From assembly GCA_014584695.1 (NCBI GenBank), contig JACTMI010000010.1:186001-250000 (forward strand): a stretch of 64,000 bases of DNA, given 5' to 3'. The position numbers were made by a program, and so were the translations under genes. This DNA comes from Acidobacteriota bacterium (GTDB taxonomy: Bacteria; Acidobacteriota; Thermoanaerobaculia; Multivoradales; JAGPDF01). The notes beneath the pieces are model-generated. The model was not told the DNA's origin and did no database searches. It worked only from the letters and a program-made list of their open reading frames with translations. This document shows positions 1 through 64,000 of this stretch, piece after piece; within the stretch, counting starts at the first letter, position 1, and each line of letters starts with the position of its first letter.

Positions 1-78
1 GCGCGGCCGCAACGGGTCCTGGTCTCCGCCCTCGCCACCTCGGGCGCGGCCGCCTGGCTGGTCCTCGAGCCAGCCTGA
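1..78 (+). CDS. C-terminal tail of a gene running in from the left
   Basis: An open frame enters at base 1 and stops at the TGA at 76-78. The 25 visible residues end in SALATSGAAAWLVLEPA. The Ala/Gly-rich ending is reminiscent of beta-ketoacyl-synthase-like C-termini, but there is too little sequence to assign a family. It reads in the same direction as the TonB receptor 107 bases downstream. Confidence 0.4.
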   Translation, partial: ARPQRVLVSALATSGAAAWLVLEPA

Positions 79-185
79 CCGCGGCCGAGGCGCGCCGGGG
101 CGACCGCCCGGTGGCTCCTCGGGAGGCCCTGTCCGCGCCGTTCGCCGGTGGTACAGTCCCCGCCAACCGAGGAAAGGAGAGCCTC

Positions 186-2471
186 ATGCGGCGGAGCGCG
201 GCGGTTCGCTGGGCGTGGACGGGCTGGGCCTTGTGGTTCGTCGTGGCGGCGCCTGGAGCGGTGCGGGCGCAAGAGTCACCGCCGGCGTCTGCGACGGCCG
301 AGGAGGAGCCGCGGACCGTCCTCGACACCATCGTGGTCACCGCGCAGAAGCGCGAGGAGGACCCGAAGGACGTGCCGATCTCGCTCACCGCCCTCGACGC
401 CGAGAAGCTCGAGCTGCTCGCCGGCGCCGGCGCCGATGTCAAGTTCCTCTCCGGCCGCGTGCCGAGCCTGGTGCTCGAGTCCTCGTTCGGCCGCGCCTTC
501 CCGCGCTTCTACATCCGCGGTCTGGGCAACACCGATTTCGACCTGAACGCCTCGCAGCCGGTGTCGATGATCGTCGACGAGATCGTGCTCGAGAACCCGG
601 TGGTCAAGGGAATGCCGCTCTGGGACCTGGAGCGGACCGAGGTTCTGCGCGGCCCGCAAGGGACACTGTTCGGCCGCAACACCCCGGCCGGCATCGTCAA
701 GTTCGAATCGAAGCGGCCTTCTCAGACCAAGGAGGGTTACGTGCGAGCCTCCTTCGGCACCTACGACAACCTCGACTTCAAGGCCGCCCTCGGCGGCGCG
801 CTGTCGCCGACGGTCTCGGCGCGCGCTTCGGTTCTCTACCAGTCGCAGTCGGACTGGGTCGACAACCGGCACTCCGGGGAGCGCAACGCGCTCGGCGGCC
901 ACCAGACCTACGCCTACCGGCTCCAATTCCTGTTCGAGCCCAACGACGGCTTCTCCGCGCTGCTCAACCTCCACGGCTGGGAGGTCGACGGCACGGCGCG
1001 GATCTTCCGCGCCAACATCCTGCGTCCGGGCAGCAACGACCTGGTCTCGGGCTACCGCCAGGACACGGTCTTCCACGACGGCCGCAACGAGCAGGAGATC
1101 TCCGCCCGCGGCGCCGCGCTCAAGCTCGAATGGGATTTCGGCGGCGTCACCCTGACCTCGGTGACCGGCTACGAGACGCTCGACATGTTCAGCCGCGGTG
1201 ACATCGACGGCGGCTTCGGCTGCGGTTTCTGCGAGCTGCCCAACGGACCCGGGTTCGTCCCCTTCGCGGCCGAGAGCGCCGACGGACTGCCCGACCTCGA
1301 CCAGATCACCCAGGAGATCCGCCTCGCCAGCCGCGGCGGCGAGCGCTTCGATTGGCTGTTCGGCTTCTACTGGTTCGACGAAAGCCTGCAGGCGGACACT
1401 TTCAGCTACGACAGCCTGGCGCCCGGCAATCCCCGCAATGGCTACGCCTTCCAGACCCAGGACGCCACCTCCTGGGCGCTCTTCGGCTCGTTCGACTTCC
1501 GCCCCAGCGATCGCTGGACGCTCAAAGCGGGGCTGCGCTACACGACCGACGAGAAGGAGTTCTCGGCCGAGCGGCCGCAGCCGGTCTTCCAGCCGCCGCT
1601 GGCGCGGCCGATCACCGTCGAAACCGACGCCGACCTCGTGACCTGGGACCTGTCCGCGATCTACGAGGCGACCGCGACCACGAATCTCTACGGCCGCGTC
1701 GGCACCGGCTTCCGCGCGCCCTCGATCCAGGGCCGGATCCTCTTCTGCGGTGACTTCGAGGGCGGCGTCAACTTCGAGACCAACTGCGTGTCGGTGGCGG
1801 ACGAGGAGGAGATGTTCTCGACCGAGATCGGCGTCAAGAGCGAGCTGCTCGACCGGCGCCTCCGCCTCAATCTGGCGACCTATGCCTACCGGGTCGACGG
1901 CCAGCAGATCGTCGCCGTCGGCGGCCAGACCAACACGGCGCGCCTGCTCAACGCCGACCGGACGAACGGTTACGGACTCGAGCTCGATCTCGACTACGCG
2001 CCCAGCAGCAACTGGCTCGTCACCCTCGGGGCCTCCTACAACCATACCGAGATCGACGACCCGAGCCTGCTGATCGCGACCTGCTTCTCCTGCACGATCA
2101 CCGACCCGATCGTCGGCGGGCTGGCACGCATCGACGGCAACCCGCTGCCGCACGCACCGGAGTGGATCTTCAACGGCATCGTCGACTACCGGCGGCCGGC
2201 CGGCCGGGGCCTGTTCACCGCCAGCCTCGACTGGGCCTACCACAGCGAGAAGAGCTTCTTCCTCTACGAGTCGAAGGAATTCAACGGCGACTCCTTCGAG
2301 CTCGGCTTCCGGCTCGGCTACGTCTTCGCCGGCGCCCGCTACGAGGTGGCGCTGTTCGGTCGCAACGTCACCGACGAGGAGATCGTCCAGAACGGCATCG
2401 ACTTCAACAACCTGACCGGCATGACCAACGAGCCCCGGATCGTCGGGCTGGAGCTCGTCTACCGGTTCTGA
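186..2471 (+). CDS. TonB-dependent outer-membrane receptor
   Basis: Encodes a 761-residue outer-membrane receptor for TonB-driven uptake; the substrate is unknown. The frame is open from 111, but the ATG at 186 is preferred: it follows a strong ribosome site (GGAAAGGAG, 171-179) and starts a normal signal peptide (MRRSAAVRWAWTG... ending VRAQE). After it comes a TonB-box/plug entry, DTIVVTAQKREEDPKDVPIS, then a plug with the typical RGLGNTDF and GPQGTLFGRN segments, then a long barrel of aromatic-alternating strands ending in a terminal Phe (LVYRF), as expected for Bam-assembled barrels. Length is normal for the family. The downstream acetyltransferase starts 46 bases later and may be co-transcribed. 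Confidence 0.93.
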   Translation: MRRSAAVRWAWTGWALWFVVAAPGAVRAQESPPASATAEEEPRTVLDTIVVTAQKREEDPKDVPISLTALDAEKLELLAGAGADVKFLSGRVPSLVLESSFGRAFPRFYIRGLGNTDFDLNASQPVSMIVDEIVLENPVVKGMPLWDLERTEVLRGPQGTLFGRNTPAGIVKFESKRPSQTKEGYVRASFGTYDNLDFKAALGGALSPTVSARASVLYQSQSDWVDNRHSGERNALGGHQTYAYRLQFLFEPNDGFSALLNLHGWEVDGTARIFRANILRPGSNDLVSGYRQDTVFHDGRNEQEISARGAALKLEWDFGGVTLTSVTGYETLDMFSRGDIDGGFGCGFCELPNGPGFVPFAAESADGLPDLDQITQEIRLASRGGERFDWLFGFYWFDESLQADTFSYDSLAPGNPRNGYAFQTQDATSWALFGSFDFRPSDRWTLKAGLRYTTDEKEFSAERPQPVFQPPLARPITVETDADLVTWDLSAIYEATATTNLYGRVGTGFRAPSIQGRILFCGDFEGGVNFETNCVSVADEEEMFSTEIGVKSELLDRRLRLNLATYAYRVDGQQIVAVGGQTNTARLLNADRTNGYGLELDLDYAPSSNWLVTLGASYNHTEIDDPSLLIATCFSCTITDPIVGGLARIDGNPLPHAPEWIFNGIVDYRRPAGRGLFTASLDWAYHSEKSFFLYESKEFNGDSFELGFRLGYVFAGARYEVALFGRNVTDEEIVQNGIDFNNLTGMTNEPRIVGLELVYRF

Positions 2472-2517
2472 GCGTGCGGCGCGAGCTTCTCCACCGCCCG
2501 GCGGCGGGCGCCGGCCG

Positions 2518-3141
2518 ATGAGCTACCGCGTGCTCGCCGACTACCCCCGCCGGGCGCATCTCGACTTCTTCCGGCGCCACCAGAGTCCCTTCTACTCGCT
2601 CACCTTCGAGCTCGACGCGACCCGCGTGCGGGCGCGGGCAAAGGAGGCCGGCGCCTCGGTCTACGCGGCGCTGGTCTGGTGCTACCACCGTGCGCTCGGT
2701 GGCATCGACGCTTTCCGGACCCGGCTGGTCGACAACGAGGTCCGGCTCTACGAGCGGCTGCGCATCGGCATGACGGTGCCGGCGCCGGCGGGGACCTTCA
2801 GCTTCGCGACCCTCGACTGGCGACCCGATGCTGCTGCCTTCCTCGCCACCGCTCGCGCCGCCATGACCGACGCCTCGGCGAGGATCGACCTGTCCGGCGG
2901 CGCGGCCCCCGACTTCGCCTACTACACCTCGCTGCCCAGGGTCCCGTTCACGAGCTTCGCCCACGTCGCGCTGCCGGACCCGACCGCTGGCCAACCCGAG
3001 GCCGCCTTTGGACGCTTCCGCGAGACGGCCGGGCGAACGCTGGTGCCGGTCGGCGTCCTGGTCAACCACCTGTACGTGGATGGCGCCGATCTCGGGGCGC
3101 TGTACGACGCGGCGGCGGCGAGCTTCGAAACCGCGTTCTGA
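2518..3141 (+). CDS. CatA-like O-acetyltransferase (chloramphenicol acetyltransferase fold)
   Basis: A 207-residue protein of the CAT family, close to the usual ~215. The N-terminal region has the family pattern HLDFFRRHQSPFYSLTFELD. The active-site motif HxxxDG is present as NHLYVDG, with catalytic His184 and structural Asp188 retained. CAT enzymes transfer acetyl from acetyl-CoA to a hydroxyl acceptor. Chromosomal homologues are often of unknown substrate, so drug resistance should not be assumed. No clear Shine-Dalgarno is visible; it probably follows the TonB receptor on one transcript. Confidence 0.85.
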   Translation: MSYRVLADYPRRAHLDFFRRHQSPFYSLTFELDATRVRARAKEAGASVYAALVWCYHRALGGIDAFRTRLVDNEVRLYERLRIGMTVPAPAGTFSFATLDWRPDAAAFLATARAAMTDASARIDLSGGAAPDFAYYTSLPRVPFTSFAHVALPDPTAGQPEAAFGRFRETAGRTLVPVGVLVNHLYVDGADLGALYDAAAASFETAF

Positions 3142-3201
3142 GCGACTGGAGCACGCGCCGGGCGGCCCGCCGGCGACTTCCCCCGCCGGCGCGAACGGGT
3201 C

Positions 3202-3230
3202 TTGACAACCCGGTTCGGCAGGTGCACACT
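3202..3230 (+). promoter_or_regulatory. sigma70-like promoter of the riboswitch-like RNA
   Basis: A perfect -35 hexamer TTGACA (3202-3207) is followed by exactly 17 bases and a weak -10 CACACT (3225-3230; A, A and T of the consensus match). Transcription would start near 3237, at the first bases of the structured RNA. It stands out in GC-rich sequence. Confidence 0.55.
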
Positions 3231-3235
3231 GATTG

Positions 3236-3330
3236 CGGCATCGAGAGCGGCCCGAGAGGGCCCGGCAACCTGGGATCGGACACCCAAGGTGCTCGCCCGC
3301 CAGCGTGGGGGGATGCGGTCACGGGCTCCA
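3236..3330 (+). ncRNA. SAM-I/SAM-IV clan riboswitch-like RNA, no obvious target gene
   Basis: The sequence carries the signature core of SAM-clan aptamers: CCCGGCAACC (3261-3270), a P3-like hairpin CCTGGG/CCCAAGG (3269-3274 with 3283-3289), then GGTGCT (3288-3293). A possible P1 closes with GCATC (3238-3242) and GATGC (3312-3316). A promoter lies just upstream and an 11-bp intrinsic-terminator stem just downstream, giving a transcript of about 160 bases. SAM-clan aptamers normally sit in leaders of methionine or SAM genes. Here the next gene (3422-4264) is on the opposite strand and the next same-strand gene is 1 kb away. The exact subfamily (SAM-I, SAM-IV or variant) cannot be fixed by eye. 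Confidence 0.5.
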
Positions 3331-3356
3331 GACCCGCGACAACCAAGTGCCCGGCG

Positions 3357-3394
3357 AGAGCCCGCCATCCACGGGAATCGGATTGGCGGGCTCT
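3357..3394 (+). terminator. Intrinsic terminator hairpin after the riboswitch-like RNA
   Basis: AGAGCCCGCCA (3357-3367) and TGGCGGGCTCT (3384-3394) form a perfect 11-bp stem with a 16-base loop, followed by TCTGTC rather than a strong T tract. It may be the expression platform of the aptamer, and could also serve the convergent GNAT gene ending at 3422. Confidence 0.6.
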
Positions 3395-3421
3395 TCTGTC
3401 CGCGGCGGCAGGCCGCTCGCG

Positions 3422-4264
3422 CTAGCGCGCTTCGCGAACCAGGATCGCCCGGGCATAGAGCAGCTGGAAGCCTCGGCGCTCGACGTTCTGCTGAGACTTC
3501 GAGCCCGGCTGCGTGGTCACCACGGCGAGATCACAACCGGCCGCGTGCGCCGCCGCCAGGCGGGCGGCGAGCAGCGCTGATTGGACGCCCCGCCGCAGGT
3601 GAGCGGGATGGGTCGCGGCGCCGCAGAGCACCGCCACACCGTCGCCGCCGAGGCGCAAGCTGCCCCCTCCCGCGGGCTCCCCTCCGCGGCGCGCGAGGTA
3701 GCGAACGAAACCCTCCGCTTGCCCCAGGTCGCCCAGCGTCCGCTGCAGGACTTCGCGCGGGAACTCCTCGTGAGTCGCGACGCCCTCCGCGTCGGGCGCG
3801 GCGAAGCCCCCGACCACCAGATCGAGCCACAGCTCGAGCTCGTCCGGGCCGCTCGACCGGATCTCGACCCCAGCGGGCCGCACCGCCTCGATGGTTGGGT
3901 CGAGGGCCAGCGCCAGGACGTGCTCGAAGCCGTTCACCTGGAATCCGCGCTCGCCGAGGAAAGCCCCGATCGACGGCTCGCCGAGACTCGACAGCTCGAC
4001 TTGGATGCGCGCTCCGCGGGCCGCGTACGCAGCCTCCACCCGCTCCCACTCGGACGGATCGAGCGGCCCGCCGAAACCGAGCCCGGCCACCTTGTCCAGC
4101 GGTGAGTCCACCCCCGCCCAGACCGCGACTCCTCCGGCGATCGGCAGCGCCATCGCCATCGGCTCGCGTCCGGCGGCCACCTGGGCGCCGGCACGCAGGA
4201 GCTCACACTCGGCCCGCTCGACCCGCGCCGCGAGCTCGGTCGATCCGAACAGTCTCGCTCCCAT
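3422..4264 (-). CDS. GNAT-family N-acetyltransferase
   Basis: A 280-residue protein. The open frame extends upstream to 4315, but the ATG at 4264 has a good ribosome site (GGAGGAGA) and is chosen. The C-terminal half carries the GNAT acetyl-CoA loop in the form HLRRGVQSALL, followed by a TTQPGSKSQQNVERRGFQLLY segment typical of the fold's last strands. The N-terminal half is a divergent, GNAT-like region, so a tandem-GNAT protein is possible. The acceptor substrate is unknown. It is convergent with the riboswitch-like RNA. Confidence 0.8.
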   Translation of the reverse strand: MGARLFGSTELAARVERAECELLRAGAQVAAGREPMAMALPIAGGVAVWAGVDSPLDKVAGLGFGGPLDPSEWERVEAAYAARGARIQVELSSLGEPSIGAFLGERGFQVNGFEHVLALALDPTIEAVRPAGVEIRSSGPDELELWLDLVVGGFAAPDAEGVATHEEFPREVLQRTLGDLGQAEGFVRYLARRGGEPAGGGSLRLGGDGVAVLCGAATHPAHLRRGVQSALLAARLAAAHAAGCDLAVVTTQPGSKSQQNVERRGFQLLYARAILVREAR

Positions 4265-4392
4265 CCACGTCTCCTCCGGGGACGCATCCTGGCCCGCGAG
4301 CCGCCCGAGCCGCAACCAGCGCCGCGCGCGCGCAGCCGCCAGCCCCGCGAGCGGGTTATCCTTCGCGTTCGGGGCCGAGAGCTGGAGCGCGC

Positions 4393-4779
4393 ATGAGCGA
4401 CACGACCACCCGCGGGATTCGCATCGTGGCCCGCAGCGAATACCAACCGGAGCGCAGCGCCCCGGCCGAGGGTCACTACTTCTTCTCCTACCGGATCCGG
4501 ATCGAGAACCGCGGCGAGAGCGCCGCGCAGCTGCTCTCCCGCCTCTGGATCATCACCGACGACTGCGGCGAGGAGACGCGGGTCGAGGGCCCCGGCGTCG
4601 TCGGCGAAACGCCGCTGCTCGAGCCCGGGCAGTCGTTCGAGTATCAGAGCTTCTGTCCGCTGGGTACGGCGGTCGGCACCATGGAGGGACACTACGGGAT
4701 GCTCCTCCCCGCCACCGGCGAGCGCTTCGAGGCGCGCATCGCCCCCTTCACCCTGGCCGTCCCCGGCGCGGTCAACTGA
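4393..4779 (+). CDS. apaG: ApaG protein
   Basis: A 128-residue protein, the usual ApaG length. It matches the conserved core: RIRIENRGESAAQLLSRLW, then GQSFEYQSFCPLGTAVGTM and EGHYGML near the C-terminus. ApaG is a small fibronectin-III-like cytosolic protein historically linked to cobalt/magnesium resistance, whose biochemical role is unsettled. The long upstream frame is non-coding; the ATG at 4393 follows a weak GGAG. The hydrolase gene follows 38 bases downstream on the same strand. Confidence 0.93.
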   Translation: MSDTTTRGIRIVARSEYQPERSAPAEGHYFFSYRIRIENRGESAAQLLSRLWIITDDCGEETRVEGPGVVGETPLLEPGQSFEYQSFCPLGTAVGTMEGHYGMLLPATGERFEARIAPFTLAVPGAVN

Positions 4780-4817
4780 GCCTCTCCCGGCCGACGGGCC
4801 GCCGGCGCTCTGCCAGA

Positions 4818-5762
4818 ATGGACCCCGGTCCGATGCCGCGCCGCGTCTCGCTCGCCCGCACCGCCCTCGCCCTCGCCGCCGTCGCCGCCGCGACGGTTGT
4901 CGCGACGGTCCTCTTCCTGCGTGCCGACAAACGGCCGCTGGTGCGCGAGATCGCCGGTGAGCTCGGGCGGACGCGGTGGCTCGAGTCCTCGCCGACCGCG
5001 CTCGGACGAACGACCGCGGTCGAGTTGGTCAACCATCGGGGGGAAGCGGTGGCGAACCTGTGGGTGCGCCGGCCGGAGCCGCTCGCCCCGGACTACCGCG
5101 TCGTCCTCGCCTACACCGGCGAGCGGACCGGCGCGCGGATCTTCGAGCTGATCCCGGAACGCGACGACCTCGTCGTGGCGGTACCGGTCTATCCCTACCG
5201 GAGGCCGAGGGGCACCCTGGAGCACCTGCGCTGGCCGGTCGATCTGCGCCGCGCCGCTTTCCGCACCGTCGCCGCCGGCCTGCTCGCCGTGACCTACCTG
5301 GAGCGGGAGGAGCAGCTCGACCTCCGGCGGCTGATCGTCATCGGCGGCAGCCTGGGCTCGATCTTCGCCGTCCTCCATGGCGCGCTCGACCCGCGAGTGC
5401 CGCGAGTGGTGGCGCTGCACGGCGGCGGCGACCTGCCGCTGGTCATCCGGACGATCGAGAGCAACCGCGGGCGGCCCTGGCGCGGGCGCTTCGCCGCCGG
5501 CCTCGCCACCGTCTTCGCCGACTCCTTCGATCCGCTCCACTATGCCGCCGAGATCTCGCCGCGCGAGCTCGTCGTCATCGGCGCGGTCGACGACCGGATG
5601 TTCCCCGCCGCCAGCACGCAGGCCCTCTACGATCGCGCGCGGGAGCCGAAGTCGCTCCGCTGGCTGCGCGGCGGCCACCTGCGCTCGCGCGCCGACGAGC
5701 CCCTCGACATCGCCCTCGCCGAGCTCGAGAGCGTTCTCGCTCAGCCCCTGCCGCAGCCGTAG
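4818..5762 (+). CDS. Exported alpha/beta hydrolase
   Basis: A 314-residue protein starting with a membrane-spanning or signal segment (residues about 10-33, RTALALAAVAAATVVATVLF). The nucleophile elbow is GGSLGS with Ser178. A candidate acid lies in VIGAVDDRMFP and the catalytic His in RGGHLRS near the end, so the triad appears complete. The alternative start at 4833 (MPRR) would also give a signal anchor. The substrate is unknown; an ester or peptide seems likely for this fold. Confidence 0.8.
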   Translation: MDPGPMPRRVSLARTALALAAVAAATVVATVLFLRADKRPLVREIAGELGRTRWLESSPTALGRTTAVELVNHRGEAVANLWVRRPEPLAPDYRVVLAYTGERTGARIFELIPERDDLVVAVPVYPYRRPRGTLEHLRWPVDLRRAAFRTVAAGLLAVTYLEREEQLDLRRLIVIGGSLGSIFAVLHGALDPRVPRVVALHGGGDLPLVIRTIESNRGRPWRGRFAAGLATVFADSFDPLHYAAEISPRELVVIGAVDDRMFPAASTQALYDRAREPKSLRWLRGGHLRSRADEPLDIALAELESVLAQPLPQP

Positions 5763-5809
5763 CCGGGGACGGCGACGCCGCCCTGGCCCTGGTCGATCGG
5801 CGGCGTGAT

Positions 5810-5850
5810 GCCGAAGGCCGCGCCGCTACGTTCGGCGGACGGCCTCCGGC
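5810..5850. terminator. Bidirectional terminator between convergent genes
   Basis: A long GC-rich hairpin: GCCGAAGGCCG (5810-5820) pairs with CGGCCTCCGGC (5840-5850) with one mismatch, extended inward by CGCCG/CGGCG (5821-5825 with 5833-5837). It sits between the hydrolase stop (5762) and the NmrA-like stop (5852). Confidence 0.55.
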
Positions 5851-5851
5851 C

Positions 5852-6805
5852 TCAGCCGAGCGGGATGCGGGCGGCGTTGGCCGCGAGCCAGGTGTCGAAG
5901 CTCTGGTAGCCCGGGTTGAGGGCTCGCGTCGTCTCGACCGAGCGGGCGCGCAGGAACTCCTCGCCCAGGATCGCCTGGTACTCGAACATGTTGGCGAGAT
6001 CGTCCGCGCCCGGGAAGCCGAAGCCGCGGTAGACGTCGAAGGGGACGTCGTAGAAGCCGACCGGCTCGCCCAAGTGGCGCGCGAGGGCCGCCGCGATCTC
6101 TTCACCGGAGAGGATCGCCGCCGCGATCCCCGCCCGCTCGCCGACCGCGACCGCGCCGCGCCGGAACAACCCCAGAGCACAGCCCCCGATGTCGGCGGCG
6201 GCGATGCCCGGCAGCTTGGTCCCGCCCAGCGGCAGGGCGAGGGTCAACTTGCCATCCTCGCCTCGGCGCGGGCCGGCGCCGAAGTGGATCATGTTGTCCC
6301 AGTACCAGGCGGCGAGCAGGTAGCTCGTTGGCGCTCCCTCGGCGGCGAAGATAGCGTCGGCTTCGCCCTTGGCGTCGAAGTGCGGCACTTTGTACTTGGC
6401 CTGCAGCGTCGGCAGCCGGTCGCTGTCGAGCGGGATGCGCAGCCGGGTGTCTTCGAGGGTCGACCAGACCGCCTGCTCGACGCCGGCACGCCGGGTCGCC
6501 CGCGCCAGCGCCGCCGCCTGCGCCAGCTCGCGATCGGGCGACATGTGCTCCCAGAAGCTGGTGACGCAGAAGGCACCGTGCGCGCCGGCGAAGGCGCGGT
6601 CGAGGCTCTCCGGCCGGTCGGCATCCCCCGCCACCACCTCGACGCCGAGAGCGGCGAGCGCCCGCCCCTTTTCGGAGTCGGGCTGGCGGGTGATCGCCCG
6701 GGCGACGAACGGACCCTCCGTATCGGCCAGGATGGCTCGCACCAAGCCTCCGCCCTGCGCCCCGGTCGCACCCATGACTGCGATGATCTTCTTGTCGTTC
6801 GCCAT
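5852..6805 (-). CDS. NmrA-family NAD(P)-binding protein
   Basis: A 317-residue atypical short-chain-dehydrogenase-like protein. The N-terminal Rossmann motif GATGAQGGG (residues 12-20) follows the first strand KKIIAVM. The rest matches the NmrA/HSCARG pattern, in which proteins sense NADP redox state or act as reductases. The start at 6805 is favoured over 6868 by the GAGGAGA ribosome site and the immediate beta strand. The gene has its own promoter with an overlapping palindrome (6892-6922) and is divergent from the patatin gene. Confidence 0.88.
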   Translation of the reverse strand: MANDKKIIAVMGATGAQGGGLVRAILADTEGPFVARAITRQPDSEKGRALAALGVEVVAGDADRPESLDRAFAGAHGAFCVTSFWEHMSPDRELAQAAALARATRRAGVEQAVWSTLEDTRLRIPLDSDRLPTLQAKYKVPHFDAKGEADAIFAAEGAPTSYLLAAWYWDNMIHFGAGPRRGEDGKLTLALPLGGTKLPGIAAADIGGCALGLFRRGAVAVGERAGIAAAILSGEEIAAALARHLGEPVGFYDVPFDVYRGFGFPGADDLANMFEYQAILGEEFLRARSVETTRALNPGYQSFDTWLAANAARIPLG

Positions 6806-6891
6806 GATCTGGTCTCCTCTGCGGTTCGGTTCGGTGGCCCCACTCGAGCGCTCGGCCCGGACGCACACCGGGCCGGAGCCATCACGAAATT

Positions 6892-6922
6892 ACACTACTT
6901 GACTATGGTTGACGTGTCAAGT
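6892..6922 (-). promoter_or_regulatory. Promoter and operator-like palindrome for the NmrA-like gene
   Basis: On the minus strand, TTGACA (complement of 6915-6920) is followed by 17 bases and TAGTGT (complement of 6892-6897), a good -35/-10 pair. The interval contains a perfect inverted repeat, ACTTGAC (6897-6903) with GTCAAGT (6916-6922), covering the -35 box and spacer. Binding there would be expected to repress the promoter. No regulator gene is adjacent. Confidence 0.6.
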
Positions 6923-7016
6923 GATTGCGCTGGAGTCGGCGAGCGGTGCGCACCGAGCCCCTCGCTGCGAGCGGGTCGAGCCACCGCCACGCGACGGGGT
7001 CCCTTAGGATCGCCCC

Positions 7017-8177
7017 ATGCTCGACGCCGGAGACAATTCCGCCGCGCCCTTGGCGCTGGTGCTCTCCGGCGGCGGCGCGCGCTCCGCTTACCAGGCAGGC
7101 CTGCTCGCCGGGTTGGCGTCTCGGCTCCCCGATCTGCGACCTGAGATCCTCACCGGCGTCTCGGCGGGGGCGATCAATGTCGCGCACCTGGCGGCCCATC
7201 GGGGCAGCTTCGCCGAGGCCACCGCCGCGCTCGTCGGCCTCTGGCGCTCGATCACCCTCGACCAGGTCTTCCGGACCCGGGCCTCGGCCCTGGCCGGCGG
7301 CGTCACCCGCATCGCCCTGCGACTGCTGAGCGCGGGCCGGAGCGGGCGAAGCGGGGAGAGCTGGTCCCTCCTCGACACCCGGCCGCTGCGGCGTTTTCTG
7401 GCCACGCATCTGCCCGGCGACGGTCGGGGCGGCATCGAAGGCATCGAGCGGAACCTCGCCGAGCGAAAGCTCCTCGCCGCCGGAGTGACGACGCTCGACT
7501 ACGGCACCGGGCAGACCGTCACCTGGGTGCAGGGGCGGGAGGCGATCCCGTGGAGCCGCGGTCGCCGGCGCGCCGCCCCCGTCCGGCTCACCGTCGACCA
7601 CGTCATGGCCTCGGCCGCGCTGCCGATCGCCTTCCCGGCGATTCCACTCGCCGGCTCCTGGCACGGCGACGGCGGCGTCCGCCTGCTCGCCCCGATGTCG
7701 CCAGCGCTCAAGCTGGGGGCCGGGAAGATCCTCGCCATCTCGACCCGCGCCAAGCGGTCACCGCTCGAGCTCCTGGAGAGCGCGCTGCGCGGCTATCCCT
7801 CTCCGGCCCACATCGCCGGGCAGCTGCTGTCGTCGGCGTTCCTGGACCTGTTCGATCAGGACGCCGACCGTTTGCAGCGCGTCAACGCTCTCTGCCGAGC
7901 CGCGCCCGGCGCCGCGGACGAGCTCGGTTTCCGGGTCATCGAGACGCGCACGCTGCGCCCCTCGAGCGACCTCGCCCAGCTCGCCACACCCCACGAGCCG
8001 AGCCTGCCGCGGGCGCTGCGCTTCGCCACGCGCGGTCTCGGCACCCGCGACAGCGGGAGCCCCGATTTCCTGAGCCTCCTCCTCTTCCTGCCCGGCTACA
8101 TCGAGGACCTGCTGGCCGCCGGAGAGCGCGACGCCGAGCTCCACGTCGACGCAGTCGCCGCCCTGCTCGCCGCCTGA
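7017..8177 (+). CDS. Patatin-like phospholipase
   Basis: A 386-residue patatin-fold hydrolase. The oxyanion loop reads LSGGGARSAYQ near residue 17, the nucleophile elbow is GVSAG with Ser49, and the catalytic Asp is in HGDGG (Asp218), so the Ser-Asp dyad is intact. Such proteins cleave acyl chains from phospholipids or other lipids. No signal peptide is visible, suggesting a cytosolic or membrane-associated enzyme. It faces sppA convergently. Confidence 0.88.
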   Translation: MLDAGDNSAAPLALVLSGGGARSAYQAGLLAGLASRLPDLRPEILTGVSAGAINVAHLAAHRGSFAEATAALVGLWRSITLDQVFRTRASALAGGVTRIALRLLSAGRSGRSGESWSLLDTRPLRRFLATHLPGDGRGGIEGIERNLAERKLLAAGVTTLDYGTGQTVTWVQGREAIPWSRGRRRAAPVRLTVDHVMASAALPIAFPAIPLAGSWHGDGGVRLLAPMSPALKLGAGKILAISTRAKRSPLELLESALRGYPSPAHIAGQLLSSAFLDLFDQDADRLQRVNALCRAAPGAADELGFRVIETRTLRPSSDLAQLATPHEPSLPRALRFATRGLGTRDSGSPDFLSLLLFLPGYIEDLLAAGERDAELHVDAVAALLAA

Positions 8178-8239
8178 GGCCGTGGCGGAGCCGCCGCTCC
8201 TGCCGGCGCGCGGGACGGCACGCCCGACTTGACCGCCTC

Positions 8240-10099
8240 TCAGCCGTCGATCTCGCAGAAGCAGTGCGCGACGAGGCCGCGCGGATCGTCGAGCTGGGCC
8301 AGCGTCTCGAGCTCGGCGAGCGCGGCGCGCAGGCGGCCGGCGGCCGACAGCGGCCGGTGGGGCAGCGCCGCCGCCTCCGGCGCGAAGCGCCCGGCGGCAC
8401 GAAAGAGCCGCTCGGCCAGCCGGTCCCGCCAGCCGCGCTCCTGCTCGATCCACTGCAACGCGGGCTGCTCGCCCAGCTCGGCCAGCCGGCCGGCCGCGGC
8501 GACGGCGGCGTCGAAGCCGCCCAGCTCGTCGACCAGGCCCAGCCGCGCCGCTTCGGCGCCCGTCCAGATGCGGCCGCGTGCGATCCGGTCGACGGCGTCA
8601 CGCTCCATGTGCCGGGCCTCGCCGACCCGCGCGAGGAAGTCCTCGTAGCCGTGCTCGATCATGCTCTGGATCATCGCGCCGAGGCGGGGCTCGAGCGCGC
8701 GGTCGGGGCGCAGCGCCCCGGCGAGCCAGGTGGTGCCGACGCCGTCGACGCGCACCCCGAGGTACTTGGCCAGTGGCTTCTCGAAGGTCGGCAGAACGCC
8801 GAAGATGCCGATCGAGCCGGTGATGGTGGTCGGGTCGGCGAAGATACGGTCCGAGGCGGTGGAGATCCAGTAGCCGCCCGAAGCGGCGACCGAACCCATC
8901 GAGACCACCACCGGCTTGCCTCCCGCGCGCGCCAGCGCGAGCTCGCGGCGGACGACCTCGGAGGCGAAAGCGCTGCCTCCGGGGCTGTCGACGCGGAGCA
9001 CGATCGCCTTGATCTTCTCGTTCTCGCGCGCCCGGCGCACCAGAGCGGCGGTCGAATCTCCGCCGATCGTGCCGGACGGATGCGATCCGTCGCGGATGGT
9101 GCCCGCCGCGACCACCACCGCGACCGCTTCCCCCTTGACCTTGCGGCGCTGGTCCAGTCCGTTGGCGGCCAGGTAGTCCGCGAGCCCGATGCGCCGGAAG
9201 CTCTTCTCCTTCTCGTCCTCGCCCACCAGCTCGATCAGCCGCGCGCGGACCTCGTCGCGGTTCGAGAGGTGGTCGACCAGGCCGGACTCGAGCGACAGCC
9301 GCGCGCCGTCGCCGCCCGCGGTCGCCAGCAGCTCGTCGACACGGTCGATGGTCGCGGCGAGCCGCTCCGGCGTCGTCTTCCGGCCGGCGGCGACCGCCTC
9401 GAGATAGCTCCCCCAGAGGCCGCCGAGCACGTCGAGGTAGCTCTCGCGCGCTTCGGGCGAGACGTCGTTGCGCAGGTAGGGCTCGACCGCCGACTTGAAC
9501 TCGCCGACGCGGAAGACGTGGGCGTCGATCTCGTACAGGTCGAGGCCGGCCTTGTAGTAGGGCCGGTAGATGCCGAAACCCGGGAGCAGCACCAGCCCTT
9601 GGGGCGAGAGGTGGATCTCGTCGGCCTGTGCCGCCAGATAGAAAGCGGTCTGGCTGTAGAAGTCGGCGGTCGCGACCACCCGCTTGCCGCTCGCCCGGAA
9701 CTCCGCGATCGCCTGGCCGAGGTCGCGCAGCTTCGACATCCCGGCCCGGTCGACGCGCGACAGGTCGAGCACGAGCGCCGCGATCCGGTCGTCCTCGCGA
9801 GCGGCGCGGATGCCGGCGAGCAGGTCGCCCAGGCGGGTCTCGATCACCGCTCGGCCGCCCAGCCGGTCGAGCGCGCGCTGCGTCGCGTCGCCCGAGAGCT
9901 GCTCGACGATCGCGCCCGCGGGCGCCACGACCAGCGCCGCTCCCTTCGGCACCTTCGGACCCCGATCGAGCAGGAGGCCGACCAGCAAGACGACGATCAG
10001 CACGAAAATCAGGTTGACGGCGAGGCGCCGGGAGAGGTCGACGCCCCGCCCGAGGCCGCGCATCGTCCGCAGGATGAGGGACCGGCGAGGCTGTTCCAT
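8240..10099 (-). CDS. sppA: Signal peptide peptidase SppA, long (67K) form
   Basis: A 619-residue, E. coli-type double-domain SppA that degrades cleaved signal peptides in the membrane. An N-terminal anchor (about residues 25-46) is followed by two ClpP-like halves. The catalytic lysine lies in the first half (EFKSAVEPY, Lys202) and the nucleophile serine in the second (SVAASGGYW, Ser407), matching the E. coli spacing (Lys209/Ser409). A second SppA paralogue is at 55406-57181. The start is supported by a near-cytosolic N-terminus (MEQPRRSL). Confidence 0.93.
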   Translation of the reverse strand: MEQPRRSLILRTMRGLGRGVDLSRRLAVNLIFVLIVVLLVGLLLDRGPKVPKGAALVVAPAGAIVEQLSGDATQRALDRLGGRAVIETRLGDLLAGIRAAREDDRIAALVLDLSRVDRAGMSKLRDLGQAIAEFRASGKRVVATADFYSQTAFYLAAQADEIHLSPQGLVLLPGFGIYRPYYKAGLDLYEIDAHVFRVGEFKSAVEPYLRNDVSPEARESYLDVLGGLWGSYLEAVAAGRKTTPERLAATIDRVDELLATAGGDGARLSLESGLVDHLSNRDEVRARLIELVGEDEKEKSFRRIGLADYLAANGLDQRRKVKGEAVAVVVAAGTIRDGSHPSGTIGGDSTAALVRRARENEKIKAIVLRVDSPGGSAFASEVVRRELALARAGGKPVVVSMGSVAASGGYWISTASDRIFADPTTITGSIGIFGVLPTFEKPLAKYLGVRVDGVGTTWLAGALRPDRALEPRLGAMIQSMIEHGYEDFLARVGEARHMERDAVDRIARGRIWTGAEAARLGLVDELGGFDAAVAAAGRLAELGEQPALQWIEQERGWRDRLAERLFRAAGRFAPEAAALPHRPLSAAGRLRAALAELETLAQLDDPRGLVAHCFCEIDG

Positions 10100-10197
10100 G
10101 TGGGGTCTCCGCGAGAAGTGGCGCGCCGGGCGCGCCGACAGAACATTCTACGGCCGACTCCGCGCGCTCGGCGGCATGCCCGCCGCGGGCGCGCCGC

Positions 10198-10335
10198 TCA
10201 CCCTCGGTGGCGCTCGAGGAGCTTGCGCCGCTCCTTCTTCGACAGCGTCTCGAACAGCGGGCAGTCCTTGCACGCCTTCTTGCGCTTCTCCTTGAAGCGC
10301 TCGCAGCAGCCCAGCTGTTTGGCCTTCTTGCTCAC
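10198..10335 (-). CDS. Small basic cysteine protein (45 aa)
   Basis: A short frame with GTG start at 10335 and TGA at 10198-10200. The protein begins MSKKAKQLGCCERFKEKRKK and continues ACKDCPLFETLSKKERRKL. The CC...C-x2-C pattern in a Lys/Arg-rich setting suggests a small metal-binding or nucleic-acid-associated protein. It lies 42 bases after the racemase stop on the same strand. No strong ribosome site is visible, and the function is unknown. Confidence 0.55.
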   Translation of the reverse strand: MSKKAKQLGCCERFKEKRKKACKDCPLFETLSKKERRKLLERHRG

Positions 10336-10377
10336 GATGCCGAGGGGTGTGGGCGGGGAGCTCAGCGAACTGCGCGC

Positions 10378-11352
10378 TCACCGGGCGTGCGCAGGGGTTT
10401 CCTCGTACGCGAAGAGGTCGCGACGCAGCTCGTAGCCGCGCAGCGCGGCGGCGGTCGCGGGAGAGATCGGCTCGAGCAGGGCGGCGGTCGAAGCGACCTC
10501 GCCGGCGAGCGGGATCGCGCGCGACACCACCCGCACGCGAATCCGCGCGCCACCACCGCCCGCGGCGGCCTCGCCCGCCTCGTCCGGCACCACCAGCGCC
10601 GCCATCCAACGGTTCGGATCGACCACCTCGATCGGCCCCGCGCCGGCGGCCTCGAGCGCGCGGGCGAACTCGCCGGCGCAGAAGCCGTAGTGGGTGCAGG
10701 CGAGCGCCGCTACCAGTGGCCGGCCGCGCCCCGCCGCCGCCACTGCCAGCTCGGCGAATCGTCCGATCTCCGACCGAACACCCGCGCTCGGCCCCTCGAG
10801 CTCGATCCGGCTGGCCAAGCCCGGGCAGGCGACGGGGAGGATCCGGTCGGGCTCGAAGCCGCGCTCGAGCAGCAGCTCGCGGTGCATGCCCACGGCGATG
10901 GTGGTTTCGGTCGCGAAGATCGCCACGGCCGCCGCCGGCGCGGCCACCAGGCGCTGCGCGATCGCCGCGACGCCGAGCTCGACGATTCCCATCACCGGCC
11001 GCGGCGAGGCCGCCAGCGCTCGGCTCGAGGGAATCAGTACCGAGAGCGTGTTGCACGCGACCAGCAGCGCGTCCGCCACGACCAGGCGGGACATCCCCAC
11101 GAGGGCGTGGTCGAAGACCTCGAGCTGGCGCGCGCGCGTGGCCATCTTGTTGTAGCCGCGGCCGGTCTCGGGCAGCGCGCTGACGAACTGGAGGTTGAGC
11201 TCGCGCAAGCGCCGGCTCGCGCGGGCGCGGCGCTCGAGATCGGCCACGACCGAGAGACCGCCCAGCCCGGAGTCGGTGACCAGGAGCGTGAGGCGCTCAC
11301 GCTCCCGGAGGCGGGCCCAAGCGGACGCCGGCGGCGCTCCGTCGGTGGTCAC
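10378..11352 (-). CDS. Aspartate/glutamate racemase family protein (MurI-like)
   Basis: A 324-residue protein with the racemase signatures DSGLGG near residue 27, VACNTLS with the first catalytic Cys, and LACTHYGF with the second. It is longer than a typical MurI (~265), and the usual PYG segment after the first strand is replaced by LPETGRGYNK, so it is either a divergent glutamate racemase feeding D-Glu to peptidoglycan or a paralogue with another substrate. The GTG start overlaps the GIY-YIG stop by 4 bases (GTGA), implying coupled translation. Confidence 0.8.
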   Translation of the reverse strand: MTTDGAPPASAWARLRERERLTLLVTDSGLGGLSVVADLERRARASRRLRELNLQFVSALPETGRGYNKMATRARQLEVFDHALVGMSRLVVADALLVACNTLSVLIPSSRALAASPRPVMGIVELGVAAIAQRLVAAPAAAVAIFATETTIAVGMHRELLLERGFEPDRILPVACPGLASRIELEGPSAGVRSEIGRFAELAVAAAGRGRPLVAALACTHYGFCAGEFARALEAAGAGPIEVVDPNRWMAALVVPDEAGEAAAGGGGARIRVRVVSRAIPLAGEVASTAALLEPISPATAAALRGYELRRDLFAYEETPAHAR

Positions 11353-11615
11353 TCGGGCACTTCCGTGGTCTGCGCTCCGCTCTCGACGAGCGCGAGCTTC
11401 GCGCCACGGTCGAGCCTCTTCAGGCGCGCCTCCTCGGCCAGTGCCTCGCGCCAGGAGCCGACCTCGCGCGACCAGGCGAGCTCGACCGGGAGGCGGGAGC
11501 GCGTGTATCGCGAGGCCCGTCCCGCCCGATGTTCGCGCAGGCGCTGGCCGAGGTCGACCGCCGCCCCCGCGTAGAGCGAGCCGCCGCGACAGCGCAACAG
11601 ATAGACGAACGGCAC
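11349..11615 (-). CDS. GIY-YIG nuclease-like protein (UPF0213/YhbQ type)
   Basis: An 88-residue single-domain GIY-YIG protein. The first motif reads FVYLLRC..GSLYAGA, a variant of VY...YVG, with the conserved Arg in LGQRLREH and the acidic residue region at EEARLKRLDR. Proteins of this size are thought to act on damaged or branched DNA; in vivo roles are poorly defined. GTG start at 11615. It overlaps the racemase gene downstream by 4 bases. Confidence 0.85.
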   Translation of the reverse strand: MPFVYLLRCRGGSLYAGAAVDLGQRLREHRAGRASRYTRSRLPVELAWSREVGSWREALAEEARLKRLDRGAKLALVESGAQTTEVPE

Positions 11616-11674
11616 GACGGGATCCTACCCGGCGATCTGGCGAGGCGTGCGGATGGCGACCCCGGATAACGACC

Positions 11675-11704
11675 GGGGGCGGCCCGAGACACCGGACCGC
11701 CCCC
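11675..11704 (-). terminator. GC-rich terminator-like hairpin
   Basis: GGGGGCGG (11675-11682) and CCGCCCCC (11697-11704) form an 8-bp all-GC stem. It lies 3' of the cysteine-rich protein gene that stops at 11728 and upstream of the GIY-YIG start, so it would separate the two transcripts. Confidence 0.45.
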
Positions 11705-11727
11705 GCGCTCGGACTCCGACTGGCGAC

Positions 11728-12072
11728 TCAGCCGGCGGTCGAACCGCCGGGCTGCTCCCCCTTCTCCTCGGCGTGGGCGCAACAGGACGACTTCTCGCCC
11801 TCCCCCTTCTGGCCCTTGGCGCACTTGCCGTGATCGCACTTGCCGTGATCGCACTTGTCGTGCTCGGCCTTGGCGTCGGAGGACTTGCAGCAGGCGCCCT
11901 TCTCGGCGCCCTCGCCGCCCTTCTGGCAGCAGCACTTCTCGCAACAGGCGGCGCTCTCCGTCTTCTTCGCTCCCGGTTCGGCACCGAAGCCGGGGGCGGC
12001 GAAGGCCGAGCCGAAGAGCAAGACCAGGGCGACGACGGAGAAGACGAGCTTGGTCAAGTTCTGGATCTTCAT
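11728..12072 (-). CDS. Exported cysteine/histidine-rich protein, probable metal binder
   Basis: A 114-residue protein with a clean signal peptide (MKIQNLTKLVFSVVALVLLF, cleavage after AFA or FGA). The mature part is dominated by cysteine clusters: AACCEKCCCQ, GACCKSSD, a tandem CDHGKCDHGKCAKG and SSCCAH, joined by Lys/Glu/Gly. CDHGKC repeats resemble small Cu/Zn-binding periplasmic proteins and metallothionein-like chelators. A strong ribosome site (AAAGGAG) precedes the ATG. Metal storage, sensing or detoxification in the envelope is an inference; no transporter or regulator is adjacent. Confidence 0.75.
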   Translation of the reverse strand: MKIQNLTKLVFSVVALVLLFGSAFAAPGFGAEPGAKKTESAACCEKCCCQKGGEGAEKGACCKSSDAKAEHDKCDHGKCDHGKCAKGQKGEGEKSSCCAHAEEKGEQPGGSTAG

Positions 12073-12142
12073 GGACAGGCTCCTTTCGTTGGGCCTCCGG
12101 GAGGCCCGGTTCGAGTTCGGTTCTCGCTTCGGGCGGGGGGCT

Positions 12143-12646
12143 TCAGCCCCGAGCCGGCGGTGGCCGTGGAGCCTGCGGGGTGTCGTGGGGCGCGGCGCGC
12201 GGACGCGGTGGGTCCGGTTCGCGCCAGCCTGCCCGCGCCGCGTGCGGATCTTCGACGACGGCGAGCGACGCGAGAAGTGTCGTCGGTGGGGCCGGCACCG
12301 GCTCCGTCAGCGAGCGGCCAGTGTGCCCGGGCGGCGTCGGGTGGAGGCGGCAGCCGGAGTCGCCGGGGCGCGGCCGCGCGCTCGGGCAGGCGGTGGCGCG
12401 CGGCGAGGCGACAGCGAAGCGGGCTCCTGCGGCCGTCGTCGCGGTCTGGCCGCGGGCGCAGCGCCCTTCGGCGGCCCGCGTCCCGCGCTCCAGTCGGCAG
12501 TTTCGTGCCGCCAGGCAGGCCGCTCGCGGTCCCGCACAGGAGGCGGCCAGCTCGGCGACGAGGCGCGGCAGACACTCGCGCACTTCGGCCGGCAGAGGGG
12601 CCGCGAGCGCGATCAGCGCCAACGCCAAAAGGGCAGGACGTCGCAT
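12143..12646 (-). CDS. Small predicted secreted protein, Pro/Ala-rich
   Basis: A 167-residue frame starting 13 bases after the phosphatase stop. The first 20 residues form a good signal peptide (MRRPALLALALIALAAPLPA). The mature N-terminus has four or more Cys (ECLPRL, SCAGPRAACLAARNC), and the remainder is Pro/Arg-rich and low complexity. No family is recognised. The lower half could be spurious because other frames are also open. It is probably on the phosphatase transcript. Confidence 0.45.
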   Translation of the reverse strand: MRRPALLALALIALAAPLPAEVRECLPRLVAELAASCAGPRAACLAARNCRLERGTRAAEGRCARGQTATTAAGARFAVASPRATACPSARPRPGDSGCRLHPTPPGHTGRSLTEPVPAPPTTLLASLAVVEDPHAARAGWREPDPPRPRAAPHDTPQAPRPPPARG

Positions 12647-12659
12647 CGGGAAGAACCCC

Positions 12660-14342
12660 TCAGCAAGACGAATGCCCGGACGCGCGGCGCAGGAGCAGGA
12701 GCGTCCGGTCGTCGGCGAAGGGGGCACCGCGAACGAAGCCGTCGAGCGCGGCCTCCAGGCCGTCGGCGAGGCTATCGAGCGCGTCGGTGCGATGCGCGCC
12801 CAGGTAGCTCTCCAATCGCTCGAGGCCGAACTCGACCTCACCGGGATCGGCGGCCTCGACGATGCCGTCGGTGTAGAGCGCCAGCAGGTCGCCCGCGGCG
12901 AGCTCGCCGCCCGCCTCGGAGAACGCCGCCTCGGCCAGCAGGCCGATCGGCGGGCCGGTGGCGCCGAGCCGCTCGATGGCGCCATCGGCGCGCACCACCA
13001 GCGCCGGGTTGTGGCCGGCGTTGACGTAGCGGAACCGGCCGCTGGCGGGCTCGACCGCGACCAGGAAGGCGGTCGCGTACTTGGCCGGCGGCGTGCGCCG
13101 GAAGAGCAACCTCGAGACGCGCGGTGCGATCTCGCCGGGGGGCAGCCCGAGCTCGATCGGGCTCGCCGCGAGTGCCTCGAGCGAGGCGGTCAGCAGCGCC
13201 GCCGCCATCCCCTTGCCCGAGACGTCGACCACCATCGCGAACAGGTCGGCCTGCTCGCCCCTCTCGGTGGCCACGTGGTAGTCGCCCGAGACCCCGCGCG
13301 AGGGGACGCTACCGGCGTAGAGCGACCAGCCCTCCGGTTGCGGCAGATCCTGCGGCAGCAGCCCGATCTGGATCGTGCGGGCGAGCTTGAGCTCCGCCTC
13401 GAGACGGCGCCGCTCGGCGGACTCCTCGGTCAGCGCGACGTTGCGGATGCGCAGCGCCGCGACCGAGGCGAGCGAGGTCAGCAGCTCGAGGTCGTCCTGC
13501 GTGAAGCTGCGCACGTGCGCCCGGGAGTCGAGCGCGATCATGCCGAGCGGGCCCTGATCGTCGAAGAGCGGCGCCGCGATCAGGCTGCGGATGCCGCTCA
13601 CCTGAAGGCTGGCCGCGCGGCCGAAGCGTTCGTCGCCGGCCAGGTCGAAGACCAGCGCCGCCTGGCGCCGCTCGATCACTTCCTGATGGAGCGTCGAGGA
13701 GAGCAGCGCGTCGCCGCGCGATCCGGGACCGCGGCGGGCCGAGGCGCGCCGGTACTGTCCGGGCCCGTCGCGCAGCACGATCACACCCTCCTCGGGCTGC
13801 AGCGCTCGGAAAGCGCGATCGAGAATCAGCTCGAGCAGCTCGGGCAGGGCCATCGAGGCGCCGAGCGCGCGGTGGACCTCGTTGAGCAGCTCGAGCCGGT
13901 TCGCACGCCGGGCGAGCATGTCGGCGGAGTCGTCGTGACTGTCGCGCGCCTCGACCGCGGAAATGATCTCGTCGGCGCGCAGGAAGAGCGAGGTGCCGGG
14001 CGTCGGAACCGTGGAGCCCGTGGCGAGGGGCGATCGGCCGCGCTCGGCGCCGATCCGGTCCACCACCAGGACGCTCGCGCCGACGCCGACCTGGTCGCCA
14101 GGCGCGAGGCGCTCGCGCTCGGCGAGCGCCTTGCCATTGCGCCGCGTACCGGAGCGCGAGCCCAGGTCCTCGATCCACCAGGCGTCGTCGCTCCGCACCA
14201 GCCGCGCGTGGCGGCGGGAGGCGGTGCGGTCGCCCAGCGCGATGTCGCTCTCCGCGCCGCGCCCGATCAGGATCTCGGGCTGGTCGAACTCGCGGGTCGT
14301 GGTCGCGAGCGGATCGCGCACCGTGAGGGTTATCGCGGGCAT
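12660..14342 (-). CDS. FHA-GAF-SpoIIE (PP2C-type) protein phosphatase
   Basis: A 560-residue cytosolic signalling protein. An FHA domain fills residues about 1-95 (LIGRGAESDIALGD, SRRHARL, GSRSGTRRNG), giving phosphothreonine binding. A GAF-like sensor follows (about 150-310). The C-terminal SpoIIE/PP2C domain has the metal-binding Asp motifs SGDYHVA and VVDVSGKGMAAAL, then NAGHNPALV, LALYTDGIVEA and FADDRTLLLL. It probably dephosphorylates Ser/Thr, such as an anti-sigma antagonist, with FHA docking to phosphorylated partners. Three receptor kinases and a second SpoIIE phosphatase lie within 13 kb. Confidence 0.92.
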   Translation of the reverse strand: MPAITLTVRDPLATTTREFDQPEILIGRGAESDIALGDRTASRRHARLVRSDDAWWIEDLGSRSGTRRNGKALAERERLAPGDQVGVGASVLVVDRIGAERGRSPLATGSTVPTPGTSLFLRADEIISAVEARDSHDDSADMLARRANRLELLNEVHRALGASMALPELLELILDRAFRALQPEEGVIVLRDGPGQYRRASARRGPGSRGDALLSSTLHQEVIERRQAALVFDLAGDERFGRAASLQVSGIRSLIAAPLFDDQGPLGMIALDSRAHVRSFTQDDLELLTSLASVAALRIRNVALTEESAERRRLEAELKLARTIQIGLLPQDLPQPEGWSLYAGSVPSRGVSGDYHVATERGEQADLFAMVVDVSGKGMAAALLTASLEALAASPIELGLPPGEIAPRVSRLLFRRTPPAKYATAFLVAVEPASGRFRYVNAGHNPALVVRADGAIERLGATGPPIGLLAEAAFSEAGGELAAGDLLALYTDGIVEAADPGEVEFGLERLESYLGAHRTDALDSLADGLEAALDGFVRGAPFADDRTLLLLRRASGHSSC

Positions 14343-14391
14343 CGGCGGACGACTCCGAGATCGACGGTCGTGCCTTGGCGAAGTCGCAGGA

Positions 14392-15153
14392 TCAGGTGCC
14401 CCCCTCGCTGGACGGCCCGAGCCGGCGGCCGCGCACCAGCTGATAGCTCGAGACCTCGGGCCGCGAGCCCCGGGAGCCGTTGCCCTCGAGTCGGGTCCGC
14501 CAGTCGTACACGGGCGAGAAGGTGTCGCGCAGGCGGCCGGTCAGCCGCTCGAACTCGCCGCCCATCTCGTAGCGGACGGCGTCTTCCTCGCGGTTCCAGA
14601 GCGTGATCGAGAGCACTTCGCCCGACTGGGCGGTCCCCCCGGCCAGGAAGACGCCGCAGCAGCCGCGCACGGCTTGCAGAGCCGGCATCACCTGGTCGCG
14701 GTAGATGGCGACGAAGTCCGCCAGGCGATCGGGCGCGACCCGGATCTCGACGATGCGCACGAACGGGGGGCGGCGCTCGCCGTCGAGCGCCGAGCCGCCC
14801 TGCTCGGCCTCGATCCGGTAGCCCTCCGACGGAGGCTCGCGCCGCCCCGGATCCGCGGTCTGGAGGGGATCGCGCGCCAGTCGTACCCGCCACTCGGAAC
14901 GGCCCTCGAGCATCGGCGCCGCTTCGGCGAGCAGGCGATGGTAGAGGCCGCCCTGCTCGTAGACGCGCGCGTCGTCGGGTGAGTCCCAGATGGTGAGCGA
15001 TTGGTGCCCCTCCCCCTGCCAGGGCGCCAGGAGCCCGGCGTAGCGGCACCCCTGGGTCGTCGCCATCGCCGGGATCACCCGCTCCTGGTAAAAGCTCGTG
15101 AACGCCGCTTCTTGCCCCTCGCGCACCCGGATCCGGACGATTCGAAGGTACAT
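14392..15153 (-). CDS. Tandem ABM-like (dimeric alpha/beta barrel) protein
   Basis: A 253-residue protein built from two copies of an antibiotic-biosynthesis-monooxygenase-like module. Each begins with a RIVxIRV strand (MYLRIVRIRVREGQEAAF and FVRIVEIRVAPDRLADF), followed by FYQERVIPAM / IYRDQVMPAL and a strand-rich half ending in SLTIW / SITLW. The ABM fold often binds small hydrophobic molecules or heme; no catalytic residues can be assigned. The ATG at 15153 is preceded by GGGAGGC. It is divergent from the large propeller sensor gene. Confidence 0.75.
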   Translation of the reverse strand: MYLRIVRIRVREGQEAAFTSFYQERVIPAMATTQGCRYAGLLAPWQGEGHQSLTIWDSPDDARVYEQGGLYHRLLAEAAPMLEGRSEWRVRLARDPLQTADPGRREPPSEGYRIEAEQGGSALDGERRPPFVRIVEIRVAPDRLADFVAIYRDQVMPALQAVRGCCGVFLAGGTAQSGEVLSITLWNREEDAVRYEMGGEFERLTGRLRDTFSPVYDWRTRLEGNGSRGSRPEVSSYQLVRGRRLGPSSEGGT

Positions 15154-15409
15154 CGGCGCCTCCCAGTCCCGCCCGTCGCAGCGGAAGGTGCGCCGGCGCG
15201 CGGGAGTGGAGTCTCTCACTTTACGAAACCGGACCGGACGGCGGCCCGATTCGAGTCTCCCAGGGTCATCGGAAGCGATTCGGCGGGAGCCCTCGACAGC
15301 CGCTCCGTGGGGTGGGGGTCGCGGACCGCGACGGAGGTAGCCTCGGGGAGGCCGAATCGGCGCGTCGAGCCAGGGCGCGCCGCCGAGGACCGGGAAGGAA
15401 GCGGCGACG

Positions 15410-18400
15410 ATGAGGATGGGCGCGGCCTTCGGCGCCGCCGGTGCGGCTTTCCTGCTGCATCTGCCCGCCGGCGCGCAGCCGTTCGAGCTCGAACGCATCT
15501 CGCTCGCGCAAGGGCTCTCGCAGAGCATCCTCGAACAGACGATCCAAGACCGGCTCGGGTTCCTCTGGTTCGCCACCGAGGACGGGCTGAACCGCTACGA
15601 CGGCTTCCGCTTCACCGTCCTGCGCCACCGTTCCGACGACCCGAACAGCCTCTCCTACAACGACATCAAGTGCGTGCTCGAGGACCGCGACGGCGTCCTC
15701 TGGATCGGCACTCTCGAGGGCGGGCTCAATCGCTACGATCCGCGCTCGGGCCGCTTCACCCGCTTCCGTCACGATCCCGCCGATCCCTCGAGCCTCGCGT
15801 CGAACACCGTGCGCGCGATACTCGAGGATCGTGACGGCACGCTCTGGCTCGGCACCCAAGGGGGCGGCCTGGACCGCTACGACCGCGTCAGCGATCGCTT
15901 CGAGCATCTGCGCCCCGATCCGGGAGATTCCGGCGCGCTCGCCGACGGCGACATCCGCGCCCTCTACGAGGACCGCGCCGGAACGATCTGGGTGGGCACC
16001 GCGGCGGGTGGGCTCCACCGCCTCGACCGCGAGCGGCGTTCCTTCGTCCGCTACCCGGCCGATCCGGACGACCCGGCCGCGCTGCCTCATCCCTGGATCC
16101 AGGCGATCACGGAGGATCGCGATGGCGGCTTCTGGGTCGGCTCCAACGGTGGTGGCTTGGTCCGCTTCGACCGCGCGACCGGGCGAGCGGAGCGCTTCCG
16201 GGCCGATCCGCGCGACCCCGCCGCGCTCCCCGACGACCGCGTGACGGCGCTCGCCGAGGATCACGAGGGTGCGCTCTGGGTCGCCACCGACGGCGGCGGG
16301 CTGGCGCGGCTCGACCGCGCGCGCCGGCGCTTCCAGATTCTCCGCAACGAGCCGGCGAACCCCCGCAGCCTGTCCTCCGACCGCGTGCTCTCGCTCCACC
16401 AGGACCGCGCGCGGGTGCTCTGGATCGGCACCTACGGCGGTGGCCTCAACAAGCTCGATCTGGGCGGCAAGAAGTTCGTGACGGTCCGTCGCGATCCGAA
16501 CGATCCGAGCTCGCTCAGCGACGACATCGTCTGGTCGATCCTCGAGGACGGCGATGGCGTCCTCTGGGTCGGCACCGATCGCGGCGGCCTCAACCGGATC
16601 GACCGCGCGCGTGGCGAGATCCGGCACTACCGCCACGATCCCTCGAACGCCGACAGCCTCGCTCACGACACCGTCCGCTACCTCTACCTCGACCGCGCCG
16701 GCGAGCTCTGGGTCGCCACCCACGGCGGCGGCCTCGACCGCTTCGACCGCGCGACCGGGCGCTTCGTCCACCATCGGCACGATCCGGCGAACCCAGATTC
16801 GATCGCCCACGACGAGCTGCGCACCGTCTACGAGGACCGGCGCGGCATCCTCTGGGTCGGCACCTACGGCGGCGGCCTCGATCGCCTCGACCGCGAGACT
16901 GGGCGCTTCGTCCACCACCGCCACGATCCGACCGATCCGACGAGCCTGCCCCACGACTATCTGCGCCTGCTCTTCGAGGACTCGCGCGGCGAGCTCTGGG
17001 TCGCCACCCAGGGCGGCGGCCTGGCCAGGCTCGATCGCGACCAGGGCACCTTCACCACCTACCGTACCGACCCGAACGACCCCACCACGATCGGCAGCGA
17101 CTTCGTCTTCGCCGTCCACGAGTCGGCGCGCGGGGAGCTCTGGATCGCGACCTATGGCGGCGGCATCGCCCGCCTCGACCGCGCGACCGGCCGGTTTCGC
17201 CGCTACACCACCGAGGACGGCCTGCCGAGCGACTCGGTGTACGGCATCCTCGAGGACGAGATCGGCCGCCTCTGGATGAGCACCAATCGGGGCCTCTCGC
17301 GGTTCGACCCCGACAGCGGCAGCTTCCACACCTTCACCGCTCGGGACGGCCTGCAGGCCGACGAGTTCAATGGCGGGTCGTTCTTCCGGAGCCCGCGCGG
17401 CGAGATGTTCTTCGGTGGCATCCACGGCTTCAACGCTTTCTACCCCGGGGAGATCGTGCTCGCCGTCGATCCGCCGCCGGTCGCGATCACCGACTTGCAG
17501 CTGTTCAATCGTTCGGTCGCCGCCGGCGAGACGATTCAAGGCGCCGCGGTCCTGAGCCGGACCATCGAATACACCGACCGGATCGAGCTCACCTATCGCC
17601 AGGACGTGATCACGCTCGAGTTCGCGGCGCTCCATTTCGCCGCTCCGGAGCGGAACCTCTACCGCTACCGGTTGGAAGGCTTCGCCGACGAGTGGATCGA
17701 GGCGCGCGCGGGGCGCCGCTCGGCGACCTTCACCCGCCTGGCGCCCGGTGACTACGTCTTCCACGTCCAGGCCGCCAATCCCGACGGCGCCTGGAACACG
17801 GCGGGGGCGCGCCTCGCGATCCGGGTGCTGCCGCCGTTCTGGGCCACTTGGTGGTTCCGTGCCGCCGCGCTCGGCATCGCCGTGGGCCTCGCCGCGCTCG
17901 CCTGGCGGCGCCACGCGCGATCGATCGCCCAGCGCGCCGAGCTGCGCGCCGCCCACGCCGCGCAGATGGGGATCATGCCTCACGCCGATCCCGCTCTTCC
18001 CGGCTTCGAGATCGCCGGCGTCTGCATCCCCGCCCACGACGTCGGCGGCGACTTCTTCGACTACGTCTGGCTGGGGGGCGAGCCGTCGCCCCTCTGCATC
18101 GTCGTCGGCGACGTCGCGGGCAAGGGGATGCGCTCGGCGATGGCGGCTGCGATGTCGAGCGGCATGGCGCACGCTCAGCTGCGCGCCGGCACGCCGATCG
18201 CGGAGACGATGACGCGGATCAATCGAGCAGTGCACCGCAAGATCGAGCGGCCGATGTTCACTGCCCTTTGTCTGGCGCTGCTCGACCCGACCCGCCGCGC
18301 CCTGGAGCTGGTCAACGCCGGCGTCTGCCCGCCGTTGCTCCGGCGCGGTGCCGAGCTGATCGAGCTCGAGGCCGAGGGCCCGACGCTCCCGCTGGGCACC

Positions 18401-18667
18401 ATGCCCGCGACCGAGTATCGGAGCCGCGAGCTGGCGCTCCGCTCCGGCGACGTCCTGCTGCTCTACACCGACGGCGCGCCCGAAGCGAGCGCCCGTTCGG
18501 GGGCGCAGTTCGGATACGACGGCGTGCGGTCGTTCCTCGCCACGCTGACCACCGCTCGGATCGGCGCGCGCCGGATTCTGGAGCTCCTGGTCGACGAGCT
18601 CACCCGCTTCTCCCGCGGCTCGCGGCGGCACGACGACACCACCTTGATCGTGGTCAAGGTGCTCTGA
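15410..18667 (+). CDS. Reg_prop / Y_Y_Y receptor fused to SpoIIE phosphatase
   Basis: A 1085-residue membrane receptor. A signal peptide (about 1-22) precedes some fourteen two-bladed-propeller (Reg_prop) repeats, with recurring LWxGTxGGGLxRxD units to residue ~680. A Y_Y_Y domain spans about 724-805, then a single membrane helix (about 814-832, AAALGIAVGLAALAW). The cytoplasmic end is a SpoIIE/PP2C domain (about 857-1085) with VGGDFFDYV, VVGDVAGKGM and LLYTDGAPEA. The layout is that of hybrid two-component sensors, but the output is a phosphatase instead of a histidine kinase. A ribosome site GGAAGGAAG precedes the ATG. Confidence 0.93.
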   Translation: MRMGAAFGAAGAAFLLHLPAGAQPFELERISLAQGLSQSILEQTIQDRLGFLWFATEDGLNRYDGFRFTVLRHRSDDPNSLSYNDIKCVLEDRDGVLWIGTLEGGLNRYDPRSGRFTRFRHDPADPSSLASNTVRAILEDRDGTLWLGTQGGGLDRYDRVSDRFEHLRPDPGDSGALADGDIRALYEDRAGTIWVGTAAGGLHRLDRERRSFVRYPADPDDPAALPHPWIQAITEDRDGGFWVGSNGGGLVRFDRATGRAERFRADPRDPAALPDDRVTALAEDHEGALWVATDGGGLARLDRARRRFQILRNEPANPRSLSSDRVLSLHQDRARVLWIGTYGGGLNKLDLGGKKFVTVRRDPNDPSSLSDDIVWSILEDGDGVLWVGTDRGGLNRIDRARGEIRHYRHDPSNADSLAHDTVRYLYLDRAGELWVATHGGGLDRFDRATGRFVHHRHDPANPDSIAHDELRTVYEDRRGILWVGTYGGGLDRLDRETGRFVHHRHDPTDPTSLPHDYLRLLFEDSRGELWVATQGGGLARLDRDQGTFTTYRTDPNDPTTIGSDFVFAVHESARGELWIATYGGGIARLDRATGRFRRYTTEDGLPSDSVYGILEDEIGRLWMSTNRGLSRFDPDSGSFHTFTARDGLQADEFNGGSFFRSPRGEMFFGGIHGFNAFYPGEIVLAVDPPPVAITDLQLFNRSVAAGETIQGAAVLSRTIEYTDRIELTYRQDVITLEFAALHFAAPERNLYRYRLEGFADEWIEARAGRRSATFTRLAPGDYVFHVQAANPDGAWNTAGARLAIRVLPPFWATWWFRAAALGIAVGLAALAWRRHARSIAQRAELRAAHAAQMGIMPHADPALPGFEIAGVCIPAHDVGGDFFDYVWLGGEPSPLCIVVGDVAGKGMRSAMAAAMSSGMAHAQLRAGTPIAETMTRINRAVHRKIERPMFTALCLALLDPTRRALELVNAGVCPPLLRRGAELIELEAEGPTLPLGTMPATEYRSRELALRSGDVLLLYTDGAPEASARSGAQFGYDGVRSFLATLTTARIGARRILELLVDELTRFSRGSRRHDDTTLIVVKVL

Positions 18668-18700
18668 GAGCGACCCGGCCGGCGCTCCGGCCCGGCTCTC
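18666..18700 (+). terminator. Terminator hairpin after the propeller phosphatase gene
   Basis: GAGAGC (18666-18671) pairs with GCTCTC (18695-18700), and the enclosed GC-rich loop can pair further (CCGG/CCGG). The stem begins within the TGA stop codon. Confidence 0.4.
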
Positions 18701-18804
18701 TCGCGGAGAGGCAGTGCCGTTGGCCGCCGCGCTTGGCGAAGGCTCCTGGCCGCCGTCCTCCGCGCGCCATCCGCGCTCCCGCCGGGGTCACCGGCGAAGC
18801 CGGC

Positions 18805-21517
18805 TCATCGGCGCTCGAGCAGCGTCGCCCAGTCGGTCAGGAGCGTGATCGGCGAGACGCCGCGTTCGCCGAGCGGCTCGCGGACGAGGAAGCGCTCGCC
18901 GTCGGCCGAGACGTCGTAGGTCCAGCCGAGGAACTCGACGATCTGGAACAGCGGCACCGGCGCGCCGACGGCGAAGGTGCCGGAGTCGGTCTCGATGGGC
19001 ACCGCGGTCAAAGTGTTGTCCGGGGTCTTGAAGAACAGCTCTCCGCCGGAAGGCCGCCAGCGCGGCTGCGTGCCGCCGGCACGGGAGACCTGGACGTGCG
19101 CGCCGCCCTGTGGGAAAGGGGCCACGTAGACCTCGTAGCGGCCCGACTCGTCGGAGGTCCAGGCGAGCCACCGTCCGTCGGGGGAGATCTGGCCGAGGTT
19201 GTCGTCGCCGGCCGCGCCGGCGACCGACCGTGCCACGCCCTCACCCGCCAACGGTCGCAGCAGAACGTCGAAGACGCCGACCTGGGTCTCGTCGCCGGCG
19301 CAGTAGACGAGCCAGGCCCCGTCCGGCGAGATCGCCATCGGCAAGAGGTAGCCCTGCCCGACGCCCGAGAACAGCTCGCTCTCCGCCCCGGTTCCGAGGT
19401 CGCGGCGCACGACGATCGACTCCCCGGTGTGGTGCCGGTTCGAGCCGAAGTAGAGCGCCCCGCCGTCCGGGGAGAAGATCGGATTGAAGTCGTCGACATC
19501 TGGACGCGCCAGGCGGGTCTCGGTCCCCCGGGCGAGATCGTAGAGCCAGACGTCGGCGTCGCTCGCCCCGTCCTCGATCCGCGAGACCGCCGCCCAACGG
19601 CCGTCGCGCGAGAGCCCCAGCCCGCCCACCCCCGAGAGGATCCCCGGCGCTCCGAGCTCGCCGAGGCGGCGGCCAGTGCGGTCCCGCCAGACCAGCTGCG
19701 AGCGGTCGCTCTGGCGCCCGGTCAGGAAGGCGAGCACGCCCGCGTCGCTCGCCGAGAACACGCCGTAGCTGAAACGCAGGTTGAACAGCAGGTCGGCGAC
19801 CAGCGGCCGCGCCTCGCCCTCGAGCGCGTGGCGCCGCGGATCGAAGCGCTGGGCGACGAGCGCGCCGTCGCGGGCATAGAGGAGATGACCGCCGGCGTAC
19901 ACGGCGTTGGACGAGAGCTCGAGCAGGCGCGCCACGGGCTCCATGGCGCCGAGCCTTCCGAGCATCACCGTCGAGTCTCGCCCGGGTCCGTAGTTCGACA
20001 CCCGTTCGAGGTAGAGGAAGTGCTCGCCGTCGGGCAGGAACTGGGGGAACCGGTGTGTTCCCGAGGCGGGCGCGCCAGTCAGGGCGGTGACCTCGCGCGC
20101 CTCTCCCCCGCGTTCCGAGATGGCGCGCAGCGGACCGACCTGGTGCGGTGCGAACAGGATCGTGCCGGCGCGATTCCAGCTGCCACCGCGCGCATCCCGT
20201 GCCCTGGCCAGCCGGGCGACGGCACCCCCCTCGGCGGGGGTCGTCGCGAGGTGGCTCCAGGTGAAGAAGCCGATCCGCCGGTCGTCGGGCGACCAGAACG
20301 GGCGATACCCCTCTTCGGTCCCGGGCAGCGGGCGGGCGATTCCGGACTCGAGATCCAGCACCCAGATCCGCATCGGGCCGGCGCCTTCGCGCGCGCCGAG
20401 AGCGATGCGCCGGCCGTCGTGGGAGAGCGCGGGCATCCCGGCCCGCTCGCCGTCGAGCTCGATCGACACTCCGGGCGGCAGCGGCAGCTCGGCGCGGATC
20501 ACCCGCGGCGCCGCCGCGGACCCGGCCCCTCCGCCGCGCGCGAGCCAGGCGCCGACCGCGGAGAGAGCCAGCAGCGCCGCCACCGACCAGGCCGCGAGCT
20601 CCCGTCGCCGCGGGGCCGCGGCCTTCACGGTTCCCGGCTCGGCGCTCCCGACCTCGTCCCGCATCCCCCGCTCGAGCGCGATCCGGGCCTCGCCGATGTC
20701 GCGCAGTCGGAGCCGCGCATCTCGTTCGAGGCAGCGCTCCAGCAGGCGGCGCAGCGCGGCCGGCGTCGAGGCGGGCAGGCGGCTCCAGTCGATCTCCTGT
20801 CGAATCACCGCGGCGAGGATCTCGGAGACCGTCTCGCCCTCGAAGAGGCGGCCGCCGCTGACCATCTCGAACAGCACGACGCCGAAGGCCCAGATGTCGC
20901 CCCGCCGGTCGACCGCCTTGCCCTTGGCCTGCTCCGGGCTCATGTAGGCCGCGGTGCCCAAGATCATGCCGAGCTGCGTGCCGTGGGCCGCCGTCTGCGT
21001 CGGTGAGTTCAGCATCGTCGGCGAGCGCGCCAGCTCCGCCGCCGAAACCGCGGCGCCCGCCGCCGCATCCATCGCCTTCGCCAGGCCGAAGTCGAGGACC
21101 TTGACCTTCCCCTCGCTGGAAGCCTTGATGTTTTGCGGCTTGAGATCGCGGTGGACGATCCCCTTCTCGTGCGCCTCTTCCAACGCCTGAGCCACCTGCA
21201 GAGCAACAGAAAGGCTTTCATGGATGGAGAAAGGCCCCTCCTCCAGGCGCTCCGCCAGGGTCGGGCCCTCGACGAGCTCCATGACGAGGGCTCTGGTGCC
21301 GCCTGATTCCTCCATGCCGAAGATCGAGGCGATGTTGGGGTGGTGGAGCTGGGCGAGGAGCTTGGCTTCGCGCTCGAAGCGCGCCAGGCGTTCCTGGTCT
21401 TCGGTGAATTCGGCCGGCAGGACCTTGATCGCGACCTGACGGTCGAGCCTGGTGTCGGTGGCGCGCCACCTTGGCGGTGATCTCGTACGGGCCGAGGCGA
21501 GCGCCGGCCGCTAGCAC
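18805..21517 (-). pseudogene. Receptor Ser/Thr kinase with PD40 propeller, N-lobe broken by a ~26-bp deletion
   Basis: The locus starts well: GTG at 21517 behind GGAGGAGAG, encoding MLAAGARLGPYEITAK. The frame is then lost at 21469/21470. By comparison with the intact neighbour (21618-24350), about 26 bases encoding the glycine-rich loop (LGEGGMGEV) are missing. In another frame the kinase resumes at TDTRLDRQVAIKVLP and continues through VHRDLKPQN, DFGLAKAMD, the AAYMSPEQA activation segment, a membrane helix (AWSVAALLALSAVGAWL) and a PD40-type propeller to 18805. Without the ATP loop the product would be inactive. The same breakpoint occurs in the third kinase, so assembly error is a real alternative. 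Confidence 0.8.
21371..21469. repeat. 99-bp exact repeat, copy A (kinase N-lobe)
   Basis: Identical base for base to 27004-27102. It encodes the kinase segment from ATDTRLDRQVAIKVLP to the ERLARFER region. It ends on its right side with the perfect palindrome GTGGCGCGCCAC (21458-21469), immediately beyond which both kinase genes lose their frame. Confidence 0.9.
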
Positions 21518-21617
21518 CCTCTCCTCCTTGCCTTCGTGGATTCCAAGACCGCGCAGTCTGTCACGCTCCCGCCGCGTCGCGCGTGGCGGCCGCCTCCCGC
21601 GAGGACCGCCCGCCGGG

Positions 21618-24350
21618 CTACTGCCGCTTCGTCAGCAGCCGCTCGACTCGGTCGCCCCAGGCGAGGGCGAGGTTGACCCGCCGGACCTGCTGGCTCTCCG
21701 GCGGGTAGCGCAGCGTGAGGAGACGTCCGTCCGGAGCGACCGAGTAGGTCTTGCCCAGCGTGCCGCTGAAGATCGTCGCGCCGACGCGGCGCGGCGCGGC
21801 CAGCGCGAGACCGCCCGCGAAGTCGATCTCGATCCGGTAGATGGCGCCGCTGTTGCGGAAGTAGAGCGCGCGCGAGTCCCCCGCCCAGTGCGGCTCGCTT
21901 CCCCCGCCGCTCGAGACCTGCCACTTGCCACCGCCGCTCGGGTAGGGGCGCAGGAAGACCTCCATCAACCCGCTATCGAGCGAGGTGTAGGCGATCCAGC
22001 GGCCGTCCGGAGAGATCTCGCCGTGGAACGAGGTCGCCTCGTTGGCGGCGAACGGGCTCGTCTCGCGGCCACCGTCGAGCGCGAGCCGCCAGAGCACGCC
22101 CTGTCCCCGGCCTGGCTCCCGGCGCTCGAACACGAGCTCGCGGCCGTCGGGCGTGAAGGACCCCGCCGACACCGGAGCGCCGAGGTCGAGCAGATCCTCG
22201 GCTCCGGAGCTGCCGTCGGCGCGCCGCCACGCGAGCACCGGCAGGCGCCTGCCATCGGCCGAAAACGCGAAGGCGACGCGCAGGCCGTCCGGCGTCCAGG
22301 CCGGGTCGGCCGCGGTCCCTTCAAAGGTCAGGCGGGAGAGCGTGCCGCGCTCGAGCTCGGACACCCAGAGGCTCATGTCCGGCGGCATCGACTCCTGCAA
22401 GACGGCGCGCCGGCCGTCGGGCGACAGCGCCACTTGCGCGAAGATGCCGCGCCGCAGCCCGACCGGGCGCTCGCCCCCCTCCGGATCGATCCAGATCAGC
22501 TCCCGGACGCTGCCCTGGCTGCCGCCCGGGATCCACGCCAGCGTGCCGTTTTCGGCCAGCGCCATCTGTACCGCGCCCGACGAGATGCTCGAGGCCACGC
22601 TCTGCGCGACGGCCACCGGGGCGCTCTGGAGCTCGAGTCGGCGCGGGTCGAAGCGCGCGGCGAAGAGCGAGCCGCCGCGAGCGAAGATCAGACGATCGGG
22701 CGGCAGGAAGCGCGCCAGGCTCGAGCCCTCGAGCACCACCTTGCGCTCGCCGGTCGCGGGCCTGACCGCTTCGATGCGGGCGTCGTCGTAGTACTCGGTG
22801 GTCGCCTCGGTGTCGCAGGTGAAGAGCACTGCGCCGCCGTCGGGCAGCACCGCCGGCCAGCGGTGGGTGCGCTCGCCGCGCCCGGTGTCGAGAGTCGTCA
22901 CCGGTTCCGCTTCGCCGCCGTTCTCCGAGACCCTCATCAGGCCGGTCGCGGTGCTCGGCGCGAAGTAGACGTAGCCGTCCCGGCTCCAGGTGGCGCCGCG
23001 CGTCGCCTGGACGCTCGCGGTGCCGGCGAGGCTCAGCGACGGACCGCCGCCGAGCGGCAGGCGCCGGAGCTCGTTGCCGACGAAGAAGCCGACGCTCCCC
23101 CCGTCGGGGGAGAAGAAGGGCGTGTGGGCCCCTTCGGTGCCCGGCAGGAGCCGCGGCTCGGCCGCGGAGAGATCGCGCAGGAGCAGCTGCGTGCGCCCGG
23201 GCTCGAGCTCGACCGTGAGCGCCTGGAAACGGCCATCGGGCGAGATGGCGATCTCGGTCAGCTCCTGGAGCGGCAGCGAGAGCTCCGGCGGCAGCGCCTG
23301 CGCGATCTCGACCGCTTGCGGCGGGACACCGCGACTGCCGAGCCGTCCGGCGACGTACGCGACGACGAGAGACCCCACGGCGACCCCGGCGAGCGCCGCG
23401 ACGCTCCAGCCGGACAGGCGCCGAGGCACCGGCGCCGGCGTCCTGGCCGCGGCGCCCTCGAGATCGGCGCGCCCGGAGAGCACCTCGTCGAGCACGATGC
23501 GCGCGTCGGCGATGTCGTGCAGGCGATTCTTCGGGTTGCGCTCGAGACAGCGGCGCAGCAGCCGCCGGATCGCCGGCGGCGTCGCCGTGGGCAACCGGGC
23601 GAGATCGATCTCGGTCTTGAGCACCCCCGCGAGCGTGTCGCTCACGGTCTCCGCCGCGAACAGCGAGCGACCAGTCAGCATCTCGTAGACCACGACGCCG
23701 AACGCCCAGATGTCCGCCCTCTTGTCGACCGCCCCGCCGCGCGCCTGCTCGGGCGCCATGTACGCCGCGGTGCCCAGGATCACGCCGAGCTGCGTGCCAT
23801 GGGCTGCGGTCAGCGTCGGCGAGTTGAGCATCGTCGGCGAGCGCGCCAGCTCCGCCGCCGCGCCCGAGCCCGCAGCAGAATCCATCGCCTTCGCCAGCCC
23901 GAAATCGAGGACCTTGACTTTCCCTCCTATGGAAGCCTTGATGTTCTGAGGCTTCAGGTCTCGATGGACGATCCCCTTCTCGTGCGCCTCTTCCAGCGCG
24001 TGAGCGATCTGCAGAGCAACAGCAAGGCTTTCATTGAAGGAGAACGGCCCCTGCTCCAGGCGCTCCGCCAGGGTCGGACCCTCGACGAGCTCCATGACCA
24101 GGGCTCGGGTGCCGTCGCTCTCCTCGAGGCCGAAGATGGAGGCGATGTTGGGGTGCTGGAGCTGGGCGAGGAGCTGCGCCTCGCGCTCGAATCTCGCCAG
24201 GCGCTCTCTGTCCTCGGTGAAGGCTGCGGGCAGGACCTTGATCGCGACTTCGCGTTTCAGCTTGGTGTCGGTGGCGCGATAGACCTCGCCCATCCCGCCT
24301 TCGCCGAGTTTGGCGGTGATTTCGAATTGGCCGAGCTTCGTGCCGATCAT
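21618..24350 (-). CDS. Intact receptor Ser/Thr protein kinase with PD40/TolB-like propeller
   Basis: A 910-residue Hanks-type kinase. The ATG at 24350 (MIGTKLGQFEITAKL) is preferred over 24398 because the kinase fold begins at once. The glycine loop is GEGGMGEV (16-23), the ATP lysine is Lys38 in VAIKVLP, the catalytic loop is VHRDLKPQN, then DFGLAKAMD and AAYMAPEQA. A membrane helix near residues 313-335 (WSVAALAGVAVGSLVVAYV) leads to an external propeller of PD40 repeats (ISPDGR, FSPDGG, LSPDGRR). It probably senses an envelope signal and phosphorylates cytosolic proteins. It is the only complete one of three tandem paralogues. Confidence 0.93.
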   Translation of the reverse strand: MIGTKLGQFEITAKLGEGGMGEVYRATDTKLKREVAIKVLPAAFTEDRERLARFEREAQLLAQLQHPNIASIFGLEESDGTRALVMELVEGPTLAERLEQGPFSFNESLAVALQIAHALEEAHEKGIVHRDLKPQNIKASIGGKVKVLDFGLAKAMDSAAGSGAAAELARSPTMLNSPTLTAAHGTQLGVILGTAAYMAPEQARGGAVDKRADIWAFGVVVYEMLTGRSLFAAETVSDTLAGVLKTEIDLARLPTATPPAIRRLLRRCLERNPKNRLHDIADARIVLDEVLSGRADLEGAAARTPAPVPRRLSGWSVAALAGVAVGSLVVAYVAGRLGSRGVPPQAVEIAQALPPELSLPLQELTEIAISPDGRFQALTVELEPGRTQLLLRDLSAAEPRLLPGTEGAHTPFFSPDGGSVGFFVGNELRRLPLGGGPSLSLAGTASVQATRGATWSRDGYVYFAPSTATGLMRVSENGGEAEPVTTLDTGRGERTHRWPAVLPDGGAVLFTCDTEATTEYYDDARIEAVRPATGERKVVLEGSSLARFLPPDRLIFARGGSLFAARFDPRRLELQSAPVAVAQSVASSISSGAVQMALAENGTLAWIPGGSQGSVRELIWIDPEGGERPVGLRRGIFAQVALSPDGRRAVLQESMPPDMSLWVSELERGTLSRLTFEGTAADPAWTPDGLRVAFAFSADGRRLPVLAWRRADGSSGAEDLLDLGAPVSAGSFTPDGRELVFERREPGRGQGVLWRLALDGGRETSPFAANEATSFHGEISPDGRWIAYTSLDSGLMEVFLRPYPSGGGKWQVSSGGGSEPHWAGDSRALYFRNSGAIYRIEIDFAGGLALAAPRRVGATIFSGTLGKTYSVAPDGRLLTLRYPPESQQVRRVNLALAWGDRVERLLTKRQ

Positions 24351-24360
24351 CGAAAGTCGC

Positions 24361-24492
24361 TCATCGCGTGACGACGATCTCGAAGCCGTCGAGCGCAAAA
24401 CCCCGGCGGTCGCCGCCGCTCAGGGTCAGCGACTGTCGGGTGCCGGGGGCGCGCAGCCCGGCACGCCGCCCGGCGATCGACCGCGGAAACAT
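24361..24492 (-). CDS. Short ORF overlapping the third kinase stop (43 aa)
   Basis: An ATG at 24492 shares its A with the TGA of the upstream kinase (TGATG), a common coupling arrangement. The product begins MFPRSIAGRRAGLRAPGTRQ and ends GFALDGFEIVVTR*. The tail looks like the end of a beta-rich domain, so this may be a remnant. No family is recognised. Confidence 0.25.
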   Translation of the reverse strand: MFPRSIAGRRAGLRAPGTRQSLTLSGGDRRGFALDGFEIVVTR

Positions 24493-27114
24493 CAACGCGC
24501 TCCCCCCGCGGCCATCCGTCGTTCGAGCTCGGGCAGCCAATCGAGGACGACGTGGATCCGCCCCGACTGCGGCGTGCGGCGGAAGAAGACGAAGCGACCG
24601 TCGGCCATCACATCGAAGTTGGGGCTCGTGATGCCGGGCCCCAGGTCGTACTCGTCGGCAAAGAGAGCCGTCGGCCGGCCGAGGCGCGGCTCGAACGCGC
24701 GCCCCTCGAAGTTCGCCGCCACGATCATCCCGCCGCCGCGGTAGTAGACCTCGCGGCCGTCGCGGCTCCAGCGTGGCTGCGCGCCGCCTCGTTCGGAGAC
24801 CTGCCAGGCGCGCTCGAGCGCCGGGAAGTCGCGGACGTAGATCTCGGGCTGACCCGACTCGTTCGACTGGTAGAGGAGCCAGCGACCGTCCGGCGAGAGC
24901 AGCGGCGCGCCTTCGTACGCCTTCGAGGCCAGCAGGATCCGCTCGGGTGAGGCGCCGCTGATCGAGACGAGGAGGATGTCGCCGGCGGTCGCTGGCGCGA
25001 TCCGGACCGTCAGGACCAAGTCGGGATGGGGACCCGGGGCCGCCGGGTAGTCGTTGATCGTGCCGCCGGGCACCAGGCCACCCCGACCGCTGCCGTCCGC
25101 CGCCACCCAGACCGGCAGCGTTGTCCGGCGGGTGAGGACGCTGCGATCGTCGCCGCTCCAGGTCGGGAAACCGGTACCGAACGGTCCGCGCGCGATCTGC
25201 GCGCTCGTGCCGCGCTCGAAGTCGAACGCCTCGACGCTCTGCGACCGCTCGAGCAGCAGCCGTCGGCCGTCGCCGGAGACGCGCGGCGTGGCGTACGCGC
25301 CGGGCGGCAGATCGAGCGCCCGCTCGCTGCCGTCGCGGGCGACCGCGAGCACCCGCTTCTCGTCGAACTCGCGCGGCATGTAAGCGAGCGTTCCCGCGGA
25401 CGAGAGCCGGTACGGCAGCGAGCCGTAGAGAGGCGCGGCGAGTGACGTCGCCGGCACCACCTCCGTCGCGTGGCCCGAAACGGTCGCGCTCGCCGCGTCG
25501 AAGCGCATCGCCCAGAGCGCGCCGTCGCGCTCGAACAGCAGGTGGCCGGTCGGCGAGTACGCGGGGGTAGTCGCGCTCTCGACCACCACGCGGCGCTCGC
25601 CGTCGTCGAGCGAGAGCGCCTCGATCCGCGGCGCCGCCGCGTCGTCGGTCAGGTTCGCGAACAGCAGCGTGCGCGCCCCGGGCAGCTCGACCGGATCGGT
25701 GTGGAGCGCCTCCTGCCGCGCGGCGTCGAGCCGCGTCAGCTGCACCGGCTCGCCACCCGCCGCAGGCACGCGCCAGAGCTCGCCACCGCACAGGTAGTAG
25801 ATCCAGCGCTCGCCCCAGGCGAGGCTGTTGCGCAGGTCGGCGCAGTCGGCGAGGGTCGCGCTCTGCTGGTCGGCGAGCGACACCCGCACCACCCGCGAGC
25901 CGCCGGGCACGAAGACCAGACTCTCGCCGTCCGGCGAGAAGGTCAGGGCGTTGACGCCGGAGGATGCCTTGATCTCGGTCGCCTCGACGCGGTCGAGGCG
26001 GCGCACGTAGAGTCGTCGCTGCCCCTCGCGGAATCCGATCATCGCGATCGTGCGCCCGTCCGGGCTGACCGCGAGGCCGGCGGGAACGCGGGTCACGACA
26101 TCGACGCCGGCCGGCAGCGACACTTCGACGTGCGTCGTCGCGCTCGCGGCGCGCAGCGCCCCATTCGCGCGCGGCGCACGCGCCTGCGACCAAACCGCGA
26201 CCGCGACGGCCGCGACCGCTACGGCCCAGGGCAGCGCCCGCGTCCATCCCCTCACGGCGGCGGCCGTGACGACCGGCGCGCTCGCGCGCTCCCCCGCCGG
26301 CTCCACGATCGCCTCGGCGAGCGTCAATCGCGCCTCGCCGATGTCGCGCAGGCGAACCTTGGGATTCCGGTCGAGGCAGCGACCGAGCAGGTGGCGGATC
26401 GACGTCGGCGTCTCCGCCGGGAGCGCGTCCAGGTCGACGGGGTTCTTGAGCACAGCGGCGAGCGTCTCGGTGACCGAGTCGCCCTCGAACAGTCGCCGTC
26501 CGGTCAGCATTTCCCACAGCACGACGCCGAACGCCCAGATGTCGGCCCGTTTGTCGACCGGCATCCCCTTCGCCTGCTCCGGCGACATGTATGCGGCCGT
26601 CCCGAGGATCACCCCCATCTGCGTCGCGCCGAACGTCAGCGTCGGCGACGCCGCGAGCTGCGAGGCCGAACCGATTCCACCCGAGGTCGCCGACAGTGGA
26701 TCCATCGCCTTCGCCAGCCCGAAATCCAGGACTTTGGTCTTTCCTTCCATGGGAGCTTTTATGTTTTGAGGCTTGAGATCGCGATGAATGATCCCCTTTT
26801 CATGAGCTTCTTCCAGAGCCTCGGCGATCTGGCGGGCGATGGAGAGGCCTTCATGCAAGGGAAAAGGCCCTTTCTCCAAGCGTTCTGCCAGGGTGGGACC
26901 CTCGACGAGCTCCATGACCAGAGCGCGCGTGCCGTCGCTCTCTTCGAGGCCGAAGATCGAGGCGATGTTGGGATGGTGGAGCTGGGCGAGGAGTTTGGCT
27001 TCACGCTCGAAGCGCGCCAGGCGTTCCTGGTCTTCGGTGAATTCGGCCGGCAGGACCTTGATCGCGACCTGACGGTCGAGCCTGGTGTCGGTGGCGCGCC
27101 ACGGTGCCGATCAT
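24492..27114 (-). pseudogene. Receptor Ser/Thr kinase with PD40 propeller, 5' end deleted after four codons
   Basis: The locus begins with ATG ATC GGC ACC (27114), the same MIGT start as the intact kinase, then jumps at 27103/27102 directly into GTGGCGCGCCAC and the shared 99-bp N-lobe segment, now out of frame. The segment KLGQFEITAKLGEGGMGEVYRA is therefore missing. From AIKVLPAEF onward the kinase frame is open to 24492: IIHRDLKPQN, DFGLAKAMD, AAYMSPEQA, a membrane helix (ALPWAVAVAAVAVAVW) and a PD40 propeller. A shortened product could only start internally (for example near 26915). The loss could be genuine or a misassembly. Confidence 0.8.
27004..27102. repeat. 99-bp exact repeat, copy B (kinase N-lobe)
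   Basis: Identical to 21371-21469. It ends in the palindrome GTGGCGCGCCAC (27091-27102), after which the sequence switches to GGTGCCGATCAT, the start region of this kinase gene. Confidence 0.9.
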
Positions 27115-27155
27115 CGGGATGCGGGCATCGAGTGGCGAGGGGGAGCGACTTCGAA

Positions 27156-27566
27156 TCAGGAGCTCGAGGGATCGACCACGGTGAGGCCGGCGAAACGGCG
27201 CTGGAAGAACCCGCGGTCGCGCGCCAGGAGGCGGTCGGCTCGGAGCTTGGCGTGGGCGCCGATCAGGAAGTCGGGCACCAGGTGCTCGCGGCGCCCTCCC
27301 GCGCGCCGGTAGGCGCGCCAGAGATCGCCAGCGAGCTCCGCGCAGGCTTGGTCGAAAGGATCGAACACGATCCCCGCCGCGCCGAGATGCTCGCCGATGC
27401 GCTGCGGGTCCCGCAGCGCGGCCCGGACCTCGCTCCAGACCACCGGGCACGCGATCAGCGCGCCGCCCGCGTGCGCCGCTACGAGCGCCGCGAGAGAGCG
27501 GTCGCGATGCTTCGGATCCTCGAGCAGAACATCGAGCAGGACGGACGAGTCGAGCGCGGTGATCAG
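27156..27566 (-). CDS. PIN-domain ribonuclease toxin (VapC-like)
   Basis: About 136 residues. The PIN metal site is complete: Asp6 (TALDSSVLLD), Glu46 (VVWSEVRAAL), Asp99 (LVPDFLIGAHA) and Asp117 (LLARDRGFF). VapC toxins are Mg-dependent RNases that cut tRNA or rRNA. There is no ATG in the expected place; the best fit is CTG at 27566, 4 bases after the antitoxin stop, while the ATG at 27644 would overlap the antitoxin by 74 bases. Translation is probably coupled to the antitoxin. Confidence 0.82.
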   Translation of the reverse strand: MITALDSSVLLDVLLEDPKHRDRSLAALVAAHAGGALIACPVVWSEVRAALRDPQRIGEHLGAAGIVFDPFDQACAELAGDLWRAYRRAGGRREHLVPDFLIGAHAKLRADRLLARDRGFFQRRFAGLTVVDPSSS

Positions 27567-27570
27567 GGGG

Positions 27571-27825
27571 TCACTCCCGGTCGAGCTCCGGCGACCAGGC
27601 GGGACCGCGCGCCGCCGCGAGCCAGCGGTCGACGTCGACGCCATGCTTCTCGCCCAGGCCGACGAGAGCGCGGATCGGGTCCTCCGCCACCGCGCGCGAG
27701 GCGACGAGCTTGCCGTGGCGCTCCTCGAACTCGAGCACGGTCCCCGGCGCCAGGCCGAGCTTGGCGCGCAGGCGCTTCGGAATCGTCACCTGCCCTTTCT
27801 CGCTCACGGTCGCGGTGGTTTTCAT
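27571..27825 (-). CDS. AbrB/SpoVT-type antitoxin (VapB-like)
   Basis: An 84-residue protein. The N-terminal AbrB swapped-hairpin domain is textbook (TATVSEKGQVTIPKRLRAKL, then PGTVLEFEE), and the C-terminal tail (SRAVAEDPIRALVGLG to the end) would bind and inhibit the PIN toxin. AbrB-type antitoxins repress their own operon, in line with the palindrome in the promoter. The ATG lies only 6 bases past the -10 box, so the mRNA may be leaderless. Confidence 0.9.
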   Translation of the reverse strand: MKTTATVSEKGQVTIPKRLRAKLGLAPGTVLEFEERHGKLVASRAVAEDPIRALVGLGEKHGVDVDRWLAAARGPAWSPELDRE

Positions 27826-27831
27826 ACCTTC

Positions 27832-27860
27832 ACTGTAGGAATTCCTACTTTGCTTGTCAA
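27832..27860 (-). promoter_or_regulatory. vapBC promoter with palindromic operator
   Basis: On the minus strand: TTGACA (complement of 27855-27860), 17-base spacer, TACAGT (complement of 27832-27837). The perfect 14-bp palindrome GTAGGAATTCCTAC (27835-27848) covers the inner spacer and part of the -10, the expected place for autorepression by the antitoxin. Confidence 0.75.
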
Positions 27861-27967
27861 ACGCCGGGCCCGCGGTCCCTGACCTCGAGCCGACTGCGAG
27901 GCTTCGACCTGTCCAGCCAGGGTCGTCAAGGTAGTCTCCCCGATGGAACCAGCCCCGGGAGCCAGCG

Positions 27968-28630
27968 ATGCCCGACCACGATCCGCTTGCCGTCGTCGAC
28001 GTCGCGCCGAGCGACGAGCCCGAAGTCGGGCGCCTGCTCGCGCGAGCGTTCGCCGACGATCCGATCTTCGTCTTCGTCGAGCCCGCGCGCGCCGCGCGCC
28101 TCGAGTTCCTCGAGCGCTTCATGGCCGCGCTCACCCTTCGCAGTCGCCTCTACGCGACGGCATTGCGGACCGCGCCCGAGCTCGCCGGCGTCTCGCTCTG
28201 GAAGGGCCCCGACTTGCGTGAGATGACCCCGGAGCAGCTCGCCGAAACCGGCCTCGACCGGATCGACGACTGGCTCACGGCGGCGGCCGCCGCGCGCTTC
28301 GAGTCGCTGTTCGACGCGGTCGAAGCCACCCTCGACGCCGACGTACCGGGGCCCCGCTGGTACCTGGGAGTGCTCGGTGTCGCGCCCGAGCGGCAGGGCC
28401 GCGGTCTCGGCTCCCGCCTCCTGCAGCCGATCCTCGAGCAGGCCGACCGCGACTGCCTGCCGGTGACTCTCGAGACCGCGCAGCCGCGTAACCTCCCCCT
28501 CTACCAGCGCCACGGCTTCCGGATCCTGCGCGAGCTCCCCCCGGTCGCCCCGGGCGCGCCCGTGGTCTGGACGATGCGGCGGCCACCCGGCGCGCCGCCC
28601 GGGACCGCCGATTCGGCCGGGCCGAGGTAG
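27968..28630 (+). CDS. GNAT-family N-acetyltransferase
   Basis: A 220-residue protein with the acetyl-CoA loop LGVAPERQGRGLGSRLL (about residues 137-153) and a following TLETAQPRNLPLYQRHGFRI segment, both classical GNAT motifs. The Asp/Glu-rich N-terminal region (LARAFADDPIFVFV) resembles GNATs acting on small amines. The substrate is unknown. The next hydrolase gene starts 9 bases downstream, suggesting a two-gene operon. Confidence 0.9.
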   Translation: MPDHDPLAVVDVAPSDEPEVGRLLARAFADDPIFVFVEPARAARLEFLERFMAALTLRSRLYATALRTAPELAGVSLWKGPDLREMTPEQLAETGLDRIDDWLTAAAAARFESLFDAVEATLDADVPGPRWYLGVLGVAPERQGRGLGSRLLQPILEQADRDCLPVTLETAQPRNLPLYQRHGFRILRELPPVAPGAPVVWTMRRPPGAPPGTADSAGPR

Positions 28631-28639
28631 CGGTCGCCG

Positions 28640-29368
28640 ATGCCCCTGGTGCCCTGGCCTGCCGGCGCACCCGCGCCGCCGCGGCCGGCGCGGTCGCCGT
28701 CGCTGCTGCTCGCGATCGGGCTCCAGCTCCAGCTCGTGCGCGAGCCCTGGCGCCGCTGGCGGCGGCGCGGGGAGCTCGCCGCCGCCGCGCGCGGCGACGG
28801 CCGGCCGGTGCTGGTGCTGCCGGGCATGGGGGTCGGCGACCTGTCCACCCACCCCCTGCGCCGCTTCCTGCGCCGCCAGGGGTTCGACGCCCGCGGCTGG
28901 GGGCTCGGACGGAACCGGCCCGACGTGCCGCGCACGCTCGAGCGCGTCCTGCGCCGGCTCGAGGAGGTCGCGACCAGCACCGGGGAGCCGGTCTCGCTGG
29001 TCGGCTGGAGCCTCGGCGGCGTGCTCGCCCGCGAGGCGGCGCGGCTGCGCCCCGATCTCGTCCGGCGGGTCGTCACGCTCGGGGTGCCGGTGGTCGGCGG
29101 CCTGCGCGCCACGGCCTTGAGCCGCCTGTTTTGGATCCAGGGGTGGGATCTCGACGACGTCGAGCGGCGATTCGAGCAGGCGAGCCGGGTGCCGATCCGC
29201 GTCCCCCTGACCGCGATCTTCAGCCGCCGCGACGGCATCGTGGCCTGGCAAGCGGCGATCGACGACGCGACCCCCGGCGCGGAGAACCTGGAAGCCACCT
29301 CCGCCCACTGGGCTCTGGGCTTCGACCCCGAAGTGCTCACCACGCTGGCCGACCGCCTGGCCCGATGA
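28640..29368 (+). CDS. Alpha/beta hydrolase, lipase-like
   Basis: A 242-residue protein. It has VLVLPGMGVGD as the oxyanion strand, the nucleophile elbow GWSLGG, and an acid in TAIFSRRDGIV. The terminal His is probably the one in SAHWALGFD. The fold resembles PGAP1/triacylglycerol-lipase-like enzymes. A short hydrophobic stretch (SLLLAIGLQLQL) near the N-terminus might associate it with the membrane. It follows the GNAT gene with a 9-base gap. Confidence 0.82.
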   Translation: MPLVPWPAGAPAPPRPARSPSLLLAIGLQLQLVREPWRRWRRRGELAAAARGDGRPVLVLPGMGVGDLSTHPLRRFLRRQGFDARGWGLGRNRPDVPRTLERVLRRLEEVATSTGEPVSLVGWSLGGVLAREAARLRPDLVRRVVTLGVPVVGGLRATALSRLFWIQGWDLDDVERRFEQASRVPIRVPLTAIFSRRDGIVAWQAAIDDATPGAENLEATSAHWALGFDPEVLTTLADRLAR

Positions 29369-29518
29369 GGCGCCGCGATCCCGGCCCGCCCGCGGCTCGG
29401 CGCGGCGCGCGCGGCGGCCTCGCCGACGCTGGCACACTCCGCCGGCGGCAGGCAGAGCGCGGTCGCTCCGCGTCACGGCGCCGGCGGTGATCACGTATTC
29501 CAGGAGGAGGAGGCGATC

Positions 29519-30817
29519 TTGACTCGAGCCCCGTCGTCGTGCCTCGCCACCGCCGGCCTCGGTCTCGCGCTCGCGGCGGGCCTCACCGGCTGCGTCGGCG
29601 AGATGGAGCCGACCGTACCCCCTCTTCCCACCGTGCGGGCGCGCCCGCTGACGGATATCGCCTTCGCGCGGACGCCGGAGCGAATCGAGCGCGGGCGCTA
29701 TCTCGCGGACGCCGCGATCGGGTGCGTCCTCTGCCATTCCGAGCGCGACGAGCGTCGCCCTGGCGCGCCGCCGGTCGCGGGGCGCGAGTACGCCGGAGTG
29801 GTCCTCGAGGAGGCCGAGGGCTACCGGCTGGTGGCGCCCAACCTGACGCCCGACCCGGAGACAGGCGCCGGCGCGTGGAGTGACGACATGCTCGCCCGTG
29901 CGATCCGCGAGGGGGTCGGCCACGACGGGCGCGCGCTCGGCGGACCGATGTGGTGGTGGTCCTTCCGCCAGCTCTCGGACGAAGACCTGGCGTCAATTGT
30001 CGTCTATCTCCGCTCGCTGCCGCCGGTGCGCCACGCGTTGCCCCCTCGCATCCTCTCGGCAGCTCAAGAAGCCGAGCGTGCGCGGCAGGCCGAACCGCTG
30101 CTGGAGCCGGTGCCGGCACGCAACCTCGCCGATCCCATCGAGCGCGGCCGCTACCTGATCGAGGTCGCCGACTGCATGGGTTGCCACACCGCCTGGGAGG
30201 GCTCTCCCAATCCCGGCGGCTTCGCTGGGGGGAACCGGATCTCGCGCGGCGGCCACCAGTCATTCAGCGCCAACCTGACCCCCGACCCCGCCGCGCTCGG
30301 CGGCTGGACGGAGGCGATCTTCGTCGGCGCGATGCGCCAGGGCCGCGGCGGCGCGCTCGACCCGATCATGCCCTGGGCCGCCTATCGTGGGATGACCGAC
30401 GAGGATCTCGGCGCGATCTACCAGACCCTGCGGCTCGCGCCGCCGGTTCGCCACTGGGTCAACAACAGCGCGCCACCGACTCCCTGCGCGGTCTGTGGCC
30501 AGGAGCACGGCCTGGGCGAGAAGAACGTGCCGCCGGTCTTCGCGCGCGTCGAGGTCGATCTCGGCCCGCTCACCTCCTACACCGGCCGCTTCCAGCTCGA
30601 AGGCAAGACCTTCTGGATCGAAATCAGCGTCGACGAGAGCGCCCTCTTCGCCTCCGAGGAGGGAGGCCCTCCGATCGAGCTGGTGCCGGTCGCCGGAGGC
30701 CGTTTCGAGGGGCGCGGTCTCACCTCACCGATCGCATTCGAGCGCGACGAGACCGGCGCCGTCACCGCCTTGCTGACCTTCGAGCTCGGCCCCGACCGCT
30801 GGGAACGGGTCCGCTGA
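29519..30817 (+). CDS. Diheme c-type cytochrome lipoprotein
   Basis: A 432-residue exported protein. The TTG start at 29519 is strongly supported by AGGAGGAGG eight bases upstream and by the lipobox LTGC that follows. Two heme motifs are visible: CVLCH (69-73) and CMGCH (219-223), each within a cytochrome-c domain ending in (T/S)DEDL...YLRS or YQTL. The C-terminal ~110 residues form a separate beta-rich domain with CAVCGQEHG, which lacks the heme His. It probably shuttles electrons between a periplasmic dehydrogenase and an oxidase; the partner is not adjacent. Confidence 0.9.
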   Translation: MTRAPSSCLATAGLGLALAAGLTGCVGEMEPTVPPLPTVRARPLTDIAFARTPERIERGRYLADAAIGCVLCHSERDERRPGAPPVAGREYAGVVLEEAEGYRLVAPNLTPDPETGAGAWSDDMLARAIREGVGHDGRALGGPMWWWSFRQLSDEDLASIVVYLRSLPPVRHALPPRILSAAQEAERARQAEPLLEPVPARNLADPIERGRYLIEVADCMGCHTAWEGSPNPGGFAGGNRISRGGHQSFSANLTPDPAALGGWTEAIFVGAMRQGRGGALDPIMPWAAYRGMTDEDLGAIYQTLRLAPPVRHWVNNSAPPTPCAVCGQEHGLGEKNVPPVFARVEVDLGPLTSYTGRFQLEGKTFWIEISVDESALFASEEGGPPIELVPVAGGRFEGRGLTSPIAFERDETGAVTALLTFELGPDRWERVR

Positions 30818-30832
30818 GCGAGCAACCCGAGG

Positions 30833-32119
30833 TCAGGGGTGGCTCGCGCTCCAGCGGCGGCTGTCGCCGGTGAGCTCGAAATTGTCCCAGAAGAGGGTCG
30901 TCTGGTTCGAGAAGCAGTAGAGCCTGCCGGCGCCGGCGCAGGAGTCCGAGCTGCTGTCCGACCAATTGCCGACCCGGGCGACCGACGCGATTCCCTTGCG
31001 ACCGTTCCCGCCGCCGACCCAGTCGCCGCAGGAGAGCCCGGCGGCGAGGCCGCCGCCGGCCAGGGTGCCGGTCCAGGCGCTGCCGCCGCCGTTGCCGACC
31101 AGGTAGCGCCCGACCTCGTCGACGTGGATCGAGCTCGCGAGAGCACCGCTCGCGAGCGCGGCCTTCGACGCCGCCACGGCGACGCCGTCGACGCGCCGGA
31201 AGGGCCCGTTCGAGGTGATCCGGTCGAGCGCGTCGTCCTGCGCCGTCGACAGCCAGGCGACGAAGGAGTCGGGTGCCGGCAGCCCGGCGTCCGCGGCGAG
31301 CGACCGGCAGATCGCGTCTCCGGCCTCGACGCCGATCTGCCCACCCGCCCGCGGCCAGCTCCCGAGCTCGCCGCTGCCCGCGGCCGAGGTCAGGAACACG
31401 AGAGACGAAGGGCCGGGCCAGGCGGACGGAGGCTCCTCACTCTCACCGGCTTCGAGGCAGAGCAGGCGATAGGCGCCGTTGCAGGCGCCGCTGCTCCAAT
31501 AGGTCCAGATCTGCGCCGAGCCGAGGGCGCGCCCGAAAGTCCCGAGCGTGCCGGCGGCGCTCGTCGTCCAGTCCGAGCAGGTCGAGATCGCCGTGCCGCT
31601 GTCGCGGGTGCCGGTCCAGATCGTGGATGCGGCGAGGTCCGGAACGGCGTTGCCGAATTCGTCGAAGATCACCGCGCTGTAGATGACGCGGTCGGACCCG
31701 GTGAGCGCGTCGAGCGAGGCGGTGAACGGAGTGACGCCGTCTCTCTGGTACCAGGGTCCCGCCGGTTGCGCGGCGCCGCCGCTGCAGCCCTGCGCCTTGG
31801 TGCCGGTCTGTCCGCGGGCGTTGCAGTAGGCGTCGGTGGTCGACGTCGAGAGCCAAGCCCGGTACTGCGCGGCGTTGGGCAAGCCGCCTGCCGTCGCGCG
31901 CGCCTGGCAGACTGCGTTCGCGCCGGCCAGGCCGTCCTGGTTGTTCGATCCGGCCCAAGTCGAGAGGTCGCCAGTACCGACCGTGGAGGTCACGAAGGCG
32001 CGGCGCTTCGTCGCCTCCGCGGGCGCCGAGATCGCCAAGGCGGTGGCGAGAGCGAGGGCGAAGGGGAGGGCGAGCCTCGAGAGCTCGCGGGCAGCGGTCG
32101 GGCAGCGGGTCGGGCGCAT
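30833..32119 (-). CDS. Secreted protein with two DUF1554/endostatin-like domains
   Basis: A 428-residue exported protein. Start at 32119 with a signal peptide ending APAEATK. Two related modules follow, each with an FVTS/FLTS strand, a GAxAxCQ / GDAICRS helix, WLST, an Asp-rich turn and a Cys pair near WTG / CSDW: the pattern of DUF1554 (collagen NC10/endostatin-like) in bacterial surface proteins. The end is LFWDNFELTGDSRRW..., one of four copies of a shared C-terminal motif in this window. Convergent with the cytochrome gene (15-base gap). Confidence 0.8.
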   Translation of the reverse strand: MRPTRCPTAARELSRLALPFALALATALAISAPAEATKRRAFVTSTVGTGDLSTWAGSNNQDGLAGANAVCQARATAGGLPNAAQYRAWLSTSTTDAYCNARGQTGTKAQGCSGGAAQPAGPWYQRDGVTPFTASLDALTGSDRVIYSAVIFDEFGNAVPDLAASTIWTGTRDSGTAISTCSDWTTSAAGTLGTFGRALGSAQIWTYWSSGACNGAYRLLCLEAGESEEPPSAWPGPSSLVFLTSAAGSGELGSWPRAGGQIGVEAGDAICRSLAADAGLPAPDSFVAWLSTAQDDALDRITSNGPFRRVDGVAVAASKAALASGALASSIHVDEVGRYLVGNGGGSAWTGTLAGGGLAAGLSCGDWVGGGNGRKGIASVARVGNWSDSSSDSCAGAGRLYCFSNQTTLFWDNFELTGDSRRWSASHP

Positions 32120-32400
32120 GATTTCGGGCTCCTGGAGCGACCCCAGCGGCCGCCGCGGCGGCTGCTGGATGCGGGTTCCGCGGAGCACCCCGGCTCGACT
32201 CTCGAGCGGCGGCCCCCGCGACCGGGGAACTCTGTCGCGCGCGCCGGCCGCCCGACAGCGCATCCCGATGCGTCTTCCGGGGCCTCGACGGAGGTGCGGC
32301 GTCCGGCCGGGGCGCACCCGGATGCGCCACGCCCGCCTCGCTTTCGAGCTCGGTTCCGACCGCTGGCCGCGAGCAGCGCGAGCTGCCGCTCCACCGAGCG

Positions 32401-32688
32401 CTACAAAGCGCACGGCGGACCGCCGACCACGACGTCCCAGCTGCAGAGGCTGCCGTCCTCGAAGGAGTCGACGGTGCCCTCGACGCCGTCCGAGTCGACC
32501 GAGACGCGGATGGTGATCGCCGTCTGGGTGTCGTAGACGAAGCCGTCGTAGCGGTCGTTCGTATCGCCCTCCACCAGGTTGTCCGCGGGCGAGAAGAAGG
32601 CGACGTACCGGCCGCTGGTCGAGATCGAGGCGAGCTCGCTGCCGGCACCTGGCTCGGCCGAGAGGGCGAGCGCGACGCTCGCCGGCAC
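32401..32688 (-). pseudogene. C-terminal remnant of a PD40/WD-like secreted protein
   Basis: About 95 residues from a possible GTG at 32688 to the stop at 32401. It contains a PD40 blade (SGRYVAFFSPADNLVEGDTN), then FVYDTQTAITIRVSVDSDG and ends SFEDGSLCSWDVVVG... . Such repeats normally occur in much larger secreted propellers with a signal peptide; none is present here and the region upstream belongs to the flavoprotein gene, so this is most likely a truncated gene. Its last residues match the C-terminal Phe..Trp motif of three other proteins in the window. Confidence 0.55.
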
Positions 32689-32726
32689 GGTCTCGGCGCC
32701 AGCGGCGCGCGTGGCGCACCTCCGAC

Positions 32727-33983
32727 TCAGCCCGCCAGCGCCCGCGCCGCGCCGCGACCCGCGACGGTGCCGCTCGCCCAGGCCCACTGGAAGTTGAAGC
32801 CGCCGATGCGGCCGTCGACGTCCAGCAGCTCGCCGCACAGGTGCAGCCCTGGGCAGCGCCGCGACTCCATCGTGTCGAGCCGGACCTGAACGAGCGGAAT
32901 GCCCCCCGCCGTCGCCTCGGCATGGACGAAACCGCGGTCGCCGACGATCGGGATCTCGTGCGCGAGCAGCGCGTCGAGAAGGGCTCGGCGCCCTTCGCGG
33001 GTGAGCCGCAGCGTCGAGGCGGACGAATCGACAGCGGCCGCTTCGAGCAAAGCGTCGGCGAGGCGGTCGGGAAGCTGGTCGGCGAGCCAGGCGCCGAGGC
33101 TTCTGCGACCCAGCCGGGCGAGCTCCGCGGTCACGCTCTCGGGTGTCGCGTCCGGCAGGAAGGCGACGACGAGCCGGGCGCCCGGATCCGCCCGCCGCGC
33201 GGCGAGGAAGTGGCGACTCGCGTCGAGCACCACCGGTCCGGAGAGGCCGAAGTGGGTGCACAGCAGCGATCCGCGGAACGAAGCGAGTCGCTTGCCGTTC
33301 GCGCTCTGGACTTCGACGCGAGCTTCGACCGAGAGGCCGGAGAGTCCCCGCAGCCAGTGCCCTGCCGGGACGACCAGCGGCACCAATGCGGGGAAGATCG
33401 CCGCGGTCGGCTCGTGACCGAGACGGCGCGCCAGCTCGACTCCCGCGCCGTCCGAACCGCTCTTGGGGAGCGCACGGCCCCCCGCCGCGAGGACCACCCG
33501 CCGCGCCGCGAGCTCGCCCCACTCACCGCGCACCGCGAAGCCGTCCCGGTGCCGGTCGAGCGCGTCGACGCGGCGCGGGTGGAGGATCTCGACGCCGTCG
33601 GCGCGCGCGCCGTCCAGGAGCGCCGCGAGTACGGTCCGCGCATTGTGGGTGGTCGGAAAGAGCTTGCCGGTCGGCTCGCGCACGAGCTCGACGCCGAGAC
33701 TCCGGAACAACTCGATCGTCGCCGGCACCGGCAGCTCCCGCAGCACCTTGGCGATCGCCGCGCGGGAGGAGCCGGCGAAGTCCTCGGCGCCGACCTCGTG
33801 GTGGGTGACGTTGCAGCGGCCGCCCCCCGCGACCAGGATCTTGGCGCCCAGCGTGCGCGCGCCGTCGAGCGCCACGACGCGCAGACCCGGCGCCGTGCGC
33901 GCCGCCTGGATCGCCGCCATCAGCCCGGCCGCGCCGGCGCCGACGATCGCCAAGTCGTGCGGCGCGCGCCGCTGGGCCGTCAA
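32727..33983 (-). CDS. HI0933/BaiN-family flavoprotein
   Basis: About 418 residues. The N-terminal FAD site is DLAIVGAGAAGLMAAI, followed by the family-specific AKILVAGGGRCNVTH and, further on, ARRVVLAAGGRALP; the C-terminus closes with LCGELLDVDGRIGGFNFQWAWASG. These features place it in the HI0933/BaiN group of NAD(P)/FAD-dependent oxidoreductases, whose bile-acid member reduces enones. No ATG is available; TTG at 33983 gives the family length. Confidence 0.88.
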   Translation of the reverse strand: MTAQRRAPHDLAIVGAGAAGLMAAIQAARTAPGLRVVALDGARTLGAKILVAGGGRCNVTHHEVGAEDFAGSSRAAIAKVLRELPVPATIELFRSLGVELVREPTGKLFPTTHNARTVLAALLDGARADGVEILHPRRVDALDRHRDGFAVRGEWGELAARRVVLAAGGRALPKSGSDGAGVELARRLGHEPTAAIFPALVPLVVPAGHWLRGLSGLSVEARVEVQSANGKRLASFRGSLLCTHFGLSGPVVLDASRHFLAARRADPGARLVVAFLPDATPESVTAELARLGRRSLGAWLADQLPDRLADALLEAAAVDSSASTLRLTREGRRALLDALLAHEIPIVGDRGFVHAEATAGGIPLVQVRLDTMESRRCPGLHLCGELLDVDGRIGGFNFQWAWASGTVAGRGAARALAG

Positions 33984-34056
33984 GAGCGGCGACCCGGAAC
34001 GGGCGCTGGGGCGATAGCCGGCCTGGGGCGAGCTCGCGGCACCTCGCGGGCGCCGA

Positions 34057-34404
34057 TCACCGATTCCGCCGCTCCGCCTCGACCTGCGCGGCCAGTCGCC
34101 TCGGCGCGACGTGCCCCCACGCAGCCTCGACGACCTCGCGCAACAACCCGGCCCCGACCCGCTCGAGCCGCACCTCGAGCCACCCCTGCTTCGACCAAGC
34201 GTTGGTCGCGAAGCTGCCCGGATCCGAAGCAAGCAGCGCCTCCTGGTCGATCGCCGCCAGCTTGACCACGAACCGCCCCTCCACCGGCCGCAGCGTCGCG
34301 AAGATCTTCCCGTGCACCCGAAAGTCCGGATGCCCCTGATGCGCCCCCTCCACCGCCTGCGGCATCGAGAGCGCGAGCGTACGAGCCTGTTCCACCGAGA
34401 CCAT
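34057..34404 (-). CDS. MmcQ/YjbR-family protein
   Basis: A 115-residue protein of the MmcQ/YjbR family, with ALSMPQAVEGAHQGHPDFRV, then KIFATLRP..GRFVVKL and the C-terminal GLLREVVEAAWGHVAPRRL. The family has a double-stranded-DNA-binding-like fold but no firm function. The ATG at 34404 gives a full-length protein. A REP-like hairpin lies 27 bases upstream. Confidence 0.88.
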   Translation of the reverse strand: MVSVEQARTLALSMPQAVEGAHQGHPDFRVHGKIFATLRPVEGRFVVKLAAIDQEALLASDPGSFATNAWSKQGWLEVRLERVGAGLLREVVEAAWGHVAPRRLAAQVEAERRNR

Positions 34405-34430
34405 GACGCGACAACCATGTAGCCTACTGA

Positions 34431-34478
34431 AAATTGGGGACAGGCACGCAATATGTATTGCGTGCCTGTCCCCAATTT
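34431..34478. repeat. REP-like palindrome 1
   Basis: A perfect 23-bp inverted repeat with a 2-base loop, the most complete copy: arms 34431-34453 and 34456-34478, core GGGGACAGGCACGCAATA. It lies between the divergent MmcQ/YjbR-like and AtoE-like genes. Confidence 0.95.
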
Positions 34479-34613
34479 CCCATTCTTCCGCAGGTGCCTC
34501 CCGGCGCCGCGCGGCCTCGACCTCTGCTACCCTCCCGCGACGAGCCACGACCGGAACGGGCTGCCCAGACGGTGGAGCGCGACGCACGGATTCCGCCAAG
34601 AGCCAGGAGAGTC

Positions 34614-35996
34614 ATGTTCGCCTCGATCGGAACGTTCTTCGCCGCGCGGTTGCGTCGCTGGATCCCCGACGCGTTCGTCTTCGCGCTGCTGCTGACCCTT
34701 GGCGTGGCGGCTGCCGCCTGGTTGGCGACGCCGTCGACGGCGGTCCAGGTGCTCGACGCCTGGTACAAGGGCTTCTGGCTGCTGCTCGAGTTCGGCATGC
34801 AGATCGTGCTCGTGCTCGCGACCGGCTACGCGGTGGCGCTCTCCCCGGTGGCCGCGCGTGGCATCGACTGGCTGGCGCGGCGGATCTCGCGGCCCGAGCA
34901 TGTCTATCTCGCGGTGATGCTGGTTGGGCCGCTGCTGACGTTGGTGAGCTGGGGCTGGGTCGTACTGACCGCGGTCCTCGCCCGCGAGCTCGCCGAGCGG
35001 GTGCGCGGGCTCGACTACCCCTTTCTGGTGGCATGCGTCTTCCTCTCGTCTTGGAGCTGGGTGTGCGGGCTGTCGAGCAGCATCCCGCTGCTGCTGAACA
35101 CGCAGGGGAACTTCCTGATCACGAGCGGTTTGCTCGAAGGGACGATCGGCACAGCGCATACGCTCGGCAGCCGGTTCAATCTGATCTACCTCGTCGCGCA
35201 CATGGTCCTGCTGCCGCTGGTCGTGATGCTCGCGCGGCCGCGCGGTGACGGCGCGATAGCGCTCTCGTCTCTCTCCGACGCCGCGCCGGCGTCACTGTCC
35301 GTCGAAGGGGAGGCCGATCGCAGCCGGCTCCCGGAAGCGGGCGCTCTAAGCGATCGTCTCGACCACTCGCGCTGGCTGACTGTTCTCGTCGCGCTGGCCG
35401 GCCTCGCGGTCCTGGCGCGCTACGGCCGGACGCGCGGCTTCGACGTCAATCTCGAGATCATGATCTTCGCCTTCCTGATTCTCGGCATCGCGCTTCACGG
35501 CTCGCCGATGCGCTACGTCGTCGCGATGAGGCGCGCCTGCGCCGGAATCTCGGGCATCGTCTTCCAGTACCCGTTCTACGCCGGCATCATGGGCGTGATG
35601 ATGTTCACCGGCCTGGGCGCGGCGATCGCCGCCTGGCTCGCTTCCTTCGCGAGCCCGCAAACACTGCCGGCGATCGCGCAGTTCGTCGGCGCTGTGGTGA
35701 ACTTCGCGATCCCCTCGGCGGGCGGCGAGTGGGCGGTGGTCGGGCCGGGCCTGATCGAGGCCGCCAACCACCTGACCGCCGGGCTCGGACCCGAGGCCCA
35801 CCAAGCCCTGGTCGCCCGCATCGCGATGGCGACCGCCTACGGCGAGACCTCGACCAATCTCCTTCAGCCCTTTTTCCTGCTCGTCATCCTGCCCGTGATG
35901 GGCGCCGGCGTGCGCGTCCAGGCTCGCGACGTCATCGGCCACCTGCTCCTGCCGTTCCTCGTCTCCTACCTGATCTGCCTCGCAGTCGTCACCTAG
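34614..35996 (+). CDS. atoE: Short-chain fatty acid transporter (AtoE type)
   Basis: A 460-residue inner-membrane transporter close to the ~440 of AtoE. About ten or more membrane segments are visible (for example FVFALLLTLGVAAAAWL, YLAVMLVGPLLTLVSWGWV). The family signatures WGWVVLTAVLARELAER, PSAGGEWAVVGP and AYGETSTNLLQPFFLL are present. AtoE proteins take up butyrate/acetoacetate-like acids. The start at 34614 follows CAGGAGA; the longer open frame begins inside REP 1 and is not coding. REP 2 lies 8 bases after the stop. Confidence 0.92.
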   Translation: MFASIGTFFAARLRRWIPDAFVFALLLTLGVAAAAWLATPSTAVQVLDAWYKGFWLLLEFGMQIVLVLATGYAVALSPVAARGIDWLARRISRPEHVYLAVMLVGPLLTLVSWGWVVLTAVLARELAERVRGLDYPFLVACVFLSSWSWVCGLSSSIPLLLNTQGNFLITSGLLEGTIGTAHTLGSRFNLIYLVAHMVLLPLVVMLARPRGDGAIALSSLSDAAPASLSVEGEADRSRLPEAGALSDRLDHSRWLTVLVALAGLAVLARYGRTRGFDVNLEIMIFAFLILGIALHGSPMRYVVAMRRACAGISGIVFQYPFYAGIMGVMMFTGLGAAIAAWLASFASPQTLPAIAQFVGAVVNFAIPSAGGEWAVVGPGLIEAANHLTAGLGPEAHQALVARIAMATAYGETSTNLLQPFFLLVILPVMGAGVRVQARDVIGHLLLPFLVSYLICLAVVT

Positions 35997-36003
35997 AAAA
36001 CTC

Positions 36004-36039
36004 GGGACAGGCACGCAATATTCATTGCGTGCCTGTCCC
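36004..36039. repeat. REP-like palindrome 2
   Basis: 16-bp perfect arms GGGACAGGCACGCAAT (36004-36019) and its complement (36024-36039), loop ATTC. It lies between the convergent atoE and RAYT genes and overlaps the 3' end of the latter, supplying its last codons and stop. Confidence 0.95.
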
Positions 36040-36702
36040 CAATTCTCCAGGCGGGCGGCCTCGGCGGCGCGGCGTGAGGGTTCGACCGAGGCGCTGCTCG
36101 AGCTGGGCGATGAACTCGGGTCCGGCGGCGGGCAGGCCCCGCGCCGTCCTTGAGCGAATCACCTGCTCGCCAGCCTCGTCGGACTGCCCGGCGAGCCAGC
36201 CTCGCCAGTCGGCAATCGGACCTGGGAACGGACGCCCCGGCGCAAGCGGGGCGTCGGGCTCAAGACCGCAGTGGGCGCGGGCGCTGGACCAAGGATAGGC
36301 CTCGGCGCAGCCGACGAGGCCTGCGCGCACCGGATTTCGTTCGACGTAGCGGACGGCGGCCCAGAGGTGGTCCGGACCGAGCGCTGCGGCATGGTAGCGA
36401 TTGGCCCAGAGATGGCCATCCCACCCCTCTCTGCGGTGGAGTGCGCGGGCGTACTGGCCGTGGACCTCGCCGATCGTGCGCGCGAGAGAGGCTCGCTGCG
36501 CCGGGCGAACGACGAGGTGGACGTGGTTCGTCATCAGGCAGTACGCCCAAAGCTCGAGGCCATGGTAAGCACCCACGTGAGCAAGCCGTCGCAGGTACTC
36601 GTCACGACCGTCGTCCGAAAAGAAGACGGGCCCGCGACGGTTCCCACGGTGGGTCACGTGATACGGCAGGCCGGGCACGACGACGCGAGCGCTTCGGGGC
36701 AT
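36022..36702 (-). CDS. REP-associated tyrosine transposase (RAYT, Y1_Tnp)
   Basis: A 226-residue HUH nuclease. It starts MPRSARVVVPGLPYHVTHRG (typical RAYT opening), carries the HUH pair in NHVHLVV (His60, His62), a probable catalytic Tyr84 in GQYARALH, and the family tail GHLWANRYHA ... VERNPVRAGL. RAYTs cut single-stranded REP hairpins and are linked to their spread and maintenance; they are usually single copy and flanked by REPs. Here REP 2 and REP 3 flank it on both sides. The start at 36702 is preferred over 36756, although the ribosome site is poor. Its final residues (LGTGTQ) and stop are encoded by REP 2. Confidence 0.93.
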   Translation of the reverse strand: MPRSARVVVPGLPYHVTHRGNRRGPVFFSDDGRDEYLRRLAHVGAYHGLELWAYCLMTNHVHLVVRPAQRASLARTIGEVHGQYARALHRREGWDGHLWANRYHAAALGPDHLWAAVRYVERNPVRAGLVGCAEAYPWSSARAHCGLEPDAPLAPGRPFPGPIADWRGWLAGQSDEAGEQVIRSRTARGLPAAGPEFIAQLEQRLGRTLTPRRRGRPPGELGTGTQ

Positions 36703-36754
36703 CTCCACAAGAGACGAAATTCCCGGCTCTGATCTCGCTGAACCGACGAATATC

Positions 36755-36800
36755 AATTAGGGACAGGCACGCAATACCTATTACGTGCCTGTCCCCAATT
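36755..36800. repeat. REP-like palindrome 3
   Basis: 22-base arms (36755-36776 and 36779-36800) with two mismatches, core GGGACAGGCACGCAATA. It lies 53 bases upstream of the RAYT start and 14 bases after the stop of the Lys-rich peptide. Confidence 0.92.
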
Positions 36801-36813
36801 CTCGGCGCTCGGC

Positions 36814-36903
36814 TCAGGACTTCTTCTTCTGCTTGTCCTGCTTGCTCTTCTCCTTCTGCTTCTTGCCCTTCTCCTTGTCCTTCTTGCCGCCCTTGTCGCC
36901 CAT
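36814..36903 (-). CDS. Lysine-rich 29-residue peptide
   Basis: ATG at 36903 with a good ribosome site (GGGAGG, 6 bases away), TGA at 36814. The peptide starts MGDKGGKKDKEKGKKQKEK and ends KQDKQKKKS: about half lysine, no hydrophobic stretch, presumably disordered and nucleic-acid- or ribosome-associated. Short MGDK...-type Lys-rich ORFs occur in many bacterial genomes with no known role. Clean start signals make it a likely real gene. Confidence 0.65.
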   Translation of the reverse strand: MGDKGGKKDKEKGKKQKEKSKQDKQKKKS

Positions 36904-37197
36904 CGTGAACCTCCCGGTTCAGTTGGAATCGAGCGCGCCGTCGCGCGCGGTTCCGTCGACTGCGGCGGAATATGCCAGAAGTCGCCGCTCCTTGTCGCGC
37001 CTCGGCGCGCTGCTCGAGACTCCCGGAGGGGTCGGGGCCAAGTCCGCCCTCCGACCTGACCTCGCAAGTCGGGCTGCCGTCGAGGACGCGTGTCGTGCTC
37101 CTGCGCCCAGATGATCGGCTGGGCCCGCGTCCAGACGCCCCGCCCTCTCCTTCCCCGATCTCCAGAGGTCGCCAGGATCGCCGCTCCCGCGACCTCG
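36904..37197. other. Intergenic region, no gene recognised
   Basis: About 290 bases between the Lys-rich peptide start and the stop of the PLP enzyme gene. Frames here are only shadows of GC bias. No promoter, RNA or repeat could be recognised beyond the ribosome site of the peptide gene at its left edge. Confidence 0.5.
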
Positions 37198-38412
37198 TCA
37201 GCGAATCGAAAGCGCGGGCTTGGTGATCTCCACGCGCGCGAGCGCCGCGGCGAGATCGCCGCGCAGGTCGTCGAGATCCTCGCAGCCCACCGCCAAGCGC
37301 ACCAAGCCGGGGGTGATCCCCTGGCGGAGCTGCTCCGCCTCGGGCACGGCCTTGTGGGTCATCGAGGCCGGGTGCTCGATCAGCGACTCGACGCCGCCGA
37401 GCGAGACCGCGAGCGTGATGAGACGGACGGAGTTCATCAGGCGCCGGCCGGCCTCGACGCCGCCCGTGAGCTCGAAGGCGATCACCGAGCCCGGACCGGA
37501 CATCTGCCGCCGCGCGAGCTCGTATTGGGGGTGCGAAGGGAGGCCCGGGTAACGGACCCCCGCGATCTCCGGGCGCTTCTCGAGCCACGACGCGAGGGCC
37601 AGGGCGTTCGCCTGCGCGCGCTCGACGCGCATGCCGAGCGTGCGGATGCCGCGTAGCACCAGCCACGCCTGGTGCGGGTCCATGGTCAGGCCGTAGTGCC
37701 GAGCTGCGTCGCGGCAAACCGAGAGCAGCCCGGGATGGCGGGCGACCACGACGCCCGCAACCACGTCTCCGTGGCCGTTGAGCGACTTGGTCATCGAGTG
37801 CAGAACGATCTCCGCGCCCTGCTCGAGCGGCCGCTGAAGATAGGGGCCCGCGAATGTGTTGTCGACCACCAGCGGCACCCCCGCCTCGCGCGCGACCGCC
37901 GCCGCCATCTCGAGATCGACCAGCGCCAGGGTCGGGTTGGCGGGCGTCTCGGCCAGGATCATGCGGGTCTCGGGGCGCACCGCGCCGGCCAGCGCGATCG
38001 CGTCCTCGGCTGCGACGAAGCTCGTCGCGACGCCGAAGCCCGCCAGCCGCTGCTCGAGCAGGCTCGAGGTCGGCCCGTAGAGTGGGTGGGTCGCCACCAC
38101 GTGGTTCCCCTGCTTGAGCAGCGCGAGCAGCACCGTGCTCACCGCGGCCATGCCGGTCGCGGTGCCGACTGCGCCGCAGCCCCCCTCGAGGTCGGCGACG
38201 CAGCGCTCGAGTGCCTCGATCGTCGGGTTGCCGAGCCGCGTGTAGATCGGACCGGGACTCGAGCCCGAGAAGCGGGCAGCGCCCTCTTCGGCGGAGGGGA
38301 AGGCGAAGGTCGAAGACTGGTAGATGGGCATCGAGACCGCGCCATGGTGCTCGGCCGGATCGAACCCTGCGTGCACCGCGGTGGTGTGGATCCCCCTGTG
38401 CTGGTCGGCCAT
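37198..38412 (-). CDS. PLP-dependent Cys/Met-metabolism enzyme (cystathionine gamma-synthase/lyase or methionine gamma-lyase)
   Basis: A 404-residue fold-type I enzyme of the trans-sulfuration family. It opens [20 protein letters not shown], has [27 protein letters not shown] and the PLP lysine in [11 protein letters not shown] (Lys209), then [17 protein letters not shown]. Within the family, synthase, gamma-lyase and methionine gamma-lyase cannot be separated safely by eye. The ATG at 38412 sits behind GGGAGGGA. It is divergent from threonine synthase, with REP 4 between them. Confidence 0.9.
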
Positions 38413-38521
38413 TTGTCCCTCCCCCGACTCCAGCCCCGCCGGATGGGCGGGGCACCCCCCCATCCTGGCCCCGGCGCCAGCCCGGCGCACCGCCCGCCGG
38501 AGCGGGGAAAGGAAAGTGGGG

Positions 38522-38569
38522 AAAATGGGGACAGGCACGCAATACCTATTGCGTGCCTGTCCCCATTTT
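38522..38569. repeat. REP-like palindrome 4
   Basis: A perfect 23-bp inverted repeat (38522-38544 and 38547-38569) with a CC loop, core GGGGACAGGCACGCAATA, followed by a T tract. It sits in the divergent intergenic region of the PLP enzyme and threonine synthase genes. Confidence 0.95.
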
Positions 38570-38602
38570 TTTCATTTTTCTCGGGTCGCGTAGGCTCCGG
38601 CC

Positions 38603-39772
38603 ATGAGCTTCGTGACCCATCTCGAGTGCTCGGCGACGGGTACGCACCAAGCGGCGAACGAGATCGCGACGGTATCGGCCGCAGGCAAACCGCTCTGGGT
38701 GCGCTACGACCTCGAGGCAGTTCGACGGGCGCTCCCGCGGGAGGCTCTGGCGGCGCGGCCGGCGGAGCTCTGGCGCTACCAAGAGCTGCTGCCACTGCCG
38801 GACGGAGTCGAGCCGATCCGCCTCGGCGAGACTCTGACGCCGCTCGTGCCGCTCGACGAGCTGGGGCGTGAGACGGGGTGCGGCGAGCTGCTGGTCAAGG
38901 ACGAGGGGCGCCTGCCCACCGGCTCGTTCAAGGCACGGGGGCTGGCCCTCGCGGTGGTCATGGCGCGCCGGTTCGGCGTCGAGGCCCTGGCGATGCCGAC
39001 CAACGGCAACGCCGGCGCCGCGCTCGCGGCCTACGCCGCGCGCGCCGGGATCGAGGCCCACTGCTTCTGCCCGGCCGGAACGCCGCGCGCGAACCTGGAG
39101 GAGATCGCCTTCCACGGAGCCCGGCTCACGGTGGTCGACGGGCTGATCGACGACTGCGGAGCGCTGGTCGTCGAGGGCGAGCGCGCGGGACTTTGGTTCA
39201 ATTGCGCCACGCTGCGCGAGCCCTATCGCATCGAAGGCAAGAAGACGATGGGGCTCGAGCTCGCCGAGCAGCTCGACTGGACCCTGCCCGACGCGATCTT
39301 CTACCCCACCGGCGGCGGCACCGGACTGATCGGCATGTGGAAGGCATTCGCCGAGCTCGAGGCGCTCGGCTGGATCGGCGCCGAGAGGCCGCGGATGTTC
39401 GCCGTGCAGTCGACCGGCTGCGCGCCGATCGTGCGTGCCTTCGACCGGGGCGAACGCCACGCCGATCGCTGGGAGGGGGCGTCGACCCTCGCCCACGGCA
39501 TCTGCGTGCCACGCGCGCTCGGCGACTTCCTGATCCTCAACGCGGTGCGCGCCTCGGGCGGCGCGGCGCTCGCGGTGAGCGAGGAGGCGATCGTCGCCGC
39601 CTGGCGCGAAGCCGCGCGCCGCGACGGCGTCGCGCTCTGCCCCGAAGGGGCTGCCACCCTGGCGGCGCTGCGCCTCGCCCGCGAGCGCGGCCTCGTCGCC
39701 CCTGGCGAGCGCGTCGTCCTCTTCAACTGCGCGACCGCGTCGAAGTACCCGCTGCCGGGCCCAGAGGCGTAA
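38603..39772 (+). CDS. thrC: Threonine synthase
   Basis: A 389-residue fold-type II PLP enzyme converting O-phosphohomoserine to threonine. The PLP lysine is in PTGSFKARG (Lys110). PTNGNAGAALAAYAARAG is the phosphate/aspartate-binding helix and YPTGGGTGLIG the PLP-phosphate loop; SATGTHQAAN at the start is a zinc-less version of the usual N-terminal tag. Length and motifs fit the class of threonine synthases related to the plant type. Another beta-replacing PLP enzyme is less likely. REP 4 lies upstream. Confidence 0.88.
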   Translation: MSFVTHLECSATGTHQAANEIATVSAAGKPLWVRYDLEAVRRALPREALAARPAELWRYQELLPLPDGVEPIRLGETLTPLVPLDELGRETGCGELLVKDEGRLPTGSFKARGLALAVVMARRFGVEALAMPTNGNAGAALAAYAARAGIEAHCFCPAGTPRANLEEIAFHGARLTVVDGLIDDCGALVVEGERAGLWFNCATLREPYRIEGKKTMGLELAEQLDWTLPDAIFYPTGGGTGLIGMWKAFAELEALGWIGAERPRMFAVQSTGCAPIVRAFDRGERHADRWEGASTLAHGICVPRALGDFLILNAVRASGGAALAVSEEAIVAAWREAARRDGVALCPEGAATLAALRLARERGLVAPGERVVLFNCATASKYPLPGPEA

Positions 39773-39791
39773 CCGGTCAACGGGTCGGCGC

Positions 39792-40391
39792 TCACGGCGC
39801 GGCGGGAGGGAGCGCGGGTGGGATCGGGTCGGGGACGCGGTTCGAGATCGCGGGGATCGAGCGCAGGTAGGCGAAGATTGCCGCCAAGTCCTCGTCGCTC
39901 GCCTGGCCGATGCCCGGCCAGGGCATCGGCGGTAGCAGCTCGCGGCCGATGCCGCGCTGCCGGCCGCCGCGCAGCGTGGTGACGAACTCCCTCTCGGTCC
40001 AGCTGCCCAGACCGGTCTCCTCGTCGGGCGTCAGGTTGCGCGTGAAACTGACTCCCCAGGGGCCCGCCCAGGCGGTGAAAGTCGCCGACCAGACGCCCTC
40101 CCAGGGTCCGGCACCGAGCGCCGGCGCGGCCGGGAGCGTGAGCTGCTGGGGGTGGCCCGAGAGCATTCGGCTCATGTCGGGCTCGGGTCCGTTCTCCCCC
40201 ATCTTCCAAGGCGTGTGGCAGTCGTTGCAGCCGCCGAAGGTGACGAGATAGCGGCCACGCTCGACTTTGGCGGCGTCGGCGCTCGCTTCGACGACGGCCG
40301 CGGAGGCGACTTCCTCTGCGAGCGTGGCGTCAGCCGTGAGTGCCATCAGAGCGAGCAAGGCGACGGGGACTCCGAGACGGTGCTGGTTCAT
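39792..40391 (-). CDS. Monoheme c-type cytochrome
   Basis: A 199-residue exported cytochrome. The signal peptide MNQHRLGVPVALLALMALTA is followed by ERGRYLVTFGGCNDCHTPW with the heme motif CNDCH (55-59) and a C-terminal PMPWPGIGQASDEDLAAIFAYLRSI containing the likely Met ligand. The ATG overlaps the stop of the upstream diheme protein by 4 bases and is preceded by AGGAGG, so the two form an operon. It resembles the cytochrome subunit serving molybdenum hydroxylases and alcohol dehydrogenases. Confidence 0.9.
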   Translation of the reverse strand: MNQHRLGVPVALLALMALTADATLAEEVASAAVVEASADAAKVERGRYLVTFGGCNDCHTPWKMGENGPEPDMSRMLSGHPQQLTLPAAPALGAGPWEGVWSATFTAWAGPWGVSFTRNLTPDEETGLGSWTEREFVTTLRGGRQRGIGRELLPPMPWPGIGQASDEDLAAIFAYLRSIPAISNRVPDPIPPALPPAAP

Positions 40392-41569
40392 GGCTCGACC
40401 TCCTGGGTGAGCTCGCTCGCGAGAGCGAGAGAATGGACATGGGCTGCACGCGGCGCGACGGGAGAGGCCGCGAGGTCCTCGGTGATCCACCGCGTGACCA
40501 AGGCGAGCGCCTCCTGGTCGACGAGGCGCGTCCCCAGGGGCGGCATCTGCCGCGTCGGGTCGCGGCTCGCGATGCGCGCGACCAAGAGGCTCGCTTCGGG
40601 AGATCCGGCGACGATGCGGGAGTCGATCGCGGTGCCGGTCGGCCGGTACTGGCTCTCGTGGCCGACGGCGCTGGCAAGCGCCGCGCAGGTGCCGTCGACC
40701 TTCACGGTCAGGAAGAGGCCGAGGTTGGCGATCGGGCTCTGCTCGTTGTGGCAGTGGGCGCAGTTGGCGTGCAAGTAGCCGAGCGCGGCCCGCGCCGTAG
40801 GCGTCTCGGCACGAACTCGTGGGGCATGGGCCACGACCTCCGGCGGCAGCTTGACGACGACTCCGCGGCGGACGAGCTCGGCGAGATCGAGCGACCCCGG
40901 TTCCGGAAGTGTGGCGTGCGGCGCGAGAGGGTCGCGATCGCTCGAGAGCTGGAGCGCGGAGAAACCCAGCACCGGGGTGGCGCCGCTCTCGTGGCAAGCG
41001 TGGCAATCGGCGACGCTCGGCAGGGAATAGGGCACGCCCGGCCGGCTCTCGGCGGCACGTCTGACGCCGCGCGCGGGAGCGAGCAGCGCCTCGGTCTCAT
41101 CGGCGTTCCAGCGGTAGGTCGCGTAGAGCCACTCGCCGCTCGCGGTCCGCTCCATGTATCGAGTCTCGATCCGGCGCTCGAAGGAGAATTCCTTCCACAT
41201 CCGCGTGCCGATCGGCAGGATCCAGGCGTCGGGATCGGCGGCGTCGATCGCCGCTCCCTCCGGCAGTTGAATCCAGCGCCGCTTGGTCGCGCCGTCGGTC
41301 CAGAGCGGATACTGCGGAGAGAAGGGGCGAACACCCGGCGCCAGGGATCTCGCCGCCGGGTCAGCATAGAGGCCGGTGTCGGCGAGGCTCGGTGGCGGCC
41401 CCGGAGCGGGCGCGGCGGCCAACAAGGACGAGGCGAGGAGCACCGCCACGACCGCGGTGTGCTGGCCGCGACCCGCCCCCGAGCGGTAGCGATCGCCCAA
41501 CGACTGCACCATCCTCCTCTTCCGTTCCCCCGCGGAAGCCTGGGGCATCCAACCCAGCAGCCGATTCAA
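40388..41569 (-). CDS. Diheme c-type cytochrome of the SO2930-like type
   Basis: A 393-residue exported protein. The region TGLYADPAARSLAPGVRPFSPQYPLWTDGA is the typical N-terminal module of this cytochrome type. Two heme motifs follow: CHACH (189-193) and CAHCH (270-274), with a CxxxMPPLGT segment near the end (RQMPPLGTRLVD) as a probable Met ligand. The true start may be Met20 (41512), which puts the hydrophobic signal (VVAVLLASSLLAAAPA) closer to the N-terminus. It is co-translated with the monoheme gene downstream. Confidence 0.85.
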   Translation of the reverse strand: MNRLLGWMPQASAGERKRRMVQSLGDRYRSGAGRGQHTAVVAVLLASSLLAAAPAPGPPPSLADTGLYADPAARSLAPGVRPFSPQYPLWTDGATKRRWIQLPEGAAIDAADPDAWILPIGTRMWKEFSFERRIETRYMERTASGEWLYATYRWNADETEALLAPARGVRRAAESRPGVPYSLPSVADCHACHESGATPVLGFSALQLSSDRDPLAPHATLPEPGSLDLAELVRRGVVVKLPPEVVAHAPRVRAETPTARAALGYLHANCAHCHNEQSPIANLGLFLTVKVDGTCAALASAVGHESQYRPTGTAIDSRIVAGSPEASLLVARIASRDPTRQMPPLGTRLVDQEALALVTRWITEDLAASPVAPRAAHVHSLALASELTQEVEP

Positions 41570-41598
41570 GATATGCGAGCACCCTACCAGAAGCGTCG

Positions 41599-41650
41599 AA
41601 AATTGGGGACAGGCACGCCTTCTTCGTAAGTCGTGCCTGTCCCCAATTTT
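41599..41650. repeat. REP-like palindrome 5
   Basis: 19-bp perfect arms (41599-41617 and 41632-41650), core AATTGGGGACAGGCACG, with a 14-base loop different from the other copies. It lies 10 bases after the stop of the lipoprotein hydrolase gene. Confidence 0.93.
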
Positions 41651-41660
41651 TCTGACGGGG

Positions 41661-42632
41661 TCACGGGGTGGCGGGGAGGAACCCCAGGAGGACGTCGCGG
41701 AAGCGGGCGGGCTCTTCGACGGGGCTGAAGTGGCCGGAGTGCTCGAAGAGGACGTAGCGCGCGTCGGGGAGGCCGTCGGCGAGCTCCTTCACTTTCGCCG
41801 GCGGGGTCAGGTCGGCGGCGCCGGCGATCACCAGGCTGGGGACGGTGATCGCGGCCAGGCGGTCGCGGACGTCGAAGGTCGGGCTGGCGCGGTCGGTGTA
41901 GTCCGCGTGGGCGGCGCTGAACTGAGCGGAGCGGAAGATCTCCCAAAGGGCCGGGCCGTGGGTCTCCGGTGCCGCCATCATCTCCGGGAAGTACTCCTCG
42001 ATCCAAAAGGTCTTCCCGAGCTCGGTCCTCTCCGGCCAGCCGAGCTCCGGCGCGGCGACCCTCTGCTGGTGCGCCATCCAGCGCTGCATCAGGCCGGGGT
42101 GCGACTCCGCGAAACGCTGCATGTCCTCCGCGCCGAACGAGGCGACGCCGTGGACGAAGATCGCGGAGTGGAGCGTCTCGGGGCGCTCGGCGGCGAGCAT
42201 CACGAGGTTCATGGCGCCGTTCGACCAGCCGATGGCGTGGACCTTGTCGAGCCCGAGATGGTCGCGCACGGCGTGAAAGTCCTCGCGCACGGCCGCCATG
42301 CCCATGTCCTCTTCCTGCGCGACCGGGCTCGAGCGGCCCATGCCGCGCGGGTCGAAGTAGACCATCGTCAGATCGGCTTCGAGCGGCCGGTAGAGACCAC
42401 GCAGACCTTCGAGCGAGAGTCCCCACGAGTTGGACAGGTGCATCACGACCGGACCCTTCCCGTGGACCTCGTAGTGGATCGTGCGGCCAGCGACGGCGAG
42501 CTCGAAGCTGCCGTTGGCGAGCCCCGACGGCGCGGCAGCCGCCGGCTCCGGCTCCTTCGCCGGGGTCTGGCCGCAGCCCGCGAGCAGGCCAAGCGAGACA
42601 ACGAGAAACGGGGCGGCGAGGCGTCGAAACAT
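41661..42632 (-). CDS. Lipoprotein alpha/beta hydrolase (proline-iminopeptidase-like)
   Basis: A 323-residue protein with a lipoprotein signal (VVSLGLLAGCG, lipid Cys20). HG-type oxyanion strand GKGPVVMHLSNSWG, YFDPRGMGRSS as the family landmark, nucleophile elbow GWSNGA, acid in VIAGAADLTPP and His in EHSGHFSPVEEP: a complete triad. The RGxGxS and C-terminal GHxxxxE patterns fit the S33/proline iminopeptidase-like group. It is enclosed by REP 5 downstream and REP 6 upstream. Confidence 0.88.
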   Translation of the reverse strand: MFRRLAAPFLVVSLGLLAGCGQTPAKEPEPAAAAPSGLANGSFELAVAGRTIHYEVHGKGPVVMHLSNSWGLSLEGLRGLYRPLEADLTMVYFDPRGMGRSSPVAQEEDMGMAAVREDFHAVRDHLGLDKVHAIGWSNGAMNLVMLAAERPETLHSAIFVHGVASFGAEDMQRFAESHPGLMQRWMAHQQRVAAPELGWPERTELGKTFWIEEYFPEMMAAPETHGPALWEIFRSAQFSAAHADYTDRASPTFDVRDRLAAITVPSLVIAGAADLTPPAKVKELADGLPDARYVLFEHSGHFSPVEEPARFRDVLLGFLPATP

Positions 42633-42656
42633 GGCGATCCTCCAGTTAGAGAAAAA

Positions 42657-42695
42657 CGGGGACAGGCACGCTTTTCATATTGCGTGCCTGTCCCG
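42657..42695. repeat. REP-like palindrome 6
   Basis: 14-15-bp arms (CGGGGACAGGCACGC from 42657 and GCGTGCCTGTCCCG to 42695) with one extra G on the left arm and a loop TTTTCATATT. It lies between the start of the hydrolase gene and the stop of the beta-helix gene. Confidence 0.9.
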
Positions 42696-42709
42696 ATCTC
42701 CCGCCCGGT

Positions 42710-44143
42710 CTAGTCGACGGCGAGGGACCAGGCGCGGGTGTCGGCGCGCTCGAAGCCGTCGGCGAAGATGGCGCCGCGCTCGAGCGCTCCCTGGTCGGGC
42801 AGGGCTCCGACGATGCGGCTCGCGTGAGCCAGATCGAAGGGGCCGAGGCCACCGGCAGGCGATGCCGTGCCGGCGCCGACCGCCGGCGAAAGCGCGGACA
42901 GGCGGTAGTCGCCGGCACCCGGGGCGACGAACAGCGGATCGACCCCCACCAAGTTGAACGAACCGGTCGCGGCGCCCCCGGTGAAGACCACGTCGCCCCC
43001 GGCGTTGTCCCACGCGATCGAGTTGGTCAGCACCACCGAGCCGGGGGCGCCCGCGAACAGGAAGGCGCCGAGGGACTCGTGCCCGGTGATCGTGAGGTTG
43101 GTCAGGCGAACCGTCGAGGTGTTGGTGCCGAGATCGAGCCCCACTCCGCCGCGAGCCACCAGCGAGTCCGTCAGGTTCACGCTACCGCCGAAGAGGTTGA
43201 GGCGCACCTGGGCCGTGTCGTCGCCGGTCCCATTCCAGTTGTCGGTGATCTCGAGCCGGCGCAGCGTCAGCACGCCGCTCTCGTTGGCGCCGAGATCGAT
43301 GCCGTGCCCCCAGACCTCCCCGGCGCCCGCGGTGTCACCGTGGTTGTCGGTGATGAGGAAGTCCTCGATCTCGAGGAGCGCGGAGTCCGACACGGTGGCT
43401 TGAATGCCGCCGCCGCGCCGCTGCGACCCGCCGGTGAGGGCGTTGCCGCTCGCGACGCCGTGGCGCACCAGGACCTGGGACGATCCGGAGGCTCCGATGT
43501 GGGCGCCGCCGCCCAGGGGCGCCCCGATCGAGTCGTCGATCTCGACATCGTTGCCGGTGAAGGAGACCCCGGCGACCCGGATCTGGCCGCTGCCGACCGC
43601 GAAGAGCGCGGCCCCGCCGCCGGTGGCACCGAACGTGCCTTGGGTGGTCGTGGTGAGGTTCGAGTCGAAATGGCAGTCCTCGAGCGTCGCCGCGGTGCCG
43701 TTGACGCCCAGGTAGAGCCCGCCCCCGGCCCAGGGCGAGCTGTCGACCCGGCCGTTGCGGAAGGTCAGGCCGCGCAGCACCAGCTCACCCGCGGTGATGA
43801 ACCCGGTCATCAGGACCCTGCCCGTCCCGCCGCCGTCGAGCACCGTCGCGCCGGGCGACTCGTCGCGCACGGCGTAAGCGGCGTCCCAGCCGCCCGAGAT
43901 CTCCAAGCGGCCGCCGAGGTCGGAGTCGAACAGCTCCAGGTGCTCGAAGAAGGTCGTGGCACGGAGCCGGAGCTCGTCGTCCTGCGGCGTCGCCTGGGCG
44001 GCGTCGATCGCCTCCTGCACCGTAGCGAAGGCCCCGCCGGGACCGACGGTAAGAATGGCCGCAGCCGCCGGGTCTCCGAGCGCGAAAAGCGCGCCGAGTG
44101 CCATGAGCACGACGAGCGCGAGCGCTTCGTGAGTTTTCGTCAC
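42710..44143 (-). CDS. Secreted right-handed beta-helix protein
   Basis: A 477-residue exported protein. GTG at 44143 is chosen because AGGAGG lies 8 bases upstream and the signal peptide follows directly (LALVVLMALGALFALGDPAAAA); the longer frame to 44233 lacks these. The mature part opens GPGGAFATVQEAIDAAQ, the usual lead-in to parallel beta-helices, then many short repeats rich in Asn/Gly (GGGLYLGVNG, GGGAHIGASG, ITDNWNG). The end IFADGFERADTRAWS... carries the C-terminal motif shared in this window. Surface adhesion or polysaccharide binding is possible but unproven. Confidence 0.82.
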   Translation of the reverse strand: MTKTHEALALVVLMALGALFALGDPAAAAILTVGPGGAFATVQEAIDAAQATPQDDELRLRATTFFEHLELFDSDLGGRLEISGGWDAAYAVRDESPGATVLDGGGTGRVLMTGFITAGELVLRGLTFRNGRVDSSPWAGGGLYLGVNGTAATLEDCHFDSNLTTTTQGTFGATGGGAALFAVGSGQIRVAGVSFTGNDVEIDDSIGAPLGGGAHIGASGSSQVLVRHGVASGNALTGGSQRRGGGIQATVSDSALLEIEDFLITDNHGDTAGAGEVWGHGIDLGANESGVLTLRRLEITDNWNGTGDDTAQVRLNLFGGSVNLTDSLVARGGVGLDLGTNTSTVRLTNLTITGHESLGAFLFAGAPGSVVLTNSIAWDNAGGDVVFTGGAATGSFNLVGVDPLFVAPGAGDYRLSALSPAVGAGTASPAGGLGPFDLAHASRIVGALPDQGALERGAIFADGFERADTRAWSLAVD

Positions 44144-44212
44144 TGGCAGCCTCCTCTCGAGGACCGATGCGGCTGATCTCGCACTGTTCCCAGTCACACG
44201 GGCTCTCTCGAT

Positions 44213-44231
44213 GTTACGCAAGATCCGTAAC
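44213..44231. promoter_or_regulatory. Inverted repeat upstream of the beta-helix gene
   Basis: GTTACG (44213-44218) and CGTAAC (44226-44231), a perfect 6-bp inverted repeat with a 7-base spacer in an AT-richer stretch. It lies 70 bases upstream of the beta-helix start and just after the molybdenum hydroxylase stop. It could be an operator or a weak terminator; no -10/-35 pair is certain. Confidence 0.35.
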
Positions 44232-44254
44232 ACGAACGCAACAGGGGGCCCGCG

Positions 44255-46471
44255 CTAGGAAGGGACGGCTCGGGCGAGCGCGGTGCGCACCCTTTCAGGG
44301 GTGAGCGGCAGGCGGAAGAGGCGCGCGCCGGTGGCGTCGAAGAGGGCGTTGGCGAGGACCGCGCCGGTGGGAACGATTGCCGGCTCACCGCCCCCCTGCG
44401 GGGCGAGAGCGTCGTTGGCGACCAGCACCGACTCGATCTTCGGCACCCAGGAGAAGCGGGGGATCTCGTAGGTGTCGAAGTTGCGGTCGAGGATCCTGCC
44501 GCCCTCGAAACGGAGCTCCTCGCTCAGCGTGTACCCGAGGCCCATCGTGATGCAGCCCTCGATTTGCATCTTGGCGCCTTCGGGGTTGACGACCATTCCC
44601 ATGTCCTGGGCGCAGACCACGCGCTTCACCTGGATCCGGCCGCTCGCGCGCTCGACCTCGACTTCGGCCATCAGGGCGACGTAGGTGCCGGCGTCGATTC
44701 CGCACGCGACCCCCTGCCCGCTGCCGCTCAGCGCCCGGCCGCTCTTCCAGCCGAACGCCTCGGCCGCCGCCACGAGGACGCCGCGCATGCGCGGATCGAC
44801 CAGATTGCGCAGGCGCAGCTCGACTGGATCGAGCCCGGCGGCGGCGGCCACGATGTCCAGGTGCGATTCGCGCGCGAAGGCGTTCATGTTGGCGCCCGGC
44901 GCCCGCCAGGGCCCGACGGCGAAGGGGTGCAAGCGGCGGCCGTCGCGTTGGATGGCGCTGCCGCGCGCGCCGTAGGAGCGGATGCGGACGTTGCGCACGT
45001 CGTAGTAGAGCTCGGCGCCGCGCGAGCCCGCGCCCCAGACGTCGTAGCTCCAGAGCGACAGGTGGCCGGCACCGTCGAGCGCCGTGGTGAACTCGACCAC
45101 CGCCGCCGGATCGAAGGTGTCGTAGAAGAACTCCTCCTCGCGCGTCCAGGCGACCGCGACCGGCCTCGCCGTCGCCCGCGCCAGCCGCGCCGCCTCGACC
45201 GCCTGCCGGTGCGCGCTCTTGCCGCCGAAGCCGCCGCCGACGTAGGGGGTGAGAACACGCACCTTGTCCTCCGGCAGGCCGAGCGCCGCCACGATCGAGT
45301 CGCGGGTCGGGAAGGGCGTCTGGGTCGAAGCCCAGACGGTCATCTTGCCGTCGACCAGCTCGGCGAGCGCGACGTGGGGCTCCAGCGGCGCGTGCGCGAC
45401 GTAGCCCTTGTGGAAGGTGCTGGTGAGCCGTCCGGACGCGCCCTCGAGCAGCGCTTCGGGCTCGCCGCGCAGATCGACCTGTTGCGGCTCGGTCGCGGTC
45501 CGGCGGAGGTGCGCGAAGATCGTCTCGGTGTCGGGTCCGGCGGGTGGCGCCGACCACTCCGCGCGCAGCGCCGCGAGCGCCGTGGCGGCGCCGTCGGGCG
45601 TGGGGTGGAGCACGGCGACGAGGTCCTCCTCGCGAACGACGACGACGCCCGGCAGCCGCGCCGCCGCCGCGGTGTCGACGCTCGTGAGCTCGGCGCCGTG
45701 CGCCGGCGGGCGCAGGATCCGCGCGTGCAGTAAGCCCGGGCGCTTCAGGTCGCCGGTGAACTGTGCCGCTCCGGTCACTTTGGCGCGGGCGTCGAAGCGC
45801 TCGGGCGAGCGTCCCATGACCCGGAACTGCTCGACCTGCCGGAGCACCGCCTTCTCGCCGACCAGCCGGGCGATCTGCCTGCCCTGCGCGAGCTCGCCGT
45901 AGGTGACCCGGCGCCCCGGCTCCGCCGCGACCGCGACCACGCCGGCGGCGACGGTGAGCGCCTCGCGCGCGACGCCGAGCCGCGCCGCCGCCAGATCGAG
46001 CAGGACGAGCCGCGCTTCGGCCGCCGCGGCGCGCAGCACCGGGCCGAACATCCGCGTCGTCAGCGAGCCGAAGGTCCCCATGTCCCAGGGGCAACGGTCG
46101 GTGTCGCCCATCACCATGTCGACCGCGTCGAGCGCGACGTCCAGCTCGTCGGCCACCATCTGCGCCTGCGACGTCTCGACCCCCTGCCCCATTTCGATCT
46201 TGCCGGTGAAAACGGTGACCCGCCCGTCGGCGCCGATCAGCAGGTAGGCGTTCAAGTCCTCGGGATAGGGCCGCCGCCCCTGCGCGAACAGATCCTCGGC
46301 GCCGAGGGTGACGAAGACCGCGACGCCGCCGCCGACCAGGCGGAAGAACGAGCGGCGGTCGAGGCCGTCGCGGAACAGGGTCCCGAGGTCGAGATCGACG
46401 CCCAGGTCGGGGCTCGCGCCGTAGTCTCCCGGCGGCTCGCGGCGCGCTTCGCGGCTCGCCCGCGGGGTCAC
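44255..46471 (-). CDS. Molybdenum hydroxylase large subunit (isoquinoline 1-oxidoreductase/xanthine dehydrogenase type)
   Basis: A 738-residue Mo-molybdopterin subunit. GTG at 46471 overlaps the small-subunit stop (GTGA). Residues 39-46 (RRSFFRLV) plus the hydrophobic stretch look like an internally placed Tat signal, suggesting periplasmic action. Family motifs: GQGVETSQAQMVADEL, YVGGGFGGKSAHRQAVEAA, and the C-terminal active-site Glu in QGGGEPAIVPTG. The pair likely hydroxylates an aldehyde or N-heterocycle and passes electrons to cytochrome c; several c-type cytochromes lie 4-15 kb away. Confidence 0.9.
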   Translation of the reverse strand: MTPRASREARREPPGDYGASPDLGVDLDLGTLFRDGLDRRSFFRLVGGGVAVFVTLGAEDLFAQGRRPYPEDLNAYLLIGADGRVTVFTGKIEMGQGVETSQAQMVADELDVALDAVDMVMGDTDRCPWDMGTFGSLTTRMFGPVLRAAAAEARLVLLDLAAARLGVAREALTVAAGVVAVAAEPGRRVTYGELAQGRQIARLVGEKAVLRQVEQFRVMGRSPERFDARAKVTGAAQFTGDLKRPGLLHARILRPPAHGAELTSVDTAAAARLPGVVVVREEDLVAVLHPTPDGAATALAALRAEWSAPPAGPDTETIFAHLRRTATEPQQVDLRGEPEALLEGASGRLTSTFHKGYVAHAPLEPHVALAELVDGKMTVWASTQTPFPTRDSIVAALGLPEDKVRVLTPYVGGGFGGKSAHRQAVEAARLARATARPVAVAWTREEEFFYDTFDPAAVVEFTTALDGAGHLSLWSYDVWGAGSRGAELYYDVRNVRIRSYGARGSAIQRDGRRLHPFAVGPWRAPGANMNAFARESHLDIVAAAAGLDPVELRLRNLVDPRMRGVLVAAAEAFGWKSGRALSGSGQGVACGIDAGTYVALMAEVEVERASGRIQVKRVVCAQDMGMVVNPEGAKMQIEGCITMGLGYTLSEELRFEGGRILDRNFDTYEIPRFSWVPKIESVLVANDALAPQGGGEPAIVPTGAVLANALFDATGARLFRLPLTPERVRTALARAVPS

Positions 46472-46944
46472 GACGCACCCCCCTTGCCAGCCGCGACCTG
46501 CTCGACCGCGGCCACGATCCGCTGATGCGCGCCGCAGCGGCAGAGATTGCCGTCGAGCCCGTCCAGGATCTGCTGCCGCGTCGCGCGCGGGTGCCGGGCG
46601 AGCAGTGCGTGGGCGGCGAGGATCATTCCCGGAGTGCAGAAGCCGCACTGGAAGCCGCCCGCCTCGACGAAGGCCTGCTGCAGAGGGTGGAGTCGATCCC
46701 CTTCGGCCAAGCCCTCGATGGTGACGACTCGTTTGCCCGCCACGGCCGCGACCGGGGTCAGGCAGGCCTGGGTCGCGGCGCCGTCGACGAGCACCGTGCA
46801 CGCGCCGCAGACCCCTTCGCCGCAGCCGTGCTTGGCGCCGGTCAGGCCGAGCTCGCCGCGCAGCACCCAGAGCAGCGAGCGGGAGCCGTCGGTCTCGAGC
46901 CCGATGGCGTGGCCGTTGAGGTGTAACTCGACGGTTCTCGACAT
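46468..46944 (-). CDS. 2Fe-2S subunit of the molybdenum hydroxylase
   Basis: A 158-residue small subunit with two [2Fe-2S] sites: the plant-ferredoxin type CGEGVCGACTVLVDG...C and the C-terminal helical type GFCTPGMI...GNLCRCGAHQRI. It relays electrons from the Mo centre to an acceptor. GAGGAGG precedes the ATG. It has no signal peptide of its own and would have to be co-exported with the large subunit. No FAD subunit is encoded nearby, as in IorAB-type enzymes. Confidence 0.93.
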   Translation of the reverse strand: MSRTVELHLNGHAIGLETDGSRSLLWVLRGELGLTGAKHGCGEGVCGACTVLVDGAATQACLTPVAAVAGKRVVTIEGLAEGDRLHPLQQAFVEAGGFQCGFCTPGMILAAHALLARHPRATRQQILDGLDGNLCRCGAHQRIVAAVEQVAAGKGGAS

Positions 46945-47268
46945 GTTCGCCTCCTCGCGCTCGGTCCGCGGCGGGCGCTCCCCGGGCAGCGCGGCCGCGC
47001 CCAGCCTGCTCGCAGCGTACCAGGATCGGCCCCGAGGCCCTCGCAGCGGATGCCGCCGGCCCTCGACCCTCGAGCGGCTTCGGGCGTCTGCGCCCGCTCG
47101 CCGCGCCAGCGCCGTGTCCCCGAGTCCGCCCAGCTTGCGATCTCTCTCCAGGGGGACCTCGAGCTGCGGGTCCAGCGGCCGCCCCGGCCGGTGTCGCAAC
47201 TCTCGCCGAGGCCGGCGCTAGAGTGGCGCGCGAGGTCGCCTTCGGCCGCGGCGCGAAGGGAGGGAGGG
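46945..47268. other. Divergent intergenic region, no gene recognised
   Basis: About 320 bases between the start of the 2Fe-2S subunit gene and the next plus-strand gene. It must contain promoters for both directions, but no convincing -35/-10 pair, operator or RNA could be recognised by eye in this very GC-rich sequence. Confidence 0.4.
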
Positions 47269-47961
47269 ATGTTCCGAACCAGCGGCTACTTCTTCGCGGG
47301 TCTGTTCGGCGCCGCGCTGGTCGCCTTCTGGCCGTCGTATCTCTCGAAGCTGCCGGCGGGCGATGTCTACGTCCACCTGCACGCGGTGCTGATGACTCTC
47401 TGGTGTGGCCTGCTGATCGCGCAGCCGCTGCTGATCCGTGGCGGCCGCCGGCCGCTGCACCGGGCGCTCGGCCGCGCGAGCTACGCGCTGGTGCCGCCGA
47501 TCGTGGTGGCGTCGCTGTTGCTCGCCAACTCCCGTCTGCGCGCCCTGGACGAAGAGGCCTTCGCGCGGGAGGGCCGCTTCGTCTACCTGCCGCTCGCGGC
47601 CATCGCGCTCTTCCTCGCGAGCTACGTGCTGGCGATGGTCTACCGGCGCCGACCGGCGCTCCACGCCCGCTACATGATCGCGACCGGCCTCACCCTGATC
47701 GATCCGGTGGTGGCGCGGCTGCTCTTCTTCTATTTTCCACCGCTCTCCCACGACCTGCACTATCAGGCGATCGGCTACGGCCTGACCCTGCTCGTCTTGG
47801 CCCTGCTCATCTGGCGCGAGCGCGGCGAGCGCGCCGGACGCGCCGCCTTCCCGGTCGCCTTCGCGCTCTTCGCGCTCGTCTACGGCCTCTGGTTCACCCT
47901 CGGCCAGACCCCGCTCTGGCAAGCCGCCGCGAGCTGGTACCGCGGCCTGCCCCTGACCTGA
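47269..47961 (+). CDS. Polytopic membrane protein of unknown function
   Basis: A 230-residue inner-membrane protein. About seven hydrophobic helices can be seen (YFFAGLFGAALVAFWPSYL, VLMTLWCGLLIAQPLLI, ALVPPIVVASLLLANS, LPLAAIALFLASYVLAMVY, ...). The HLHAVLMTLW and LHARYMIATGLTLIDPVVAR motifs with histidines recall DUF2306-like and cytochrome-b-like membrane proteins, but a family cannot be fixed. The ATG at 47269 sits within a GGGAGGGAGGG stretch. Confidence 0.75.
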   Translation: MFRTSGYFFAGLFGAALVAFWPSYLSKLPAGDVYVHLHAVLMTLWCGLLIAQPLLIRGGRRPLHRALGRASYALVPPIVVASLLLANSRLRALDEEAFAREGRFVYLPLAAIALFLASYVLAMVYRRRPALHARYMIATGLTLIDPVVARLLFFYFPPLSHDLHYQAIGYGLTLLVLALLIWRERGERAGRAAFPVAFALFALVYGLWFTLGQTPLWQAAASWYRGLPLT

Positions 47962-48193
47962 CGAGGCGCGCCTCGCGACGCGGGCGGGCGCCGCGAATCG
48001 GCGGCTCGTCCTGCACTCCGCTCGGGAGCATGCCCGCGGTGGGAAGCCTGGTCGGCCGAAACCGTGCTCGCGGCCCTTCCGTCTTCGCCCGCCCCGACCT
48101 TGGTCAGGGGAGACTTCCGACTCCCTTCAGTGGTCCGACTCCAGTGACCTCCGTAGCCTGCCGTCAGAACTTCCATTTGGTGAGGAGGCGGCG

Positions 48194-49411
48194 ATGCGAG
48201 GACGGGCATGGCGGGGCGTGTTCGGGGTGACCGGTCTGGCGGTGGCTCTCGCGGTCGGAGCGGCGGCGCAGGATCCCCTGCCGCTGACCGGCGAGCTGCT
48301 GGTCAACCAGACCACGGCGGGCGTTCAGTCGGGTCCAGCGGTCGGCATGGCGGCCAATGGCACCCACGTCGTGCTCTGGACGAGCGAGGGCCAGGACGGT
48401 GACGGGCAGGCGATCGTCTTCCGCAAGTTCCCGGGCGACGGCACGGCGCCTTTCAACGAAGCGGTCCTCAATCAAGACACCGCGGGCGACCAGTTCAACT
48501 CCGCGATCGGCATGAACGAGGCCGGCGGCTGGGTCGGCGCCTGGGACTCGGCGACGAGCGGCCAGGGTCTGCGGGGGCGTCGCACGAACGCCGGGGGCAC
48601 GGTCCTGGCGAACGAGTTCCCGCTCATGGAGACTCCCGCCATCGGCGCCCAGTTCGTCGCGATCGCACGCTCGGAGAACGACTCCTTCGTCGCCGTCTGG
48701 CAGGCGAGCTCGGAAAGCCGATTTCGCCGTTTCGACGACGCGGGAGCGGCCGTCTCGGGAGACGGAACCGTGGCCCCGACGCTCGGCCAGACCTTTCGGC
48801 CGCGGGTCGCCGCCCGCTCCGACGGAGGCTTCGTCGTCGCCTTCGAAGCCGTCGACGACGACCAGAACGGCGTCTACTTCCAGCGTTTCGGGACCCTCGG
48901 TCTCCCCATCGGCGATCCGGTCCACGTCGCGCAGTCGGAGGCCGGCGACCAGCGCGACGCCGATCTCGCCATCCTCCCCGGCAACGGCTTCGTCATCGTC
49001 TGGAACGACTCGCTCCAGGGGCTGCGCGCGCGGCGCTTCCGGCTCACCGGCGTACCGCTCGGCGACGAGATCGCCGTCGCCCCGGCGGTCAGTGTCGCGC
49101 GACCGTCGGTGGCCGTCTCGTCCGCGGGGGGCTTCGTCGTCGCCTATCAGCCCGGCGAGGTCCGCGCGCGCGAGTTCGACCGGCTCGGACGCCCGGTCGG
49201 GCCCAGCTTCCAGGTCAACCTGACGACCGACGGGCTCCAGGCCGCTCCGACGGTCGGCGCCGGCCTCGACCGCTTCGTCGTCGCCTGGCACTCGGCCAAC
49301 TTCGACGGCGACGGCCTCGCCGTCGTCCGTCGCCTCTACCAGCTGTCTTCCATCTTCGTCGACACCTTCGACAGCGGCACCCTCGGAGCCTGGAGCAGCA
49401 CGGTCCCCTGA
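48194..49411 (+). CDS. Secreted beta-repeat protein with C-terminal Phe..Trp motif
   Basis: A 405-residue exported protein, signal peptide to about residue 26 (LAVALAVGAAAQD). The mature part is a run of ~50-residue repeats, each with a core such as GFVVAFEAVDDDQNG, GFVIVWNDSLQG, RFVVAWHSANFDGDG, suggesting a beta-propeller. The last 19 residues, IFVDTFDSGTLGAWSSTVP, hold the C-terminal motif seen in four proteins here. GAGGAGG precedes the ATG. Function unknown. Confidence 0.82.
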   Translation: MRGRAWRGVFGVTGLAVALAVGAAAQDPLPLTGELLVNQTTAGVQSGPAVGMAANGTHVVLWTSEGQDGDGQAIVFRKFPGDGTAPFNEAVLNQDTAGDQFNSAIGMNEAGGWVGAWDSATSGQGLRGRRTNAGGTVLANEFPLMETPAIGAQFVAIARSENDSFVAVWQASSESRFRRFDDAGAAVSGDGTVAPTLGQTFRPRVAARSDGGFVVAFEAVDDDQNGVYFQRFGTLGLPIGDPVHVAQSEAGDQRDADLAILPGNGFVIVWNDSLQGLRARRFRLTGVPLGDEIAVAPAVSVARPSVAVSSAGGFVVAYQPGEVRAREFDRLGRPVGPSFQVNLTTDGLQAAPTVGAGLDRFVVAWHSANFDGDGLAVVRRLYQLSSIFVDTFDSGTLGAWSSTVP

Positions 49412-49529
49412 GGCGCAGCGCGCGGCCGCCCACCCTGGCGGGCGGCCCGGGCGCCACCCGCGGGAGGGTTCCCTTCGGCGGGCCGCCGCTCCTAGGGTCG
49501 CCGCGAGCACCCTGCCCAGGAGGACCGCC

Positions 49530-49988
49530 ATGCGTGAGCTGTTGCGGGACGCCGAGCACCTGATCCGGCTCGGTCTGCTCTTCGCCGCCGGACTGCTCGT
49601 CTTCCTGGTGGTGCGCGCGCAGCTGGTGCCCGCGGGCTTCGGCGAGCTGGGTCACTTCCGCGCCGGCGCCATCGGCGCCAACCAGGAGCGCGAGCCGCGC
49701 TTCGCCGGCCGCGCCGCCTGCGCCGAATGCCACGGCGAGCCCGCGGAGTCGCTCGCGGCCGGCGGCCACGCGGCGATCTCCTGCGAGTCTTGCCATGGCG
49801 CACTCGCCGCCCATGCCGCCGAGCCGGCCGAGATTCCCGGCTTCGCGGCGACGGCCCGGGCGCTGTGCGTGCAGTGCCACGCCATGAACCGCGCGCGCCC
49901 CGCCGGGCACCCGCAGGTCGAGCCGGTCTCGCACGCCGAGGGCGCGGCCTGCACCGACTGCCACGACGCCCACGCGCCCGGGCTCTGA
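49530..49988 (+). CDS. Membrane-anchored tetraheme c-type cytochrome
   Basis: A 152-residue protein with an N-terminal anchor (LGLLFAAGLLVFLVV, residues about 14-28) and four CxxCH heme sites: CAECH (64-68), CESCH (85-89), CVQCH (113-117) and CTDCH (141-145). The first of three genes with the ferredoxin and NrfD-like subunits downstream (gaps of 10 and 13 bases). By order and topology it corresponds to the DsrJ-type cytochrome of DsrMKJOP or the cytochrome of Qrc/Nrf-like complexes, though DsrJ has three hemes. Confidence 0.92.
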   Translation: MRELLRDAEHLIRLGLLFAAGLLVFLVVRAQLVPAGFGELGHFRAGAIGANQEREPRFAGRAACAECHGEPAESLAAGGHAAISCESCHGALAAHAAEPAEIPGFAATARALCVQCHAMNRARPAGHPQVEPVSHAEGAACTDCHDAHAPGL

Positions 49989-49998
49989 GGAGAAGAGC

Positions 49999-50781
49999 AT
50001 GAGCGTCGATCGCCGCCAGTTCCTCGCCGACACCACCAAGCTCCTGCTGCTGACCGGCGCCGCCTCGCGGGCCTGGGCGTTCGTCGAGCAGGGGCGGCCG
50101 CAGGACGCCCCGGGCTACGACGTCCACCGGCACTGGTGGGCGATGTTCATCGACATCGAGAAGTGCATCGGCTGCGGGCTCTGCGTCGACGCCTGCAAGG
50201 TCGAGAACGACGTGCCGCCCGAGGCGCACTACTCGCGCACCTGGGTCGAGCGCTACCACGTGCCGGATCGCGACCCGCTCGACCCGCTGGCCGAGCCGCA
50301 GCCGCGCGTCGACTCGCCCGACGGCGGCCGCCACGGCTTCCCCGAGATCTACCCTCCGGGCACCGGCGGCAAGAGCTTCTTCGTGCCCAAACTGTGCAAC
50401 CACTGCGCCCATTCGCCCTGCGTCCAGGTCTGCCCGGTCGGAGCCACCTTCGAGAGCCCGGACGGCGTCGTGCTGGTCGACAAGGACTACTGCGTCGGCT
50501 GCCGCTACTGCGTGCAGGCCTGCCCTTACGGCTGCCGCTACATCGACCCGCGCACCCAGACGGTCGACAAGTGCACGCTCTGCTACCACCGCATCACCCG
50601 CGGGCTCACCACCGCCTGCTGCGAGGTCTGCCCCACCGGCGCCCGCCAGTTCGGCGACCTGAAGAACCCGCGCGATCCGATCCACGACCTGCTGCGGGCG
50701 CACAAGGTGCAGGTGCTCAAGCCCCAGATGGCGACCGGCTCGAAGGTCTACTACGCCGGTTTGGACGCCGCGGTCCGCTGA
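49999..50781 (+). CDS. Tat-exported 4x[4Fe-4S] ferredoxin subunit (DsrO/NrfC-like)
   Basis: A 260-residue protein with a Tat signal (VDRRQFLADTTKLLLLTG). Four cubane sites are visible: CIGCGLCVDACKVEN, CNHCAHSPCVQVCP, CVGCRYCVQACPYG and CTLCYHR..CCEVCPTG. These are the marks of periplasmic DMSOR-type electron-transfer subunits (DsrO, NrfC, TtrB, PsrB). It should take electrons between the NrfD-like membrane protein and the cytochrome. No Mo-containing catalytic subunit is present in the cluster. Confidence 0.94.
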   Translation: MSVDRRQFLADTTKLLLLTGAASRAWAFVEQGRPQDAPGYDVHRHWWAMFIDIEKCIGCGLCVDACKVENDVPPEAHYSRTWVERYHVPDRDPLDPLAEPQPRVDSPDGGRHGFPEIYPPGTGGKSFFVPKLCNHCAHSPCVQVCPVGATFESPDGVVLVDKDYCVGCRYCVQACPYGCRYIDPRTQTVDKCTLCYHRITRGLTTACCEVCPTGARQFGDLKNPRDPIHDLLRAHKVQVLKPQMATGSKVYYAGLDAAVR

Positions 50782-50794
50782 GGGAGGCCCGATC

Positions 50795-51976
50795 GTGCAC
50801 ACTCTGCCCGCCGTCGAAGGCTTCATGTATCCGAACGAGATGGAGCTGCAGTGGAGCGTCCTGATCGTGCTCTATCCCTTCCTCACCGGCCTGGTCGCGG
50901 GCGCCTTCATCCTCGCCTCGCTGCAGCGGGTGTTCAAGGTCCAGGCGGTCGCGCCCACCTACCGCCTGTCGCTGCTGACCGCGCTCGCGTTCCTGCTGGT
51001 GGCGCCGCTGCCGCTGCAACTCCACCTCGGCCACCCGGAACGCTCGTTCGAGATGTTCCTCACCCCGCACCGCAGCTCGGCGATGGCGATGTTCGGCTTC
51101 GTCTACCTCTGGTATCTGCTCGCGGTCCTGGTGATCGAGATCTGGCTCGAGTACCGGCCCTATCTGGTCGGCCGGGCGCGCGCCACCACCGGCGCCACGC
51201 GCCTGTTCTACCGCGCGCTCACGCTCGGCTCGGAGAACCTGAGCCCGCGCTCGCTCGAGATCGACGACCGCGTGGGTCGCTTCGTGACCGTGATCGGCAT
51301 CCCCTCGGCGTTCCTGCTCCACGGCTACGTCGGTTTCATCTTCGGCTCGGTGAAGGCCAACCCCTGGTGGTCGACGCCGCTGATGCCGATCGTCTTTCTG
51401 TTCTCGGCCATCGTCTCGGGCATCGCCGCGGTGCTGCTCATCTATCTCTTCTACACCTGGGCGAAGCGGATCCCGCTCGACATGCCCTGTCTGGACACCA
51501 TGGCGAAGTACCTCTACTACGCCTTCCTGGTCGATTTCGCGCTCGAGCTGCTGGACCTCGTCCACCGCGTCTACGAGGCCGACGAGTCGTTCCATACCCT
51601 CGATTTCATGGTCAAGACCCGCCTCTACGGCTCGCAACTGGTCGGCCAGATCTTCCTCGGCACGCTGGTGCCGCTCGGCATGCTGGCGCTCACCCAGCTG
51701 GTGGCGCTCTCCGAACGCGCCCGCAAGGGGCTGTACGCCGGCGCCGCGGCGCTCACCCTGGTGGGCATCTTCCTGATGCGCTGGAACGTCGTCATCGGCG
51801 GCCAGCTCTTCTCGAAGAGCTTCCTCGGCTACACCACCTACAAGATGGAGTTCGCCACCCGCGAGGGGCTGCTGCCGGCGATCCTCGTGATGCTGCTGCC
51901 GCTCGCCGTGCTCTGGGCCCTGGTCCGGCTCCTGCCGCCGATGGCGGCAACGCCTCCGGAGACGGAGGCCCGCTGA
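50795..51976 (+). CDS. NrfD/PsrC-family quinone-interacting membrane subunit
   Basis: A 393-residue polytopic protein of the NrfD family (about ten helices; FLTGLVAGAFILASLQRVF, LTALAFLLVAPLPLQLHLGHPER and HGYVGFIFGSVKANPWW are the family landmarks). It exchanges electrons with the menaquinone/ubiquinone pool. The long form with LHLGHPER and MRWNVVIGGQ is that of DsrP and HmeB-type proteins rather than the short PsrC. It completes a cytochrome/ferredoxin/NrfD set on one transcript. Confidence 0.93.
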   Translation: MHTLPAVEGFMYPNEMELQWSVLIVLYPFLTGLVAGAFILASLQRVFKVQAVAPTYRLSLLTALAFLLVAPLPLQLHLGHPERSFEMFLTPHRSSAMAMFGFVYLWYLLAVLVIEIWLEYRPYLVGRARATTGATRLFYRALTLGSENLSPRSLEIDDRVGRFVTVIGIPSAFLLHGYVGFIFGSVKANPWWSTPLMPIVFLFSAIVSGIAAVLLIYLFYTWAKRIPLDMPCLDTMAKYLYYAFLVDFALELLDLVHRVYEADESFHTLDFMVKTRLYGSQLVGQIFLGTLVPLGMLALTQLVALSERARKGLYAGAAALTLVGIFLMRWNVVIGGQLFSKSFLGYTTYKMEFATREGLLPAILVMLLPLAVLWALVRLLPPMAATPPETEAR

Positions 51977-52001
51977 GGCGCGGGAGCGCCGCGGTGGCGG
52001 C

Positions 52002-52979
52002 TCAGAGCTCGATCCGCTCCCCCTCGGCGGCGACGCGCATGCCGGCGGCTTCGATGGCGGCGCGCTCAGGGGTCCCGGGCAGAGCCGCTGGATTGGTGTG
52101 GTTCAGGTGGGTGAAGACCACCTTGCGCCGCTCCGCTGCCGGCAGGCGGGCGAAGCGCGCGAGCGACTCGACCACGAACGGGTGGGGTATGTCGGCCATC
52201 GAGCGGCCGGGCAGCTCGCCCTCGCCGTAGAAGGTGGCGTCGAGCAGCGCCAAGTCGACGCGCGCGATGCGCTCCTCGATCGGCGTCGACCAGCGCTCCC
52301 ACTTGTCGATGTCCGGAATGTAGAGCAGCGCGCGCCGCGGGCCGCGGATCTCGAAGCCGAAGGTGTCGGTGTACTCGTCGCGGTGCGGGACGAGGAAGGG
52401 CGTGATCGCGAGACCCGGCGCCAGCGCGAACGGGCGCTCCGGCTCGAGCCGGTGGAGCTCGATGTGGCCGAGCCGGACGAGCAGCTCCCAGGGGCCGTTG
52501 CGCCCCAGGAACTCGACCATCCGCCGGGAGCCGTGGACCGGCAACCGGTCGGTGGCGGCGATCTCGCGTCCGAACCAGGCGAGACCGAGATAGTGCCCGG
52601 CGTGGGCGTGGGTGAGGAAGACGCCGTCGAGCAAGGGCGGGCGCCCCGGCTCGCCCGGCGTCCGAGCGCGCGGTGGCTGGTGCTGGTCCGCGAGCTCGAG
52701 CTGGGCGGCGACGTCAGGGGTCGCGTCGACCAGCCAGCGGCGCCCCGAGGCCGGATCGGCGATCAGCAGCGAGGCGACCCGCCGCCTCATCGACGGATCG
52801 CGGCGTGCGGCGAGGTCCGGCGCGGCCACGCCCCCCAGGTGGGGAATGCCTCCGTCTTGTGCCGTGCCGACGACCAGCACGAACGGCGGTGACACGCCGG
52901 CGCCCGCGCCGACTCGACTCTCCGAGGCCAGGCAGAGCAGGAGGAGGCCGATCAGCGGCCCGCCGAGAGCGCGGGTCAT
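52002..52979 (-). CDS. PqqB-like metallo-beta-lactamase-fold hydrolase, exported
   Basis: A 325-residue MBL-fold protein with a signal peptide (GPLIGLLLLCLASES). The metal loop reads LTHAHAGHYLGL (His124, His126, His129), where the Asp of the usual HxHxDH is Gly, as in the PqqB-like branch. FVLVVGTAQDGGIPHLGG and ATFYGEGELPGRSMADIPHP are also characteristic. No other pqq genes are nearby, so it is unlikely to make PQQ; a general periplasmic hydrolase is more likely. Third in a run with two lipoprotein genes (5-base gap). Confidence 0.85.
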   Translation of the reverse strand: MTRALGGPLIGLLLLCLASESRVGAGAGVSPPFVLVVGTAQDGGIPHLGGVAAPDLAARRDPSMRRRVASLLIADPASGRRWLVDATPDVAAQLELADQHQPPRARTPGEPGRPPLLDGVFLTHAHAGHYLGLAWFGREIAATDRLPVHGSRRMVEFLGRNGPWELLVRLGHIELHRLEPERPFALAPGLAITPFLVPHRDEYTDTFGFEIRGPRRALLYIPDIDKWERWSTPIEERIARVDLALLDATFYGEGELPGRSMADIPHPFVVESLARFARLPAAERRKVVFTHLNHTNPAALPGTPERAAIEAAGMRVAAEGERIEL

Positions 52980-52984
52980 TCGTC

Positions 52985-54277
52985 TCAGGGGCAGTTGGCC
53001 GGATCCTGGTAGGCGATCTTGCGCGGTTCGAACGGCGGATCGGCGTTCGAGTCGATCACCAGGGAGCCAGCGTTGACGCCTGGCCCGCCCGGGCACCACT
53101 GGAGCGAAACCTCGACGGGGGGCGAGCCCGGGGCGAGCACGATCGGATAGGACGGGGGCGGCGGCCGGCGCACGAACAGATCGCCGATGCCGTCAGCCAT
53201 TCGGATCGCGGTGATCGTCACCGTGCCGGGTCCGCCGTTGGTCAATCGAAGGACCCTCTCCGGGCTGCAGCCGCCGGGCGGAGCGTCCGGCAGGCAGACG
53301 ACATCGCCCCCTTCGAGGGCCAGTCCTCCCCCTGCGACCTGACCCATCAGGAGGATCCGGTGGCTCGGCTCGACGTCGCTGGCGAAGGCGATCCTCGCCT
53401 CGTGCAGACCGGCGTTCGCCGGCGCGAAGGCGAGCTCGAGCTGGCAAGCCGACTCGGCGGGATCGACGCTCGCGAGCGCCAGGACGCGCCCGGTCGCGAC
53501 CTCCATCGGCGTGCGCGGCGCGCAATCGTTGCGCGCGACCTCGAACTCGGCGTCGAGGGTGATCGGCATCACGGTCGGATCGACTTGGACGCGCACCGGC
53601 AGCTGGGTCGGATCGCCGCAGTTGCGCAGGGTGACGACCTCCGCGGTCCGCGAGCCGGTCGGCTGGAGACCGAAGTCGATCGAGGAGCAGGGCGCGCCGC
53701 CGCGGCAGGAGAGCTCGAGGCACTGGTCCGTGGGCGGCGGCAGGCCGCCGCAGTCGGCGGGCGGCGCGGCGACGAGCGGCGGGCCGCAGGAGGGATCGCG
53801 ATCGACCCGTTCGCGCGGCTCGCAGCGCACCGTCCCCGGCACCACGCACCAGGGACCGGAGTGCATCGAGAAGAGCGACGCCGAAGGCGCCGCGGCGGCG
53901 ATCTCGCCGATGCGGGTGGCGAGCCAGCGCCGCCAGTCCACCTCGGCGTCGGCCGCGTCGGCGTAGGAGCAGCCGCTGCAGCTCGCGGCCTCGCAGACGT
54001 AGAACGGCCGCATCGGCGCGGTCCCCGCGCCGCCGCCGGGGCCGCCGCCGCCACCGCCACCGAAAGCAGGCACCGCGTCGACGAAGTCGGGGTGGTCGAG
54101 GCTCGACAGGTCGACGCGCACCCCTTCGGCGTTCTCGACCGTCGCCAGACACTCCAGGTGTCGCGCCTCCGGCGGATCGAAGTCGAGCAGCAGCCCGCAG
54201 CCCAGGGCGCCGGCGGCGAGGGCTCCCGCCAGCGCCACGAGCCGGGTGAGGCGGCGCGCGCGCCCGGGCGCGTTCAC
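52985..54277 (-). CDS. Lipoprotein with cysteine-rich and ASH-like beta domains
   Basis: A 430-residue lipoprotein (lipobox LAAGALGC). After a Gly-rich linker (GGGGGGGPGGGAG) comes a Cys-rich segment (CEAASCSGCSY), then two Ig-like/ASH-like beta modules whose repeats read VVTLRNCGDPTQLPVRV and VLRLTNGGPGTVTITAI. The GTG start overlaps the upstream stop by 4 bases, showing translational coupling with the next lipoprotein. Envelope role unknown. Confidence 0.75.
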   Translation of the reverse strand: MNAPGRARRLTRLVALAGALAAGALGCGLLLDFDPPEARHLECLATVENAEGVRVDLSSLDHPDFVDAVPAFGGGGGGGPGGGAGTAPMRPFYVCEAASCSGCSYADAADAEVDWRRWLATRIGEIAAAAPSASLFSMHSGPWCVVPGTVRCEPRERVDRDPSCGPPLVAAPPADCGGLPPPTDQCLELSCRGGAPCSSIDFGLQPTGSRTAEVVTLRNCGDPTQLPVRVQVDPTVMPITLDAEFEVARNDCAPRTPMEVATGRVLALASVDPAESACQLELAFAPANAGLHEARIAFASDVEPSHRILLMGQVAGGGLALEGGDVVCLPDAPPGGCSPERVLRLTNGGPGTVTITAIRMADGIGDLFVRRPPPPSYPIVLAPGSPPVEVSLQWCPGGPGVNAGSLVIDSNADPPFEPRKIAYQDPANCP

Positions 54278-55287
54278 GCTCCTGCCTCCGCCGCGGTGAT
54301 CACCCGAAAGCGGCAGACCTCGCGCGCCGCGGCGCCCGCGTGATCGCTCGTGGTCAGCACCAGCACGTGGTCGCGGTGGAGCTCGAACAGGACCGGCGGC
54401 ACGATCTGCGTCCGGCCGAGCGAGCGGAAGGGCCCGCCGTCGACCGAGTGCGACCAGACGTCGCGCGCGACGTCGCCGCGCCCGCCGCGACCGCGTCCGT
54501 CGGGATCGCTCGACAGCGAGATGAGCTGGAGCCGCAGCCCCTCCGAACTGTTGGCCACCGCGCCGGGAGGGTTCGTGCCGCGCAGCGGCGGGCAGCCCCC
54601 CTGGGGCAGGTCGAAGTCTCCCGGCAACTCGGCCGCCGAGATCCCCTTCGGGCGCGGCGGCTCGAAGACGCCGATTTGCGCCGCCGGCGGGCGGTTGAGG
54701 AAGCTCCCCGCCATCGCGATCTCGATCGCCACGTCCTCGTCGCGGAAACGGCCGCGGAACGAGCCGGACATCGCGAAGTGGTCTCCGGCCGGATCGTGGG
54801 TCGCGGTGAGCGCGGCGTTGTTGCGCGCCGTGACCTGACGAGCGAGCCCCGGGCAGGTGCGATCCTCGGCCCGCCGGTCGAAGCTGACGCCGGTCAGCTC
54901 CGCCGCCCCGGCCGGAAAGAGCAACCGCCCGCCGGCCTCGAGCCGTCCGAAGATGGTCCCCGTCTGGCTCAGCTTCGTGCAGCGCAGGCGCTCGCGGCCG
55001 GTCTCCCAGAACAGGAAGCTGGTCACGATGTCGACGTCGCGGATCCAGGCCGTCAGGTCGGTCACCCCGACGGTGCCGTCGGGCGCGACCAGGTAGTCCA
55101 TCCGCAGCCGCCCGGGCAGGCGCAGCCCGGAGATTCCGAGCTCACCGTCGGCCTGGACCCGGTAGGCCCGCGGCAGCGCGAGCGGGTCGCCGGCCGCGAC
55201 GGGCACGGGCCGCCGGCAGCCGGAGCCCATCGTCCCGCCCACGAGGGCGGCGAGCGAAACGGCGAGGAGGAGCCGGCTCCGGCGCAT
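54274..55287 (-). CDS. Lipoprotein of unknown function
   Basis: A 337-residue predicted lipoprotein (signal MRRSRLLLAVSLAALVGGTM, lipid Cys at GSGC). The body is beta-rich with no recognised domain (ELGISGLRLPGRLRMDYLV, AMSGSFRGRFRDEDVAIEIAM). First gene of a three-gene run with the second lipoprotein and the PqqB-like hydrolase, joined by overlapping stop/start codons, so the three products likely act together at the envelope. Confidence 0.7.
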   Translation of the reverse strand: MRRSRLLLAVSLAALVGGTMGSGCRRPVPVAAGDPLALPRAYRVQADGELGISGLRLPGRLRMDYLVAPDGTVGVTDLTAWIRDVDIVTSFLFWETGRERLRCTKLSQTGTIFGRLEAGGRLLFPAGAAELTGVSFDRRAEDRTCPGLARQVTARNNAALTATHDPAGDHFAMSGSFRGRFRDEDVAIEIAMAGSFLNRPPAAQIGVFEPPRPKGISAAELPGDFDLPQGGCPPLRGTNPPGAVANSSEGLRLQLISLSSDPDGRGRGGRGDVARDVWSHSVDGGPFRSLGRTQIVPPVLFELHRDHVLVLTTSDHAGAAAREVCRFRVITAAEAGA

Positions 55288-55335
55288 CGGGCACCTTTTG
55301 GAGAACTTGCGCCCGAGTGTACACCCCCCTCGCCG

Positions 55336-55393
55336 GAGAGGGGCGCTCGCCGGCGACGCCGCTCGTCGAGCGGCCAGGGAGAGCGCCCCTCTC
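55336..55393 (-). terminator. Terminator-like hairpin after the second sppA
   Basis: GAGAGGGGCGCTC (55336-55348) and GAGCGCCCCTCTC (55381-55393) form a perfect 13-bp stem with further pairing in the loop. It begins 12 bases past the SppA stop on the minus strand and precedes the lipoprotein operon start. Confidence 0.6.
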
Positions 55394-55405
55394 AGGGTGT
55401 CCGGC

Positions 55406-57181
55406 TCAGCGGCGACCAGACGGTTCGGCGTCGGGCAGGGCGAGGAGGTCCGCGCGCTCGCCGCGCAGGCCGAGCCGGGTGGCCAGACGGGCGAGCGGAC
55501 GGACGGTCTCGAGCGCCTCGACGAGCGCGGTCGTCGCGGCGTCGTCGCCCCCGCCGCCGAAGCTGGCCATCAGCGCCTGGAACGGCGTCTTCGGCTTCGG
55601 GAAGAGCGCGAGCTCGACTTGGGCGTCGGGAGCCAGCCCGGCCGCCTCCCGCGCCAGCCGCAGCGCGACGTCCATGCCGCCGAGCTCGTCGACGAGGCCG
55701 ATCCGCCGTGCGTCGGCGCCGCTCCAGATCCGCCCCTTGGCGATCTCGTGCACCTGCTCCGCCGTCATCCCCCGCCCCTCGGCGACCTTGCCCGTGAAGT
55801 CACCGTAGATCCGGTCGAGGGCGGCCTGGAAGCGGCTCCACTGCCCGGGCGTGTAGTCCGAGAGGCCGGTCCAGACCGTCGCCATGGCGCCCTGATGGAC
55901 CTCGTCCCAGCTGATCCCGAGCTTCGCCCACATCCCCTCGCTCAGCAGCTTGCCGGCGAGTACGCCGATCGACCCGGTGATGGTGCCGGGCTGGGCGACG
56001 ATCTTGTCGGCGGCCATCGCCACGAAGTAGCCGCCGGAGCCCGCGACATCGCCCATCGACACGATCACCGGCTTGCCCGCGGCCCGCGCCCGCTTCGTCT
56101 CGTGCCAGATGGTGTCCGAAGCGACGTAGGAGCCGCCGGGACTGTCGACACGGAAGAGAATCGCCTTCACCGCCTGGTCGTCGATGGCGTCCCGCAGGGC
56201 CTTGGCGACGGTGTCGGACCCCATGCTGAAGTCGCGCGTCAGCGGGTCGACCTTGCTCTTGCCGCGCTGGACGCCGCCGACGCCGTAGACGAGGGCGATC
56301 TTGGCTCCCTTCGCGTGCGGCCGGCCGGCGCGCTCGAGGTACTTGGCGAGCGGCAAGCGTTTCACGCCCTGGCCAGCCGCCGCCTCGGCCTTCTCGATCA
56401 CCTCGTCGCGGTAGACGACGGCGTCGACCAAGCCCTCCCCGACCGCCTCGGCGCCGAAGAAGGGGCCGCGGTCGATCAGCGCCCGCACCTCTTCGGCCGA
56501 CTTGCCGCGGCCCTCGGCGATCGCCTCGACCAGCTGCTGGTACCAGGAGTCGGCGATACCGCGCATGGCCTCTTCGTGGGCCGCGGTGTAGGCCTTCTCG
56601 GTGAAGGTGTTCATCGCGTTCTTGTACTCGTAACGCTGGTCCATGCGCGGCACCAGGCCGAGCTTCTCGAGCGTGCCGGCGAGGAAGGGCGACTCCAGGA
56701 TGATGCCGGTCAGCCCGACGTCGCCCGACGGCTGGAGCAGGATCTGGTCGAAGCCGGTCGCCAGGTAGTACGAAGTGTTGCCGGGGCCGAACTCGCCGAA
56801 GGTCTCGGCGTAGGCGATGGCCGGCTTGCCGGCGGCGCGAAAGGCGCGCACGGCGTCGCGCAGCTCCTGGGCCGTCGCCATGCCCATCGACGTGGCGCCG
56901 AGCCGGGCGACGAGGCCGCGCACCCGTTCGTCGCCGGCGGCGCGCTCGAGACCGTCGAGCAGGTCGCGCAGCGGCACGGCGCCACCGAGCAGCGCGTTGG
57001 CCAGTGGATCGTCGGGCTTGTACTCGACCACTTCGCGCTCGAGGTCGAGCTCGAGCAGCACCTGCTTGGGCAGACCCGGCTTCATCGCCGAGCCGGCGAG
57101 CGCCAGTGCGCCACCGACCAGCAACCCGAGCACGGCGAGGAAGCCCACGACCGCGAAGAAGCGAACGAAGAACGTCTTCAT
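55406..57181 (-). CDS. sppA: Signal peptide peptidase SppA paralogue, long form
   Basis: A 591-residue second double-domain SppA. An N-terminal anchor (VRFFAVVGFLAVLGLLVGGALALAG) follows MKTFF (start 57181, chosen over the frame opening at 57235; ribosome site GGAG). The catalytic Lys is in YEYKNAMNTF and the nucleophile Ser in GDVAGSGGYFVAM, with the long PGTITGSIGV segment afterwards. It is clearly different from the copy at 8240-10099, so the two may handle different substrates or conditions. A half REP-like sequence lies just upstream. Confidence 0.93.
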   Translation of the reverse strand: MKTFFVRFFAVVGFLAVLGLLVGGALALAGSAMKPGLPKQVLLELDLEREVVEYKPDDPLANALLGGAVPLRDLLDGLERAAGDERVRGLVARLGATSMGMATAQELRDAVRAFRAAGKPAIAYAETFGEFGPGNTSYYLATGFDQILLQPSGDVGLTGIILESPFLAGTLEKLGLVPRMDQRYEYKNAMNTFTEKAYTAAHEEAMRGIADSWYQQLVEAIAEGRGKSAEEVRALIDRGPFFGAEAVGEGLVDAVVYRDEVIEKAEAAAGQGVKRLPLAKYLERAGRPHAKGAKIALVYGVGGVQRGKSKVDPLTRDFSMGSDTVAKALRDAIDDQAVKAILFRVDSPGGSYVASDTIWHETKRARAAGKPVIVSMGDVAGSGGYFVAMAADKIVAQPGTITGSIGVLAGKLLSEGMWAKLGISWDEVHQGAMATVWTGLSDYTPGQWSRFQAALDRIYGDFTGKVAEGRGMTAEQVHEIAKGRIWSGADARRIGLVDELGGMDVALRLAREAAGLAPDAQVELALFPKPKTPFQALMASFGGGGDDAATTALVEALETVRPLARLATRLGLRGERADLLALPDAEPSGRR

Positions 57182-57201
57182 AGGAATCGCTCCAGGATAA
57201 A

Positions 57202-57217
57202 GAGGGACAGGCACCGA
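57202..57217. repeat. Half of a REP-like palindrome
   Basis: GAGGGACAGGCACCGA matches one arm of the REP-like elements (core GGGACAGGCAC) but has no complementary arm. It lies 20 bases upstream of the second sppA start, 14.5 kb from the nearest full copy. Confidence 0.5.
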
Positions 57218-57422
57218 TTTCCCCGGCGCCGCCACCGCGGCCCATCTTCTCCCAAGAAGCAGGCGCGGTGCCGCATTCCGTCCAGCGGCTCGGCAACCGG
57301 CAGCCGATCCGGCGTCCCGCCCGACCCGAGCTCCGACTCACCCGGCCGCCACACCGAAATCGCCCGGCTGGCGCGGCTCTCGCTACAATGCGGGTCGAAC
57401 AGCGACGCCGAGGAGACTCGAC

Positions 57423-57821
57423 ATGGTCACCAAGACGACGAAGGATGGAGCACCCGTAAAGCCCACGACCCGCAAGGCGCCGGCCAAGCGCGCGGCACGC
57501 CCGGCGCGGCGGCCGGGGAACTTCGAGACGGCGCTCGCGGCGCTCGGCCGCAAGGCCGACGAGGCGAGCGGCAAGCTGGCCGAGTTGACCGACGAGGGCG
57601 CCAAGGCGGCCAACCGGCAGCTCGCGAAGGCCTCCAAGGCGACCAGCGTCCAGGTCGAGAAGCTGCAGAAGGGCTGGCAGAAGATGGACGCCACCCGACG
57701 CGCCCAGGTGGTCGCCGGCGCCTTCGCGGCGCTCGCCGCCGCGGTGGTGCCGATCGTCGTCCACCGGCGGCGCAAGGGCCAGCGGCGCGCCAGCGCCGAC
57801 GAAAAATCCGCGAAGGGGTGA
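57423..57821 (+). CDS. Small Ala/Lys-rich membrane-tethered protein
   Basis: A 132-residue protein. The N-terminal third is Lys/Ala/Arg/Pro-rich and histone-H1-like (TTRKAPAKRAARPARRPG), the middle an amphipathic helix (GRKADEASGKLAELTDEGAK), and the end a single hydrophobic helix (VVAGAFAALAAAVVPIVV) with a basic tail. It could tie DNA or cell-envelope material to the membrane; no family is recognised. GAGGAG lies 8 bases before the ATG. Confidence 0.7.
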   Translation: MVTKTTKDGAPVKPTTRKAPAKRAARPARRPGNFETALAALGRKADEASGKLAELTDEGAKAANRQLAKASKATSVQVEKLQKGWQKMDATRRAQVVAGAFAALAAAVVPIVVHRRRKGQRRASADEKSAKG

Positions 57822-57827
57822 GACCGC

Positions 57828-57869
57828 GGGGAGAGGCCGCGAGCGCGGTTGGGCTCGTGACCTCTCCCC
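57828..57869. terminator. Bidirectional terminator between convergent genes
   Basis: GGGGAGAGG (57828-57836) pairs with CCTCTCCCC (57861-57869), a perfect 9-bp stem, between the small Ala/Lys-rich gene stop (57821) and the Calx-beta gene stop (57901). Confidence 0.5.
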
Positions 57870-57900
57870 GAGCCCCGCTCCGTGTTCTCTTCCTAGCGCT

Positions 57901-59076
57901 CTAGGGGACGCACGCGAAGGCGTCGACGTCGGTGGTGGCGGCGGCCCGCGTGCCGAGCGGATTGGTGTAGGTCCTCGTGGCGCCAGTCGCCAGATCGACG
58001 ACCTCCAGCTCGTAGGCGACGTTGGTGGTCGCCGAGAAGAAGACCCAGTGGTGACCGTTCACGCCGCAGCCGCGGAGGATCTTGACCAGCACCTCGAGGT
58101 TGGCGGCGTCGAAGAACCAGAACATCCCCGTCTCGTCGGTCGACGGGACCGCGCGGAAGGTCCCCTGGCCGCCCTGGAAATCGGTCCAGGAGCCCGACAG
58201 CGCGAAGCGGTTGCCACCCAGGCAGAGCGTCTCCTCGTCGGCGACGCACTCACCGCCGGGCGAGCCGCGATCATTGTCGATGACGAGGATCGAAGCGGTG
58301 TCCCGCCGGCCGAGCGCTGCGCCGACGGCGTTGGTCAGCACCACGCTGATCGTCTCGTTGCCCTCGGCGATCGCGTCGTCGACGAGCGGCACGGTGACGG
58401 CGAGCTCGCCCGTCTCGCCGTCACTCCAGGCGAGCGTTCCGGCGCTCGCTTCGTAGTCCTCGCCGGCCGTGGCGCTGCCGTCGAGCGTCAGGTAGTCGAC
58501 GCTCGCCGCCCCCGCGCCGTCACCCTTGCGGACCACCACGAAGGTCGCGGCTCCAGCGCTCTCGAAAGCCGGGAAGACGGCGCTGCGCAGCTGAATCCGA
58601 TTCTCGTCGGGCTCTGGATCGCCCGCATCGAAACCGTGCGGCAGGATCCGCACCACCGTGCTCGCCACCGCTCCGAGCGTGACCTCGCCGGTGGGCTCCG
58701 ACAGCACGACGCCGAACGTCTCGAGCGGCTCGTCGACCTCGTCGACCAGGATCTCGATCACGATCGTCTTGTCCTCGCCGTCGCCGTCGGGCCAGATCAG
58801 GGTACCGGCCGTGGCGGTGTAGTCCTCCCCCGCCAGGGCCGACCCGTCGACGGTCTCGTAGCTCACGCCCACCTCGCCGGCCGTGCTGCCGTGCCGGCGC
58901 ACCACCACGATCACCTCGCCGTCGCTCTCCTGGACCGGAAACGAAGCGCCGCGAAACTGCACGAAGCCGCCCGCGCCCGGCGGGCCCTGCGCTTCGAGCG
59001 CCGCTCCGGCGGTCAACGCGAAGCTCACCAGCGCGGCGGCCGGGAGCCAGGAAACGAGCCTGCGATCGATACCCAT
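57901..59076 (-). CDS. Secreted protein with two Calx-beta domains
   Basis: A 391-residue exported protein. The signal peptide ends near ALEAQG. Two Calx-beta modules follow, each with the diagnostic VDGSALAGEDYTATAGTLIW / LDGSATAGEDYEASAGTLAW block and the acidic loop DEVDEPLETFGVVL / DDAIAEGNETISVVL for Ca binding. The C-terminal ~115 residues form another domain starting CVADEETLCLGGNRF and ending TDVDAFACVP, with paired Cys. A calcium-stabilised surface or secreted adhesin-like protein is plausible. Confidence 0.88.
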   Translation of the reverse strand: MGIDRRLVSWLPAAALVSFALTAGAALEAQGPPGAGGFVQFRGASFPVQESDGEVIVVVRRHGSTAGEVGVSYETVDGSALAGEDYTATAGTLIWPDGDGEDKTIVIEILVDEVDEPLETFGVVLSEPTGEVTLGAVASTVVRILPHGFDAGDPEPDENRIQLRSAVFPAFESAGAATFVVVRKGDGAGAASVDYLTLDGSATAGEDYEASAGTLAWSDGETGELAVTVPLVDDAIAEGNETISVVLTNAVGAALGRRDTASILVIDNDRGSPGGECVADEETLCLGGNRFALSGSWTDFQGGQGTFRAVPSTDETGMFWFFDAANLEVLVKILRGCGVNGHHWVFFSATTNVAYELEVVDLATGATRTYTNPLGTRAAATTDVDAFACVP

Positions 59077-59341
59077 GGAGACCTCCTCGTGCCTGCGGAA
59101 GGTCGAGTGGAGCCTCGCCTCGACCGGGATCGGCGAGGCCGGACGACGCGCTCCACTCGGAGTCTGGCCCGAGCCTCCGGGACGACAGCGGCCCCCTCGA
59201 TGCCTCGCCGGCGCGTGTCGACACCGCGCGCCGCGAGCCGGGGGTCCGCTCTCGTCCCGGCGGGCCCGGAGAGAGAAGGGAGAGGTCGTCGACTCTCCGT
59301 ACGGCCACGTCGGTTGGGCTGGCGACCGCCGGTCGGCTTCG

Positions 59342-60586
59342 TCATGGCGGTCTCCCGCGCGGCGGCGACGCCGGGGCCGGCGCCGCGCAAAATGGATCGC
59401 GTCGGGCTTCCCGCTCGGGCACCAGGGACCAGGAGTCCGCCGGCCAGATGCCGGCGAGCGCCCGCAGGAAGTTGCCGCCCAGCATCAGCTCCACGTCGCG
59501 GGGCCCGTAGCCTCGGCGCAGCAGGCCGTCGGCGATCTGAAAGACGCGGGCCGCCGGATCGAGACCGCGGATGTCGTAGAAGGGTCGGATCCGCCCGGTC
59601 GCCGGATCGACCGCCGTGACGTCGACGTCGCTGCCCAGCCCCACGTGCTCGACTCCGACCAGGCGCGCCACGTGATCGAAGTGGTCCAGCAGGTCCGAGA
59701 GCGTCGGCGTGCCGCGTCCGACGAAGGCCCGCACGGCGGTGATGCCCATCACCCCCCCCTTCGCGGCGGCCGCGCGGATCACGGTGTCCGACTTGCAGCG
59801 GGGCTGCGCGGGCACCAGCGCCCGGCTGTTCGAGTGGGTGATCAGCGCCGGCTGGCGCGACAGTGCGATCGCGTCGAGCGAGGTTCGCTCCCCGCAGTGC
59901 GAGAGGTCGATCGCCATGCCCACCCGGTTCATCTCGGTGACGACTTCCGCGCCGAAGCGGGTCAGTCCGCGGTCGTGCGGCTCGTAGCATCCGCTGCCGA
60001 GCCGGTTGTGCGCGTTGTAGGTCAGCTGCGAGACGCGCTGGCCGGCGCGAAAGAAGGCCTCGACGTCCGCCATGGCGCGAAAGTGATCGGAGTTCTGGAA
60101 TCCGATCACGACGCCGATGTGACCCCGCCCCCGCACCAAGAGCAGGTCGTTGATGGTGGCGACCCGCGCGAGATGGCACGCGCTCGCGCCGAGCAGGCGG
60201 TTCCATCCCGCCGTCCACCGCCGAGCCGCCAGGTGGGGATCCGCGGCGCCGGTCTCCACCGCCGGGTGGAGGATGCGGACTCCGGTGCTCTCCAGGAGCC
60301 GAAAGTCCGGCTCCTGGAACTCCTCCGGCCGTGCCTGCCAGCGCGCGAGCTTCGGCCAGTCGAGCGTCAGCAAGCCGAGCATGTCGACGACCGTCGTGCC
60401 GCGCACGACGTCCACGGCGCGCACGGAAACCTCCGGAGTCTGCGCGGCGCCGAGCAGGCAGCGCCCGAGGTTGAGAAACGGCCCCGCCAGGGCGCCGGTC
60501 GCGGCGAGCGCTCCGGCACGCAGCACGCCGCGACGGCTGGGCAGCCGAGATCGCGGCGAGCGCCCGCCGCCTTCCGGCCCGCTCAG
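59342..60586 (-). CDS. M19 membrane dipeptidase (renal-dipeptidase family), Tat-exported
   Basis: About 394-414 residues. The M19 metal-site landmarks are visible: DLSHCGERTSLDAIALSRQPALITHSNSR, GITAVRAFVG and VGLGSDVD. These zinc peptidases cleave dipeptides, including D-amino-acid-containing ones. The frame contains SRRGVLRAGALAATGALAGP, a Tat signal, upstream of the GTG at 60526, so translation should begin earlier; the only candidate is CTG at 60586, overlapping the sortase stop (CTGA). Translational coupling with the sortase gene upstream is therefore likely. Confidence 0.85.
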   Translation of the reverse strand: MSGPEGGGRSPRSRLPSRRGVLRAGALAATGALAGPFLNLGRCLLGAAQTPEVSVRAVDVVRGTTVVDMLGLLTLDWPKLARWQARPEEFQEPDFRLLESTGVRILHPAVETGAADPHLAARRWTAGWNRLLGASACHLARVATINDLLLVRGRGHIGVVIGFQNSDHFRAMADVEAFFRAGQRVSQLTYNAHNRLGSGCYEPHDRGLTRFGAEVVTEMNRVGMAIDLSHCGERTSLDAIALSRQPALITHSNSRALVPAQPRCKSDTVIRAAAAKGGVMGITAVRAFVGRGTPTLSDLLDHFDHVARLVGVEHVGLGSDVDVTAVDPATGRIRPFYDIRGLDPAARVFQIADGLLRRGYGPRDVELMLGGNFLRALAGIWPADSWSLVPEREARRDPFCAAPAPASPPRGRPP

Positions 60587-61257
60587 CCCGCGGCCCCGAG
60601 CGCGAAGTCACTTTCCACCCGGCGGGCCCGAACCACGAACCGGTGAGGGGCTTCGCCCACCCATCGGAACGGATAGCAGGTCACCAGCGTGAGCGCCGGA
60701 TACCCGGTCTCTCGGACGAGGTCGGTCCGCCCGGGATCGACCACGGCCGTCCACTCCACTCGGTACTCGTAGAGCGCCGAACCGGTCTCGAGCCGAACCA
60801 AGTCACCTGCCCGGATCCGCTCGAGCGGCCGCAGGAACGTGTCGCGGTGTCCGGCGAGCGCGACGTTGCCCGCATCGCCCGGGCGGGCGCTCGCCGGAAT
60901 CCGGCCGACGGCGCGCCGCAGCACGCCGTCGTCCACGCCCTCCGCGACGACCGCCGACAGGTCGAGCCGGGGGATGGTGAGCTGCGCGATCGGGGTTCCG
61001 GCGGGAAGTCGCGGCGCCGGCGTCCGTTGGCCAGCGTCCGCGCCGAGCTCCCGCAACTCGACCGCGGCGCGGCGTTGGTAGAGCCCGGCATCCGCGAGCC
61101 ACCACAGGAAGGCGCCGCCAGCGGCGCACGAAATCAGCCAGAGCGCGGCCTCCGCCCGCGCCATCGCGCGCGAGTGGACGAGGCCGCGTGCGCGCGCCAG
61201 GAGACGGCGTGCGGGCGCCAGGACCGCGGCGGCAGTCATCGCGAGCTGCGATCGCAT
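60583..61257 (-). CDS. Sortase (class D/E-like)
   Basis: A 224-residue transpeptidase with an N-terminal membrane anchor (AALWLISCAAGGAFLWWLADAG). The catalytic His137 is in LAGHRDTFL, Cys194 in TLVTCYPF and Arg206 in APHRFVVRARR, so the triad is complete. The upstream gene encodes a protein with an LPRTA sorting tail, the likely substrate. The protein is cytosol-in, domain-out. A sortase with a dedicated substrate in a Gram-negative-looking genome is unusual though known in several groups. Confidence 0.92.
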   Translation of the reverse strand: MRSQLAMTAAAVLAPARRLLARARGLVHSRAMARAEAALWLISCAAGGAFLWWLADAGLYQRRAAVELRELGADAGQRTPAPRLPAGTPIAQLTIPRLDLSAVVAEGVDDGVLRRAVGRIPASARPGDAGNVALAGHRDTFLRPLERIRAGDLVRLETGSALYEYRVEWTAVVDPGRTDLVRETGYPALTLVTCYPFRWVGEAPHRFVVRARRVESDFALGAAG

Positions 61258-61409
61258 CTCCGGTTTCTCCCGTCGCCCGAGGCGAACCGGTTCGAGGTTT
61301 CGGCGGGTCGGACCGAGATCGCGCGCCCCGGAGAGCCGTGGCCCTCCGGGGCACGCCGTGCCGCTGGACCGAGCCGGCTAGCGCGAGTCGCGTGCGTCAC
61401 GCGCCAGGG

Positions 61410-61796
61410 TCAGTGGCGGCGCGCCAAGCGCAGGCCGAGCGCGGAGCCGGCACCGCCCAGGCCGAGGAGCGCGAGCAGGCCGAGCGGGCTCGCCGTGCGC
61501 GGCAACTCCCCATCCGTCGCGGCAGACGTCTCCTCGGCGGGGACGCTGGTATCGGCCCACGGATCGGACTCGGGAGCGCTCTCCTGCGGCGCGGTCTCGT
61601 CCTGCAGGGCAGCCTCCGTCTCCGTCTCGATCGCCGGAGGATCCTCGTAGTGAACCGCCGGCAGCTCGATCGTGGGCCGATCCGTCATCGGCTCACCGGG
61701 CGTCAAAGGCTGTCTTTCGTCGCCCACTTGCGCGATCAGCGCCAGCGAGAAGACGAACATGAGGGAAGTCAGAATCGGGGCGACCTTGAGTTTCAT
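61410..61796 (-). CDS. Acidic exported protein with LPxTA sortase tail
   Basis: A 128-residue protein. ATG at 61796 behind a strong AAGGAGG. A signal peptide (LTSLMFVFSLALIAQ) is followed by an acidic Pro/Glu/Thr-rich stalk (EDPPAIETETEAALQDETAP), then the tripartite C-terminal sorting signal: LPRTA (98-102), a hydrophobic helix (LGLLALLGLGGAGSALGL) and the basic tail RLARRH. The sortase gene starts 152 bases downstream. It is probably the substrate, giving a short stalk anchored to envelope material. Confidence 0.9.
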   Translation of the reverse strand: MKLKVAPILTSLMFVFSLALIAQVGDERQPLTPGEPMTDRPTIELPAVHYEDPPAIETETEAALQDETAPQESAPESDPWADTSVPAEETSAATDGELPRTASPLGLLALLGLGGAGSALGLRLARRH

Positions 61797-61962
61797 CCCG
61801 TAACCTCCTTCCGAGTGCCCCGAAAGTGGGGCGCTTGCATCGCCGCTCGGCTGGAGAACCCGATCGAGCAGCGACGCCACCGCCACTGCAATCGAACTGC
61901 CACCTTCGTCACGACGGGTCGCGCGGGCCACCTGGCACTCCGCTTGCCGAGCACGAAACAAG

Positions 61963-62670
61963 ATGAAGCGAACCGCCGCCAAGACGCGCGCCGCGCGCGC
62001 GCGTCGCGCCATGCCGTTCCCCCGTGCCGTCGCACTGCCGCTGGCCGCGCTCGTCGTCGCCTGCTCCACCGCCACGCCGCCGGTGCCACCGAAACCACAC
62101 CCGGCAGATACCGGCCGCGTAGCGATCACGGCCCCGGTCCCGTCGCCAGTCGAAGCGGCGCGGCGGGTCGAAGAGGAGCTCGAGCGCGCGGGGCTCGTCT
62201 CGTGGCCCGACGAAGCGGTTCCCGAGCTGGCCGCGCTCGCAGCGGAAGCGCCTGCCTCCTCGCCGGAGCCGGCGGCACGCCACGGCGGAGCCCGTCTCCA
62301 CTCGCCGAGCATCGCCGGCCTCGACCGCAGCGCGCTCGAGATCCTGCTGGTGGTCGAGGACCTGGGACTCGAGACCGTGAGCTCCGGCCTCGACGCGCGC
62401 TCGCGCGCGCTGCTCGACCAGCTCGCCGCGCGCGCGCGGCTGGGCGACGAGACGTTGCTGTTCGAGATCCAAGCTCGCGGCGACGAGCGCGCGCGACGCC
62501 TGGCACGCGCGGTCGCCACGCATCTGCGCCGGGCCGCAGGCCTCGAGAGCGAGCGGATCGCCACGGTGGCGCTCGCCGGCTCCCGCCCGCCCGGCCACGG
62601 GCAACCGCTGGAGACCGCTGGCGCGACGTCGGTGACCGTGCTCGTCCTGCGCGCCGCGCCGCCGCCCTGA
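61963..62670 (+). CDS. Lipoprotein with degenerate OmpA-like C-terminal domain
   Basis: A 235-residue lipoprotein (lipobox LVVACS); the start may be Met17 (62011). The region LLFEIQARGDERARRLARAV and SERIATVALAGSRPP follows the OmpA-C pattern (beta strand, then R..A.aV..hL helix, then a final strand) that binds peptidoglycan in OmpA-family proteins, though the strongest signature residues are weak. Divergent from the sortase substrate gene, with 166 bases between them. Confidence 0.65.
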   Translation: MKRTAAKTRAARARRAMPFPRAVALPLAALVVACSTATPPVPPKPHPADTGRVAITAPVPSPVEAARRVEEELERAGLVSWPDEAVPELAALAAEAPASSPEPAARHGGARLHSPSIAGLDRSALEILLVVEDLGLETVSSGLDARSRALLDQLAARARLGDETLLFEIQARGDERARRLARAVATHLRRAAGLESERIATVALAGSRPPGHGQPLETAGATSVTVLVLRAAPPP

Positions 62671-62697
62671 GTCGAAGCTGCACCGCGCAAAAAATAT

Positions 62698-62733
62698 GGG
62701 GCCGCCCCCCCTTGGGAGAAGGGGGGGCGGCCC
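62698..62733 (+). terminator. Very strong GC hairpin
   Basis: GGGCCGCCCCCCC (62699-62711) and GGGGGGGCGGCCC (62721-62733) form a perfect 13-bp all-GC stem with a 9-base loop, preceded by AAAAAATAT. It lies 28 bases beyond the lipoprotein stop and would end its transcript, although there is no U tract on the 3' side; the A tract on the 5' side would serve transcription from the right. Confidence 0.55.
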
Positions 62734-63033
62734 AGAACTGCCCCGCTGGGATCCGGGGCAGGGGAGGGAACTCGTCGCCGTAGCGGGAACCGGTCTCCCG
62801 TTCGCGCGCGGAAGCGCCAGCAGCGATGCCGCGGCGCAGCGGTAAGTAGCAAGCGCCGTTCCAGATTCCGAGCCACCGCCCGAACCGTCGCGCATCGAGC
62901 AGTGGCTGACATCGCAGGCGCCGCTCGCCGCTCCCTCGCCCCCATCCTGAACAGAGCGACGGGGAAACGGGGAAAACTTCCCCGCCGCGGCCACCCCGGA
63001 GTGAGATCCTCCACCACCGCCCGCGCCCCGCTT
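62734..63033. other. Intergenic region with a second hairpin, no gene recognised
   Basis: About 300 bases before the sigma-54 promoter. A second hairpin TGCCCCG/CGGGGCA flanks GGATCC-like sequence near 62739-62762, and GGGGAAA-type inverted repeats occur near 62955-62982. No ORF with a plausible start was found. The region could hold enhancer sites for the downstream activator, but none can be named. Confidence 0.4.
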
Positions 63034-63034
63034 C

Positions 63035-63050
63035 TGGCAGGATGATTGCA
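63035..63050 (+). promoter_or_regulatory. Sigma-54 (RpoN) -24/-12 promoter
   Basis: TGGCAGGATGATTGCA matches the sigma-54 consensus: GG at 63036-63037, exactly 10 bases, GC at 63048-63049. It lies 34 bases upstream of the ATG of an NtrC-family activator, placing transcription start near 63061. Confidence 0.8.
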
Positions 63051-63083
63051 GTCCACCGTCCAGCCGGAGCGAGCGAAGCTGCG

Positions 63084-64000
<917 letters not shown>

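Follow-up and report, generated by a model that had tools for sequence, protein, structure and literature searches.

The window, by which we mean the whole 64,000-nt stretch of acidobacterial DNA that was analyzed, carries on its forward strand a compact element in which a promoter (3202..3230) is followed by a SAM-I/IV aptamer (3233..3356) and a terminator hairpin with a short T tract (3357..3399). Upstream lie genes for a TonB-dependent receptor and a CAT-like acetyltransferase. A GNAT acetyltransferase gene (PF00583; 3422-4264, minus strand), the downstream neighbor, which we do not take as a target, converges on the element 23 nt beyond the hairpin, and the next same-strand gene is apaG (PF04379; 4393-4779), 1 kb away, as the original prediction had described the surroundings. 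Riboswitches are generally regarded as cis elements, with a target gene directly downstream on the same strand; no gene occupies that position here, and reading of the locus revealed no methionine or SAM gene downstream of the RNA. A 525-aa reading frame spanning 3202-4779, which runs antisense to the GNAT gene, was discounted as one that arises by chance where GC content is high. The window also encodes a Cys/Met-metabolism PLP enzyme (PF01053; 37240-38385, minus strand), 34 kb from the RNA. No aptamer was found near the PF01053 Cys/Met-metabolism PLP enzymes of the genus, and hence no displaced partner gene could be identified.

The element was assigned to its riboswitch class with two covariance models. 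RF01725 (SAM-I-IV) was the sole Rfam family above its cut-off in the 64-kb window, matching positions 3233-3356 (+) with 45.1 bits against a cut-off of 41.1 (E = 4e-4), the outcome that had been named as a check of the original prediction. A clade-specific model (R2), built from relatives linked to methionine genes, with the window copy and all gene-less copies (hereafter orphans) left out, scored the window RNA at 71.5 bits (E ~4e-13), whereas its top chance match in 118 kb of scanned sequence reached ~14 bits. Chance resemblance to a SAM aptamer, favored by high GC content and nothing more, is thereby ruled out for practical purposes, the more so as homologous copies exist in two other species. 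The core of the window aptamer aligns with that of the crystallized SAM-I/IV aptamer 4L81 (sequence from PMC5393176), and the alignments show the SAM-clan core to be present: GAG after P1, GGCAACC, GGTGC and AT pairs in P1. Hallmarks of SAM-I/IV are a P2 without internal loop or kink-turn, the presence of P4 and P5, and a pseudoknot, next to P5, that links the P3 loop with the 3' tail (PMC2864571, PMC6890682). In the window copy P2 is unsplit, P4 and P5 are both present, and the pseudoknot forms 5 of its 6 pairs. The element is confirmed as a SAM-clan aptamer, precisely SAM-I/IV, and would be expected to bind SAM.

All parts of the aptamer could be placed on the sequence. P1 pairs GCATC (3238-3242) with GATGC (3312-3316), and P2 pairs GGCCC (3249-3253) with GGGCC (3258-3262). 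The SAM-core stretch CGGCAACC (3263-3270) leads into P3 and the ligand-binding core, formed by GGCAACCTGGG (3264-3274) and CCCAAGGTGCT (3283-3293), the latter ending in GGTGCT (3288-3293); the core, the P3-like hairpin, GGTGCT and, as a possibility, P1 had been recognized from the letters alone. P4 (3296..3311) consists of CCCGCCA and TGGGGG with one G bulged, and in the P5 hairpin (3318..3340) A3321 faces C3337 as the single A.C mismatch, while the loop, CTCCAGA (3326-3332), is enlarged and C-rich. The pseudoknot joins CGGACA (3277-3282) in the P3 loop to TGCCCG (3348-3353), with A3280 opposite C3350. The terminator hairpin (~3357-3394; -25.4 kcal/mol) has a stem longer than the 11 bp originally given, and the T tract after it, TCTGT, is poor. 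The promoter, TTGACA (3202-3207) and CACACT (3225-3230) with a 17-nt spacer, agrees with the earlier description. A simple promoter/terminator scan flagged neither signal in the window; the promoter is supported nevertheless by comparison with relatives, because TTGAC lies 35-37 nt upstream of P1 in most of the methionine-linked copies. In the window copy the -35 box stands 36 nt ahead of P1, so that the RNA is predicted to begin right at P1 (about 3236-3238). With an end near 3400, the predicted RNA would be ~160 nt long, and the promoter and terminator anatomy is compatible with such a discrete, terminated transcript.

To place the RNA within its family, we read 38 SAM-I/IV copies from across the order together with their neighbors, and found as targets metH, metF-metH, metK and one metY-like gene. 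The genus is represented by four genomes, the window's own (G000) and three others (G001, G002 and G003), and two copies occur in each; in the window's genome, default RF01725 settings recover one of them and the clade-specific model both. The one other copy in G000 (G000:C10:5139-5276) heads metF-metH. The second copy is gene-less in two of the three other genomes, G002 and G003: the G002 orphan is faced by a converging TPR gene, and in G003 a protein-kinase gene on the same strand begins roughly 100-200 nt on, its start being uncertain. G001 is without such an orphan, and its second copy heads the metY-like gene at a contig end. The question raised with the original prediction, whether in relatives the same element is followed directly by a methionine gene, thus has a divided answer: the orphans of G002 and G003 are likewise without one, but homologous aptamers do head metH, metF-metH, metK or the metY-like gene. 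The orphan is best explained as a descendant of the riboswitches that head methionine genes in this acidobacterial order.

Two further observations concern gene-less or unusually placed copies elsewhere. In G005, one SAM-I/IV RNA with an intact antiterminator (L029, G005:C176:1739-1875) precedes an uncharacterized gene (MKKKPTVPAAPAPPCHWSVEFGRSRGLQQRPF...), possibly a new SAM-controlled gene, and a SprT-like gene; another copy (L030, G005:C228:7659-7803) lacks the antiterminator, the first called gene, asparagine-synthetase-like, lies 475 nt on, and the copy is possibly a fourth orphan. In another family of the class, G119 has two gene-less copies (L112, G119:C119:78495-78632, and L113, G119:C35:33895-34032), one near a transposase fragment with intact switch pairing and one without the pairing and with a decayed pseudoknot; these are likely relics.

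The three orphans resemble one another as units and not in their surroundings, their neighbors being unrelated between species. They share the promoter TTGAC-N18-CACACT with GCACACT as the -10 region, its position relative to P1 (-36) and a P3 loop that exceeds those of the methionine-linked copies by one base. A scan for the CACACT promoter with the aptamer in 84,980 species genomes, a set that may leave out the window's genome, returned only G002 and G003. The window and G003 orphans are homologous from 3201 (-35 box) to 3366 (terminator arm), with 84% identity over 167 nt, and no homology between them was found beyond these limits, the flanks being unrelated. Orthologues of the GNAT and apaG genes in G001-G003 are never beside an orphan RNA; for GNAT they have 66% identity in G003 and 48% in G001. 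Since homology stops at the ends of the unit and the orthologues of its neighbors lie elsewhere, what is conserved is the transcription unit itself. In G001 (L094, G001:C368), the TonB receptor and GNAT genes are adjacent and co-directional without an RNA between them, whereas the CAT-like gene and the orphan lie between them in the window, where GNAT is inverted. The gene at 3-1583 of L043 has a 61% match at window positions 12846-14270, but a single match ~9.5 kb away in the other relative orientation is too little for synteny.

The expression platform sets the orphans apart from the remaining copies. Methionine-linked copies have a terminator whose 5' arm and loop (e.g., CCGCTCTCCGAATGC) are complementary to the aptamer's 5' strand, made up of P1, J1/2 and the first part of P2 (e.g., GCATTCGGAGCGG). 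Using a fixed 55-nt stretch per locus and shuffled strands as the control, we found this complementarity to be significant (p < 0.05) in 32 of 33 methionine-linked copies, and 27 of the 33 contain a complete P1 complement. The SAM-I/IV antiterminator in this order is evidently formed when the terminator arm and loop pair with the aptamer 5' strand (P1 5', J1/2 and P2 5') and not with the P1 3' strand; examples among the methionine-linked loci are L040 (5139-5330), L070 and L061. In classical S-box leaders, by contrast, the antiterminator is built from the P1 3' strand. None of the three orphans has the antiterminator (p = 0.95 in the window, 0.83 in G003 and 0.12 in G002) or a P1 complement, nor is there any excess of pairing with the P1 3' strand; by our arithmetic, the probability of picking three non-significant copies by chance from the 36 is 4/7140. 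As this pairing is absent, there is no visible control of the orphan terminator by the aptamer, and the RNA would probably end constitutively as a discrete SAM-binding RNA rather than serve as a cis attenuator.

Whether the orphans are maintained or decaying can be judged from their structure. Covariation of the structure is strong across 22 aligned copies: 15 pairs show two-sided changes, a number equaled in 0 of 500 shuffles. The G002 orphan is only 65-68% identical to the other two, yet every helix is fully paired: P2, P4 and the pseudoknot have been remade, the last by covariation (CCGGAA/TTCCGG). In a tree the window and G003 copies join and G002 sits on a long branch, but a single orphan clade is not rejected (p-AU = 0.27). 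If the three do have a common origin, the kept helices and covarying pseudoknot of G002 argue for selection on a free-standing RNA. Both the window copy and that of G003 retain P1-P4, all core bases, the promoter boxes with their spacing and the terminator intact. Two A.C mismatches, in P5 and in the pseudoknot respectively, distinguish the window copy from the others; of the 22 aligned copies, 21 keep the pseudoknot pair at A3280/C3350 and the window copy alone has it broken, a change that may be tolerated or may be the start of decay.

The main rival explanation is that the orphan is a relic, a riboswitch that stayed in place when the methionine gene it served disappeared or relocated, and that is now drifting. 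The mismatches confined to the window copy are what drift would produce, and differing neighbors in each species, the second copy of G001 that still heads the metY-like gene and the partly decayed gene-less copies in G119 all fit such a history. Drift accounts poorly, however, for promoter boxes, spacing, core bases, helices P1-P4 and terminator that are all intact in two species, and for a third copy with full helices and a compensated pseudoknot at its level of divergence. The unit is also better conserved between the window's genome and G003 than the four-fold sites of metH, which are 73% identical where 52% would be expected from composition alone, although its 84% identity could stem from recent transfer between lineages. 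Moreover, a relic would require loss of the gene without loss of the RNA in three lineages, with the antiterminator lost every time. We consider this explanation plausible but rather doubtful.

Alternatively, the element could attenuate read-through in cis, such that at low SAM an RNA antisense to the GNAT gene would be made, or in G003 the kinase mRNA. The convergent GNAT gene so close to the hairpin, the weak T tract and the same-strand kinase gene in G003 are in keeping with such an arrangement, for which AspocR (PMC8079631) and the clostridial S-box antisense RNA are precedents of riboswitch-controlled antisense RNA. As the antiterminator pairing is missing, though, termination would occur without evident SAM control, and the genes downstream are unrelated in the three species, so that we regard cis attenuation as unlikely.

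The aptamer identity, the promoter and terminator anatomy, the lack of a gene in cis, the loss of the antiterminator and the two gene-less sister copies come directly from the computation. From these we propose that the element would be a free-standing RNA gene composed of promoter, SAM-I/IV aptamer and constitutive terminator, and that its product would be a discrete RNA of about 160 nt folding as a SAM-binding aptamer. In the course of evolution, the sensor would have been kept while the target gene and the antiterminator pairing were lost. Transcribed on its own, the RNA would most likely act in trans as a SAM-sensing small RNA, with SAM altering its structure, stability or pairing, and the enlarged C-rich P5 loop might serve as a seed. 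The P5 loops of the orphans are all C-rich (CTCCAGA, ACCCCAGAC and ACCCA), whereas many methionine-linked loops are GNRA-like, and as a lead only, such a loop could pair with Shine-Dalgarno-like GGAG sequences. The presence of the same gene-less RNA at other places in two sister species suggests a small regulatory RNA derived from a former gene switch. Against action in trans stand the small number of known copies (three), the weak T tract, the absence of an orphan from G001, the two mismatches of the window copy and the relic-like copies in G119; weighing both sides, we see an even chance that the RNA is a free-standing SAM-sensing small RNA acting in trans. A more specific version is put forward tentatively: duplication of a methionine riboswitch would have given rise to a dedicated small-RNA gene, which kept promoter and SAM sensor, dropped target gene and antiterminator, acts in trans only and is conserved in one acidobacterial genus. 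If true, this would be an instance, repeated in three species, of a riboswitch becoming a small-RNA gene, with a promoter of its own, a terminator that does not switch and nothing to control in cis, a reading directly testable through the transcript, SAM binding and the loss of antitermination.

Compared with known systems, the window RNA has the same architecture and core sequence as the SAM-I/IV riboswitch (RF01725; PDB 4L81) and the same promoter position as the methionine-linked copies of its order, but differs in having neither a methionine or SAM gene downstream nor antiterminator complementarity to its terminator. AspocR and Rli55 are B12 riboswitches controlling non-coding RNAs, in which synthesis of a longer functional RNA depends on the riboswitch (PMC8079631). 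They resemble the window locus in that a metabolite aptamer is tied to an RNA product rather than a protein, but at the window locus neither a downstream RNA nor a switching pairing was found. The open-access literature yielded no matching case of a free-standing SAM aptamer RNA, most subscription papers lying outside the search. SreA and SreB of Listeria are SAM riboswitch RNAs that act in trans on prfA mRNA; to our knowledge, SreA is the SAM-sensing case of action in trans, and it is a cis switch as well. SreA controls in cis the methionine-transport operon that it heads, and SAM-dependent termination sets it free (PMC8079631). The parallel with SreA drawn in the original prediction therefore holds in part: the window RNA heads no operon, whereas SreA is also the cis switch of one, but the two are alike in that the window RNA, too, is predicted to be a terminated SAM-aptamer RNA and is proposed to act in trans.
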